Shown here piece by piece: positions 1-38,939 of a stretch of DNA of 38,939 nt. How positions within the stretch are numbered: position 1 is the first letter of the stretch; every line of letters begins with the position of its first letter. The translations under genes were made by a program, and so were the position numbers. The stretch comes from Solirubrobacteraceae bacterium (GTDB lineage Bacteria > Actinomycetota > Thermoleophilia > Solirubrobacterales > Solirubrobacteraceae), in contig JADGPL010000027.1 of NCBI GenBank assembly GCA_017882455.1, positions 1 to 38,939 of the forward strand, given 5' to 3'. The notes beneath the pieces were generated by a model. It was not told the DNA's origin. It saw only the letters and a list, made by a program, of their open reading frames with translations, and did no database searches.

Positions 1-70
1 CGATCTCGTCCAAGGCGCTAAGACCGTCCCGACCAAGGCGCAGAGACAGAGGGTGGGGGGCAGATGCCAT
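1..70 (-). CDS. Possible ribbon-helix-helix antitoxin start (partial)
   Basis: An ATG on the minus strand at 70 opens a frame that runs off the left edge. Only 23 codons are visible, beginning MASAPHPLSLRLGRDGLSAL and then DEI. The stretch SLRLGxxxLxxLDEI resembles the beta-strand and first helix of CopG/RHH-type antitoxins, which often autorepress through short inverted repeats. A short inverted repeat lies just upstream at 77-96. The rest of the gene is outside the window, so family membership is an inference from a very short segment and could be wrong. Confidence 0.3.
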   Translation of the reverse strand, partial: MASAPHPLSLRLGRDGLSALDEI

Positions 71-76
71 GGCGCA

Positions 77-96
77 AGTGTAGCGCGAAATACACT
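77..96 (-). promoter_or_regulatory. Inverted repeat upstream of the partial left-edge gene
   Basis: The arms AGTGTA (77-82) and TACACT (91-96) are perfect inverted repeats with an 8-base spacer. They sit 7 bases upstream of the minus-strand ATG at 70. The position fits an autoregulatory operator of a toxin-antitoxin or similar small regulator. No experiment or second copy supports this. Confidence 0.3.
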
Positions 97-99
97 ACA

Positions 100-426
100 T
101 GCCGTGGGTGCTGTACAAGCCAAAGCGCTGCTCGTGTAGTTCGCGGATGCGCTGCCAAGCCGGGTCAGAGTTCAACTTGGCGCCCGCCATCCCCGTCTTG
201 CGTGGAAGGCGGAGCCATTCGTGGCTCCATGGCGCCAAACCGTCGACGACGCCGCAAAGGGCTGTTTGAGCGAAGTTCAAACAGCTGGGGTGCGGGCGCC
301 GGGACCGCCGCTCTCGCTCTGCGGAGGCGCGCTCGCTGTTCCTCGGAAGCGGAAGCGCGGTCGAAGTGCCGCAGGGGCGTCGGTTGGCCCCCCGGCGTCC
401 GAGCTGGCCTCGGCATATCTGATTGA
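100..426. other. Gene-poor stretch with an inverted repeat
   Basis: About 330 bases without a convincing gene. The open frames on both strands are short, Arg/Pro-rich and look like GC-skew artefacts. One minus-strand frame (95-280) ends with a segment that looks more protein-like (NSDPAWQRIRELHEQRFG), but I cannot place it and it may be a gene remnant. A perfect 9-base inverted repeat, GCTGTTTGA / TCAAACAGC, lies at 261-285 with a 7-base spacer. It could be an operator or a hairpin. Confidence 0.4.
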
Positions 427-972
427 TCCAGCTCCGGTGGACCAGTAGCTGCGCTGCTCATTCACCTCGGCCTCGAAGCACTCGACATCGTCAACCTACG
501 CGTCGGGGGGTTCGACAGCGCCACGCCCGGCTCGATCGCCGAGCCGTTCACCGCGCTCGCGGAGATGCAGCAGGAAGGACTGATCAAGCATCTCGGCATC
601 AGCACCGTCTCCGCGGAGCAGATCGCCGAGGCCCGGTCGATCGCGCCGATCGTGTGCGTGCAGAACTTCTACAACCTCGCCCACCGGGTCGACGACGAGC
701 TGATCGAGTCCCTTGCCGCACAGGACATCGCCTACGTGCCCTACTTCCCGCTCGGCGGCTTCACCCCACTGCAGTCCGACGCACTCGAATCGGTCGCCAC
801 CCGTCTGGACACCACACCGATGGCCGTCGCGCTGGCCTGGCTGCCACAGCGCTCCCCGAACGTCCTGCTGATCCCCGGCACCTCATCCGTCGCGCACCTG
901 CGCGACAACATCAACGGCGCTGAGCTCGCCCTCTCCGAGGACGAGCTCACCGAGCTGAACAGCATTGGCTGA
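427..972 (+). pseudogene. 5'-truncated aldo/keto reductase
   Basis: The frame is open from just after a TGA at 424-426 to the stop at 970-972. Homology to short-chain actinobacterial aldo/keto reductases (about 280 residues) begins near LHLGLEALDIVNLRVGG at about 463 and runs through EEGLIKHLG-like, IVCVQNFYNLAHR and LLIPGTSSVAHLRDN to a normal C-terminus. Roughly the first 110-120 residues are missing, including the strands that carry the catalytic Asp, Tyr and Lys, and no start codon with a ribosome site precedes the homology. An internal ATG at 565 would give only a 135-residue half barrel. It is therefore read as a gene remnant, probably left by a deletion whose other side is the gene-poor stretch upstream. 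A short functional protein from 565 is less likely. Confidence 0.75.
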
Positions 973-977
973 CCGCA

Positions 978-1001
978 CGACCATCGCGCAACCGATGGTC
1001 G
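978..1001 (+). terminator. Hairpin after the AKR remnant
   Basis: A perfect 9-bp stem, CGACCATCG / CGATGGTCG, encloses a 6-base loop and begins 6 bases after the AKR stop. There is no T-run, as is common for terminators in GC-rich actinobacteria. It also lies downstream of the VOC gene on the other strand, so it could serve both directions. Confidence 0.4.
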
Positions 1002-1072
1002 AGCCGTACCCGGCACACGCGGAAAGGGGGCGCCCCCGAGGCGAACCGTTCGCGGTGTAGGCCGTGTCACGA

Positions 1073-1480
1073 CTACGCAGCGGGTGGCTGGTCGATGCGC
1101 ACCAGGTTGCCGGACGGGTCACGCACGGCGCAGTCTCGCGTGCCCCACGGCTGGTCGGTCGGCTCCTGCACGATCTCGGCGCCCGAGGCGCGTAGCTTCT
1201 CGAAGGTGGCGTCGAGGTCGTCGGTGTGGAAGTGGACGCCATTGAGGGCGCCCTTGGCGAGAAGGGCGGCGAGCGCGTCGCCGTCGGCGGGGCTGCCGGC
1301 CAGGTAGTTCGTGAGGACGATCGCGACGCCGGGCTGGGAGGCGGCGCCGACGGTGATCCAGCGGAAGTCTTCGCGGGCGACGTCGTTGCGCAGTTCGAGG
1401 CCGAGTGTGTCGCGGTAGAAGGCCAGCGCGAGGTCGGGGTCATGGACTAGGACGAAGCATTGGGAAAGAGTCAGGTTCAT
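1073..1480 (-). CDS. VOC family (glyoxalase/bleomycin-resistance fold) protein
   Basis: The 135-residue protein opens MNLTLSQCFVLVHDPDLALA and continues FYRDTLGLELRNDVA, the typical first beta-alpha-beta module of VOC proteins. The second half contains GVHFHTDDLDATFEKLRASGA and the ending DPSGNLVRI, a common VOC closing motif. Such proteins bind a metal or a small hydrophobic ligand, and this subgroup has no proven reaction. The ATG at 1480 matches the family start. The gene lies 10 bases downstream of an AraC-type regulator remnant (1491-1800) on the same strand. An AraC plus VOC gene pair is a recurrent actinobacterial arrangement, so the VOC gene was probably cotranscribed with and controlled by that regulator, which now looks broken. 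Confidence 0.9.
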   Translation of the reverse strand: MNLTLSQCFVLVHDPDLALAFYRDTLGLELRNDVAREDFRWITVGAASQPGVAIVLTNYLAGSPADGDALAALLAKGALNGVHFHTDDLDATFEKLRASGAEIVQEPTDQPWGTRDCAVRDPSGNLVRIDQPPAA

Positions 1481-1490
1481 TCCCCCAACC

Positions 1491-1800
1491 CTAGGGAGCC
1501 AGGGCCCCGCGCGTTTCTTCGATCCTGCTCGGCTTGCGGCTCGGGCGGGTGAGGTCCTTGGCGATGCAGCCCGGCACGCTCGCGAGCGCGCTGTGGTCAC
1601 GGGCCCGGTAGGCCGTCGGCGTCTCGCCCACCAGCTGGGTGAAGCGGGCGCTGAACGAGCCGAGCGACGTACACCCGACCGCAATGCAGACTTCGGTGAC
1701 CGACACTTCGCCGCGGCGCAGCAGCGCCTTCGCCCGCTCGATTCGCCGCGTCGCGGGCGCGGCGCAGGTGCGCGAGGTTGGCGAGCTCCTCCGGCGTCAC
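1491..1800 (-). pseudogene. AraC-type regulator with internal deletion and frameshift
   Basis: The N-terminal frame from GTG 1800 reads MTPEELANLAHLRRARD, the usual start of a small AraC/XylS regulator. The C-terminal frame, shifted by one, reads RRIERAKALLRRGEVSVTEV, then CIAVGCTSLGSFSARF and LVGETPTAYRAR, the second helix-turn-helix. Between RARD and RRIERAK a normal protein has about 40-45 more residues carrying the first helix-turn-helix. Here the two parts abut at about 1749-1752 with the frame changed. A single internal deletion with 2-4 bases of shared sequence at the joint explains this. Without the first recognition helix the product is unlikely to work. The downstream VOC gene is intact. 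A sequencing or assembly error cannot be excluded. Confidence 0.85.
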
Positions 1801-1900
1801 GATGCCAGTGTAGGAGCGTGCCCGGGGTCCCCACCTGATTCCGGAGCGGGTGTGCGAGGATACTCAAGTGACGGGCGAGCGACAACAGGCGACAACAACC

Positions 1901-2332
1901 ATGGAGAAGAGGAAGAGCGGCTCGAAAGAGGGAAAAGGAGGCGACTCTCCCTCTCAGCTGATAGATGCGAGAATCAAGGAGCTGGGTGATTGGCGAGGCG
2001 AGATGCTCGCTCGGGTCCGGATTCTCATCAGGCAGGCCGACCCCGAAGTGGTCGAGGAGTGGAAGTGGAGGGGGGTTCCGGTGTGGTCGCACGCCGGAAT
2101 GATCTGCACCGGTGAGACGTACAAGAGTGTCGTGAAGATGACCTTCGCCAAGGGCGCCTCGTTGGAGGACCCTTCAGGCCTCTTCAACTCCAGCCTCGAA
2201 GGCAACACCAGGCGTGCCATCGATTTCCATGAGGGCGAGAAGATTGATGAAAAGGCGTTGAAGGCGCTCATTCGCGCCGCCGTGGCACTGAACGCGTCCT
2301 CAGCCGGCCAGCGGCCGGGGACGAGAGCGTAG
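1901..2332 (+). CDS. DUF1801 (YdhG/Fra-like fold) protein
   Basis: The core ELGDWRGEMLARVRILIRQA, then DPEVVEEWKWRGVPVWSHAG, then SVVKMTFAKGASLEDP and FNSSLEGNTRRAIDFHEGE is the full DUF1801 pattern. The family is small and cytosolic with no established biochemical role. From ATG 1901 the product is 143 residues, close to family size, with a charged Lys/Gly/Ser-rich N-terminus. GTG codons at 1850 and 1868 are in frame and could extend it by 17 or 11 residues. I prefer 1901 because an AGGCGA lies 8 bases upstream. The next gene begins 9 bases after the stop, so the two probably form an operon. The gene is divergent from the AraC remnant. Confidence 0.85.
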   Translation: MEKRKSGSKEGKGGDSPSQLIDARIKELGDWRGEMLARVRILIRQADPEVVEEWKWRGVPVWSHAGMICTGETYKSVVKMTFAKGASLEDPSGLFNSSLEGNTRRAIDFHEGEKIDEKALKALIRAAVALNASSAGQRPGTRA

Positions 2333-2341
2333 AGACGCGGG

Positions 2342-2761
2342 GTGAATCGGGTGAGCGAGAGCGTGGTGGGAGAAGGAACGCAGCAGAACCCCTGGGTGCT
2401 GAAAACGCCTCCCGGTACATCCGAGTATTCGATGTACCGCGATGAGGAGAGCGCCACCATCGTATGTGTGGTGGGCAAGACCAAGCTGGGTTATCAGCTG
2501 CGTGCGATCGAGGATCTGCACGCGATGCTCGAGGCGCACGGAGACTGGATGGCGCTGGGCAGCGCTGACGAGCAGAAGGCCGCCACAGAGGGCACCGTGG
2601 AGGCGTGGGCGCGCTCGCCGTCGAACCCGGTCGGCGGTTGGTATGGGACCAAGAAGGGCCTGCGCGGGCGTTTTGGCATGTACATGCCGCCCCTGCTCGA
2701 GGCACTCGGGCTGGCAGAGCTCGAGCACAATCCCCGCAACAACCGCACGCGCGCCATCTAG
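2342..2761 (+). CDS. Conserved protein of unknown function (DUF6855-like)
   Basis: This is a 139-residue protein without signal peptide or membrane segment. Recognisable conserved stretches are NPWVLKTPPGTSEYSMYRDE, LGYQLRAIEDLHAMLEAHGD, the WMALGSADEQK segment, GTVEAWARSPSNPVGGWYG and GRFGMYMPPLLEALGLAELEH. I believe this is the family now called DUF6855, but I give the number from memory. Function is unknown. It begins 9 bases after the DUF1801 gene, and in other genomes such small proteins often travel together. GTG 2342 is used. A second GTG at 2351 has a better-spaced GGGGTGA and is a fair alternative. Confidence 0.8.
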   Translation: MNRVSESVVGEGTQQNPWVLKTPPGTSEYSMYRDEESATIVCVVGKTKLGYQLRAIEDLHAMLEAHGDWMALGSADEQKAATEGTVEAWARSPSNPVGGWYGTKKGLRGRFGMYMPPLLEALGLAELEHNPRNNRTRAI

Positions 2762-2848
2762 CCGGGTCCTCGCTCGCTCGCGCGCAGCGAGGCCGCCGCG
2801 CCGGCGGCGAGCGCGAGCCGCGAGCGCGAGGTAGAGCGCCGCCGGAGC

Positions 2849-3463
2849 TCAGATGGGCGTCTGTGAGACGCCCGCCACGACATAGCCCACCACGGTGCGG
2901 GCGAAGCGGTCGGTGAGCGGAGCATGGCCGTGCAGAAGACGCTGGTAGAAGGCGCCATAGAGGAGGTCGAGGGCGCTCTCCACATCAGTGCGCTTCGCGA
3001 TCTCACCGCGCTCGATCGCGCGAGCGAAGATCTCTCGCGCCTGGTCGCGGCGGGGCTCGACGAAGCGGGCGCGGTACTCCTCGGCGAAGCCGGGGTCGCT
3101 CTGCGCTCTGGCGAGCAGGCCCGCGATCACGCGCCCGTAGGGCCTTGCGCCGAGCTGGCGGGCCCAGGGTCTGATCAACGCCAGCAGATCGCCGGCGAGC
3201 GCGCCCGTGTCCGAGCTGGCCGGTCGCTGGGCATCCCATTCCGCGAAGAGCACCTCGAGCGCGAGCAGCTCCTTGGAAGGCCACCAGCGGTAGATGGTGG
3301 CCTTGCTCGTGCCCGCGCGCTCGGCCACCGCATCCATGCTCGTCGAGTCCAGCCCGCCGTCCAGCAGCAGCTCGCTCGCGGCCGCGAGGATCGCTTTGCG
3401 CGAGCGCTCGCTGCGCGGACGCCCCCGGCGTGGCGCCTCCTGCAGAGCCTCGGTGTCGGACAC
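2849..3463 (-). CDS. TetR/AcrR family repressor
   Basis: This 204-residue protein has an N-terminal TetR helix-turn-helix at about residues 20-66, including AILAAASELLLDGG, TSMDAVAERAGTSKATIYRW and WPSKELL. The all-helical ligand-binding C-terminal half contains GARPYGRVIAGLLARAQSD and SALDLLYGAFYQRLLHGHAP, as in TetR_C_11/16-type regulators. The start is GTG 3463, which touches the TAG stop of the upstream aldo/keto reductase gene (TAGGTG), so the two must share a transcript. Because it is the distal gene of that operon, it most likely represses its own operon through the perfect palindrome at 4475-4496. The inducer is unknown. A substrate or product of the reductase, such as a reactive carbonyl, is an inference. 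Confidence 0.9.
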   Translation of the reverse strand: MSDTEALQEAPRRGRPRSERSRKAILAAASELLLDGGLDSTSMDAVAERAGTSKATIYRWWPSKELLALEVLFAEWDAQRPASSDTGALAGDLLALIRPWARQLGARPYGRVIAGLLARAQSDPGFAEEYRARFVEPRRDQAREIFARAIERGEIAKRTDVESALDLLYGAFYQRLLHGHAPLTDRFARTVVGYVVAGVSQTPI

Positions 3464-4420
3464 CTACTCTGCCTCGAGCTCCGCCACGTCCTGCTCGTCG
3501 AGGTCCAGCGCTGCTCCGTCCAGCAGCTCGTCGACCTGCTCTGCCCGGCGCAGGCCGACGATCGCGCCGTGCACCGCCGGATTGTGCAGTGCCCACGCGA
3601 TCGCCACAGCGCCGGGGGAGACCCCCAGGCGCTCGGCCACGGCGCGCACGCGCTCGGCTGCCGCGAGGTGCTCTGTGAGCTTGGGCTCGCGAAAGCGCTC
3701 GTCGTCGTGGCGCCAATCGTTGGCCGGCAGGCTCGCGATGCGCTCGCGCGTCATCTTGCCGGTGAGCAGCCCCGAGCCCATCGGCGAGTAGACGATAACG
3801 CCGATCCCCTCGCTCGCAGCGAAGGGAAGGATGTCCGTCTCGACCCCACGTTCGATCAGCGAGTAGGGCGGTTGCAGAGTCTCGACGGGGGCGATCGAGG
3901 AGATCCGGCGTATCTGCTCCGCGCTGAAGTTCGAGACGCCGATGTGTCGCACGAGCCCCTGCTCCTTGAGCTCGCTCATCGCCGACCAGCCCTCCTCGAC
4001 GTCCTGCGCCGGGACCGGCCAGTGAATCTGATAGAGGTCGATCGCGTCCACGCCGAGGCGGGCGAGGCTGGCCTCGGCCTCGCGGTGGATCGAGTCGCGC
4101 TCGAGGCTGTGGAGCACCTCTCGCCCGGGCCCCTCGAGCAGCGAGCACTTCGTGAACACGAGGGGTCGCTCCCGTATGCCCTCCAGTGCTCGGCCCACGA
4201 CCTCCTCGGAGCGCCCGAAGCCGTAGGCGGCCGCCGTGTCTATCCAGTTGACGCCGAGCTCGAGCGCGCGGTGGATCGCGGCGATCGACTCCTCGTCCTC
4301 CTGCGGCCCCCAGCCGAACTTCCAGTCTCCGCCCCCAATCGCCCAGGCGCCGAAGCCGACGCGGGTGATGTCGAGCCCGGTGGAGCCGAGCTCGGTGGTT
4401 GCAAGCTGCGTCCTGTTCAT
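3464..4420 (-). CDS. Aldo/keto reductase
   Basis: This 318-residue NADPH-dependent reductase has a full (beta/alpha)8 barrel. The catalytic tetrad can be seen: Asp and Tyr in WIDTAAAYGFGRSEE, Lys in PLVFTKCSLL and His in DLYQIHWP. The cofactor-binding end has VIVYSPMGSGLLTG and the C-terminal GAIVGLRRAEQVDELLDG. It resembles YajO/PhdJ-like stress AKRs that reduce aldehydes or ketones; the substrate is unknown. ATG 4420 is chosen because AGGAGGA lies 5 bases upstream, although the frame is open to 4558. It is the first gene of a two-gene operon with a TetR regulator that begins at its stop codon, and a perfect palindrome lies 54 bases upstream of the start. Confidence 0.93.
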   Translation of the reverse strand: MNRTQLATTELGSTGLDITRVGFGAWAIGGGDWKFGWGPQEDEESIAAIHRALELGVNWIDTAAAYGFGRSEEVVGRALEGIRERPLVFTKCSLLEGPGREVLHSLERDSIHREAEASLARLGVDAIDLYQIHWPVPAQDVEEGWSAMSELKEQGLVRHIGVSNFSAEQIRRISSIAPVETLQPPYSLIERGVETDILPFAASEGIGVIVYSPMGSGLLTGKMTRERIASLPANDWRHDDERFREPKLTEHLAAAERVRAVAERLGVSPGAVAIAWALHNPAVHGAIVGLRRAEQVDELLDGAALDLDEQDVAELEAE

Positions 4421-4474
4421 GGTCTTCCTCCTGTCGCGCGCCCTGTCGGGCTGTCTCGGTGGTCCCGAGCATAT

Positions 4475-4496
4475 CGAAACGAGCCGGCTCGTTTCG
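4475..4496 (-). promoter_or_regulatory. Perfect 22-bp palindrome, likely TetR operator
   Basis: The half-site CGAAACGAGCC is followed directly by its exact reverse complement GGCTCGTTTCG, with AT-rich flanks (ATAT on one side, GTATATA on the other). It lies 54 bases upstream of the AKR start, where the promoter of the AKR-tetR operon should be. Length, symmetry and placement are those of a TetR-family operator. The gene on the other side (4636-6081) is transcribed in the same direction and ends here, so only the AKR operon should be controlled. Confidence 0.75.
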
Positions 4497-4635
4497 GTAT
4501 ATACCTGGAGTGCGACCCCGATCCGGGATCTGCCGGCATCGGGCTGGGGATTGGGCAACTCGCTGCTCGTCCCGCTCGCTCACGCCGCCAAGCTGCGCTG
4601 AGCGCCCGATCGGCGAGCGGACGCCTCCCAGCCGC

Positions 4636-6081
4636 CTACGCGCCGACGCAGGCGGGATCAGGGCACAGGGGCGAAGAGACACGTACGACGGTGCTCGCTT
4701 CGCTGAGCGGACGGCTGGTCCAGGCCAGCGTCCACGGGGCGATCGAGTTGCCCGGCCAACGGCTGGCGAGGTTGAGCACGGGCAGTGCGGTGAACACGTG
4801 TTCGTTCGGAGAGACCTGCTCGGGCGCTCCGAACCCACCGCTCGTGCCGCGCAGCGCAGCGAACAGGGAGCCGCCGAAGTAGGAGGGCGGTTCGTCTCGA
4901 ATCCAGCTCACGATCGTCCCGCTCGGTCCGGCGGCCGCGGCCACTTCGCCGGCCTGCTCGTCCGCTGGCGAGATCGTCTGCGGCGCTGAGAAGCCGAGAC
5001 CGCGAGGGGAGGCGACCCTGACGGCGGCCGGGGTCAGCGCCGAGCCCTGCTGTGGTGGCGCCCCGCGGGCGAGGAAGATCACCATCGGCGCCTGGGCGCC
5101 CACCGGGAGGACGATCGGGGCAAGGCCCCTGGCGCCTGCGGGGCCCACCAGTCCTGTGGCGTCGCGCTCGAGCAGCTGTGCGCGGCGGAAGTGCGACGCG
5201 CCCGCCGGCTGCACGGCGACCCGCGTGAAGCCGGGGTCGGAGCAGCCACCCTCGCAGAGCTGGGTCTCATACCAGGCCACGAGCACGTTGCCCGAGCCGG
5301 CGATGAACGGTGTCAGGTCGTTCTCGTTGCCACCAGCAGCCGGGCCGAGGTTCTGCAGCGGCCCCCACTGCTGGCCGTGACGGCGCACCCGCGCGAGCAG
5401 GCTTCCCCATTTGTTCGGGAACGTCACGACCATGTCGCCGTTGCTCCCGACAGCGGCGCTCACCTGCTCGGCCTGGGCGCGACCGGCCATGACCTGCGGA
5501 CGGCCGAAGCTTCCGCCGGGCAGGCGAATGCTGGCCCACACCACGCGGTGCCGGTGGGCGTCGATGGCAATCCACGCGAGCAGGAGCGCTCCCCGCGCGT
5601 TGCCGGCAAGGCTCGGCTGTCCCCAGCCCACCGTGGCGCCCCTGATCTGCAGCGGTGAGCCGAAGCGGCCATTGGTCGTGCCCAGGGCGACCTCTGGCTT
5701 CTCCGTGCTCGTGCTCTTGCTCGTACGTGTCAGCAGCAGGTGCGCCAGGTGCCCGCCGCCCAGGTTCACGATCGGGTTGGACGCATCGCTGGCCGGCAGC
5801 GGCTGTTCGCGTCCGAACGCTCCACCCGCCGGCGCGAGCGCGTAGTGCGCGCTCGGAGGACCGAAGATGCCCCGGGGGAGCATGAGGTCCCAGGACGTCC
5901 AGCTCAGCATCTCCCCGCCGGGGCCGGACGCGAGTTGCACGTCGCCGATCTGGCTGTGGGGCGCCGACACGGTCGCCGGCGCCGACCATGCCGCGCCGGC
6001 TGGCGGCGCAAGCGTGGCCGCGAAGATGGCTCCGACCGCGAGCACGGTGGCGAGCTGCCCGGCTGGCGCGAATGGCCTCAT
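4636..6081 (-). CDS. Secreted protein of unknown function with beta-propeller-like repeats
   Basis: This 481-residue protein starts at ATG 6081 with a clear signal peptide: MRPFAPAGQLATVLAVGAIF followed by an Ala-rich core and cleavage near GAAWSAP. The mature part repeats a pattern of about 50-60 residues in which a GxFGxPxxL-type segment (GGAFGREQPL, NGRFGSPLQI, GGSFGRPQVM, GGFGAPEQVS) alternates with W-containing strands (LLAWIAID, VLVAWYETQ, IVSWIRDE). This suggests a beta-propeller or sialidase-like fold. Two Cys pairs (LCEGGCSD and LCPDPAC) may form disulfides outside the cell. No catalytic motif is seen. A second protein of the same kind lies at 13693-15099. Both probably act at or beyond the cell surface; their role is unknown. 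Confidence 0.8.
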   Translation of the reverse strand: MRPFAPAGQLATVLAVGAIFAATLAPPAGAAWSAPATVSAPHSQIGDVQLASGPGGEMLSWTSWDLMLPRGIFGPPSAHYALAPAGGAFGREQPLPASDASNPIVNLGGGHLAHLLLTRTSKSTSTEKPEVALGTTNGRFGSPLQIRGATVGWGQPSLAGNARGALLLAWIAIDAHRHRVVWASIRLPGGSFGRPQVMAGRAQAEQVSAAVGSNGDMVVTFPNKWGSLLARVRRHGQQWGPLQNLGPAAGGNENDLTPFIAGSGNVLVAWYETQLCEGGCSDPGFTRVAVQPAGASHFRRAQLLERDATGLVGPAGARGLAPIVLPVGAQAPMVIFLARGAPPQQGSALTPAAVRVASPRGLGFSAPQTISPADEQAGEVAAAAGPSGTIVSWIRDEPPSYFGGSLFAALRGTSGGFGAPEQVSPNEHVFTALPVLNLASRWPGNSIAPWTLAWTSRPLSEASTVVRVSSPLCPDPACVGA

Positions 6082-6219
6082 GGCGCCAAGCTATCCCCCG
6101 GAGGCGCCTCGCCACCTCCGGGCTAAGGACGGGCGCCCGCCGAGGACGACTACGTAGACCGGACCGCGCCTTCCCGTGCCGGTCCCGTCAAGCTCGACGG
6201 GCGTCGAGCAGCGCCATGC

Positions 6220-6717
6220 TCACTCGCAGCCCTGCTCGGCTTCCTCGGCGGCTGCCGGGCAGTCGGCCGCAGCCGCGGCGGCGCAGTCCACGACATGGCT
6301 CGTGGTCGCCTGCTGAAGCAGGCTGTAGAGCAGCTCCCGCTGCTCGGCGTCGAGCGCACTCAACACCTCGTCCTCGGCTGCGGCCAGGGCGGACTCCGCC
6401 TCGGCCAGTCGTGCAGCTCCCTCATCGGTCAGCTCGACGATGTGGCGGCGCCTGTCCTCGCTGGAGCGCCTGCGCAGGATCAGATGCTCGCTCTCGAGTT
6501 CGTTGAGCAGCCCGATCAGATTGGTGCGGTCGGTGCGCAGCGCCGAGGCCAGCGTCTGCTGGGTCGGGCTGCCATGGTCGCGCAGCACGGTCAGCGCCAC
6601 CAGATGGCGGGGACGCAGGCCGAGGGGCGCGAGCGCGGACTCGGCCCGCAGCCGTGTCAGACGGGCGAGGTGGTCGAGCAGGGCCGAGGATCGATGGCGA
6701 TTGGCGGTTGTGGCCAT
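6220..6717 (-). CDS. MarR family transcriptional regulator
   Basis: This is a 165-residue winged helix-turn-helix protein. The DNA-binding part spans about residues 35-100 and includes HLVALTVLRDHGSPTQQTLA, LRTDRTNLIGLLNELE and the wing LILRRRSSEDRRRHIVELTD. A long dimerisation helix follows, then an unusual Ala/Cys-rich tail with three Cys (VVDCAAAAAADCP and EQGCE). Those Cys could sense oxidants or electrophiles, as in OhrR/QorR-type MarR proteins, but this is an inference. ATG 6717 is chosen; a frame extension to 6777 crosses the putative operator. The gene is divergent from an azoreductase gene, and the 88-base region between them holds inverted repeats, so it likely represses itself and the azoreductase. 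Confidence 0.92.
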   Translation of the reverse strand: MATTANRHRSSALLDHLARLTRLRAESALAPLGLRPRHLVALTVLRDHGSPTQQTLASALRTDRTNLIGLLNELESEHLILRRRSSEDRRRHIVELTDEGAARLAEAESALAAAEDEVLSALDAEQRELLYSLLQQATTSHVVDCAAAAAADCPAAAEEAEQGCE

Positions 6718-6732
6718 GAACACAAGTCTATG

Positions 6733-6756
6733 ACACCCGACAACTATGTCGTGTGC
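6733..6756. promoter_or_regulatory. Inverted repeat between marR and azoR, likely MarR operator
   Basis: A core CGACA-ACTA-TGTCG (6738-6751) is symmetric, and the arms extend imperfectly to about 24 bases (8 of 10 positions per arm match). A second short palindrome AACTAGTT lies at 6760-6767, and CAACCGAGTTG at 6778-6788 repeats the CAAC/GTTG theme. Several related half-sites in the divergent promoter region fit cooperative binding by the neighbouring MarR protein. Confidence 0.6.
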
Positions 6757-6805
6757 TACAACTAGTTTAGGAATCACAACCGAGTTGCAAAGTACGACAT
6801 CTACT

Positions 6806-7447
6806 ATGGCTCATCTGCTGCACATCGACTCATCGATCAAGGGCGACGCCTCTGTCAGCCGCTCGCTGACGGCGCGTGCGGCGGATGTATGGCGCACGGC
6901 TCATCCGGGCGGCACCGTGACCTACAGGGACTTCGGGGTCGATCCGCTCCCCCACCTCGACGCCGCGACGGGGCTCGCCCGGATGGTGCCCGGCGACCAG
7001 CACACGCCGGCGCAGGCCGCTTCATGGGAGCTCACCAAGCAGCTGGTGGGCGAGGTGCTCGAGGCGGACACGATCCTGCTCGGGCTGCCCCTGTACAACT
7101 TCGGGCCTCCCAGCACGGTGAAGGCGTGGGTCGATCACCTGATCGCTCCGGGACTCTCGACGGACCCGGAGACCCAGACAGGACTGCTCGGCGGGCGCGA
7201 GCTGCTGGTCCTGGCATCGCGCGGCGGCGGCTACCTACCCGGCACCCCCCGCGAGGGATGGGACCACGCCGAACCGTGGTTGCCGCACGCATTGAGCACG
7301 ATCGGCCTGGAGCCGCGCTTCATCACCGCCGAACTGACGCTCGCGGACACCGTGCCGCAGATGGCAGAGCTGCGAGGGCTGGCGGCCGAGAGCCTGGCTG
7401 CCGCCGAGCGCGAGATCGACGCTCTGTGGGCGCCGGTGGCGGCATAG
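6806..7447 (+). CDS. azoR: FMN-dependent NADH:quinone oxidoreductase / azoreductase
   Basis: This 213-residue flavodoxin-fold enzyme transfers electrons from NADH through FMN to quinones and azo dyes. The FMN phosphate loop is HIDSSIKGDASVSRSLT near the N-terminus, and the AzoR signature PLYNFGPPSTVKAWVDHL follows at about residue 95. A second flavin loop, SRGGGYLPG, is at about 140. Size and motif order match AzoR. The start is ATG 6806, because the further upstream in-frame start (6746) lies inside the presumed operator. The gene is divergent from marR, a known pairing in which quinones or other electrophiles induce the enzyme. A YceI-family gene follows 130 bases downstream. Confidence 0.92.
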   Translation: MAHLLHIDSSIKGDASVSRSLTARAADVWRTAHPGGTVTYRDFGVDPLPHLDAATGLARMVPGDQHTPAQAASWELTKQLVGEVLEADTILLGLPLYNFGPPSTVKAWVDHLIAPGLSTDPETQTGLLGGRELLVLASRGGGYLPGTPREGWDHAEPWLPHALSTIGLEPRFITAELTLADTVPQMAELRGLAAESLAAAEREIDALWAPVAA

Positions 7448-7497
7448 CCCGCCACGTCGGCCGGCTCGCGTCGTGACGCAGCGGAGAAACCCGCACA

Positions 7498-7538
7498 GCC
7501 CGAGCGGGGCTCTACCGATGCTCCGGACCCGCTCGGGC
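7498..7538 (+). terminator. Hairpin downstream of azoR
   Basis: A perfect 11-bp stem, GCCCGAGCGGG / CCCGCTCGGGC, with a 19-base loop lies 50 bases after the azoR stop and before yceI. There is no T-run. It may be a terminator or a transcript-processing structure. Confidence 0.4.
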
Positions 7539-7579
7539 GCCAGGCTCTTGGCTTTGGCAGCCTTCAGAAGGGAGCCTTG

Positions 7580-8164
7580 ATGTCTTCGGCTGACCGGGAT
7601 GGGCAGATTTCCCCAGATGGCGAGTGGTCGGTCGATCCGTCGCGCTCGAGCGTCACCTTCGCGCTCAAGCACATGCTGATGGCGACGGTGAGGGGCAGCT
7701 TCGATGACTTCGAGGGCACGCTGGCGATCGCGTCCGGCACGGGACAGGCCGAGGGACGGGTGCGGGCCGCGTCGGTCGAGACGGGGGACTCGGTGCGCGA
7801 TGAGCACCTGCGGAGCTCCCCCGACTTCTTCGACGTGGAGCGATACCCCTACATCGAGTTCAGCTCGACCCGGATCGAGCAGCTGCCAGACGGAAGCCTG
7901 CGCATCGTCGGCGCTATCAGCATGCGTGGGACGACGCATGAGATCGAGCTGTCGGCGCGCCTCGAGAAGCGAGCTCGCGAGGACGCTGCCGGTGAGCGGA
8001 TGACACTCGAGCTGCACGGCGAGCTCGACCGTCGCGACTTCGGCCTCAGCTGGAACCAGGGCCTGGACGCGGGCGGTGTGCTCCTCGGCAACAAGGTCAA
8101 GGTCGCCCTGAGCATCTCTGCGATCAGCAGCGAGGCAGCGCTGGCCGTGCCTCCAGCTCCCTAG
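7580..8164 (+). CDS. YceI family protein
   Basis: This 194-residue protein belongs to the YceI lipocalin-like fold, an eight-stranded barrel that binds isoprenoid chains in studied members. Typical elements are GEWSVDPSRSSVTFALKHML, then TVRGSFDDFEGTL, SVRDEHLRSSPDFFDVERYP, YIEFSSTRIEQLPDG and the ending DFGLSWNQGLDAGG with LLGNKVKVALSI. There is no signal peptide, so it should be cytosolic, unlike E. coli YceI. ATG 7580 has GAAGGGAG just upstream; TTG 7577 is the alternative. It follows azoR, and a quinone reductase next to a polyisoprenoid or quinone binder is a sensible pairing, but joint regulation is uncertain because a hairpin lies between them. Confidence 0.92.
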   Translation: MSSADRDGQISPDGEWSVDPSRSSVTFALKHMLMATVRGSFDDFEGTLAIASGTGQAEGRVRAASVETGDSVRDEHLRSSPDFFDVERYPYIEFSSTRIEQLPDGSLRIVGAISMRGTTHEIELSARLEKRAREDAAGERMTLELHGELDRRDFGLSWNQGLDAGGVLLGNKVKVALSISAISSEAALAVPPAP

Positions 8165-8265
8165 CCGCGGCGGCGGGAGACCGCGACGCGCGCTCGCGCC
8201 GTCTAAGGTTCTTCAGTTGTTAGGTGTCAAATCCGGCCGACTGGCCCCACTAGGAAAGGAATCGA

Positions 8266-8475
8266 ATGCCGCGGATCCTGCTCGACGCGACCGAGATCGA
8301 CGTGTCCGAGGACGTGGAGGAGATCCTGAACCGGATCGTCAATTCGCGCGACGGGCTGCGGCTGGGAAGCGGCGCCATCATCGCGCCCGCCGGCTGGGTC
8401 AACCTCACTGCCATGGTGACCGGCGAGGCGCTGTACGTGCAGGTGGCGCGGATCGGATACGTCCGCGGCGACTGA
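8266..8475 (+). CDS. Small protein of unknown function
   Basis: This is a 69-residue acidic soluble protein beginning MPRILLDATEIDVSEDVEEI. ATG 8266 is preceded by a strong AGGAAAGGA, and codon use is typical of the window, so it is likely real. The pattern (two short strands, a helix, then GAIIAPAGWVNLTAMVTGEA and YVQVARIGYV strands) suggests a small alpha/beta fold. I do not recognise the family. The stop lies 6 bases from the stop of the convergent gene 8482-8778. Confidence 0.7.
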   Translation: MPRILLDATEIDVSEDVEEILNRIVNSRDGLRLGSGAIIAPAGWVNLTAMVTGEALYVQVARIGYVRGD

Positions 8476-8481
8476 GGCGGT

Positions 8482-8778
8482 TCAGCCCTCCGGGCTCTCC
8501 GGGGCGGCCACCGCGAAGACGATGTGCCGCCGCGCCACCGTGAGGTAGGCGTGCAGTTCGAGTGGGCCGCCCTCGAGCGGCGCCACGGTCACGTCGGTGA
8601 GCGTGATGAAGTCGCGCTCGGAAGCGTTCAGCACGTCTGAGACGCGGCTGCGATACCCGTCGCGGGCGAGTGTCAGCACGCCCTCGATGCGGTGGCGCTC
8701 GGTCTCGATCCTGATCCGCTCTCTGCGGTGGTCCATGCCCGGCTGGTCGGCCTCGGCGAAGGGCTCGCTGTCGCTCAT
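8482..8778 (-). CDS. Small conserved protein, DUF6812-like
   Basis: The 98-residue product contains RIRIETERHRIEGVLTLARD, GYRSRVSDVLNASERDFITL and TDVTVAPLEGG, a pattern I associate with the uncharacterised family DUF6812; the number is from memory. A predicted five- to six-strand Sm-like or barrel fold is plausible. There is no signal peptide. ATG 8776-8778 gives the family-like start; the longer open frame upstream is low-complexity. The stop of the NHL-repeat gene upstream on the same strand at 8793 is only 14 bases away, so this small gene may be its operon partner. Confidence 0.75.
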   Translation of the reverse strand: MSDSEPFAEADQPGMDHRRERIRIETERHRIEGVLTLARDGYRSRVSDVLNASERDFITLTDVTVAPLEGGPLELHAYLTVARRHIVFAVAAPESPEG

Positions 8779-8792
8779 CGGCTCATTATCGT

Positions 8793-11096
8793 TCAGCGGG
8801 CCACCGTGTAGGTCCTCGTGACCATCGTGCGCCGCCCCGTGGGGCCCGCGGCGACGATCGTCACGCTCGCGCGCATCGCCGTGTGGCCTCCCAGCTCGCG
8901 GCGCAGCCGGCGCAGAGCGGCCGGTCCCACGCGCAGGCGCACATGGCCGCTGCGGGTCGGCGGCAGGCCCCGCGCGGAGGCGATCAGCGGGGCTCCTCGC
9001 CCGCGTCCGATCGGCGCGAGCGTGCCCGAGACGAGTACCTTGCACCCTCGTTGGCAGCCGATGGACAGGGCCAGGGCGCGTCGGGCGAGCACGCCGCCGC
9101 TATGCGGGAGGCTCACCCTCAGCACGGGTGCCACGTCGAGCGGAGGCGGCCACGATCCGGCCGCGATGCAGCCGCTGCCGTTGGGCGAGATCATGTTGAA
9201 GCGCTCCACGCGGTTGTTGTCGGTGTCGGCCACATACACCTCGCCCGCGCAATCGACAGCGATGGCGCTCGGCTGTGAGAAGTCGCCGATGCCCGGACCG
9301 CGCACGCCCCATCTGTAGAGGAAGTGGCCTTCCTGGTCGAAGACCTCGACGCGGTTGTTTTCGCTGTCGAGGACGTACACGTTCCCGCCCCCATCGACGG
9401 CCACTCCCGTGGGCGAGAGAAAGCGCCCGTCGGCGGTGCCCCGCGAGCCCCATTCGGTCAACACCGCGCCGTTGGGTGACAGCTTGACCACGCGGTTGTT
9501 GCCGGTGTCCGCCACGTAGGCGTTGCCGGCGCCATCGACCGCGACCGCGGCCGGATGGCTGAATTCGCCCGAGCCGCTCCCGGCCGCGCCGTCTCCGCCG
9601 CCTGCGCCCAGCTTGGCGCGCAGGGTCCCTTCGGGCCCGTAGACGAGCAGGCGGTTATGGGCTGTGTCGGCCACGTAGGTCTCGTCCGGGCCGTCGGCCA
9701 CGGCCGTCGATCCTGCTCCGCTGAGCTGGGCTCCTCCGAGGTCGCCGGGGCCGCCCAGTTCGCCCAGGAACGTGCCGTCGCCCCACAGGTGGGCAAGTCG
9801 TGCGTTGGCGGTGTCGGCGACGTACACCGAGCCGCGGGGGTCGACCGCGATGCCGGCAGGCGCGTTGAATCCCGCAGCGTGTCCTCCCGCGGCGGTCCAC
9901 TGTCCGAGGTAGGCGTCGCTACCTGGCGCGAAGAGCTCGATGCGATTGCCGACAGTGTCGGAGATCAGCAGCCTGCCGGTGGGGTCGATCGCCAGCCCGC
10001 GCGGAGCCGTGAGCTCGCCGGGGCCGCGGGCGGAGCTCCCGATCGTGCGCAGGTAGTTGCCGGCAGGGTCATACACCTCGACTCGATCGTTGGCCGTGTC
10101 GGCGACGTAGGCGTCGCCGGCGGGGTCGCTCGCGACCGCCCGGGGAAAGGCGAGCTGTCCCGGTTTGGAGCCAAAGCCGCCCCAGGCGCCGGCGAAGGCC
10201 AGCTGCGGGGTCAGCTTGACCACGCGGTGGTTGATGTCGTCGGCCACGTACACCTCGCCGGCCGCGTCCAGCGCGACGCCGTAGGGGTAGCCGAACTGGC
10301 CGGGGCCGGTGCCGTTCGTCCCGACCGCGGCCTCAAAGGCGCCTTCCGGGGCGAACTTCTCGATGCGGTGGTTGTCGTCGTCGCTGACGATCACCTCGCC
10401 TTCGTTGGCGGCCACCCCGCGGGGGTAGGAGAACTGGCCGAGCCCGCTGCCCTTTTCGCCCCATGCCATCGCTTCTGTGCCTTCGAGGTTGAAGCGCTCG
10501 ATTCGGTTGTTGCCGCTGTCGGCCACATAGACGTAGTTGCCCGCCACCGCGATTCCGCCCCCCGGGGGCTGGGTGTAGTTCTGGGAGGAGCCGAAGGAGA
10601 ACTCGCCGAGTTCCGAGCCGTGATGGCCCCACGATGTCAGGAAGTTCCCGTTTGGGTCGAACTTCTCGATGCGGTTGTGACTCGAGTCGACCACGTACAC
10701 GTCCCCGGCCGCATCCGTGGCGAGCCCGGCGATCGGGCCGAACTGCCCGTGCCCGCCGCCGAAGGAGCCCCACTCGTTCTCGAACACGCCGCTCGCGCTG
10801 AACTTCTGGACCACGTAGCTGAGCTGATCGGCCACGTATACGTCGCCCTGCGTGTCCACGGCGACGGCCTCGGGGAAGCGCAGGACCCCCTCGGCGCGGT
10901 TGCCGATCACCTGGGCGGCCGCATACGGGCAGCTGTTCGCGCCGGGGCAGGGGGCGGCGGACGCCGCGGATGTGACGGTGGGGGTCAGGAGGGCGGCGGC
11001 AGCGAGGGCGACGGCGGCGAGGGCGCCGGTCGCGGCGCGCAGCGCCACGCGCAGCCCGCAGGTCAGCCGCAACCAAGGAGATGCGAGGAGGCCCAT
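8793..11096 (-). CDS. Secreted NHL-repeat protein (12 repeats)
   Basis: This 767-residue exported protein starts at ATG 11096 (a GTG at 11153 would add 19 residues). A long signal peptide with an Ala/Leu core (ALAAVALAAAALLTPTVTSA) is followed by twelve NHL repeats of about 45 residues, each of the type GxFxxPxGVAVDxxGxVYVADxxNNRVxxF. Twelve repeats would make two stacked six-bladed propellers, or one large ring. The last 110 residues form a separate beta-rich domain (VLRVSLPHSGGVLARRALAL, IGCQRGCKVLVSGTLAPIGR, VTIVAAGPTGRRTMVTRTYT) with one Cys pair, a common ending of secreted Solirubrobacterales proteins. NHL propellers bind proteins or sugars; no enzymatic motif is seen. Role unknown, probably surface-exposed or released. 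Confidence 0.85.
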   Translation of the reverse strand: MGLLASPWLRLTCGLRVALRAATGALAAVALAAAALLTPTVTSAASAAPCPGANSCPYAAAQVIGNRAEGVLRFPEAVAVDTQGDVYVADQLSYVVQKFSASGVFENEWGSFGGGHGQFGPIAGLATDAAGDVYVVDSSHNRIEKFDPNGNFLTSWGHHGSELGEFSFGSSQNYTQPPGGGIAVAGNYVYVADSGNNRIERFNLEGTEAMAWGEKGSGLGQFSYPRGVAANEGEVIVSDDDNHRIEKFAPEGAFEAAVGTNGTGPGQFGYPYGVALDAAGEVYVADDINHRVVKLTPQLAFAGAWGGFGSKPGQLAFPRAVASDPAGDAYVADTANDRVEVYDPAGNYLRTIGSSARGPGELTAPRGLAIDPTGRLLISDTVGNRIELFAPGSDAYLGQWTAAGGHAAGFNAPAGIAVDPRGSVYVADTANARLAHLWGDGTFLGELGGPGDLGGAQLSGAGSTAVADGPDETYVADTAHNRLLVYGPEGTLRAKLGAGGGDGAAGSGSGEFSHPAAVAVDGAGNAYVADTGNNRVVKLSPNGAVLTEWGSRGTADGRFLSPTGVAVDGGGNVYVLDSENNRVEVFDQEGHFLYRWGVRGPGIGDFSQPSAIAVDCAGEVYVADTDNNRVERFNMISPNGSGCIAAGSWPPPLDVAPVLRVSLPHSGGVLARRALALSIGCQRGCKVLVSGTLAPIGRGRGAPLIASARGLPPTRSGHVRLRVGPAALRRLRRELGGHTAMRASVTIVAAGPTGRRTMVTRTYTVAR

Positions 11097-11296
11097 TGCT
11101 CGATAGGAACACCATCCAAAGCCACTCGGTGCGGTCGCTCTCCAGCGCTTCACGAGCTCATATGGTCATCGCAGCGGGTGTATAACCATGGTGATACACC
11201 CGCCGCGGCGGGTAAGGGGTTGCGCGGCGGCCAACCACACTCCACACTCCACACTCGAGCTTCTGAGCTGGCGCGCGGCGTGCATCGCGCCAGGGC

Positions 11297-12316
11297 TCAG
11301 CCGATCGGCTCGCGGTGGCGCGCCGCGGAGAGCCCGGCGCGGGCGGCCGGGGCCGGGCTGTGGCCCGCCCCGGTGGGGCGGTTGCGCTCGTCGCGCACGA
11401 TGTACAGCGGCCGGTGCTTGACCTCGTCGTAGATGCGTCCCACGTACTCGCCGATCACGCCGAGGGCGATCAGCTGGATGCCTCCGAGCAGCAGGATCGC
11501 GATCGTGATCGAGCTGAAGCCGGGCAGATAGGAGTCGACGATCCGCAGCACGATCACGACGGGGATCGCGATGAAGGCGACGCCGGCCGAGAGCAGCCCC
11601 ACATAGGTGGCGAGCTGCAGCGGCAGGTGCGAGAAGGACGCGATCGCGTCGAGGGAGAAGCGCAGCATCTTGCGCAACGTGTACTTCGTCTCGCCGGCAT
11701 GGCGAGCGTCGCGCTGATATGAGATGGCGGTCTGGTTGAAGCCGACCCACACGGTCATGCCGCGCAGGAAGCGTGAGCGCTCGGTCATGGCCAGCAGCGC
11801 GTCCAGCGCGCGACGGTCGAGCAGCCGGAAGTCGCCGGAGTTGGGCTCGAGGTCAACCTGGGCGAGCTTGTTGAAGAGCTTGTAGAACCAGGACGCGGTG
11901 GCCAGCTTGAACGCGGTCTCCCCCTCCCGCTCCTTGCGCACGGCATAGACCACGTCGGCCCCCTGGCTCCAGCGGGCGATCATGTCGGGGATCAGCTCGG
12001 GCGGGTCCTGCAGGTCTGCGTCGATCATCGCCACCACGTCGCCCACGGCGTGCTCGAGGCCGGCCGTGAGGGCGGCCTGGTGGCCGAAGTTGCGCGACAG
12101 GTGGATCACCCGCACCCGCGGGTCGCCGGCGGCGGCGGCGTCGAGCAGCTCCGGCGTGCGGTCGCTGCTGCCGTCGTTGACCAGCACGAGCTCGAACTCG
12201 TAGTCGGCGAGCGCGGCGGTGGCGCGGCCGATGAACTGCTCGATCAGCTCCTCCTCGTCGTAGACCGGCGCCACGAGGCTGAGCAGGGTTGGTGTGCGAA
12301 GTGTTGTGTCCGACAT
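11297..12316 (-). CDS. GtrB/DPM1-like family 2 glycosyltransferase
   Basis: This 339-residue membrane-bound enzyme would transfer a sugar from a nucleotide donor to undecaprenyl phosphate on the inner face of the membrane. The GT2 domain (about residues 10-235) has LVAPVYDEEELIEQFIG, NDGSSDRTPELL, the metal-binding DADLQDPPELIPDM and SGDFRLLDRRALDALL. Two membrane helices follow (LPLQLATYVGLLSAGVAFIA and ITIAILLLGGIQLIALGVIG), then the typical EYVGRIYDEVKHRPLYIV tail. ATG 12316 has GGGAAGG 7 bases upstream. It is divergent from a gtrA-like flippase gene; GtrA and GtrB act together in adding sugars to surface glycans. The acceptor glycan cannot be read from this window. Confidence 0.93.
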   Translation of the reverse strand: MSDTTLRTPTLLSLVAPVYDEEELIEQFIGRATAALADYEFELVLVNDGSSDRTPELLDAAAAGDPRVRVIHLSRNFGHQAALTAGLEHAVGDVVAMIDADLQDPPELIPDMIARWSQGADVVYAVRKEREGETAFKLATASWFYKLFNKLAQVDLEPNSGDFRLLDRRALDALLAMTERSRFLRGMTVWVGFNQTAISYQRDARHAGETKYTLRKMLRFSLDAIASFSHLPLQLATYVGLLSAGVAFIAIPVVIVLRIVDSYLPGFSSITIAILLLGGIQLIALGVIGEYVGRIYDEVKHRPLYIVRDERNRPTGAGHSPAPAARAGLSAARHREPIG

Positions 12317-12417
12317 GTCTCTGCCTTCCCGGCGGGCGCTGCCTGGAGGATCGCTGCTCACCATCTTCGATGAGAGCCTTAAGCCATTGCTCAATTTATC
12401 GTTCATCCTGTGTGTGG

Positions 12418-12906
12418 ATGCATCCCGAGCACACAGAGCCGCCGGAGCGGAGCTCCATCGCACGGTCGTTGGCGCGCAAGCTGAGCGCGACGAACAGGCC
12501 GGTCCTCGTCCAGTTCGTCAAGTTCGGCATCGTGGGCGTGTCCAACACGCTGCTCACGTTCATCGTGTACACGCTGCTGCTGAAGGTGTTCGGCGTCTGG
12601 TACCTGGCGGCCTCCGCTCTCGGCTTCGCGGTGGGCGCCACCAACGGCTTTCTGCTGAACCGGCGCTGGACGTTCCGCGAGCACGTGGGCGACACGCTCA
12701 CGCCGGTGCGCTGGGCTGTGGTGCAGGGCTGCGGCCTGGGGATCAACGAGGGGCTGCTCTACCTGCTCGTCCACGACGGACGAGTGGACAAGCTGCTCGC
12801 GCAGGCGCTGGCGACCGTCGTGGTCACCCTGAGCACCTTCTTCGCCAACCGCGCCTGGACGTTTCGCATGCAGCCGCCCGTGCCCGGTGAGATGACCGGC
12901 CTCTAA
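12418..12906 (+). CDS. GtrA-like membrane protein
   Basis: This is a 162-residue protein with four predicted membrane helices: VKFGIVGVSNTLLTFIVYTL, YLAASALGFAVGATNGFLLN, WAVVQGCGLGINEGLLYLLV and LAQALATVVVTLSTFFANRA. The RRWTF motifs after helices 2 and 4 (NRRWTFREH, NRAWTFRM) are the GtrA signature. GtrA proteins are thought to flip undecaprenyl-phosphate-linked sugars across the membrane. The partner transferase gene lies divergently upstream. ATG 12418 is the first start that leaves a short charged N-terminus; longer in-frame starts run into the shared promoter. The TAA overlaps the TAG of the convergent methyltransferase gene. Confidence 0.92.
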   Translation: MHPEHTEPPERSSIARSLARKLSATNRPVLVQFVKFGIVGVSNTLLTFIVYTLLLKVFGVWYLAASALGFAVGATNGFLLNRRWTFREHVGDTLTPVRWAVVQGCGLGINEGLLYLLVHDGRVDKLLAQALATVVVTLSTFFANRAWTFRMQPPVPGEMTGL

Positions 12907-13631
12907 CGGAAGACGGCCAGCAGCGAGAGCCCGGCCGGGATGCGCCCGCCGCGCTTGATCAACGCGGCCTCCAGCGCGAGCGGGCGCTCGAGCAGCCAGT
13001 TGAGCGGTTCGGGCGGAACCCACAGGTCGAGACTGGACTCGGTCGTCTTGGTGCTGACGCGGTCGAGCACGCGCAGCACGATCGCCACGGGCAGCAGCAG
13101 CGAGTTGAAGTAGGTGGTGCGCGCCTGGCGCCAGCCTGCCTGCTCGGCCACGCGCTGCAGCGAGCGGCGCGTGTAGCGGCGGTGGTGGTGGTTGATCTCG
13201 TCGTGGCCGCTCCACAGCCACTGATAGGCGGGCACGGTCACGAGCAGCGATCCGCCGGGGGCGACCGTCCGGCGCAGCTCACGCAGCGCCCCGAGGTCGT
13301 CCTCGAGGTGCTCGATCACGTCGAGGCTCACGGCCAGGTCGAAGCTGTCCTCGGCGAAGGGCATCTCGAGCACCGACCCGGCCACGACCTCGCCGGCGTC
13401 GCGCTGGCGAGCCAGGGCCACGCTGGTCTCGGAGAGCTCGATGCCGGTCACGGTCCCGCGGCGCGCCAGCTCGACCATGTTGCGACCGCTGCCGCAGCCC
13501 GCGTCGAGGATCCGCGCGCGCTGGGGCAGGCCCAGTCTCGCGATCACCACATCGAGCACGGTGCGCCGCCCTCGGTACCACCAGTGTTGGTCCTCCGCCT
13601 GGTGGGTTTGGAGCTCGTAGTCCCTATCCAT
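12903..13631 (-). CDS. Class I SAM-dependent methyltransferase
   Basis: This 242-residue protein opens MDRDYELQTHQAEDQHWWYR, a frequent start in methyltransferases encoded near sugar or lipid-glycan genes. Motif I is ILDAGCGSGRNMVELARRG and motif IV/post is SFDLAVSLDVIEHLEDD, followed by GGSLLVTVPAYQWLWSGHDE and NHHHRRYTRRSL. The C-terminal part carries a hydrophobic patch (FNSLLLPVAIVLRVLDRV) that may contact the membrane. ATG 13631 is chosen; an open frame continues upstream without homology. It is convergent with the GtrA-like gene with stops overlapping in the four bases CTAA. A role in modifying a lipid-linked glycan is suggested by this neighbourhood only. Confidence 0.9.
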   Translation of the reverse strand: MDRDYELQTHQAEDQHWWYRGRRTVLDVVIARLGLPQRARILDAGCGSGRNMVELARRGTVTGIELSETSVALARQRDAGEVVAGSVLEMPFAEDSFDLAVSLDVIEHLEDDLGALRELRRTVAPGGSLLVTVPAYQWLWSGHDEINHHHRRYTRRSLQRVAEQAGWRQARTTYFNSLLLPVAIVLRVLDRVSTKTTESSLDLWVPPEPLNWLLERPLALEAALIKRGGRIPAGLSLLAVFR

Positions 13632-13692
13632 TCGGGGAGCATCTTTTCCTAAAGGAGCACCTCCACGCGGTGCGCCTTGCCTCGTGCAGGCG

Positions 13693-15099
13693 TCAGGGCG
13701 CGCTCGCGGCGGCGTGGATCGAGTACTCGATCGCCCCGTTTTCGCCCCTCCAGAGCGCCAGGGCGCCGTCGTCGGCGGGGTCCAGCGCGACCGAGGCGTC
13801 GCTGTTGGGTCCCGGCGGCGCCACCTCTTCGGGCCGGCCGAAGAGCGTCCTCCTCGGGTAGGCGTCGAACCCGCGCGCCGCGAAGATCGACTGATCGAGG
13901 AGATCGGGTGCACCGCTCGGCGAGGGCTGGGGCTCGCTCCACAGCACGAGCGCATCGCCGTCCGGGCCCGGCGCGAGATCGTCGAGCAGCGCGTCTGCGC
14001 CCGGGGCGGCGATCGTCGTGGGCGCGCCCACGCCCCGGAGGTCGATGGCGGCGCTGCGCACCACCCAGTGCCCTTCCGCGACGCCGTCCCAGGCCATCAT
14101 CACGCTCTCGGAGCTGAGCCGCACGAGGCGGGGGGAGGCGGACGGCGAAGGCAGGCCGTCGGGGTCGTGGAAGCGCTCGAGCAGCGTGGGCGAGCCAAAG
14201 CGCACCCCCACGCCCGAGCGCTCGACGTATACGGACGTTTCGCCCCCCGCTTCGACGGTCCAGGCGAGGATCGCGCGATCGTCATCGCTCAGCAGGGCCG
14301 CGATCCGCACACGGCCCGCGCCCCGTGCGAGCCGCTGAACGGCGTGGGCAGGGCCCGAGGCGGGCATCTCGCGGGCGTAGATCGAGCCCGCGTGTGCCCA
14401 TGCGGCCACGACGTCGGTGCGGAAGTCCATTGCGAGGGTGAGCGCCTGGACGGGCCCGCCGGCCCCGGCCGCCTCGCTGCGATCGATGCTGTGCGCGAAG
14501 TAGCGCTCGACGTCGACCCGCAGGGCGCTCCCGGGGGAGGACGCGAGCGCCACGTCGCCGAGGTAGGCGCCCGTGATCGCCAGCGGGCCAGGTGTGCTCG
14601 GCAGTCCGCCGAGCGGCACGAACGGGCCACCGGCCATCCCCTGGATCGGAGGGCCGGCGCCCGCGCCCGCGATCAGGATCTGCCCGTGCGGCGCCGCGCT
14701 CACCGCGAGCGCGCCATGGGGCCCGATCGCGCGCCCCTGGACTGAGACGGGGACGGCTGGGGGGCCTGGCGTCTCGCCCGCCCCGATGGTCGCCACGCGC
14801 GGTCCTTCGCCGCCGGGGCAGGCGGGCGATGCCCTCCACACCACGGCGCCCGGGCCGGTCGGGTGGTCGGGCCCGTTGCTCGGGAAGAGGGCTCTCGCGC
14901 CTTCGAGCGCCGCGCACTGTTCCAGGCGGGCGGGAGCAGACCACGGCGCTGGGCTCGCGAGAGCCCGCGCCGGTCCGACGAGGACGGCTGCTGTCGTGAG
15001 GACGGCTGCTGCCGCAAGGACGGCTGCTGCCGCGAGGATGGCGAGGAGCTTCGACAGCCCCGGCGGCCGTGGCCGGCGAGGGCCGCGCGCCAGGCTCAG
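13693..15099 (-). CDS. Secreted protein of unknown function; probable CTG start
   Basis: No ATG, GTG or TTG in this frame lies between GTG 14844 and the region upstream of 15180, yet the frame upstream of 14844 encodes a convincing signal peptide: a basic n-region (ARGPRRPRPPGLSK), a core with the six-residue repeat AAAVLx, and cleavage near ARALASPAPWSAP. The codon CTG at 15099-15097 overlaps the TGA stop of the upstream dienelactone hydrolase gene in the four bases CTGA, the usual geometry of coupled actinobacterial genes. With that start the protein has 468 residues, close to its likely relative at 4636-6081 (481). The mature region has beta-rich segments such as GVRFGSPTLLERF and DGALALWRGENGAIEYS, without a catalytic motif. 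The body is certain to be coding; the CTG start is an inference. Confidence 0.75.
   Translation of the reverse strand: MSLARGPRRPRPPGLSKLLAILAAAAVLAAAAVLTTAAVLVGPARALASPAPWSAPARLEQCAALEGARALFPSNGPDHPTGPGAVVWRASPACPGGEGPRVATIGAGETPGPPAVPVSVQGRAIGPHGALAVSAAPHGQILIAGAGAGPPIQGMAGGPFVPLGGLPSTPGPLAITGAYLGDVALASSPGSALRVDVERYFAHSIDRSEAAGAGGPVQALTLAMDFRTDVVAAWAHAGSIYAREMPASGPAHAVQRLARGAGRVRIAALLSDDDRAILAWTVEAGGETSVYVERSGVGVRFGSPTLLERFHDPDGLPSPSASPRLVRLSSESVMMAWDGVAEGHWVVRSAAIDLRGVGAPTTIAAPGADALLDDLAPGPDGDALVLWSEPQPSPSGAPDLLDQSIFAARGFDAYPRRTLFGRPEEVAPPGPNSDASVALDPADDGALALWRGENGAIEYSIHAAASAP
14982..15035 (-). repeat. Three tandem 18-bp repeats inside a signal peptide
   Basis: Three copies of an 18-base unit (consensus GGACGGCTGCTGYCGYRA, at 14982, 15000 and 15018) lie end to end, with a decayed fourth start at 15036. 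On the minus strand they encode AAAVL plus one variable residue, so they form the hydrophobic core of the signal peptide of the gene 13693-15099. Confidence 0.85.
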
Positions 15100-15776
15100 G
15101 AGCTCAGCGCCGAGCGCAGGAAGTCCACCGTACGTCCCCAGGACTCCGTGGCCAGCGCCTCGTCGTAGGTCCCCAGGCGATTGGTGTCGTTGAAGAAAGC
15201 GTGGCCGCCACCCTCGTAGAAGTGGAAGGTCACCTCTGCGCCCGCGTCGCGCAGCTCGGATTCGAGCTTCTTGGCGTCCTCGACTGGGACGAATTCATCG
15301 TTGGTTCCGAAGTGCCCGAGGATCGGGCCTTTGATCTTGGTGAAGTCGGGCTTGCCGTGTGGCATCACGTAGTAGTAGCTGACCGCCGCCGTGATCTCAG
15401 GGCAGGTTGCCGCGGCCCACACCGACAGCCCGCCGCCGAGGCAGAAGCCGAGCGAGCCAACGCCCGAGCCCTCGACTCCAGGCTGGGACTTCAGGTGCTC
15501 GGCCGCTCCGCACATGTCCTTCTCGACCTGGTCCATCGAGAGCGCCATCATCTTCTGTTCGGCCTCGCTCGGCTGGGTCGTGGTCTCTCCGCGGAACAGG
15601 TCCGGGGCCAGCGCGAAGAAGCCCTCGCCCGCGAGGCGGTCGCAGATGGAGCGGATGTGCTCGTCCAGGCCCCACCACTCCTGCAGGACGATCGTGGCCG
15701 GGCCATGCTCTGCGGCCGGGACGGCCAGATAGCCGGGCGAGGTGCCGCCGCTGGTGGGGAACTCGATGTCGGGCAT
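15096..15776 (-). CDS. Dienelactone hydrolase family protein
   Basis: This 226-residue cytosolic alpha/beta hydrolase has a Cys-type nucleophile. The nucleophile elbow is GSLGFCLGGGLS (Cys near residue 112), the acid is in HFGTNDEFVP (near 160) and the His in GGGHAFFND (near 192). QEWWGLDEHI near the N-terminus carries the Glu that activates the Cys in dienelactone hydrolases. It would hydrolyse dienelactones or related esters in aromatic breakdown, but many members have other ester or lactone substrates. ATG 15776 follows AAGGAGCA. The stop overlaps the proposed CTG start of the downstream secreted-protein gene by four bases, so the two are probably coupled. It is divergent from a CurA-like reductase. 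Confidence 0.93.
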   Translation of the reverse strand: MPDIEFPTSGGTSPGYLAVPAAEHGPATIVLQEWWGLDEHIRSICDRLAGEGFFALAPDLFRGETTTQPSEAEQKMMALSMDQVEKDMCGAAEHLKSQPGVEGSGVGSLGFCLGGGLSVWAAATCPEITAAVSYYYVMPHGKPDFTKIKGPILGHFGTNDEFVPVEDAKKLESELRDAGAEVTFHFYEGGGHAFFNDTNRLGTYDEALATESWGRTVDFLRSALSS

Positions 15777-15987
15777 GTGCTGCTCCTTGTGTGCTCGGTG
15801 TGTTTGGCGCCTCGGCCGGCGCTCGCCGTCGAGGAGCGCAGTCTCTCACGAAGGGCGTGCTCTGTGGTCGATGTGCCCGCAACCGCTGTCCACGAAACAG
15901 CGACGTCGACTTGGTATCTGTAGACCCCGTATATGGTGTCGCCCGCACCGCAGAGGCCGTGTCAGCCCGACGATGAAAGGCAACTCA

Positions 15988-16995
15988 ATGGACGCCGTCA
16001 ACCACCAGTTCAAGCTCGCCGCGCGCCCTGTCGGCCTGCCCAAGCCGAGCGATTGGGAGCACACCGAGGCGCCCGTCCCCGAGATCGGCGACGGCGAGGT
16101 GCTGGTGAAGGTGCTCTACCTCTCGTTGGATCCGGCCATGCGCGGATGGATGAACGACACTCGCTCCTACATTCCGCCGGTGGGCATCGGCGAGGTGATG
16201 AGGGCGCTGGGAGCCGGCGAGGTGATCGCGTCCAAGCACCCCGACGTGGCGGTGGGCGATCACGTGACCGGCCTGCTCGGCGTCCAGGAGTACGCCGTGG
16301 CCAACGGCGCCGCGGTGATGAAGGTGGACACCGCCGTGGCGCCGCTTTCGGTCTACCTGGGCACGCTCGGCATGACCGGCATGACCGCCTACTTCGGGCT
16401 GCTCGACATCGGGCGCCCGCAGGAGGGCGAGACGGTGGTGGTCTCGGGGGCGGCGGGCGCCGTCGGCGGGATCGTCGGTCAGATCGCCAAGCTGAAGGGC
16501 GCTCGCGCCGTCGGGATCGCGGGCGGTGCCGAGAAGTGCGCCTACGTGGTGCAGGAGCTCGGCTTCGACGCCTGCATCGACTACAAGGCTCAAGGCCTGG
16601 ACGTGGGGCTGGGCGAGCACTGCCCCAAGGGCATCGACGTCTACTTCGACAACGTGGGGGGTGAGATCCTCGATGCGGCCCTGGCGCGCCTCGCGCGTCA
16701 CGCGCGCGTGATCATCTGTGGCGCGATCTCCCAGTACAACGCCACCGAGGCCGTGCGGGGGCCGTCGAACTACCTCTCGCTGCTCGTCAACCACGCGAGC
16801 ATGACCGGCTTCGTGGTCTCCGACTACGGCGCCCGCCTGGGCGAGGCCGCGCAGGAGATGGGCGCCTGGTATGCGGCCGGCAAGCTGGTCTCGCGCGAGG
16901 ACGTTGCGGCCGGGTTCGAGAGCTTCCCGGAGACGCTGCTGCGACTGTTCCGAGGCCAGAACACGGGCAAGCTCGTGTTGAAGGTGGGCGACTGA
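15988..16995 (+). CDS. NADP-dependent MDR reductase (CurA/alkenal reductase type)
   Basis: This 335-residue zinc-free medium-chain reductase shows YLSLDPAMRGWMND near the N-terminus and the Rossmann motif TVVVSGAAGAVGGIVGQIAK at about residue 150. YFDNVGGEILDAALARL follows, then GAISQYNATEAVRGPSNYLS. These are hallmarks of the CurA / prostaglandin reductase / 2-alkenal reductase group, which reduces the C=C bond of alpha,beta-unsaturated carbonyls using NADPH. ATG 15988 has AAAGG 7 bases upstream and gives the family length; an ATG 15 bases earlier lacks a ribosome site. The divergent region to the dienelactone hydrolase gene contains a small inverted repeat CGCTGT/ACAGCG at 15884-15902. A role in electrophile detoxification fits the neighbours. 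Confidence 0.93.
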   Translation: MDAVNHQFKLAARPVGLPKPSDWEHTEAPVPEIGDGEVLVKVLYLSLDPAMRGWMNDTRSYIPPVGIGEVMRALGAGEVIASKHPDVAVGDHVTGLLGVQEYAVANGAAVMKVDTAVAPLSVYLGTLGMTGMTAYFGLLDIGRPQEGETVVVSGAAGAVGGIVGQIAKLKGARAVGIAGGAEKCAYVVQELGFDACIDYKAQGLDVGLGEHCPKGIDVYFDNVGGEILDAALARLARHARVIICGAISQYNATEAVRGPSNYLSLLVNHASMTGFVVSDYGARLGEAAQEMGAWYAAGKLVSREDVAAGFESFPETLLRLFRGQNTGKLVLKVGD

Positions 16996-17005
16996 CCGTC
17001 GCGCC

Positions 17006-17032
17006 GCCGCTCCGCCGCTCCGCCGCTCCGCC
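17006..17032. repeat. Short tandem repeat, 8-base unit
   Basis: Three exact copies of GCCGCTCC plus a partial fourth lie in the 66-base gap between the convergent stops at 16995 and 17062. It is likely a slippage-prone spacer with no evident function. Confidence 0.7.
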
Positions 17033-17061
17033 ACGCCGCCGCGGCCCTGCGCGGTGGTCTC

Positions 17062-18876
17062 TCAGCTGGTGGGCAGCCATATCCGCAGGTCGCTCACTTC
17101 GACGCTGACGGCGCCTTCGCTGGGGCGGTAGTAGGGGGCGTCGCGGCCGAGCAGCTCGAGCTCGACGGTGTCCCCGGGGGCGAACCGGTAACCGTCGCCG
17201 TGCAGCTGAAATGCGACGAAGCCCTGTTGATCGTCGGTCAGTCGATACACGCCGCGGTCGACCAGGCGCTGCTGTCCGTCGGGCATCACGTCCCACAGGC
17301 GGGCAGCGAGCTCGCCGGAGGGGCCGTGGGCGCGGATGGTGGCCGTGATCGTCGGCATCCCCAGCACGGTCATGCCGGAGCTGGTGGTGGTGTAGGTGGC
17401 GCTGTTGGGCTCGCTCTCGGCGGGCACGGTCTTGCAGGCTTCTCCGCTGCCGACGGGGTTGAGCGCGGTCGCGAGCTCGGGATCGCCTCCGGCCGAGGTG
17501 AAGGCCTGGGTGGCGGGCGAGCCGAAGTCGAGCCGGTGCGGATGCAGGGCGGCCCAGGAGCGGGCCGTGTACGGGCCGCCGGCCGGTTCGGCCGTGGGGC
17601 ACGTGAGCGTGAAGGCGCTCACGCTGTAGTTGCGCGGAGCAGTGCCCACGTGCCTGAGCCTTGCCGCGAAGAAGCGAGCGCCCTGCATGTTGAAGGCTCG
17701 ATTGGTGTTCGCCTTGTTTGACGCGGGCAGGTGGCCGAGGTCTCCGAGCTGCAGCGCGACCTGGCCACCCTGGGCGCGAACGGCGTTGTAGATCCGCAGT
17801 GACTGCGCGGGTGGGAGAATGCTGTCCGTCCAGCCGCTCTCGAGCAGCAGGGGCGCAGGCCTTCCCGGCAGGCCGTAGCCCTGGTGATAGGTGGTGAGCT
17901 GCGTGACCAGTTCGCTGACCGGGGCCGTGTCTGAGAGGTTGCTCTCGCCGATCGCGCTCAGGCCGCCCAGGCTGTCCTGCGGATCGAGGGCGGGGGGCGC
18001 CATGAAGGCGCCGACTTCCATCTCGAAGTGGGTGAGGCCGGAGATCCATTCTTCGAGCTCGACCCCGATCGGTTGGGCGCTCTGCCCGATCGGTGCAACC
18101 TCGCCATCCAGGAAGCGCCCGTTCGGCCACAGCGCTTCCATCAGGTCAGACCATGGCCAGCGCGCCCACGCCGCGTCGATTTCGAGCGGCCTTCCAGCCG
18201 GGCTGCGCCAGCGGGCGAAGCTGCCGTCGGGCAGCCGGATCCGGTTGCGCAGGTATGCGAGCTCGACGCTCTGGGCACCGCCGTAGGACTCTCCGGTGAC
18301 TCCCAGGCGCCCCGCCTCGGTGATGCGCTCGTCCGCCAGCTCGCCGAGCAGGAACTGCGTGTCACGCGCTTCGTAGCGTTGGTCGGCGAGACGCCCGAAG
18401 CCTTCCGCGCAGGCTGGATCGGCGCGCGAGGCGAGGGCGCCGCAGGAGCTTCCCGAGCCGCGGGCCGAGTAGTTGACGACGGCGAAGCCGTGGCGGGCGT
18501 AGTAGACGTTGTTGTAGGCGTAGGTCTCGTTGTCGTCGCCCGCCGGTGCGCCTGCCTCGAAGGCGGTCTTGTTCTGGCCGGCCCCGTGCAGCATCACGAT
18601 CGTCGGGAACGGGCCACGCCCGCTCGCGGGAAGCGTCACGTCGACATCGAGGGGCACGCCGTCGAAGGAGGGCATGCGCTGGGCGAGGGTGGCGGTCGGG
18701 CAGAAGCGGACACCATGTTCGAGCGAGCAGGGATGGCCGAACGGCGCGAGCGCGCCGTTCGTGCGGCGCCGCGCCGCGGCTGCGCTGGGCACCGTCGAAT
18801 CCGGGAATGCCCAGGCGGCGAGCGCCAGCAGGATCCCCAGGGCGGCCAGGCTCTGCGTTGGGCGAGCGCTGGGCAT
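17062..18876 (-). CDS. Secreted CocE/NonD family hydrolase
   Basis: This 604-residue exported serine hydrolase starts at ATG 18876 with a signal peptide (LAALGILLALAAWAF, cleavage near SAAAA). The alpha/beta hydrolase domain has TIVMLHGAGQNKTAF and GFAVVNYSARGSGSSCG (oxyanion region). The nucleophile is Ser in GRLGVTGESYGGAQSVELAY (near residue 195), the Asp is in LLLESGWTDSILPP (near 347) and the His in LGDLGHLPAS (near 380). The last 200 residues form the jelly-roll domain of X-Pro dipeptidyl-peptidase/CocE proteins (ARLWDVMPDGQQRLVDRGVY, DTVELELLGRDAPYYRPS). It would cleave peptides or esters outside the cell; substrate unknown. It is divergent from a LuxR gene with an 87-base gap, so that regulator may control it. 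Confidence 0.9.
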   Translation of the reverse strand: MPSARPTQSLAALGILLALAAWAFPDSTVPSAAAARRRTNGALAPFGHPCSLEHGVRFCPTATLAQRMPSFDGVPLDVDVTLPASGRGPFPTIVMLHGAGQNKTAFEAGAPAGDDNETYAYNNVYYARHGFAVVNYSARGSGSSCGALASRADPACAEGFGRLADQRYEARDTQFLLGELADERITEAGRLGVTGESYGGAQSVELAYLRNRIRLPDGSFARWRSPAGRPLEIDAAWARWPWSDLMEALWPNGRFLDGEVAPIGQSAQPIGVELEEWISGLTHFEMEVGAFMAPPALDPQDSLGGLSAIGESNLSDTAPVSELVTQLTTYHQGYGLPGRPAPLLLESGWTDSILPPAQSLRIYNAVRAQGGQVALQLGDLGHLPASNKANTNRAFNMQGARFFAARLRHVGTAPRNYSVSAFTLTCPTAEPAGGPYTARSWAALHPHRLDFGSPATQAFTSAGGDPELATALNPVGSGEACKTVPAESEPNSATYTTTSSGMTVLGMPTITATIRAHGPSGELAARLWDVMPDGQQRLVDRGVYRLTDDQQGFVAFQLHGDGYRFAPGDTVELELLGRDAPYYRPSEGAVSVEVSDLRIWLPTS

Positions 18877-18946
18877 CCGCTCTTCTTACACGACCCCTGC
18901 CCGCGCCGCTTGCCCGAGGTGAACGCCTCGCTCGCGCGATCTCGCT

Positions 18947-18965
18947 ATACGTCCGTATGACGTAT
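18947..18965. promoter_or_regulatory. Inverted repeat over the luxR start
   Basis: ATACGTC and GACGTAT form perfect 7-base arms around the 5-base spacer CGTAT, ending within the ATG of the LuxR gene. The site lies in the divergent region with the CocE gene. It could be an operator for autoregulation. A leader hairpin that hides the start is another reading. Confidence 0.4.
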
Positions 18966-19785
18966 GGCATCGGTGCACGGTCAGGATCGCGGGGAGGAAG
19001 GCCGGCTGCTCGAGCTGATCGGCGACACGTTCGGTCTGCTCCACATCGAGGAGCTCCGCTGGGGACTGCTGGAGGCGCTGCATCGGGTGCTGCCCTCCGA
19101 CTACGTGTCCTTGAACGACGTGGGCCCCACCCCCGACGCTGTCGTGTCGATCATCTCGCCCGGGCAGCCCGAGGACTCCCACGATCTGTGGGCGAGACAC
19201 GCCCACGAAAACCCGATCCTGTGCCACTACCAACGCACCGGCGACGGGGGCGCGCTGCGCTTCTCGGACGTGCCTGGCGGCGAGCGGCTGCACGAGCTTC
19301 CCCTGTACCGCGAGCTGTATGCGCCGATGGGGGTGGAGCACCAGCTGGCGTTCACGCTTCCCGGCAGTCCGGGTCGGGTGCTCGCGATCGCGCTCAGCCG
19401 CGGTGGGAGTGACTACAGCGACGCCGAGCGCGACTTCGCCAACCGCGCGCGTCCGTTCCTGATCCAGGCCTATCTCAACGCGATCGCGTTCGAGTCGGCG
19501 CGCACGCCCGACGGTGATGACCGCACCGAGCGGATCGTCGCAGGGCTGAGCACCGCCGGTCTGACGCGCCGTGAGGCCGAAGTCGTGCGGATGGTGGCCC
19601 TGGGCGGATCCAACCAGCACATCGCCTCGGCGCTGGGAATCAGCTATCGCACCGTTGGCAAGCATCTCGAGCACGGCTTTCGCAAGCTCGGCGTGGGCGA
19701 CCGCTCGACGGCAGCCGCTCGTGCCTGGGAGCTCGCGGAGCTCCCCACGGCCAACGGATCAGGAGCGGTGGGCCAGGCTTCGTAG
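18964..19785 (+). CDS. LuxR family transcriptional regulator
   Basis: This is a 273-residue protein. Residues about 15-180 form a GAF-like sensory region (LLEALHRVLPSDYVSLNDVG, MGVEHQLAFTLPGSPGRVLA, YSDAERDFANRARPFLIQAY). The C-terminal GerE/LuxR helix-turn-helix spans about 195-255 (LTRREAEVVRMVALGGSNQH, IASALGISYRTVGKHLEHGF, RKLGVGDRSTAAARA). There is no receiver domain, so it is probably ligand-responsive rather than phosphorylated. ATG 18964 overlaps an inverted repeat. The gene is divergent from the CocE hydrolase, and its 3' end overlaps the convergent MFS gene by 27 bases. Its target is not shown by the sequence; the hydrolase or its own promoter are the natural candidates. Confidence 0.9.
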   Translation: MASVHGQDRGEEGRLLELIGDTFGLLHIEELRWGLLEALHRVLPSDYVSLNDVGPTPDAVVSIISPGQPEDSHDLWARHAHENPILCHYQRTGDGGALRFSDVPGGERLHELPLYRELYAPMGVEHQLAFTLPGSPGRVLAIALSRGGSDYSDAERDFANRARPFLIQAYLNAIAFESARTPDGDDRTERIVAGLSTAGLTRREAEVVRMVALGGSNQHIASALGISYRTVGKHLEHGFRKLGVGDRSTAAARAWELAELPTANGSGAVGQAS

Positions 19786-21060
19786 CGGCTCATCGACCGG
19801 TGGTCCGGGCCCCTCGGCGTGCAGGCGCTCGAGCATGCGCGTCTGGCGAGGCGCCAGCCCGAGCAGGAAGGCGAGGAAGGCGAGCGCCGAGCCGCCCACG
19901 AGTACCTCCACGGGGCTGAGCGCGCCGGCGAGCGGCCCGGCGATGATGTATCCGAGCGGCAGCAGTGCGTAGGAGACCATCCAGTCATAGGAGGTCACGC
20001 GCGAGAGCGACCCCGGTGGGATGCGCTCGGCCAGCGCGGTCAGCCACCAGATGTCGAACAGCGCGATCCCGACTCCTGCCACGGCGGAGGACGGGACGAC
20101 GATGAAGAGCGTGATGCCGTTCGCATAGAGGATCGAGGAGAGCGGCCAGATGGACATGGCGAGCATCGCCAGGCGCATCGGGTAGCGGGGGCGCCAAACC
20201 ACGCCCAGGAGCGAGCCGAGGATGGTGCCGAAGCCGAGCGCGGCCTCCACCCACCCGTATACCGCGATATGGCCGTACTGCTGGCGGGCCACCAGCGGTC
20301 CCAGGACGAACCACGGCGCCAGCCCGCAGAAGAGGGCCACGCAGAAGGACAGGAGCGTCGCCCACACCCAGACTCGGGCGCGAACCTCGCGCAGGCCGAC
20401 GCCGATCCCCTTCCACACGCTCGTCGGTGTCTCGGGCTCGAGCGCCTGCTGGCCCGCGGTGACCGTGCGTTCACGTGGGCGCACGCGCGTCAGGAAGGCC
20501 GCGCTGGCGGCGAACGTGGCTGCGTCGAGCGCGAACGCCCATCCGGCTCCCGCTCCGAGCACCAGCGCGGTGGCGAGCGCGGGGCCGGCGAATTCGGCGA
20601 CGTTGTTGGACATGCTGACCACGGCGGTGGCCTGTTGGATGTCCGGCTCGGGCACCGTTTGGGGCAGCAGGCCGTTGGCGGCTGGACGGAAGAAGGCCTC
20701 GGCGCCGCCGAACAGCACCTCGATCACGACGACCTCCCAGATCCGCACGGAGCCCGAGAGGATCAGGATCGCCAGCAGCGCATGCAGGGTGAAGCGCACG
20801 AGATCGGTGGCGATCATCACGCGGTGGCGGGGCAGCCGGTCGGCCCACACCCCGCCGATGAGCAGGAACGTGACGAGCGAGAGCGCATGCGCGGCCAGGA
20901 CGAGGCCGAGGTCGGTGGCGCTGCCGGTCAGCCCGACCACGAACAGGGCGAGCGCGACCAGCACGATGTTGTCCCCGACCACGCTCGCCGACTGTGCGAG
21001 CCACAGGAAGCGGAAGTCGCGGTGGGCGAGGACCCGTCTGATCTCGGAGAGGTTGGCCAT
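19759..21060 (-). CDS. MFS transporter, EntS/MFS_3 type
   Basis: This 433-residue protein from ATG 21060 has about 12 membrane helices. The N-terminus MANLSEIRRVLAHRDFRFLW, then LAQSASVVGDNIVLVALALF, and the loop GGVWADRLPRHRVMIATDLV (motif A) are typical of the MFS_3 group, which includes the enterobactin exporter EntS and macrolide efflux proteins. NNVAEFAGPALATALVLGAG and RVTSYDWMVSYALLPLGYII are characteristic of the second part. A start at 21087 would add nine residues. The cargo is unknown; the fold suggests export of a small molecule. Its 3' end overlaps the LuxR gene on the other strand by 27 bases, which might allow antisense interference. Confidence 0.9.
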   Translation of the reverse strand: MANLSEIRRVLAHRDFRFLWLAQSASVVGDNIVLVALALFVVGLTGSATDLGLVLAAHALSLVTFLLIGGVWADRLPRHRVMIATDLVRFTLHALLAILILSGSVRIWEVVVIEVLFGGAEAFFRPAANGLLPQTVPEPDIQQATAVVSMSNNVAEFAGPALATALVLGAGAGWAFALDAATFAASAAFLTRVRPRERTVTAGQQALEPETPTSVWKGIGVGLREVRARVWVWATLLSFCVALFCGLAPWFVLGPLVARQQYGHIAVYGWVEAALGFGTILGSLLGVVWRPRYPMRLAMLAMSIWPLSSILYANGITLFIVVPSSAVAGVGIALFDIWWLTALAERIPPGSLSRVTSYDWMVSYALLPLGYIIAGPLAGALSPVEVLVGGSALAFLAFLLGLAPRQTRMLERLHAEGPGPPVDEPLRSLAHRS

Positions 21061-21183
21061 CCCGCCTGCCAGCTTGACGCAGCGCAATGGCCACGGGCGC
21101 CCCCCGCTGGCCAGGTTGGCCCGCGGGGCGGGGCATTGCCAGGCGGATCGGCCGACCGTGGCCCCGCCGGGGCGCCCGGCAGA

Positions 21184-21675
21184 TCAGGCGCCGACCACGG
21201 CGGCCCCGCGCCCGGCCAGGCGCTCCTCGGCATAGCGCCTGCCGCGCTCGGCATCGCCGGTGGCGAAGGTCGCGATGTCGGCGAGCGTCACGATCGTCCC
21301 GAGCGCGCCCCAGGTGCCGTCGGGGATCTCCGGCGTGAACACCCACACCCGTCGGGGGTCGCGATCGTGGGCGCCCTGCTCGGCGTCGAGGACCGCCTCG
21401 GTGATGTCGCGCACCATCGCCTGGCGGCGCTCGGGCTCGTACTGGCCCTCGGGCACGGAGGCCACGAAGCGGTAGTGGGGCGCGCGGGCAAGCTCGCCGG
21501 CGACGTACACGGCCTCGGGGCGGTGTACGAACAGCCAGGCGATCGAGCGGACCTGCGGGTTGGACGGATCGGCTCCCTCGTTGCGGATCAGCATGTCGGT
21601 CAGCCGCGCCAGCAGCTGCTCCTCGGACGTCGGCGAAAGCGCTCCGGCGGGGATGTGGGCGTCGAGCATTGGCAT
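21184..21675 (-). CDS. Tautomerase-superfamily protein
   Basis: The 163-residue protein begins MPMLDAHIPAGALSPTSEEQ, so after Met removal it has an N-terminal Pro, the catalytic base of tautomerases. The length is about twice that of 4-oxalocrotonate tautomerase, as in cis-CaaD, MSAD and MIF-type fused members. The second beta-alpha-beta unit starts near HYRFVASVPEGQYEPERRQA with MVRDITEAVLDAE, and the C-terminal part has VWVFTPEIPDGTWGALGTIV. Its substrate is unknown. ATG 21675 has GGAGGA 6 bases upstream. The gene is divergent from an HxlR-type regulator; the pair shares a promoter region with a clear inverted repeat, so induction by an aldehyde- or quinone-like compound is plausible. Confidence 0.88.
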   Translation of the reverse strand: MPMLDAHIPAGALSPTSEEQLLARLTDMLIRNEGADPSNPQVRSIAWLFVHRPEAVYVAGELARAPHYRFVASVPEGQYEPERRQAMVRDITEAVLDAEQGAHDRDPRRVWVFTPEIPDGTWGALGTIVTLADIATFATGDAERGRRYAEERLAGRGAAVVGA

Positions 21676-21719
21676 GGTCGCTCCTCCTTCCGGCCGATCG
21701 CCGGAGTCGCTTGATTGAT

Positions 21720-21744
21720 GGTCACTCTTCTCATAAAAGTGACC
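21720..21744. promoter_or_regulatory. Inverted repeat between tautomerase and hxlR genes
   Basis: GGTCACTCTT and AAAAGTGACC match as an inverted repeat at 9 of 10 positions around the 5-base spacer CTCAT. It is 44 bases upstream of the tautomerase start and 54 bases upstream of the HxlR-type start. Spacing and symmetry fit a dimeric HxlR-family regulator. Confidence 0.6.
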
Positions 21745-21798
21745 AGAGATAGACCCTACACTCGTAACTCTCCTTATGCAAGCGATACACTTGGGCGG

Positions 21799-22362
21799 AT
21801 GAAGCGCACGGCACTCGACACCCATCCCTGCTCGATCGCCCGCACGCTTGACGTGATCGGCGAGTGGTGGACGCCGCTGATCCTGCGTGACGTGGCCTAC
21901 GGCGTCCGTCGCTTCGGCGAGATCCAGGAGGACCTCGGCATCTCGGCCAACGTCCTCGCGGACCGTCTCGAGGCGCTCGTGGGGGAGGGGATCCTCGAGA
22001 CGCACGTCTACCAGGAGCGACCCCGGCGCAGCGAGTACGTGCTGAGCGAGAAGGGCAGCGAGTTGATCCCGGCACTGCTCGCGCTGATGCAGTGGGGCGA
22101 CCGCTGGAAGTGGCCGGGAGGGGAGGGCCCGGTGCGCGTCGTGCACGAGCAGTGCGGCAGCGAGGTCCACGTAGAGGTGCGCTGCCCGCATTGCGAGCGC
22201 GAGGCGACGCCCGCCGAGCTGAGGGCCAAGCCGGCGAGCTTCGTGCGCTCAGCCCCTGCTCCTCACCAACCCGGCCACGTCACGGGAGAGCGGCTGCTCG
22301 CGAGCCCGACGGGGCTGGCGCTCGAGGTCCGACCCCCTCAGTCCGAGCTCTCGCCGTCGTAG
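21799..22362 (+). CDS. HxlR family transcriptional regulator
   Basis: This is a 187-residue protein. The N-terminal HxlR winged helix is complete: CSIARTLDVIGEWWTPLILR, FGEIQEDLGISANVLADRLE and LVGEGILETHVYQERPRRSE with YVLSEKGSELIPAL. The Cys in HPCSIART is conserved and is the aldehyde/quinone/oxidant sensor in studied members such as HypR and YodB. A C-terminal extension of about 75 residues follows with Cys in HEQCGSEV and RCPHCEREAT, which looks like a degenerate zinc-ribbon. ATG 21799 is used; an extension to 21715 would cross the operator. Divergent from the tautomerase gene it likely controls. Its 3' end overlaps the convergent cupin remnant by 25 bases. Confidence 0.92.
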   Translation: MKRTALDTHPCSIARTLDVIGEWWTPLILRDVAYGVRRFGEIQEDLGISANVLADRLEALVGEGILETHVYQERPRRSEYVLSEKGSELIPALLALMQWGDRWKWPGGEGPVRVVHEQCGSEVHVEVRCPHCEREATPAELRAKPASFVRSAPAPHQPGHVTGERLLASPTGLALEVRPPQSELSPS

Positions 22363-22654
22363 TAGTCGACGTGCCCGTCGGCGCGGCGGAGCATGAGCGT
22401 GTCGGCGTCGTTGCCCGGCCAGACGCCGATCTTGTCGCTGTCTGGATACAGCGCCACCGACGGCTCGCGGGCGCTCGAGAACATCACCAGCCGCGCGTCC
22501 TGCTCGCTGTGGTTGCTGACCTTGTGCGCGCCCTCAGGTCCGCCAGCGCCTCGGCGCCGACGGCTTTGGTGATGCGGATCGCTGCGCCGCGGAAGCCGTC
22601 GGGATCGGTCTCGTCCCACTCGTAGTCGTCGTCGAAGAGGTTCACGCGGCGCAC
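22338..22654 (-). pseudogene. Cupin-domain protein with internal deletion and frameshift
   Basis: From GTG 22654 one frame reads VRRVNLFDDDYEWDETDPDG and then FRGAAIRITKAVGAEAL, the usual start of a cupin protein of about 160 residues. A second frame continues GPEGAHKVSNHSEQDARLVM, then FSSAREPSVALYPDSDKIGV and ends DADTLMLRRADGHVDYYDGE, the usual end. The central 50 or so residues with the metal-binding HxHxxxEE strand are missing, and the two parts meet out of frame at about 22536-22545. One internal deletion explains it. The product cannot bind metal in the normal way. A true deletion or an assembly error are the alternatives. Confidence 0.8.
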
Positions 22655-22743
22655 GGGGTGAGTCTGGCAGGTCCTTCCGCCGCCCTGACCGTCTGCCGGC
22701 CGCGCGATGGTCGGCCCGGTGAGGCCTGTGCGCCCGTGTGCGC

Positions 22744-23586
22744 TCAGAGCTCCACGGTGGTGCCCTCGGATGCGACGCTCACGGGGGTGGCGGTGTGCGC
22801 GAACCGGCGCGCCAGCCCGTCGAGCGCCTCGTCGCTGCGGTCGGGGCGGTGATGGAAGAGGGCGACCGAGCGCACCCCGGCGCGCTCGGCCAGCGCGACC
22901 GCGTAGTCGGCGACAGCGTGGCCGAAGGCGGCGTCGGCGGCGAGCTCCTCGGGGAACAGCTGGGCGTCGTGCACGAGCAGGTCTGCGCCGCTCACGAGCT
23001 CGATCGCGGCCGCGTGGTACTCGCCGAACCCGTCCTCGCCGGGACCGAGGGCGGTGGGACAGTGGTCGGGTAGGTATGCGAGCGTGGAGCGGCCGTCGCT
23101 GATGCGGTAGCCGAACGTGCGCCCGCCCTTGTGGGGGATCTCGCGGGCGAGCACGCTGAACCCCTCGATCGAGCGCTCGCCCGGGGCGATCAGCCCGAAG
23201 CGCCAGGTCCCGCGCAGATCGCCGGGTCCGATCGGAAAGTAGGGCGGGCGCATGATCGCGCCCAGGATCTCCTCGGCGTCCTCACCTCCAGGCTGCTCGG
23301 GCAGAAGCACCTCCACGTGCGCGTCCTCGCGGTCGCCGGCGGCGAAGAAGGGCAGGCCGAGCACGTGGTCCCAATGCAGGTGGGTGAGCAGGATGGCGCC
23401 CCCGAAGGCCGCGCCGCCGAGCAGCGCGGTGGCCTTCGTGAGGCCGACTCCGGCGTCGAGGATCAGAGCAGGGCTCGTGGCCTCGGCGCGCGTGAGAGCC
23501 AGGCACGGGGTGTGACCGCCGTAGCGGACGAAGTCGATTCCTGGCGCCGGGGTCGATCCCCGCACCCCGCAGAAATGCACCTGCAA
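22744..23586 (-). CDS. MBL-fold metallo-hydrolase
   Basis: This 280-residue enzyme of the metallo-beta-lactamase fold opens MQVHFCGVRGSTPAPG with YGGHTPCLAL, the pattern of the RNase Z / cyclic phosphate phosphodiesterase-like (Lactamase_B_2) group. The metal motif HLHWDH is at about residue 70, followed by Asp in YLPDHCP, His/Asp in LLVHDAQLF and the C-terminal FHHRPDRSDEALD. The reaction is likely phosphodiester hydrolysis, but the substrate cannot be told. TTG 23586 gives the family start; GTG 23580 is an alternative. It begins 5 bases after the stop of a cyclic-nucleotide-binding protein gene on the same strand, so the two form an operon, and a cyclic nucleotide as ligand or substrate is an attractive inference. 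Confidence 0.88.
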   Translation of the reverse strand: MQVHFCGVRGSTPAPGIDFVRYGGHTPCLALTRAEATSPALILDAGVGLTKATALLGGAAFGGAILLTHLHWDHVLGLPFFAAGDREDAHVEVLLPEQPGGEDAEEILGAIMRPPYFPIGPGDLRGTWRFGLIAPGERSIEGFSVLAREIPHKGGRTFGYRISDGRSTLAYLPDHCPTALGPGEDGFGEYHAAAIELVSGADLLVHDAQLFPEELAADAAFGHAVADYAVALAERAGVRSVALFHHRPDRSDEALDGLARRFAHTATPVSVASEGTTVEL

Positions 23587-23591
23587 GCGGC

Positions 23592-24605
23592 TCAGCCCCG
23601 GTCGGGCTCGGTCCGGCGGTGGTCCTTGGAGAGCTCCTGTAGCGAGGAGCGGTCGAGCTGGTCGGCCTCCACGGCGGCCACCCTGCAGGGAGTGACCGCC
23701 ACGAGCGTGGAGGTGCGTCCCCTGCCGTCGAGGTGCGCCCTCTCGCCCAGCAGGGCGCCGGGACCGTACTCGGCGAGCCTGCGGCCGTCCTCCTCCACGC
23801 GCAGCACCCCGTCGAGCAGCAGAAAGACCTCGGAGCCGGCTTCGCCCTGGTTGACCAGGGCCGTGCCGGCCTTGATCTTGCGGATCGCGGGCTTCGCCCC
23901 GCCCTGCATGATCTGCGCCGAGAGCGTGCGCTCGAGCGCACTCTCCACGGCGGTGACGAGCGCCGCCGAGTCGGTGTCCCCCCAGGGGGTGTGACGTCCG
24001 AAGGACTTGCGATACCAGTCCTTGAAGTCGGCCAGTCCGGACTTGTGCGAGAGCTCGCCGGCATGGTCGTAGATCCAGTGGCGGGGAAAGCGGCTCGCGC
24101 CGGTCAGCGCGCCCTTGACCCTGCCGTCGGCGTGGATCGTGAGCGAGAGCGTGGTCCACACGAGCGGAGCCTGCCACTGCACGAAGGGCTTGCGCCGCAC
24201 CCGCCGCGGGGCGGGCACGCCCGTGCGCCCCCCGGCGGTCTGGGTGAAGCGGACCCAACCGTCGCCCTGCACGGGGTCGGGCGCGAGGTCGGGCAGCCCG
24301 ATCGCCTCGAACGTGCGCGTCAGCGGGCCGACCTTGACCGACGTGGCCCCCATCAGGCCGCCGCCGTCGCGGCCGAAGCCGGTGATGCTCCCCGCGTCGT
24401 CGACCTCGACCCAGGCGCTCAGCACGTTGGCGAAGCGGAAGCGATCCTGAGCGCGCAGCTCCTCGAGATCCTCGATCGCTTCGGGCGGCGGCTCGTCGTA
24501 GTGGGCGAGGCCGGCCTCGAAGGCGAGCCGCGTCGATCCTTCGACCGCCTCTGAGGGGATCCACGAAAGCGACGTGATCGAGCTCTGGTGGCGCAAGGCG
24601 CCCAT
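23592..24605 (-). CDS. Cyclic-nucleotide-binding domain protein with unknown N-terminal region
   Basis: This is a 337-residue cytosolic protein. The C-terminal CRP-type domain, about residues 240-330, has IKAGTALVNQGEAGSEVFLL, LDGVLRVEEDGRRLAEYGPG and ALLGERAHLDGRGRTSTLVA, including the Glu and Arg of the phosphate-binding cassette. The first 240 residues are not recognised. They contain VRFTQTAGGRTGVPAPRRVR, ALVWTT-like strands and FPRHWIYDHAGELSHKSGLA with WGDTDSAALVTAVE, and show no helix-turn-helix, so this is not a typical CRP regulator. ATG 24605. The next gene downstream is the MBL-fold hydrolase 5 bases on. The same ligand class may feed the CNBD of the transporter-lipase fusion at 32346-35702. 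Confidence 0.85.
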   Translation of the reverse strand: MGALRHQSSITSLSWIPSEAVEGSTRLAFEAGLAHYDEPPPEAIEDLEELRAQDRFRFANVLSAWVEVDDAGSITGFGRDGGGLMGATSVKVGPLTRTFEAIGLPDLAPDPVQGDGWVRFTQTAGGRTGVPAPRRVRRKPFVQWQAPLVWTTLSLTIHADGRVKGALTGASRFPRHWIYDHAGELSHKSGLADFKDWYRKSFGRHTPWGDTDSAALVTAVESALERTLSAQIMQGGAKPAIRKIKAGTALVNQGEAGSEVFLLLDGVLRVEEDGRRLAEYGPGALLGERAHLDGRGRTSTLVAVTPCRVAAVEADQLDRSSLQELSKDHRRTEPDRG

Positions 24606-24667
24606 TATGTGCCACCTGTGGCCTGGTGTAAAGAATGGCGAGGCGGGCGCGTACGTATCCTGCGCGC

Positions 24668-26194
24668 ATGGGCTACGAGGCGCTTGTGGTCGGGTCCGGC
24701 CCCAACGGCCTCGCGGCGGCGATCACCCTGGCGCGGGCTGGGAAGCGAGTGCTCGTGCTCGAGGCTGCCACACGCGCCGGGGGGGCGGTGGCCAGCGAGG
24801 AGCTCACGCTCCCGGGCTTCGTGCACGACCCCTACTCGTCGGTCTATCCGGCCGGCGCGGCCTCCCCCGTGTTCGCTGCCATGCCGCTGCACGATCACGG
24901 GCTGCGCTGGATCCACCCACGGGTGTGCCTTGCGCACCCGCTGCCCGACGGCAGGGCGGCGGCGCTGTATCGCGACCTCGAGCAGACGGCGGCGAGCCTC
25001 GACGCGATCCACGCCGGGGACGGCGCGCGCTGGCAGGAGTTCGCCGCGCCGTTCGTCGATCACTTCGGGGCGCTGCGGCGGACGATGCTGGGCGGCTTTC
25101 CCCCGGTGCGGGGTCCGTTGGGGCTGGCGGTCGGGCTGGGAGCACGCGGGGCCCTGGGCTTCACGCGGCTGCTGCTCATGGCCGCCCAGAAGCTCGGCGA
25201 GGAGCTCTTCCAGGGCGAGGGAACGCGCGCGTGGCTGTATGGATCGGCGATGCACTCCGACGTGCCGCCGGCCCGCTCCGGGAGCGCGATCGCGGCGGTC
25301 TACCTGAACCTGCTGGGCCATGGCGTCGGATGGCCGAGCCCGGAGGGCGGGGCGGGACGGCTCGCGGAGGCGCTGCTCTCATACCTGCGCCTGCTGGGTG
25401 GCGAGGTGCGCACGCAGGCGCGAGTGACCGGGGTGGCCGTGGAGCGCGGAGGCGTGGTGGGGGTGCAGCTCGCGGGCGGGGAGCGGATATCGGCACGGCT
25501 GGTGATCGCTGATGTGATGCCCGGGGCGCTGGCAACGCTCGTGGGCGACGCGCTTCCGGCGCGCTATGCGCGGGCGCTGCGCCGCTTCCGGATGGGCCCG
25601 GCCACGCTGAAGGTCGACTGGGCTCTGGAGGGGCAGATCCCCTGGACGGCGCCCGAGGCGCGCGAGGCCGGCACCGTTCACGTGGGCGGTTCCGCCGAGG
25701 AGGTGCTGCGCACGACCGCCATGACAGGCGGGCTGCCGGAGCGTCCGTTCATGCTGCTCGGTCAGCAGTCGATCGCCGACCCGACCCGCGCGCCCGCGGG
25801 CAAGCACACCGCCTGGGCCTACACCCACGGACCACACGCGGTGAGCTGGGCGAGCGAACGTGAGCGCCACGTGGAGCGCATGGAGGCGCAGGTCGAGCGC
25901 TTCGCGCCGGGATTTCGCGAGCGCATACTCGCGCGCCACGTGCTCGGCCCGGCCGATCTGCAGGCGCGCAACGCCAATCTCGTGGGCGGAGACGTGGGCG
26001 GCGGCAGCTACACGCTCGAGCAGGTGATCTTCCGCCCGGTGCGCTCACCGGCGCCCTACCGCACGCCGGTGCGCGGCCTGTACATCGGAAGCGCGGCCAC
26101 GTTCCCGGGTGGGGCCGTGCACGGCGTGCCCGGGCATGCTGCAGCGCGCCTGGCGCTGGCCGAGGAGCGGATGGCGCGCGTGCTTCGGCGCTGA
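24668..26194 (+). CDS. FAD-dependent phytoene-desaturase-like oxidoreductase
   Basis: This 508-residue flavoprotein has the dinucleotide motif [20 protein letters not shown] at the N-terminus, then [20 protein letters not shown] and [13 protein letters not shown]. The C-terminal FAD-binding end has [20 protein letters not shown] with GHAAARLAL. This is the group often named phytoene dehydrogenase-related or NAD(P)/FAD-dependent oxidoreductase (FixC/CrtI type). No neighbouring carotenoid gene supports a role in carotenoid synthesis, so its substrate is open. ATG 24668 is used; an in-frame ATG at 24635 would add 11 Arg-rich residues. The gene is divergent from the CNBD gene with a 62-base gap and converges on the cyclase gene. 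Confidence 0.92.
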
Positions 26195-26265
26195 GCGCGG
26201 GCCGCGGGGATGCTCGTCGCGCGAGGGGTGAGCGGCGCTACTTGCGCTTGGCCCAAGCCGGGCCC

Positions 26266-28146
26266 CTACACCCCCGAGCCGGCCTGAGGCTCGGGTTCCG
26301 CGGGTTCCGCGGCCGGAGCCGGCGCGGAGGGCATGCGCCCGGAAGGCGTATCGGCAGGCTCGCCCCGGGCGCTCTCTGGCTCCACGACGGTCCACACGGG
26401 GACAGGGGCGACGCGCCCGCGAACCTCGAGCTCGCCGACGAGCGTGAGGGTGTCGGGCGGGTCGTGCAGCCGCTCACGGGTGCTGTCGGCGATGAAGAGC
26501 ATGTGTCCGCTGCCCTTGGTCATGCCCTCCAGGCGCGAGGCGGTGTTTGTGGTGTCGCCCAGGGCGGTGTACTCGACGCGCTGCTCTGAGCCGATGTTGC
26601 CGGCCATGACCGGGCCGCTGTTGATTCCCACGCCCATCACGAAGGCGTGGTCGTGGCCCTGCTCGGCCAGCCACGAGTTGAAGCGCTCGAGCCTTGGCCC
26701 GATCATCTCGGTGGCGGCGGCCAGCGCCCGGTCGGCGTGGTCGGACTGCGCGAGCGGAGCGCCGAAGACGGCCATGATGCCGTCGCCCATGTATGAGATC
26801 AGGGTGCCGCCCGCGCCGAGGATCGCCTCGGTCATCTCGTTGAGGTAGCAGTTGACGACCTCGATCACCCGTGGCGCCGGCTGTGTCTCGGAGAAGCTGG
26901 TGAACCCGCGCAGGTCGGAGAACAGCACCGAGCAGTCGCGTTCCACGGCCCCCAGCCTGAGGTTGTCACCGGCGCTGGCGACCACCTGGTCGACGACGTC
27001 CGCGGGGACGAAGCGCGCGAACAGGTCGTGCACACGCGCCCGTTCGATCGTCTCGCCCACATAGAGGACGGCGAGCGTGCCCAGGGTCCCGAGGGCCAGG
27101 GCCAGGAGCGGATAGACGAACGCCAGGATCCTGCCGCTGTCGAAGGCGATCTGGGTGGCGACCGTGAAGACGATTGCGAGCCCGGCGGCGTCGAGCAGCG
27201 AGCGCCACCGGCGCACGCGCATGCTGCCGAGTGGGACCGCGCACCCCAGCAGAGCGATCAAGCCGATGTCGAGCCATCCCGGAACGCCTCGGAGCGGTAC
27301 ACCCTGCAGCAGCGTCGCCGCCGCGTTGGCCCAGATTTCCGGGCCGGGCATGGTGCCACCGCTCGTGGGGGTGGCGTGGAGGTCTTGGAGGATCGGCGAA
27401 GACGCCCCGACGATGGCGAGCTTGCCGCGAAAGAGGCTCGCTGGGAATTCACCTTTCAAGACCCTCGCGTAGGAGATCGACCTGAAGGTTTCGGAGGGTC
27501 CCGCATAGTCGATGGGGAGGGTGCCGTGTTCGAATGTCGAGGCGGCGATCTTGTGCCCAGTCATCGCTTCGGCTGCCACCACCGGCAAGCTGCCCAAGTG
27601 GTTGTACTCACGGGCAACGCGCCGAACAGAGCCGTCCGTGTCGAGCGTGAGTCGCACCTCCGACGGCCTTACGCCGATTTCCCGGAGAAGCGCCGGCGCG
27701 CCACCAAAGATGGCTGTGCCGCCGTCTCTGGTGACGTTGACAGTGCCAAGGATCACTTTGCCATGGGCACGGCCGATCGCTTCGATCAGCGCGTCGTCCT
27801 GTTCAGGCGTCGTTTCGTGGGTGAATTCCATGTCCATCGCGATCGCTCGTGCGCCGGCCCCCCTGAGTCGGTCGACAACTTCCGCGTCGTACCTGCGTGG
27901 CAGAGGAGACCGAGACTTGAGGTGGTGCGCTTCGAGTTCCTGTTCGGCGGCCAGGCTGATCGCCACGAAGACGATGTTCGACGGCGGCTTGTGGCTGCCC
28001 CGGATCGAGAACCGTGCGTCGATCGTCTGCAGTTCGGTGCGCCTCAGCAGATGAGTTGCGTACGCGAGCACGCCGATGCCGCCTGCAACCGCGGCGACCG
28101 CCAGCAGCGCCACGACCTTGCGCCGCTGTCTGTGCGCCCCGCCCAT
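26266..28146 (-). CDS. CHASE2-domain class III nucleotide cyclase
   Basis: This is a 626-residue membrane protein. One N-terminal helix (VVALLAVAAVAGGIGVLAYA) is followed by an extracellular CHASE2 sensor (about 40-285), three membrane helices (WLDIGLIALLGCAVPLG; DAAGLAIVFTVATQIAF; FVYPLLALALGTLGTLAVLY) and a cytoplasmic cyclase domain (about 395-575). The metal Asp residues are in VLFSDLRGFTSF and YMGDGIMAVFG, and the transition-state Asn and Arg in GDTTNTASRLEG. The substrate-selecting position normally Asp is Thr (YTALGD), as in class IIIb adenylyl cyclases. The usual Lys three residues before GD is Ser (ISYMGD), which is atypical. The Pro/Glu-rich tail is low-complexity. It likely makes cAMP in response to an external signal. 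ATG 28146 lies at the edge of a 12-base inverted repeat. Confidence 0.92.
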   Translation of the reverse strand: MGGAHRQRRKVVALLAVAAVAGGIGVLAYATHLLRRTELQTIDARFSIRGSHKPPSNIVFVAISLAAEQELEAHHLKSRSPLPRRYDAEVVDRLRGAGARAIAMDMEFTHETTPEQDDALIEAIGRAHGKVILGTVNVTRDGGTAIFGGAPALLREIGVRPSEVRLTLDTDGSVRRVAREYNHLGSLPVVAAEAMTGHKIAASTFEHGTLPIDYAGPSETFRSISYARVLKGEFPASLFRGKLAIVGASSPILQDLHATPTSGGTMPGPEIWANAAATLLQGVPLRGVPGWLDIGLIALLGCAVPLGSMRVRRWRSLLDAAGLAIVFTVATQIAFDSGRILAFVYPLLALALGTLGTLAVLYVGETIERARVHDLFARFVPADVVDQVVASAGDNLRLGAVERDCSVLFSDLRGFTSFSETQPAPRVIEVVNCYLNEMTEAILGAGGTLISYMGDGIMAVFGAPLAQSDHADRALAAATEMIGPRLERFNSWLAEQGHDHAFVMGVGINSGPVMAGNIGSEQRVEYTALGDTTNTASRLEGMTKGSGHMLFIADSTRERLHDPPDTLTLVGELEVRGRVAPVPVWTVVEPESARGEPADTPSGRMPSAPAPAAEPAEPEPQAGSGV

Positions 28147-28208
28147 GTCATGGCCTCGATCTCAATTGAGCGCTCATAGGCGCGCCGATCGTATTGGAGG
28201 CCATGACA
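28146..28208. promoter_or_regulatory. Perfect 12-bp inverted repeat at the cyclase start
   Basis: TGTCATGGCCTC (28146-28157) and GAGGCCATGACA (28197-28208) are exact reverse complements 39 bases apart. Between them lie two further palindromes, CTCAATTGAG (28161-28170) and GAGCGCTC (28168-28175). The left arm touches the cyclase start codon. The rest of the gap to the next gene (28209-28349) shows no gene or clear signal. Confidence 0.55.
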
Positions 28209-28349
28209 GCGAGGCGGGCCGGCTACGCGCCAGCGGCGTATGCCGGCGTCGCGCGCGCCACCATGCCGGCTCGCCGTATGTAAAGTCCGACATTCGGGCG
28301 GGGTGGTCGGTCTCGGCGTGAGCGTCCTCGTCGCCCTGGGGTGCCCAGA

Positions 28350-31301
28350 ATGAGCTCAGCGGCAAGCATCTCGACGGCGGGAGTCGGTGGTCGCACCGGC
28401 GGGAGAGTCGGCGGCCTGTTGCCGGTCGTCGTGCTCGTGCTCGTGCTCGCCGGGGTGTGGTTGTCGTTTCCCGTCCAGGCGAGCGCCTCGGTGGAAAGCG
28501 GCGCGCTCTCGCAGCTTCCGTCGCCGGCGAACTGCGTCGGCGACACCGAAGAAGGAGTGATGGCGCTGTGCGGCACCGGCGTCGGCAGCGGGCTCCAGCT
28601 CACCTACCAGACAGCCGTCAGCCCCGACGGCGCCAACGTCTACTCCGTCGCCCACGGAGGGGCGCTGATCGAGTACTCGCGGAACCCCGCCAGCGGCGCT
28701 CTCGCGGTGATCGGCTGCATAACCGGCCTCACCTCGTCACCGACCGACTCCTGCGCGCCGACGAACGCCCAGTACGGCGTCACCGTCGTCGAAAGCCTCG
28801 GCGCGATCGCGATCAGCCCGAACGGCAAGAACGTCTACGTCCTCGATCAGGGCAAGAACATGGTCGTCGAGCTCAGCCGCGATACGGAAACGGGCCTGCT
28901 CGCGGTCATGAAAGGGGCGGGAGGCGAACCGGAATGCATCACCGAGGAAGCGTCGCTGTGTGAACACACAAACGCCATCGGACTGAGCAACCCGTACGGC
29001 ATCGCAGTGAGCCTCGACGAAGAAACCGTCTATGTCGCGAGCCTCGGCAGCGAATCGGTCGCCGAGCTCGCGCGCGACACCTCCACGGGCACGCTCGAAG
29101 CGATCGCCGGGCACGAATGCATCGGGGGCCCGGGAAGCGGTTGCCCGGAAAACACGGCGATCGGTGTCGCGAACGCGATCGGCGTCGTCGTGAGCCCCGA
29201 CGGCAAAGACGTCTACGTGGCCGCCGGCGCGAAAGGCGAAGAAGGAGACGTGGCGTCCTTCAAACGCGGTGCCGGCGGGGTGCTGGAACAGCTGGCCGGC
29301 GAAGAAGGCTGTGTCAGCGAAAAGATCGTCGTGTGCGCCAAAGTCAAAGCGCTGCAGGGTTCCGAGGACCTGGCGATCAGTCCGGATGGAAAGGACGTGT
29401 ATGCGACCTCCTATCCGACGAACGCGATCGTCGAGCTCAAACGCGAAGCCACCGGCGTCCTCACCCAACTCGGCGGCAGCAATGGCTGCGTCACCACGAA
29501 TTCGATCGCCGGCTGCACCGAAGCCACGGACATCAGCGGTCCGCTGGGAGTCGCCGTCAGCCCGGATGGGGCCAACCTCTACGCGAGCGGCTCCTCCAGC
29601 AACGCCGAGGCGGCGTTCGCCCGCAACGCCTCCACGGGCGCACTCACGCAGCTCGGCGAAGCAGACCCCTGCGTGACATCCGAAGCCTCCGGCTGCGGCG
29701 CTGAATTCAACAACGCGATCGGGCTCGACGGCGCTCGTCGCGTCGCGGTCTCACCCGACGGCACCAACGTCTATGTGGCCGGCCAGAGCTCCAACGCGCT
29801 CGTCGAGCTCGCGCGCACGGTGAAACCGACCGCCACCGACGTGCAGCCCAAAGAAGGCTCCGAAGCGGGCGGTGAACAGGTGACGATCAAAGGCGCGGGC
29901 TTCGCCGAAGGCGCCCAGGTCCTGTTCGGGACCACGCCCGCCGTGAGCGTGACCGTGAACTCGGCCACATCGATCACCGCCGTCAGCCCGGCCGAAAGCG
30001 TGGGTCCGCAGAACGTCGAGGTCGTCAATGCCGCCGGCGAATCCGAAGTGGAACCCGTCAAAGCCAAATTCGCATTCACCCTCGCCACGACGCCGACCGT
30101 CTCCGGGCTGTCGGCGTCGTACGGACCCCAGGCGGGTGGAACGATCGTCCAGATCACCGGCAGCGAATTCCTCGCGGGCTCCAGCACGGTGAGGTTCGCC
30201 AGCACGCCCGCGACGAACGTCACGGTCAACTCGGGCGCCTCGATCACCGCGACCGCTCCAGCCGGGAGCGGCATCGTGGACGTGACGGTCACCACGTCGA
30301 AGGGGACGTCGGCCACAAGCGGCGGCGACCGCTTCAAATACAACTTCACGCCCCCGCACAAGCTCGGCGGACTCGACACCACGGGCTATTGCGTGAGCCT
30401 CGGCGATCACGGGACCGAAGGAGCTCCCGCGAAACTGCTCAAGGGAGCCGTCGAAGGCCCTGAATTTGCGTTCAACAACTGGGCCTGCGAAACGAACACG
30501 GGCACGCTCGTGCCGATCGCCTCCGCCGGGCCGGCGCCCAGCGAGAACGACATGTGCCATCACGAATACCCCAACGTGTCCTCGTTCGCGTTCGCCGAAG
30601 AAGCCAACAGCGCGTTCAGCTGGGCCTGCTACGAAACCGAACCCACGCCCGAACAGCACGCGAGCACCACGACGACCACAGCAACCACGGCGACCACGGC
30701 GACCACGAAATCCACTCCCGCGGTCCTGGCGCCGCCAACGCTGTCGAGGACCGGCAACGTGGCCCCGATCTCGGGCAGGGTCATGGTGCGTCTGCCCGGC
30801 ACCAGGACCTTCCTCCCCCTTTCCTCCCTGCGCCAGATCCCCTTCGGGACGGTCATCGACGCCACCAACGGCAGGGTGGTCGTGACCACCGCCCTGCCCC
30901 ACGGCGGAACCCAGACCGGCGAATTCTTCAGCGGCGAGTTCGTGCTCACCCAGGGCCGGGATGGCACGGTCGTGGCGACATTGACCGGGGGCGACTTCGC
31001 GGTCTGCCCGACCGCGCGCGAGCGTGCGCACCGGGCGCGCGTGAGCTCCTACCGGGCTTTCTCCAGCTCGACCTCGGGCAAGCATGTCGTGCGCAAGCTG
31101 TGGGCCAACGCGCATGGCAAGTTCTCGACCAAGGGCAACTACGCGGCCGGCGCGGTGCAGGGCACCGAATGGCTGACCGAGGATCTCTGTGAAGGCACGT
31201 CGATCCGGGTCACGCGGGACAAGGTCCTCGTCACCGATCTCGTCCGCCACCGCCACAAAACGGTGAAGGTCGGCCACAGCTACCTCGCCAAGGCGCCCTA
31301 G
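28350..31301 (+). CDS. Large secreted beta-propeller/IPT protein with C-terminal surface module
   Basis: This 983-residue protein starts at ATG 28350 (GTG 28341 is an alternative) and has a signal peptide with the core LLPVVVLVLVLAGVWLSF. Residues about 60-490 are YVTN-like repeats (AVSPDGANVYSV, AISPNGKNVYVL, VVSPDGKDVYVA, AISPDGKDVYAT, AVSPDGTNVYVA), six or seven blades. Two IPT/TIG domains follow (about 491-578 and 580-666: GTTPAVSVTVNSATSITAVS, FASTPATNVTVNSGASITAT). A Cys-bearing segment comes next, then a Thr-rich linker (about 770-790) and a C-terminal module from about 807 (ISGRVMVRLPGTRTF to KVGHSYLAKAP), shared with the next gene. Codons are unusually rich in GAA and AAA for this window. 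It is probably a surface or matrix protein; ligand unknown. Confidence 0.88.
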   Translation: MSSAASISTAGVGGRTGGRVGGLLPVVVLVLVLAGVWLSFPVQASASVESGALSQLPSPANCVGDTEEGVMALCGTGVGSGLQLTYQTAVSPDGANVYSVAHGGALIEYSRNPASGALAVIGCITGLTSSPTDSCAPTNAQYGVTVVESLGAIAISPNGKNVYVLDQGKNMVVELSRDTETGLLAVMKGAGGEPECITEEASLCEHTNAIGLSNPYGIAVSLDEETVYVASLGSESVAELARDTSTGTLEAIAGHECIGGPGSGCPENTAIGVANAIGVVVSPDGKDVYVAAGAKGEEGDVASFKRGAGGVLEQLAGEEGCVSEKIVVCAKVKALQGSEDLAISPDGKDVYATSYPTNAIVELKREATGVLTQLGGSNGCVTTNSIAGCTEATDISGPLGVAVSPDGANLYASGSSSNAEAAFARNASTGALTQLGEADPCVTSEASGCGAEFNNAIGLDGARRVAVSPDGTNVYVAGQSSNALVELARTVKPTATDVQPKEGSEAGGEQVTIKGAGFAEGAQVLFGTTPAVSVTVNSATSITAVSPAESVGPQNVEVVNAAGESEVEPVKAKFAFTLATTPTVSGLSASYGPQAGGTIVQITGSEFLAGSSTVRFASTPATNVTVNSGASITATAPAGSGIVDVTVTTSKGTSATSGGDRFKYNFTPPHKLGGLDTTGYCVSLGDHGTEGAPAKLLKGAVEGPEFAFNNWACETNTGTLVPIASAGPAPSENDMCHHEYPNVSSFAFAEEANSAFSWACYETEPTPEQHASTTTTTATTATTATTKSTPAVLAPPTLSRTGNVAPISGRVMVRLPGTRTFLPLSSLRQIPFGTVIDATNGRVVVTTALPHGGTQTGEFFSGEFVLTQGRDGTVVATLTGGDFAVCPTARERAHRARVSSYRAFSSSTSGKHVVRKLWANAHGKFSTKGNYAAGAVQGTEWLTEDLCEGTSIRVTRDKVLVTDLVRHRHKTVKVGHSYLAKAP
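31080..31301 (+). repeat. 3' module duplicated at 32083-32304
   Basis: The last 220 or so bases of the gene 28350-31301 are nearly the same as the last 220 of the gene 31354-32304. They share long identical runs, such as the stretch encoding KFSTKGNYAAGAVQGTEWLT, and differ mainly at third positions. Similarity at protein level extends upstream to about 30769 and 31798. A recent duplication or gene conversion is indicated. Confidence 0.85.
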
Positions 31302-31353
31302 GCTCCACGCCTCCCACTTGCGCTACTTGGCCGCCAGGAGGATCCCCGCAGCG

Positions 31354-32304
31354 ATGGCACTCCTCGGCGCGGTGCTCGTGCTCGTGGTCGTGCTGCTCGT
31401 GAGTGCCGCGGGTGGCGCGTCAGCATCGGCGCTGAACCTGTCCGGGACGTGGTCGGCCAGCTACCACTGCGAAGCCGGTGGGTGCGCCGGGAGCGACTTC
31501 CCGGCCACCGACACCCTCAGCCAGGCTGAAGGCTCGAGCGCGGTCACGGGCAGCAACGGTGGCGAAGCCATCACGGGCACGCTGACCGGCAACGCGTTCG
31601 CCTACCGCAGCTCGGTCGGCGGCTACAGCGCCGAAGGCACGCTCACGATCGCCCCCGACGGGCTCTCGTGGTCGGGCCATGTCCACGACAGCAACGGGAC
31701 CAGCGGCACCTACACTGCGACGCGCGCCTCCGCGCCAGCACCCGCGCCGGCCTCCTCACCAAAGCTGGGCGTCTCGGCAGGCCTGATTGCCGCGTCGGGC
31801 GTCGTGCTCGTCCGGGCCAAGGGGTCGAGCGCATTCGCGCCGCTGTCCTCGCAGAGCGTCCTTGCGCTCGGAGCCACCGTCGACGCGACCCACGGGCGCG
31901 TCGTGGTGACGACGGCGGCGCCCCATGGCGGCACGCAGACGGGTGAGTTCTTCGAAGGCGAGTTCGTGCTGACGCAGGCACGCAACGGCATCGTCAGCGC
32001 GACGCTCGCCGGGGGCAGCTACGCGCCCTGCCCGACCGCCCGCGAGCGTGCGCATCGGGCGCGTGTGAGCTCGGCTGGGGGCAAGCAGGTCGTGCGCAAG
32101 CTGTGGGCCAATGCGCACGGGAAGTTCTCGACCAAGGGCAACTATGCGGCCGGCGCGGTGCAGGGCACCGAATGGCTGACCGAGGATCTGTGCGAAGGCA
32201 CGTTGATCCGGGTGACGCGTGACAAGGTCAAGGTCACCGATCTCGTGCGGCACCGCAGCCGGACGGTGAAGGTCGGCCACAGCTATCTCGCCAAGGCGCC
32301 CTGA
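31354..32304 (+). CDS. Secreted protein sharing the C-terminal module of its neighbour
   Basis: This 316-residue protein starts at ATG 31354, with AGGAGG 12 bases upstream. A TTG at 31318 would give a signal peptide with a better basic start (MRYLAARRIPAAM) and is a fair alternative. After the signal core (LVLVVVLLVSAAGG) an N-terminal beta-rich domain of about 100 residues (LNLSGTWSASYHCEAGG, TGTLTGNAFAYRSSVGG, TIAPDGLSWSGHVHDSNGTS) is joined by an Ala/Pro linker to the module found in the preceding protein (about 149-316). The module opens like a FecR domain (ATVDATHGRVVVTTAAPHGG) and ends AGAVQGTEWLTEDLCEGTLI to SYLAKAP. The gap to the previous gene is only about 50 bases, so an operon is likely. 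Confidence 0.88.
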   Translation: MALLGAVLVLVVVLLVSAAGGASASALNLSGTWSASYHCEAGGCAGSDFPATDTLSQAEGSSAVTGSNGGEAITGTLTGNAFAYRSSVGGYSAEGTLTIAPDGLSWSGHVHDSNGTSGTYTATRASAPAPAPASSPKLGVSAGLIAASGVVLVRAKGSSAFAPLSSQSVLALGATVDATHGRVVVTTAAPHGGTQTGEFFEGEFVLTQARNGIVSATLAGGSYAPCPTARERAHRARVSSAGGKQVVRKLWANAHGKFSTKGNYAAGAVQGTEWLTEDLCEGTLIRVTRDKVKVTDLVRHRSRTVKVGHSYLAKAP

Positions 32305-32345
32305 CGCCGCGCGGCGCGTGCCACGGCAGCTGGAGTACGCCCACC

Positions 32346-35300
32346 TCAGACGCGTATAACGGTGCGACGGCCCGCCAGATCCCCGCCCACCGACTGTGTT
32401 CGCGACAGCCAGGCCGGTGGCTCGCCCTCGAGAGCCGCGATAGCGGCGCGACGGCCCGCCGCGCGCGCCTCGTCGATCTGGTGGAACTCCAGCAGGCCGA
32501 CTCCGGAGACCCGCACGCGGATCGTCATGTCGGCGAGGCGGCGAGCGGACTCGTCGGTGTTGGCGCTGCTCAGCAGCGCGATGCGGGCCATCGTCTCGGG
32601 CAGCGAGGGCAGGCGCCGGCGGCGCGGGCGCTTGGCCGCGCCACGCTCGACGGACGTGCCCTCATCCGGTGTGCTCGCGGCTCGCGTGCGTTCTTCGCCA
32701 CCCTTGATGTCCACGGCTAGGACCGGCCCCTCGCCGCTCGAGCTCATCGGCGCCAGCGGCAGATTGTCGAGCAGCGAGCCGTCGATCAGGATGCCCTCGC
32801 CGCGACGCATCGGCGGCGCGATCAGCGGCAACGAGATGCTTGCGCCCACCGCGAGCGCCATCGGCCCGCTGCGGTCGATCACCAGACGGTTGCCGCGCAG
32901 GTTCACGCTCGCGCAGTAGTACGGCCGGCCCAGCTCCTCGACCTGGAGCTCGCCGAATACCCGCTCGAGCATCGCCTCGGCCTTGTGGCCCTTGATCAGC
33001 GCCGATCGCGGAACCGTGTAGTCGTTGATCGGGTTGCGACGCACCCACTCCTCGTAGCAGCAGGCGTCCATCGCGGCGCTGTCGTGACCGCAGGCGAGCA
33101 GGCCGCCGATGAACGAGCCCATGCTCACACCGCCCACGCGGTCGACCACCATGCCCGCGTCCAGGAGCACCTCGAGCACGCCCAGATGCGCGAACGCCCG
33201 AGCTCCACCGCCGCTGAGCACCACGCCCACGGCTCGCCCGCAGAGCCTGCGCGCAGTGCGCGCCAGATCGCGCCGGCGCGTGGGCGAGGCGACGGCGAAC
33301 ACGCTCGCCGGCGCGAGCAGCTCGAGCCAAGGGGCGAGGGTTGCGGAGCCGGCCCTGACCTCGAGCGCCAGCAGATCCGACCCGCGCAGGGCGCCCAGCG
33401 CATCCGAGGCCGGGTCCGGAGCGACGCCTGCCTCGACCGCCACCAGGACGCGGTCGGCGCGCGATCGGCAGAACTCGTTCCACTGGCTCGCGGCCCCCTC
33501 GGGCCCCGCCACCATGATCACCTGGTCGTGTTCCTGCTCGCAGGCCTCCACCAGCGGGGCGAATCTCGCGATCGCCTCTGCCGTCGTGGCGGGTCCCTCC
33601 CCGGAGGCTCCATCCGCCCCTGGATAGAGCACCGCCACCTTGCCCCACGCGCACATCTCGCGACTCAGCTCGTGGGCCAGCTCGAGCAGCTCGACGCCCT
33701 CGGTGGCCGCGCACAGCGCGATCGTCACCGGCCGTGCGCGTCGTGCGACCGGCAGGGCACGGCTCGCCTGCAGCTGGGAGCTGAGCACGCGCGTGAGGCT
33801 GAGAGCCAGCTCGGGCTCGGATCGCAGCAGCGCCTGGAAGCTCGCCGCCTCGATCCGCAGCAGCTCCGTGTCTCGCAACGCGCGCACCGAGGCGCTGCGC
33901 CGGGATTCGCTCAGCAGCGCAAGCTCGCCCAACACAGCACCGCGCGTCAGCGTGTTGATCGCTTCCGGCTTGCTGCGCTCCTGGACCACCTCCAGGTGCC
34001 CCACGCGCACCACGTACACCCCGTCGGCCTCCTCGCCTTCGCGAAACAGCCACTGTCCGCGCTCCAGCCGCACGCTGTCGGCGATGCCCGCTATCTCCTC
34101 GAGCATCTGCTCCGAGAGCCCGGCGAAGACCGGAACGTTGCGCAGGAACTCCGCAACCGATTGGGGCTCGCCCTGTGCACGCTCGCCCTGCGTGTCCGTG
34201 AGGCTCGGAAGCTCCGCCTCCATCAGCCCTTCGGCGGACTCGGGCGCCTCCGGCGCCTGGAGCGCCACGCCGACCCCCGCCGGCGCCTCTTCCGCGCGCT
34301 TGACCACCAGCCCGAGACACGCCACCGATCCCGTCAGGAAGCATGCGCCCGCGAACCACCAGCCGTGCTCGAAGGCGTGCAGCGCCTGCAGCCGGCCGGG
34401 GTTGCCCACGATCGCGATCAGGATCGCCACTCCGATCGCCGCTCCGAGCTGGCGCGCAACCGAGTTCAGCGAGGTGGCCACCGCGAAGCGCGGTCCCGGG
34501 ACCGATCCCACCGCAGCGCCGCTCAGCGTCGGGAAGCTCAGCCCGGCCCCGATCCCCAGGATCACCATCCCGGGCAGCCAGCCGGTGAGGAAGTCCGCCT
34601 TCACCCCCAGCGTCTCCGCGAAGTAGGCCATGCCACCGGCCCAGATCAGCGCGCCCGGGACCACCACGGCGCGATGTCCGACGCGTTCGACCAACCGGCT
34701 CGCCGGGCCTGCCACGGCCATGGCGGTGAACGGCCCCGGCGTCAGAGCCAGCCCGGCCGTGAGGATCGAGTAGTGCCACACCCCGGTCAGGAACAGGACG
34801 TTGCAGAGCGTGTACGCGTAGAAGCCGCCGGCCATCACCACGGTTACGCCGTTCGAGAGCGCGAACGCACGGATGCGCATCAGCGAAAGATCGATCACAG
34901 GTGCGCGATGGCGAGCGGCGCGCAGCGTGAAGTACACGCCGAGCAGGATCGCCACTGCGAACGCACCAATAATTCGACCGTTCGACCAACCCCATTCCTG
35001 ACCCTTGACCACGGCGAGCACCAACGAGGCGATGGCCAGCGCCAACACGGCGCCCCCGAGGAGATCCGGCATGCGCCGGCGACCTGGCGCGCGACTCTCC
35101 ACGAGCACCCGCTGGGCCAACACGAACGCCGCCAGGCCCACCGGCACGTTCACGAGGAACACCAGCCGCCAGTTGGACGCGGTGATCAGCAGGCCGCCGA
35201 GCGGGGGGCCGATGCCGGCGGCGAGCGCCGCGACCGCCGACCACAGCGCCACTGCGTGCATGCGCTCGCTCGCCTCGTGGGCCTCGAGCACGATCGCCAG

Positions 35301-35702
35301 CGAGCTCGGCACGAGCATCGCCGCGCCCGCCGCCTGGATCACCCGCGCGCCCACGAGGAAGCTCAGCGACGGGGAGATCGCGCACAGCGCCGAGGCGAGT
35401 GTGAAGGCGATCAACGCGGCCGAGAACACGCGGCGGCGGCCGAGCAGATCGGCCAGTTGCCCACCCCCCACGAGAAACGCCGCAAACACGACGTTGTAGG
35501 CGTTCAGCACCCACGACACGCTCGACAGGCGTGAGCCCGCGAAGTCGTGGGCGATGTTGGGAACGGCGATGTTCACGATCGTGGCGTCCACGAATGCCAT
35601 GAACGTGCCGAGCACCGCCACCGCCAGCACGACTCTGGGCGAGGAGATGCGTCGCGTCCGCGCTCCCACCGCTGGTGCCGCCAGTGTCCCCGTGCCGCCC
35701 AA
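32346..35702 (-). CDS. MFS transporter - cyclic-nucleotide-binding - patatin lipase fusion
   Basis: This is a 1118-residue protein in one uninterrupted frame. Residues about 25-475 are a 14-helix DHA2 (EmrB/QacA) drug:H+ antiporter: FMAFVDATIVNIAVPNIAHD, GGGQLADLLGRRRVFSAAL (motif A) and LAAGIGPPLGGLLI (motif C). A 40-residue linker leads to a CRP-type domain at about 515-640 (VPVFAGLSEQMLEEIAG, REGEEADGVYVVRVG, GELALLSESRRSASVRAL). An NTE-like intermediate region follows, then a patatin phospholipase at about 822-990. That has the oxyanion loop VLSGGGARAFAHLG, Ser in GGVSMGSFIGG (near 857) and Asp in DGSLLDNLPLAP (near 972). All catalytic and transport motifs are present. TTG 35702 or GTG 35669 could be the start; an internal ATG at 34223 could yield a soluble CNBD-lipase. 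It presumably couples cyclic nucleotide to lipid hydrolysis at the membrane. Confidence 0.9.
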   Translation of the reverse strand: MGGTGTLAAPAVGARTRRISSPRVVLAVAVLGTFMAFVDATIVNIAVPNIAHDFAGSRLSSVSWVLNAYNVVFAAFLVGGGQLADLLGRRRVFSAALIAFTLASALCAISPSLSFLVGARVIQAAGAAMLVPSSLAIVLEAHEASERMHAVALWSAVAALAAGIGPPLGGLLITASNWRLVFLVNVPVGLAAFVLAQRVLVESRAPGRRRMPDLLGGAVLALAIASLVLAVVKGQEWGWSNGRIIGAFAVAILLGVYFTLRAARHRAPVIDLSLMRIRAFALSNGVTVVMAGGFYAYTLCNVLFLTGVWHYSILTAGLALTPGPFTAMAVAGPASRLVERVGHRAVVVPGALIWAGGMAYFAETLGVKADFLTGWLPGMVILGIGAGLSFPTLSGAAVGSVPGPRFAVATSLNSVARQLGAAIGVAILIAIVGNPGRLQALHAFEHGWWFAGACFLTGSVACLGLVVKRAEEAPAGVGVALQAPEAPESAEGLMEAELPSLTDTQGERAQGEPQSVAEFLRNVPVFAGLSEQMLEEIAGIADSVRLERGQWLFREGEEADGVYVVRVGHLEVVQERSKPEAINTLTRGAVLGELALLSESRRSASVRALRDTELLRIEAASFQALLRSEPELALSLTRVLSSQLQASRALPVARRARPVTIALCAATEGVELLELAHELSREMCAWGKVAVLYPGADGASGEGPATTAEAIARFAPLVEACEQEHDQVIMVAGPEGAASQWNEFCRSRADRVLVAVEAGVAPDPASDALGALRGSDLLALEVRAGSATLAPWLELLAPASVFAVASPTRRRDLARTARRLCGRAVGVVLSGGGARAFAHLGVLEVLLDAGMVVDRVGGVSMGSFIGGLLACGHDSAAMDACCYEEWVRRNPINDYTVPRSALIKGHKAEAMLERVFGELQVEELGRPYYCASVNLRGNRLVIDRSGPMALAVGASISLPLIAPPMRRGEGILIDGSLLDNLPLAPMSSSGEGPVLAVDIKGGEERTRAASTPDEGTSVERGAAKRPRRRRLPSLPETMARIALLSSANTDESARRLADMTIRVRVSGVGLLEFHQIDEARAAGRRAAIAALEGEPPAWLSRTQSVGGDLAGRRTVIRV

Positions 35703-35710
35703 GGTGCCGG

Positions 35711-35722
35711 ATTTTATGTCAA
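35711..35722 (-). promoter_or_regulatory. Promoter-like TTGACATAAAAT before the fusion gene
   Basis: On the minus strand the AT-rich 12-mer TTGACATAAAAT lies 9 bases upstream of the TTG start of the fusion gene, a sharp contrast with the GC-rich surroundings. TAAAAT resembles a -10 box; if it is one, transcription would begin within a few bases of the start codon and the mRNA would be leaderless. No -35 at the normal distance is clear. Confidence 0.35.
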
Positions 35723-35732
35723 GGGTGATGGG

Positions 35733-36174
35733 CTAATTGCAGCCGGTGATGCCGCCGTCGAGCGGAATCACCGTACCCGTGACGTATGCGCCGGCCCGCG
35801 AGGCCAGGAACAGGGTCAGGCCGGCGACGTCGTCCGGGTGCCCGATGCGTCCGAGCGGCACCGAGCGCTCGATCGCCTCGCGCGACTCCGGGTCCGCGAG
35901 CGCGAAGGCCATCATCTTGCTCTCGAACGGTCCCGGTGCGATCGCGTTCACCGTGATGTGATCCGAGGCCAGGCGCTTTGCCAGGTGCCTGGTGAGCACA
36001 CTCGCCGAACGCGGCCAGCTCCTGCGCGGTGCCCTGCACGTCTGCGCTCTTGCGCGATGAGACGATCACGCGGGCGCCAGCCTGCACCAGGCCCCTGGCG
36101 ATCATCAGCCCGATGCCGCGCGAGCCTCCCGTCACGAGGGCGCTCTTGCCCGAGACGTCGAACAGCTCGCTCAC
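35733..36174 (-). pseudogene. Short-chain dehydrogenase with internal deletion and frameshift
   Basis: From GTG 36174 the frame gives VSELFDVSGKSALVTGGSRG with IGLMIARGLVQAGARVIVSS and ends near AQELAAFGE, the NAD(P)-binding half of an SDR (TGGSRGIG motif). Another frame resumes at LTRHLAKRLASDHITVNAIA with PGPFESKMMAFALADPES and ends LFLASRAGAYVTGTVIPLDG, the normal C-terminus. About 110-120 residues between them are missing, including the NNAG strand and the catalytic Ser-Tyr-Lys. The joint is at about 35996-36004. The gene starts 2 bases after the enoyl-CoA hydratase stop, so it was the second gene of that operon. It cannot be catalytically active as written. Confidence 0.88.
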
Positions 36175-36176
36175 GC

Positions 36177-36980
36177 TCAGTCCGCGAACTCCGCCGGACG
36201 CTTCTCCAGGAAGGCGCCGATCGCCTCGGGCACGGCCTGGCCGAAGGTGCTCATGATCTGCTGGCGGTCCTCGTACTCGATCGCCGCCTGCTCGGAGGGG
36301 ATCTCCAGGGCCGTCCAGATGCCGCGCTTGGTCAGGCGCACGCCCCACGGCGCCAGCGAGGAGATCTGCTCCGCCGATTCCACCGCGCGCTCGAGCAGCC
36401 GCCCGTCGTTGACCACGTCGGCCACGAGACCGATGCGAAGCGCCTCCTCGGCATCCACCCGGCGGCCGGTCAGCATCAGCTCGTGCGAGCGCGAGGCGCC
36501 GATCAGCCGCGGCAAGAGCCAGCTCGTGCCCATGTCGCAGTTGGACACCCCGATGTTGATGAAGGCCGCCCGGAACACCGCCTCGGGGCTCGCATAGCGG
36601 ATGTCGCAGCCGAGGCTCAGAGCCAGTCCGAAGCCGGCAGCAGGACCGTTGACGGCCGCGATCACCGGCTGCGGCAACGCGCGCAGTGCGAGGATCAGCA
36701 TCGACATGTGCTGTTGGTTGCCCAGGCGGTCGCGCGGTTCGTCGTTGCCGTCATTGCCGGGGGCCGCCCCGTAGCCGTGCAGATCGAGGCCCGCGCAGAA
36801 GCCGCGCCCGGCGCCCGTCAGGATCACCGCGCGGCACGAGCGGTCGGTTGCGATCGAGCGCAGCTGCGCGTGGAGCTCCTCACACAGCTCCGAGGTCATC
36901 GCGTTGAGCTGCTCGGGGCGGTTGAGCGTCAGCCGGCGAACGTGCGGGGCGGGATCCTCGACGAGCAGAAGCGCAGTCAT
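36177..36980 (-). CDS. Enoyl-CoA hydratase/isomerase family protein
   Basis: This is a 267-residue crotonase-fold protein. The CoA-binding oxyanion loops are seen in AVILTGAGRGFCAGLDLHGY and AAVNGPAAGFGLALSLGCDI. The region that carries the two catalytic Glu in true hydratases reads FRAAFINIGVSNCDMGTSWL, where the first Glu position appears to be Asn or Ile and the second Asp. It therefore belongs to EchA-type actinobacterial proteins whose reaction is uncertain. The C-terminus is the usual EAIGAFLEKRPAEF. ATG 36980. An SDR gene, now broken, starts 2 bases after its stop, which suggests beta-oxidation-like or side-chain degradation steps. It is divergent from a PfkB kinase. Confidence 0.93.
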   Translation of the reverse strand: MTALLLVEDPAPHVRRLTLNRPEQLNAMTSELCEELHAQLRSIATDRSCRAVILTGAGRGFCAGLDLHGYGAAPGNDGNDEPRDRLGNQQHMSMLILALRALPQPVIAAVNGPAAGFGLALSLGCDIRYASPEAVFRAAFINIGVSNCDMGTSWLLPRLIGASRSHELMLTGRRVDAEEALRIGLVADVVNDGRLLERAVESAEQISSLAPWGVRLTKRGIWTALEIPSEQAAIEYEDRQQIMSTFGQAVPEAIGAFLEKRPAEFAD

Positions 36981-37041
36981 CGCTCGGCCATCCTATGTCC
37001 TTGCCGCGTATGTGAGACTGGCGCGCGTGCACGCAGCTCGA

Positions 37042-37866
37042 GTGAAGGTGGCCGTGGTCGGCCATGTGGAGTGGGTGCAGTTCGCACGCGTGGGCCACGT
37101 TCCAGTCGCGGGCGAGGTCGTCCACGCCCGCGACGCATTCGAGGAGCCGGCCGGCGGCGGCGCCGTGGCCGCCGTGCAGCTGGCTCGCCTCGCCGGCGAG
37201 GCTCTGTTCGTGACGGCCCTGGGTGATGACGTGGACGGGCGACGCTCGGCCGAGCGTCTGGAGGAGCTGGGCGTCAGCGTCAGTGCAGCGATCCAGCAGG
37301 CTCCAACGCGCCGAGCGGTCACGCTGGTGGACGACGCCGGAGAGCGCACCATCACCACATTCGGCGAGCGTCTGGATCCGGAGGGCGAGCAGGCGCTGGG
37401 GCTGGGCGACGATGTCGACGCGATCTTCTTCACCGCCGGGAACCTCGACACACTGCGCGCGGCGCGTGCCGCCGCGCGGATCCTCGTGGCCAGTCCGAGA
37501 GCCCGGCACGCCCTCGGCCACGGCGTGCCACTCGACGCGCTCGTGTTGAGCGCCGGCGATCAGATCGAGCGCGGGGAGGCCGTCCGTGCCGAAGGCGAGG
37601 CGGCGATCGTCCTCTGGACCGAGGGAGCGCGCGGGGGTAGCTACCGGCAGAGCTCGGGTGAGGAGGGCAGATGGTCCGCGGCTGCTCTGCCGGGTGATCC
37701 CGTGGACTCCTACGGCTGCGGCGACTCGTTCGCCGCCGGGCTCGCCTACGGGCTCGGCGCGGGCCTGGCGCTCGAGGACGCGCTCGCGCTCGCCGCCAGA
37801 TGCGGAGCTGTGTGCCTCGCCGGCCGCGGACCCTACGAGCGGCAGCTCACGAGCGCGGACCTCTAG
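37042..37866 (+). CDS. PfkB family carbohydrate kinase
   Basis: This is a 274-residue ribokinase-fold kinase. The substrate-binding Gly-rich segment is AFEEPAGGGAVAAVQLARLA, and VTALGDDVDGRRSAERLEEL and RRAVTLVDDAGERTITTFGE follow as in PfkB proteins. The C-terminal signature is DSYGCGDSFAAGLAYGLGAG, where the usual GAGD is GCGD; the catalytic Asp is kept (near residue 228). It would phosphorylate a sugar or nucleoside using ATP; specificity is unknown. Family members usually run to 300 residues, so this is short. GTG 37042 gives MKVAVVGHVEW, the family-like start; GTG 37027 is possible. The stop lies 11 bases before the next crotonase gene, so the two are likely cotranscribed. Confidence 0.85.
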   Translation: MKVAVVGHVEWVQFARVGHVPVAGEVVHARDAFEEPAGGGAVAAVQLARLAGEALFVTALGDDVDGRRSAERLEELGVSVSAAIQQAPTRRAVTLVDDAGERTITTFGERLDPEGEQALGLGDDVDAIFFTAGNLDTLRAARAAARILVASPRARHALGHGVPLDALVLSAGDQIERGEAVRAEGEAAIVLWTEGARGGSYRQSSGEEGRWSAAALPGDPVDSYGCGDSFAAGLAYGLGAGLALEDALALAARCGAVCLAGRGPYERQLTSADL

Positions 37867-37877
37867 GCTCTGCGGCC

Positions 37878-38759
37878 ATGGGCTTCGAACAGATCACCAG
37901 CGACGCGCCGCAGATCTCCACCGAGTTGAGCGATCGCGTGCTCACGATCACCCTGAACCGCCCCGAGCGGCTGAACGCCTGGACCGGGCAGATGGGCGGG
38001 GAGCTGATGGCCGCCTTCGACCGCGCCGACGCCGACGACGAGGTGCGGGCGGTCATCGTCACAGGCGCCGGCCGCGGCTTCTGCGCCGGCGCCGACCTGG
38101 CCAGCGGCGGCGAGACCTTCGACTACAAGGCCCGTGCGGGCGTGGACGAGGACGCGACGCCGCGAGACAACGGCGGTCAGTTCACGCTGCGGATCTTCCA
38201 GTCCAAGAAGCCCGTGATCGCGGCCATCAACGGTCCGGCCGTGGGCGTGGGCGCGACCATGACGCTGCCCATGGACGTGCGCCTGGCCGCCGACGACGCG
38301 CGCATGGGCTTCGTCTTCGCGCGCCGCGGGATCATCCCCGAGGCCTGCTCCAGCTGGTTCCTGCCGCGCGTCGTTGGCATCAGCCGCGCGATGGAGTGGG
38401 TTGCCACGGGACGCGTGTTCTCAGCCCAGGAGGGCCTCGAGGCCGGCCTGCTGCGCAGCCTGCATCCCGCGGGGGAGCTGCTCGAGGCCGCCAACGCCCT
38501 CGCCCGTGAGATCGCCGAGAACACCGCGCCCGTCTCCGTCGCGCTCGCCCGCCAGCTGATGTGGCGGATGCTCGGCGCCGAGCATCCGATGCTCGCCCAC
38601 CGCGCCGACTCCCGCGGCATGTTCGCGCGCGGCCAATCGGCCGACGCCGTCGAGGGCATCACCGCCTTTCTCGAGAAGCGCCCCGCGAGCTTTCCCGATC
38701 GCGTCAGCGACGGGCTGCCCGAGATCATGCCGTGGTGGAGCGAGCCCGAGTTCGAGTAG
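37878..38759 (+). CDS. Enoyl-CoA hydratase/isomerase family protein
   Basis: This is a 293-residue crotonase-fold protein. The oxyanion loops are VIVTGAGRGFCAGADLASGG and VIAAINGPAVGVGATMTLPM with DVRLAADDARMGF. The active-site helix reads FARRGIIPEACSSWFLPRVV, keeping the second catalytic Glu (IIPEA) but not the first, as in several EchA proteins acting on CoA esters other than simple enoyl-CoA. The C-terminus has EGITAFLEKRPASFPDRVSD. ATG 37878 follows the PfkB stop by 11 bases. It resembles the crotonase at 36177-36980 (for example in GRGFCAG, SWLLPR/SWFLPR and FLEKRPA), so the pair may be an old duplication now on opposite strands. Confidence 0.93.
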   Translation: MGFEQITSDAPQISTELSDRVLTITLNRPERLNAWTGQMGGELMAAFDRADADDEVRAVIVTGAGRGFCAGADLASGGETFDYKARAGVDEDATPRDNGGQFTLRIFQSKKPVIAAINGPAVGVGATMTLPMDVRLAADDARMGFVFARRGIIPEACSSWFLPRVVGISRAMEWVATGRVFSAQEGLEAGLLRSLHPAGELLEAANALAREIAENTAPVSVALARQLMWRMLGAEHPMLAHRADSRGMFARGQSADAVEGITAFLEKRPASFPDRVSDGLPEIMPWWSEPEFE

Positions 38760-38779
38760 CGCGCGCCCCGCGACAGGGT

Positions 38780-38795
38780 CGGTCCATTGGGACCG
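38780..38795 (+). terminator. Hairpin after the last crotonase gene
   Basis: CGGTCC-ATTG-GGACCG is a perfect 6-bp stem with a 4-base loop, 21 bases after the stop. A T5 run follows only at 38835-38839. The remaining bases to 38939 show no gene. Confidence 0.35.
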
Positions 38796-38939
38796 CACCG
38801 GCGATCATTGCCACCTGGCGCCAACGGTTGCGGCTTTTTCGGGCGCTTCTGCTCTTCCCGTGGGTGAAGTGAACGCCTGAACGTCGCGCATGCCGCTCTG
38901 CTCCTAGGGTTTCCGGCTTCTGAGGGCTGGAATCGAGAG

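What the first reader, a model, noticed from the sequence alone, without database searches (positions are those of the whole stretch)
30769..32304. Two secreted neighbours share a nearly identical C-terminal module
The proteins differ at their N-termini (propeller plus IPT domains against a small beta domain) but share about 170 C-terminal residues, with the last 220 bases almost identical. The module begins like a FecR domain and ends in a Lys-rich HSYLAKAP tail. It may be an anchoring or assembly tag with interchangeable heads.
Basis: partly seen in the sequence, partly recalled or inferred. Interest (0 to 1): 0.5.

Follow-up and report, generated by a model that had tools for sequence, protein, structure and literature searches.

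The report
Swappable sensor heads on FecR-like plug
Two neighbouring secreted proteins of a soil actinobacterium end in the same FecR-like domain, which in its bacterial class is found almost only together with CHASE2 receptors and behind many different front ends, so it probably plugs exchangeable sensors into a shared membrane receptor.

Summary
ORFs 28341-31301 and 31318-32304 share a 176-residue C-terminal module, 76% identical. The last 235 bases are 89% identical, and silent sites suggest recent gene conversion. The module occurs in 87 of 399 class genomes, within 10 residues of the stop in 126 of 145 ORFs, behind diverse heads (propellers, Ig/PKD/TIG, fn3). Pfam and NCBIfam do not recognise the window copies; profile comparison makes it a remote FecR domain.

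The new finding is its partner. Beside it lies a CHASE2 adenylate cyclase. CHASE2 occurs in 77 of 80 module-bearing genomes tested but 1 of 80 module-free ones; 94 of 104 CHASE2 domains lie within 5 kb of a module. Outputs behind CHASE2 vary (cyclase, HD-GYP, kinase). A cNMP-binding gene is adjacent in 33 of 75 cyclase loci and 0 of 26 others. Partner trees match beyond within-genome swaps. In S. meliloti the ORF before CHASE2 cyclase CyaK, apparently its receptor NsrA, also has a FecR domain.

A plug coupling swappable sensors to CHASE2 explains this better than an anchoring tag. Binding is untested. FecR-CHASE2 clustering is published elsewhere; this is a new variant.

The parts
26266..28146 (-). 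CHASE2 receptor with a C-terminal adenylate/guanylate cyclase domain (626 aa), divergent from the module genes; proposed socket for the module
   Evidence: Pfam CHASE2 E 4e-36 and Guanylate_cyc E 1e-20; linkage and co-occurrence
28341..31301 (+). First module gene (986 aa): apparent export signal, lactonase-type beta-propeller, two IPT/TIG domains, module
   Evidence: export signal read by eye
30741..31298 (+). FecR-like C-terminal module, copy 1
   Evidence: hhalign to FecR proteins
31318..32304 (+). Second module gene (328 aa; start codon uncertain): apparent export signal, small head without Pfam match, module
   Evidence: export signal read by eye
31756..32301 (+). FecR-like C-terminal module, copy 2
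31065..31299 (+). Homogenised (probably gene-converted) tract, copy 1
   Evidence: 89% identity to 32068-32302; silent-site jump
32068..32302 (+). Homogenised (probably gene-converted) tract, copy 2
32346..35702 (-). MFS transporter + cyclic-nucleotide-binding + patatin protein; possible cAMP effector of the circuit
   Evidence: Pfam; cNMP-binding ORFs adjoin 33 of 75 cyclase-type loci, 0 of 26 others

Best explanation
The module is a divergent FecR domain that works as the coupling part of a two-protein extracytoplasmic receptor. The exported protein senses with its N-terminal head (here a propeller plus TIG domains, or a small domain) and touches the extracellular CHASE2 domain of a membrane protein with its C-terminal FecR-like module. 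That contact sets the activity of the cytoplasmic output: in the window an adenylate cyclase, elsewhere an HD-GYP phosphodiesterase or a kinase. Cyclase-type loci often carry a cyclic-nucleotide-binding effector next door. Heads and outputs are exchangeable; module and CHASE2 are the constant interface. Shown: shared module, its C-terminal place, head diversity, remote FecR homology, co-occurrence and linkage with CHASE2, varying outputs, co-inheritance of partners. Inferred: direct module-CHASE2 contact, direction of the signal, sensing by the heads.
For: Co-occurrence: CHASE2 in 77 of 80 module-positive genomes (7 of 87, the weak or fragmentary ones, left out because at most 80 handles are taken) and in 1 of 80 module-negative ones. 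In the 11 genera holding both states, 65 of 67 genomes agree. Linkage: 91 of 104 CHASE2 domains within 5 kb of a module place, 94 after reading the regions. Constant pair, variable rest: 101 CHASE2 ORFs carry cyclase 75 (74 by Pfam), HD-GYP 21, protein kinase 4, hybrid histidine kinase 1, and a module is in the fetched stretch of 67 of 75 cyclase and 24 of 26 other loci; 143 heads hit 60 and 59 Pfam families in two batches. Output-matched third gene: 33 of 75 against 0 of 26, Fisher 5.6e-6. Mirror-tree r 0.59 over 92 pairs; 0 of 2000 within-genome partner swaps reach the observed value. FecR homology: hhalign P 8e-7, control against CHASE2 P 0.84. The 1227-codon ORF before the CHASE2 cyclase in S. 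meliloti 1021 has a FecR match near its N-terminus; its counterparts in two relatives and strain R11 score PF04773 at E 2.5e-15 to 2.9e-17, with TPRs. NsrA and its cognate cyclase CyaK are both needed for signal 1 perception (PMC7529298, passages).
Against: No binding data and no usable structure (AlphaFold pLDDT 45). Linked genes can share a tree through joint transfer. 34 of 126 module loci lack CHASE2 in the fetched stretch, among them arrays of 4-6 module genes in one genus. G122, completeness 100 in three contigs, has modules but no CHASE2. Four CHASE2 genes stand at least 5 kb from any module found, though their genomes hold a module elsewhere. Without the one Thermoleophilia FecR protein the hhalign probability falls to 55%. 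Outside the class 3 of 9 actinobacterial CHASE2 loci had a nearby FecR ORF by my own profile, and Pfam confirms only two of these (L230, L232; not L234). Two of the six plasmid loci first opened from the cyclase search pair CHASE2 with a CHAT protein, not FecR. No module-CHASE2 fusion among 104 CHASE2 ORFs.
Confidence: 0.7

Rival explanations
1. Anchoring or assembly tag: the module fixes diverse secreted heads to the cell wall or to each other; CHASE2 genes sit nearby only because both serve the envelope.
For: C-terminal (126 of 145 within 10 aa of the stop), diverse heads, module arrays without CHASE2.
Against: Presence and absence track CHASE2 inside genera (65 of 67 genomes); partner-specific co-inheritance; cNMP gene only at cyclase loci; no hydrophobic segment in or after the module in 137 ORFs.
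Confidence: 0.14
2. The FecR-like protein is a target or accessory of the same pathway, not the ligand: the CHASE2 protein senses a small molecule and the module proteins are its secreted output or act elsewhere.
For: In S. meliloti a FecR-domain protein (SMc02177) is among the targets of the cAMP regulator Clr (PMC5498481, passages).
Against: 24 of 26 HD-GYP and kinase versions keep the module beside them, so the module follows CHASE2, not cAMP; NsrA is needed for signal perception through the cyclase.
Confidence: 0.12
3. Travelling gene cassette: module and CHASE2 co-occur because they are transferred as one island and have no direct functional contact.
For: Patchy distribution within genera; co-inheritance of linked genes is expected from transfer.
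Against: The pair is found in all relative orientations (46 same strand with the module upstream, 7 downstream, 29 divergent, 9 convergent) and, in four genomes, unlinked; FecR-CHASE2 pairs recur in other phyla (PMC9239204, passages).
Confidence: 0.04

Closest known systems
FecR-CHASE2 gene pairs: LysM-FecR protein with CHASE2 histidine kinase in Burkholderia, shorter version in P. aeruginosa (PMC5192318, passages); FecR outer-membrane protein with CHASE2 adenylate cyclase in Campylobacterota (PMC9239204, passages)
   Same: An exported protein with a FecR domain encoded beside a CHASE2 receptor; different outputs
   Different: Here the FecR domain is too diverged for Pfam's cut-off, sits at the C-terminus, has a largely conserved Cys pair (132 of 146) and carries many head types; the link is shown by co-occurrence across a class, not only by neighbourhood
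NsrA-CyaK of Sinorhizobium meliloti
   Same: Separate surface sensor and CHASE2 cyclase; the ORF before the cyclase has a FecR domain
   Different: NsrA is described as an outer-membrane beta-barrel protein; the ORF has its FecR domain near the N-terminus, then TPRs. That this ORF is NsrA rests on size and on a gene order that I recall
FecA-FecR-FecI ferric citrate signalling of E. coli
   Same: FecR domain outside the cytoplasm; the module profile ranks E. coli FecR among its six top hits in six loci
   Different: No hydrophobic segment in or after the module; no sigma factor or TonB receptor among the window neighbours scanned. The Fec mechanism itself is recalled
C-terminal sorting or anchor domains (recalled as a class)
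   Same: Short C-terminal module behind many heads
   Different: No C-terminal membrane segment, FecR-like profile, linked to a receptor

Membership tests
FecR domain (PF04773) | Scores over the curated Pfam cut-off | tested here: not met
   6 of 30 members match weakly, best E 0.0058; in 74 module-bearing genomes only 1 has any hit at E 1e-3, and it is another gene, L202
FecR domain (PF04773) | Profile-level homology along the whole domain | tested here: met
   hhalign P 7.6e-7, probability 85%, 144 aligned columns over both halves; without L202 P 1.8e-5, probability 55%; control against CHASE2 P 0.84; FecR ORFs are the six best hits of the module profiles in six loci
FecR domain (PF04773) | Same three-dimensional fold | tested here: inconclusive
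   AlphaFold mean pLDDT 45 with a five-sequence alignment; no PDB sequence relative, best E 0.67
FecIR anti-sigma system | ECF sigma factor partner and membrane-spanning anti-sigma part | tested here: not met
   No hydrophobic segment in or after the module in 137 ORFs; no sigma factor among the four window proteins scanned; other loci were not searched for sigma factors
FecR-CHASE2 receptor pair | FecR-type gene close to a CHASE2 gene | tested here: met
   Window; 94 of 104 CHASE2 domains within 5 kb of a module
FecR-CHASE2 receptor pair | Physical binding of the FecR domain to CHASE2 | not testable with these tools
   No complex prediction or binding data available
C-terminal membrane anchor | Membrane segment at the C-terminus | tested here: not met
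   0 of 137 ORFs with a hydrophobic segment in or after the module
Wall-sorting tag | Sorting motif at the C-terminus | not tested
   No systematic motif search was made; none seen by eye in the alignment

The most novel reading that the evidence does not exclude
CHASE2 is, in general, not a small-molecule sensor but a socket for FecR-domain proteins. In Thermoleophilia this has become a plug-and-socket bus: many exported heads, each ending in the same FecR-like plug, report to a few CHASE2 sockets, whose cytoplasmic side can be a cyclase, an HD-GYP phosphodiesterase or a kinase. The orphan module arrays are further plugs for sockets encoded elsewhere in the genome, and gene conversion keeps plugs compatible with a shared socket.
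Probability: 0.4. Interest if true: 0.75.

Novelty: new variant of a known kind. Interest (0 to 1): 0.62.

Why it matters
[quoted passage not shown] A near one-to-one dependence of CHASE2 on a FecR-like protein in the sampled genomes of a bacterial class says where to look: at a protein partner. It would also give a function to a large set of exported propeller and Ig-like proteins whose shared end the family libraries do not name, and a modular receptor in which sensor and output can be exchanged.

Tried and rejected
Structure of the module: only window proteins and loci from the search for related loci were allowed, so the alignment had five sequences and the model is unusable (pLDDT 45); I ran no fold search on it. 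PDB sequence search with the module profile: nothing (best E 0.67). Fusions of module and CHASE2: none among 104 CHASE2 ORFs. A profile of 146 members found no further modules in the regions fetched up. Receptors beside orphan modules: Pfam scans of 20 chosen neighbouring ORFs from nine loci gave housekeeping genes, a transposase-like gene, a glycosyltransferase, RTX and DUF5122 proteins, one histidine kinase (L167), or nothing. FecR next to CHASE2 is not general outside the class: 3 of 9 actinobacterial loci by my profile, two confirmed by Pfam; four of those nine contigs end close by, and three weaker CHASE2 matches were not examined. The module was not searched for in other phyla beyond the collection scan, whose three hits are named Solirubrobacteraceae, Actinobacteria and Chlamydiae; the last two are metagenome bins and the Chlamydiae-labelled contig has the length of one held as same-genus G387.

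Dropped rows and limits: seven module-positive genomes (G053, G163, G167, G314, G324, G359, G385) were left out of the CHASE2 search because at most 80 handles are taken; I chose them as weak or fragmentary. Regions of three of them were read later: G314 and G359 show CHASE2 beside the module, G167 does not. The output census used 101 of 104 CHASE2 ORFs (L066, L200, L201 are cut by contig ends). The head census used 143 of 150 module ORFs, and its tables show only the first 25 families of each batch. The 80 negatives are the 20 printed ones plus 60 handles of my choice that were not among the positives. At most about 8 candidates per genome were scored, so module counts are lower bounds and a weak module in a negative genome could be missed. 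Four regions with orphan modules of G380 were not fetched, as apparent near-copies of G232. In the cyclase search of plasmids (244 records) seven were opened: S. meliloti R11 and 1021, Niveispirillum, Ensifer, S. fredii, Ruegeria, Sphingobium; in the FecR search (9 records) four were opened.
Full report
What is there. The window (a contig of a 3.3 Mb genome) has two + strand ORFs with 16 bases between them, 28341-31301 and 31318-32304. They end in the same module, 76% identical over 176 residues. The first carries a lactonase-type propeller and two TIG domains; the second has a short head without Pfam match. Both begin with an apparent export signal (read by eye). The search found no third copy in this genome. 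On the left, divergent, lies a CHASE2 adenylate cyclase; on the right, convergent, an MFS-cNMP-binding-patatin protein. The genome is probably one of Solirubrobacteraceae (class Thermoleophilia): a same-genus genome has a contig of the same length (48,803 bases) as a named Solirubrobacteraceae record.

Near-identity of the last 235 bases. In codons for the same amino acid the third base agrees in 51% of cases in the first half of the module and 83% in the second; 12 comparisons of the window copies with relatives give 42-69% in either half. Among the 40 other within-locus pairs the largest rise is 0.22, against 0.32 here, so the jump is the largest but not unique in kind. Recent gene conversion of the second half is the simplest reading.

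Spread and heads. A 30-sequence profile finds the module in 87 of 399 class genomes, and in 5 of 346 genomes across the phylum, all five from the class and one of them this genome. Of 145 ORFs with a complete end, the module stops within 10 residues of the stop codon in 126 and within 60 in 138. The 143 heads scanned match 60 and 59 Pfam families in two batches (related families overlap); commonest are NHL (26 heads) and virginiamycin-B-lyase propellers (25), with Reg_prop, fn3, PKD, bacterial Ig, TIG, beta-helix, RCC1 and FG-GAP among the rest. Of 137 ORFs, 98 have a hydrophobic segment upstream of the module, 39 none at that threshold, and 0 have one in or after it. Two cysteines are both present in 132 of 146 members.

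What the module is. Pfam and NCBIfam give nothing for the window copies, and PF04773 reaches 6 of 30 members, weakly. Yet a 146-member profile ranks the six FecR ORFs first among all ORFs of six loci, E. coli FecR included, with E from 1e-6 to 3e-3 in that small set. A profile-profile comparison with these FecR domains gives P 7.6e-7, probability 85%, over both halves; without the one Thermoleophilia FecR it falls to P 1.8e-5, probability 55%; a control against CHASE2 gives P 0.84. I call it a divergent FecR-like domain; the fold is not confirmed.

Its partner. CHASE2 (PF05226) is found in 77 of 80 module-positive genomes and in 1 of 80 module-negative genomes; that one, G179, has CHASE2 pieces at contig ends. 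The three positives without CHASE2 are G346 and G125 (about 300 and 490 contigs) and G122 (three contigs, completeness 100; a true exception). Eleven genera contain both states among the 160 tested genomes, and 65 of their 67 genomes agree, so the pair has apparently come and gone together repeatedly. Of 104 CHASE2 domain places (four genes have two), 91 lie within 5 kb of a module place; reading the regions added three, 94 in all. Of the other ten, six lie within about 2.6 kb of a contig end and four (G023, G218, G241, G392) are unlinked, each in a genome with an unlinked module elsewhere. My own rough estimate of chance, from module number and genome size, is about one in two hundred per domain. 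In the other direction 94 of 147 module places lie within 5 kb of CHASE2, and 92 of 126 module loci read contain it.

What varies and what does not. The parts behind CHASE2 are cyclases in 74 of 101 ORFs by Pfam (75 by my own profile), HD-GYP domains in 21 (all with the HHExxxGxGYP pattern), protein kinases in 4 and one hybrid histidine kinase. The module is there in 67 of 75 cyclase loci and 24 of 26 others. A cNMP-binding ORF lies within 1.5 kb in 33 of 75 cyclase-type loci and 0 of 26 others, Fisher p 5.6e-6: the third gene follows the output, the module follows CHASE2. Over 92 linked pairs the two trees correlate (r 0.59); in the 17 genomes with several pairs, exchanging partners within the genome lowered the correlation from 0.56 to 0.26 on average, and 0 of 2000 exchanges reached the observed value. 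This controls for species history but not for joint transfer of linked genes.

Links to known systems. FecR and CHASE2 genes are neighbours in Burkholderia and P. aeruginosa (PMC5192318, passages) and in Campylobacterota (PMC9239204, passages); mtxA of Magnetospirillum is followed by a CHASE2 cyclase gene (PMC4439547, passages; no FecR mentioned). I saw a CHASE2 ORF directly after the FecR ORF in four of four plasmid loci found by a FecR query (two Paraburkholderia, Caballeronia, Novosphingobium). Of six plasmid loci found by the cyclase query, four have FecR beside CHASE2 (S. meliloti R11, Ensifer, S. fredii, Ruegeria) and two have a CHAT-TPR gene instead (Niveispirillum, Sphingobium). Outside the class, 3 of 9 actinobacterial loci have a FecR ORF by my profile; Pfam confirms L230 and L232, not L234. 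In S. meliloti 1021 the ORF before the CHASE2 cyclase has 1227 codons and a FecR match near its N-terminus; the Thermoleophilia module profile has one hit below E 0.1 in that locus, in this ORF (E 2.8e-4). By size this is NsrA, whose barrel is placed at residues 600-1200 and which, with its cognate cyclase CyaK, is needed to perceive a plant signal (PMC7529298, passages; also PMC13001267 and PMC10463352, passages). That nsrA adjoins cyaK I recall; the original paper was not held.

Mechanism. Most likely the head senses, the FecR-like module docks on CHASE2, and CHASE2 sets the output. Module, heads, partner and outputs are shown; docking, sensing and signal direction are inferred. Searches for Thermoleophilia with FecR and CHASE2 with Solirubrobacter gave no paper; CHASE2 with FecR gave three and 'FecR domain' with adenylate cyclase two of these, on Burkholderia, Campylobacterota and S. 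meliloti; 'FecR-like domain' gave one paper, on an anammox bacterium (listing and start of abstract only). I found no description of the Thermoleophilia version in this library.

Noticed in passing
L171 (G154), L172 (G232), L181 (G308): Arrays of 5, 4 and 6 module genes in a row without CHASE2 in one genus with 7-8 Mb genomes, in one case beside housekeeping genes; what they report to is unknown.
   Followed up: partly
L081, L084, L085, L086: CHASE2 cyclase ORFs of about 1080 aa with two CHASE2 domains each, beside a module gene.
   Followed up: no
L240, L244: CHASE2 genes next to CHAT-TPR genes on Niveispirillum and Sphingobium plasmids, perhaps a second kind of CHASE2 partner.
   Followed up: no
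L168 (G122): Module gene in a complete genome without CHASE2, beside RTX and DUF5122-propeller ORFs.
   Followed up: partly
window 9193-10323: Seven copies of a 53-nt repeat, mostly 141 nt apart, which would suit an NHL-type propeller gene; not tested.
   Followed up: no
L239 2244-5833: In S. meliloti R11 the FecR-TPR ORF before cyaK is open in two pieces; an intact copy exists in strain 1021.
   Followed up: no

Follow-up and report, generated by a model that had tools for sequence, protein, structure and literature searches.

A fused MFS transporter, CNBD and patatin phospholipase in a Solirubrobacteraceae bacterium, encoded near a CHASE2-cyclase

Mycobacterium tuberculosis has two proteins, Rv3728 and Rv3239c, that we take to share the architecture of the protein described here, i.e., an MFS transporter, a cyclic-nucleotide-binding domain (CNBD) and a patatin phospholipase on one chain. 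Rv3728 has been termed a "probable conserved two domain membrane protein" (PMC3908365) and a hypothetical or putative lipase/esterase (PMC10865251), and both proteins are listed as MFS efflux pumps (PMC6300501, PMC2649132). In the literature, we found no family member that had been assayed biochemically for lipase activity, ligand or transport, and nothing on MFS, CNBD and patatin together or on CHASE2, cyclase and patatin together. A more distant relation is the neuropathy target esterase (NTE) family (PNPLA6/7, Swiss cheese), which, like the unfused bacterial CNBD-patatins, carries a CNBD followed by a patatin domain with a Ser/Asp dyad. Animal NTE proteins are membrane-attached, as is the fusion protein, and have three CNBDs (PMC9025805). 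The likeness to this family that an earlier note on the sequence had pointed out is supported: the CNBD lies upstream of the patatin domain and the dyad is intact; the difference is that NTE and the unfused proteins have one anchoring helix or none, whereas a 14-helix transporter is found here.

The window, by which we mean the whole 38,939-nucleotide stretch that was analysed, encodes the fusion protein in a single minus-strand gene with the following parts:

32346..35702, minus: MFS-CNBD-patatin fusion CDS, 1118 aa, TTG start at 35702
34290..35639, minus: DHA2/EmrB-type MFS domain, residues 22-471, 14 predicted membrane helices (AlphaFold2)
34221..34223, minus: internal ATG (Met494), judged unlikely as a start
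34170..34280, minus: disordered linker, residues 475-511, pLDDT < 50
33759..34157, minus: CRP-type CNBD, residues 516-648, pocket Glu593 and Arg602-Ser603
33288..33728, minus: unnamed alpha/beta domain between CNBD and patatin, residues 659-805 (AlphaFold2)
32403..33230, minus: patatin phospholipase domain, residues 825-1100, Ser860 and Asp974

The earlier note had read a single polypeptide across this region without giving its strand, and the intact 1118-aa frame bears that reading out. TTG 35702 is the listed start; a GTG at codon 12 is an alternative, and the N-terminus has no ATG nearby. Base composition by codon position shows the GC3 > GC1 > GC2 coding signature running unbroken across the linker. 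Among 20 close MFS matches from 14 genomes, 18 sit in continuous fused frames, with linkers similar in length to that of the window protein, and the two unfused ones are extra copies, both in one genome. Gene pairs split at the linker, which the earlier note had named as evidence against a fusion, are absent from these close matches; one genome (G071) does have MFS genes of their own close to a CNBD-patatin, with only 29-32% identity. Because the same continuous frame recurs in relatives with similar linker lengths, a sequencing frameshift is excluded, and the fused relatives together with the codon signature rule out a frameshift or mis-assembly at the linker. The fusion is genuine and no artefact. 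The suggestion that the internal ATG at 34223 could produce the soluble half separately is not supported: the GGG is just 3 nt ahead of the ATG, which is poor spacing, and Met494 falls in the unconserved linker and is missing from most relatives. Both facts make a two-product gene a weak idea.

The domain content agrees with what had been proposed from the letters alone, namely a complete 14-helix MFS antiporter, then a CRP-type domain, then a patatin domain with its dyad. Pfam matches lie above the gathering cut-offs for MFS_1 (2.4e-40), cNMP_binding (6.1e-21, residues 544-628) and Patatin (3.3e-27, residues 827-984), and the NCBIfam model TIGR00711 (efflux_EmrB) is passed with 259 bits against a cut-off of 230.2. 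The AlphaFold2 model, built from 34 aligned sequences, has a pLDDT of 80.8 and a pTM of 0.71, and its 14 helices are predicted ones. In searches with Foldseek and VIA-align, the solved folds nearest to the MFS part include EmrB, lipid-bound EfpA, an Rv1410 homologue and QacA among other MFS transporters, while the best solved fold for the patatin part is the phospholipase PlpD (Z 30.2, rmsd 2.4 over 238 residues). The patatin motifs are GVSMG (Ser860), DG (Asp974) and the oxyanion glycines 831-832; these catalytic residues are invariant across ten aligned fused proteins, as are Glu593 and Arg602-Ser603 of the CNBD and, in the transporter, Asp39 and the antiporter-motif residues G165, P166, G169 and G170. 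The alpha/beta domain at residues 659-805, for which no Pfam match was found, is present in unfused relatives too.

This fusion had been presented as if new and perhaps confined to Thermoleophilia, and neither view survives comparison: it is an old family spread across Actinomycetota, Mycobacterium included. Class- and phylum-wide searches, together with named genomes, turned up about 22 fused frames without interruption, 1060-1237 aa in length, among them those of Mycobacterium simiae (L070), M. angelicum (L069), a Nocardioides MAG, a Phycicoccus and an actinomycete MAG. The M. simiae locus is the same sequence as contig 102 of G669, by which genus g148 is identified. Across 80 named loci, most bacterial CNBD-patatins are unfused, and none of the non-actinobacterial ones has an MFS in the same frame. 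In the tree of MFS parts, the 22 from fused proteins fall into one clade (support 93/95), and eight unfused DHA2 proteins lie outside it; the C-terminal halves of fused proteins also group, with one unfused row placed among them at weak support. On these trees, the simplest account is one fusion event followed by joint inheritance. The spread is patchy, with fused copies in 5 of 60 sampled Mycobacterium genomes and in none of five sampled congeners of the window genome, and the plasmid collection returned no fused copy, its best matches being plain Streptomyces MFS proteins. The architecture is thus an existing, poorly characterised kind that is already in databases; what is new here, and worth following, is its linkage to the FecR-like/CHASE2-cyclase unit described below.

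Two arrangements within the family deserve mention. On one contig (L171, G133 contig 28, 5760-10840, minus), a fused MFS-CNBD-patatin and an unfused CNBD-patatin stand in tandem with abutting frames. Another genome that carries a fused gene (G210) also has two MFS frames (503 and 705 aa; C2:460730-462052 and C1:1907733-1909031) that are 44-45% identical to the fused MFS half and too short for a fusion. They are possible ancestors or fission products.

The cyclase that we propose to supply the ligand, and the two genes that separate it from the fusion gene, are the following:

26266..28146, minus: CHASE2-class III nucleotide cyclase, 626 aa, proposed ligand source
28341..31301, plus: secreted beta-propeller/TIG protein whose C-terminal ~180 aa are a FecR-like domain
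31318..32304, plus: secreted protein of 328 aa, which shares this C-terminal FecR-like domain

All three lie within 6 kb of the fusion gene. The FecR-like domain, a name given by eye as the 328-aa protein has no Pfam match up to E 1, occurs in only two copies in the genome, both of them between the cyclase and the fusion gene. It was found in 11 of 14 tested relatives, and a comparison of positions shows that it adjoins a CHASE2-cyclase in nearly all of those 11. In a genome of the same genus (G288), a FecR-like protein, an unfused CNBD-patatin and, 15 nt on, the CHASE2-cyclase orthologue follow each other on one strand; in G264, a further genome, the cyclase and an unfused CNBD-patatin are convergent neighbours. 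Six genomes from two further genera have a related cyclase, about 55% identical in its catalytic domain, some 4.5 kb from a CNBD-patatin. Counted by genus, over CNBD-patatin genes fused or unfused and with positions entered by hand from search tables, any cyclase lies within 6 kb of a CNBD-patatin in 6 of 18 genera (0.94 expected, P about 1e-4) and the window's cyclase subfamily is linked to one in 4 of 10 (0.074 expected, P about 5e-7); since the 6-kb limit was picked post hoc and related genomes are not independent, these P values are guides. In two genomes with the fusion (G139 and G192), the CHASE2-cyclase is the sole PF00211 match and therefore the likely class III ligand source. Some mycobacterial fused genes adjoin other cyclases: AAA-type directly upstream (L180, L183), FHA-type in convergent orientation (L181, L105) and HAMP-type (L186).

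Some observations speak against the linkage. Two opposite-strand genes intervene between cyclase and fusion gene in the window, so the two do not share an operon; the majority of fused loci lack a neighbouring cyclase, and the tight FecR/cyclase/CNBD-patatin clusters (G288 and G264) hold unfused CNBD-patatins. Over all fused loci, we found no conserved operon partner of the fusion gene.

Further genes were noticed around these loci. Directly upstream of the fusion gene, an SDR-family gene (35719-36190, minus) is broken, with its N- and C-terminal parts in different frames and its middle missing, which is the part that normally carries the Tyr-Lys active site. This remnant is either a pseudogene or a collapsed assembly. 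On the same strand, at 22744-24605, a 337-aa CNBD protein (23592-24605) is followed by a metallo-beta-lactamase-fold protein (22744-23598), and the cyclase/CNBD-patatin cluster of the congener (G288, L209) has next to it a fragment with 71% identity to this CNBD protein. In mycobacteria, proteins that combine an FHA domain with a divergent class III cyclase domain, in which His replaces the usual Lys, adjoin fused and unfused CNBD-patatin genes (L160, 3325-4272; L045, 466-1488; L181, 6077-7192; and L105, 2184-3332, detected only by our in-house cyclase profile).

Adenylyl cyclases have Lys and Asp/Thr at the positions that specify adenine. The window's CHASE2-cyclase retains both metal-binding aspartates; it has Ser at the lysine position, where its kin have Ser, Ala or Cys, and Thr at the aspartate position, while an Emticicia cyclase aligned with them has both Lys and Asp. 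The Ser, together with the Ala or Cys of the kin, suggests an unusual product. Given Ser and Thr at the two adenine-specifying positions, the enzyme may make cAMP or a different product.

We hypothesize that the fusion protein serves a cyclic-nucleotide pathway as its membrane-bound effector and combines lipid hydrolysis with MFS transport, a reading to which we give about an even chance. The secreted FecR-like proteins, together with the CHASE2 domain, would pick up an envelope signal, upon which the CHASE2-cyclase would make a cyclic nucleotide; binding of this nucleotide to the CNBD would relieve inhibition of the patatin domain, which would then cut phospholipid or lysophospholipid at the cytoplasmic leaflet, and the fused MFS would carry the lipid that is formed, or the lipid substrate, to the other side of the membrane in exchange for protons. 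Such a system would serve to remodel or repair the membrane, in analogy to LplT-Aas with hydrolysis replacing re-acylation. Phospholipid hydrolysis probably takes place at the fused MFS, and export probably goes through it. Gating of the lipase beside the pump by a cyclic nucleotide is plausible because CNBD-patatin genes are recurrently linked to nucleotide-cyclase genes, and it is reasonable to keep the earlier picture of a lipase next to a pump gated in this manner. A stronger version, in which a dedicated envelope-sensing circuit, possibly using a nucleotide other than cAMP, makes hydrolysis and transbilayer movement one regulated act, we put forward only tentatively.

The cargo need not be a lipid. 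In a rather unlikely alternative, the MFS is a drug or metabolite efflux pump, with the CNBD-patatin part tuning local membrane composition or pump activity. The TIGR00711 EmrB match fits this, and so do the listing of Rv3728 and Rv3239c among efflux pumps, Rv3728 with rifampicin (PMC6300501, PMC2649132), and the fact that most of the literature treats the mycobacterial members as drug pumps; yet the listing appears to be based on sequence and expression, with no transport assay found in the literature, and the closest folds include the Rv1410 homologue and EfpA, which was seen with three bound lipids and has been proposed to be a lipid flipper (PMC10802681). It is also conceivable that nothing is transported in step with hydrolysis and that the MFS mainly holds an NTE-like lipase at the membrane, be it as an anchor or as a docking module, as NTE itself is held by a single helix (PMC9025805) and bacterial CNBD-patatins mostly do without a transporter. 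We regard this as improbable. The MFS half is the better conserved one (median identity 49% vs 38% for the lipase half, and higher in 21 of 21 relatives), which disfavours a mere anchor and supports a working transporter, in line with the earlier view that a whole transporter has taken the anchor's place; the invariant Asp39 and antiporter-motif residues point the same way.

A role in abortive infection, in which the cyclase fires and the patatin domain damages the membrane as a defence effector akin to CBASS CapV/CapE or Pycsar, would share the logic of cyclase plus CNBD effector; CapE is among the structural matches, and both the CNBD and the cyclase are hit by Pycsar models of PADLOC. These hits, however, extend over no more than the generic domains, CNBD and class III cyclase, the annotated neighbours include no recognised defence genes, the sensor seems extracytoplasmic (CHASE2 and a secreted partner), and the family is old and conserved together with a whole transporter, so that we consider defence very improbable.

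If the effector reading is true, the family would be a clear example from bacteria of one molecule in which a cyclic nucleotide governs both a phospholipase and a secondary transporter, and a chain of cyclase, CNBD, phospholipase and transporter would give it a testable job in membrane lipid turnover. This is of relevance to mycobacteria and other actinobacteria, in which the family is present; its M. tuberculosis members are listed as drug pumps. The fusion family could also serve as a simple bacterial model for the role of CNBDs in neuropathy target esterase.

Finally, the locus can be set against systems that share parts of it. The mycobacterial proteins of M. simiae (L070) and M. angelicum (L069) are the nearest, with the identical three-domain order in one frame, and share with the window protein 48% of residues across the MFS and 46-50% across the patatin domain; our search for secA1/Rv3727 synteny, by which such copies could be assigned to Rv3239c or Rv3728, found none among the few neighbours scanned. 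The window copy adjoins the FecR-like/CHASE2-cyclase pair, whereas near the mycobacterial copies there is either a cyclase of the FHA, HAMP or AAA type or no cyclase at all. BiofilmReg of Burkholderia resembles the window in that a FecR-domain protein is encoded beside a CHASE2 sensor (PMC5192318), but the CHASE2 output there is a histidine kinase and not a cyclase with a phospholipase-transporter effector. In LplT-Aas, an MFS lipid flippase is likewise tied to a lipid enzyme, apparently in one ORF in some bacteria (PMC11416262); Aas, however, re-acylates where patatin hydrolyses, LplT is a different MFS and a CNBD is absent. The sperm Na+/H+ exchanger SLC9C1, which is among the structural matches, also joins a secondary transporter and a CNBD on one chain, but with another transporter fold (TM-score about 0.1) and without a lipase.
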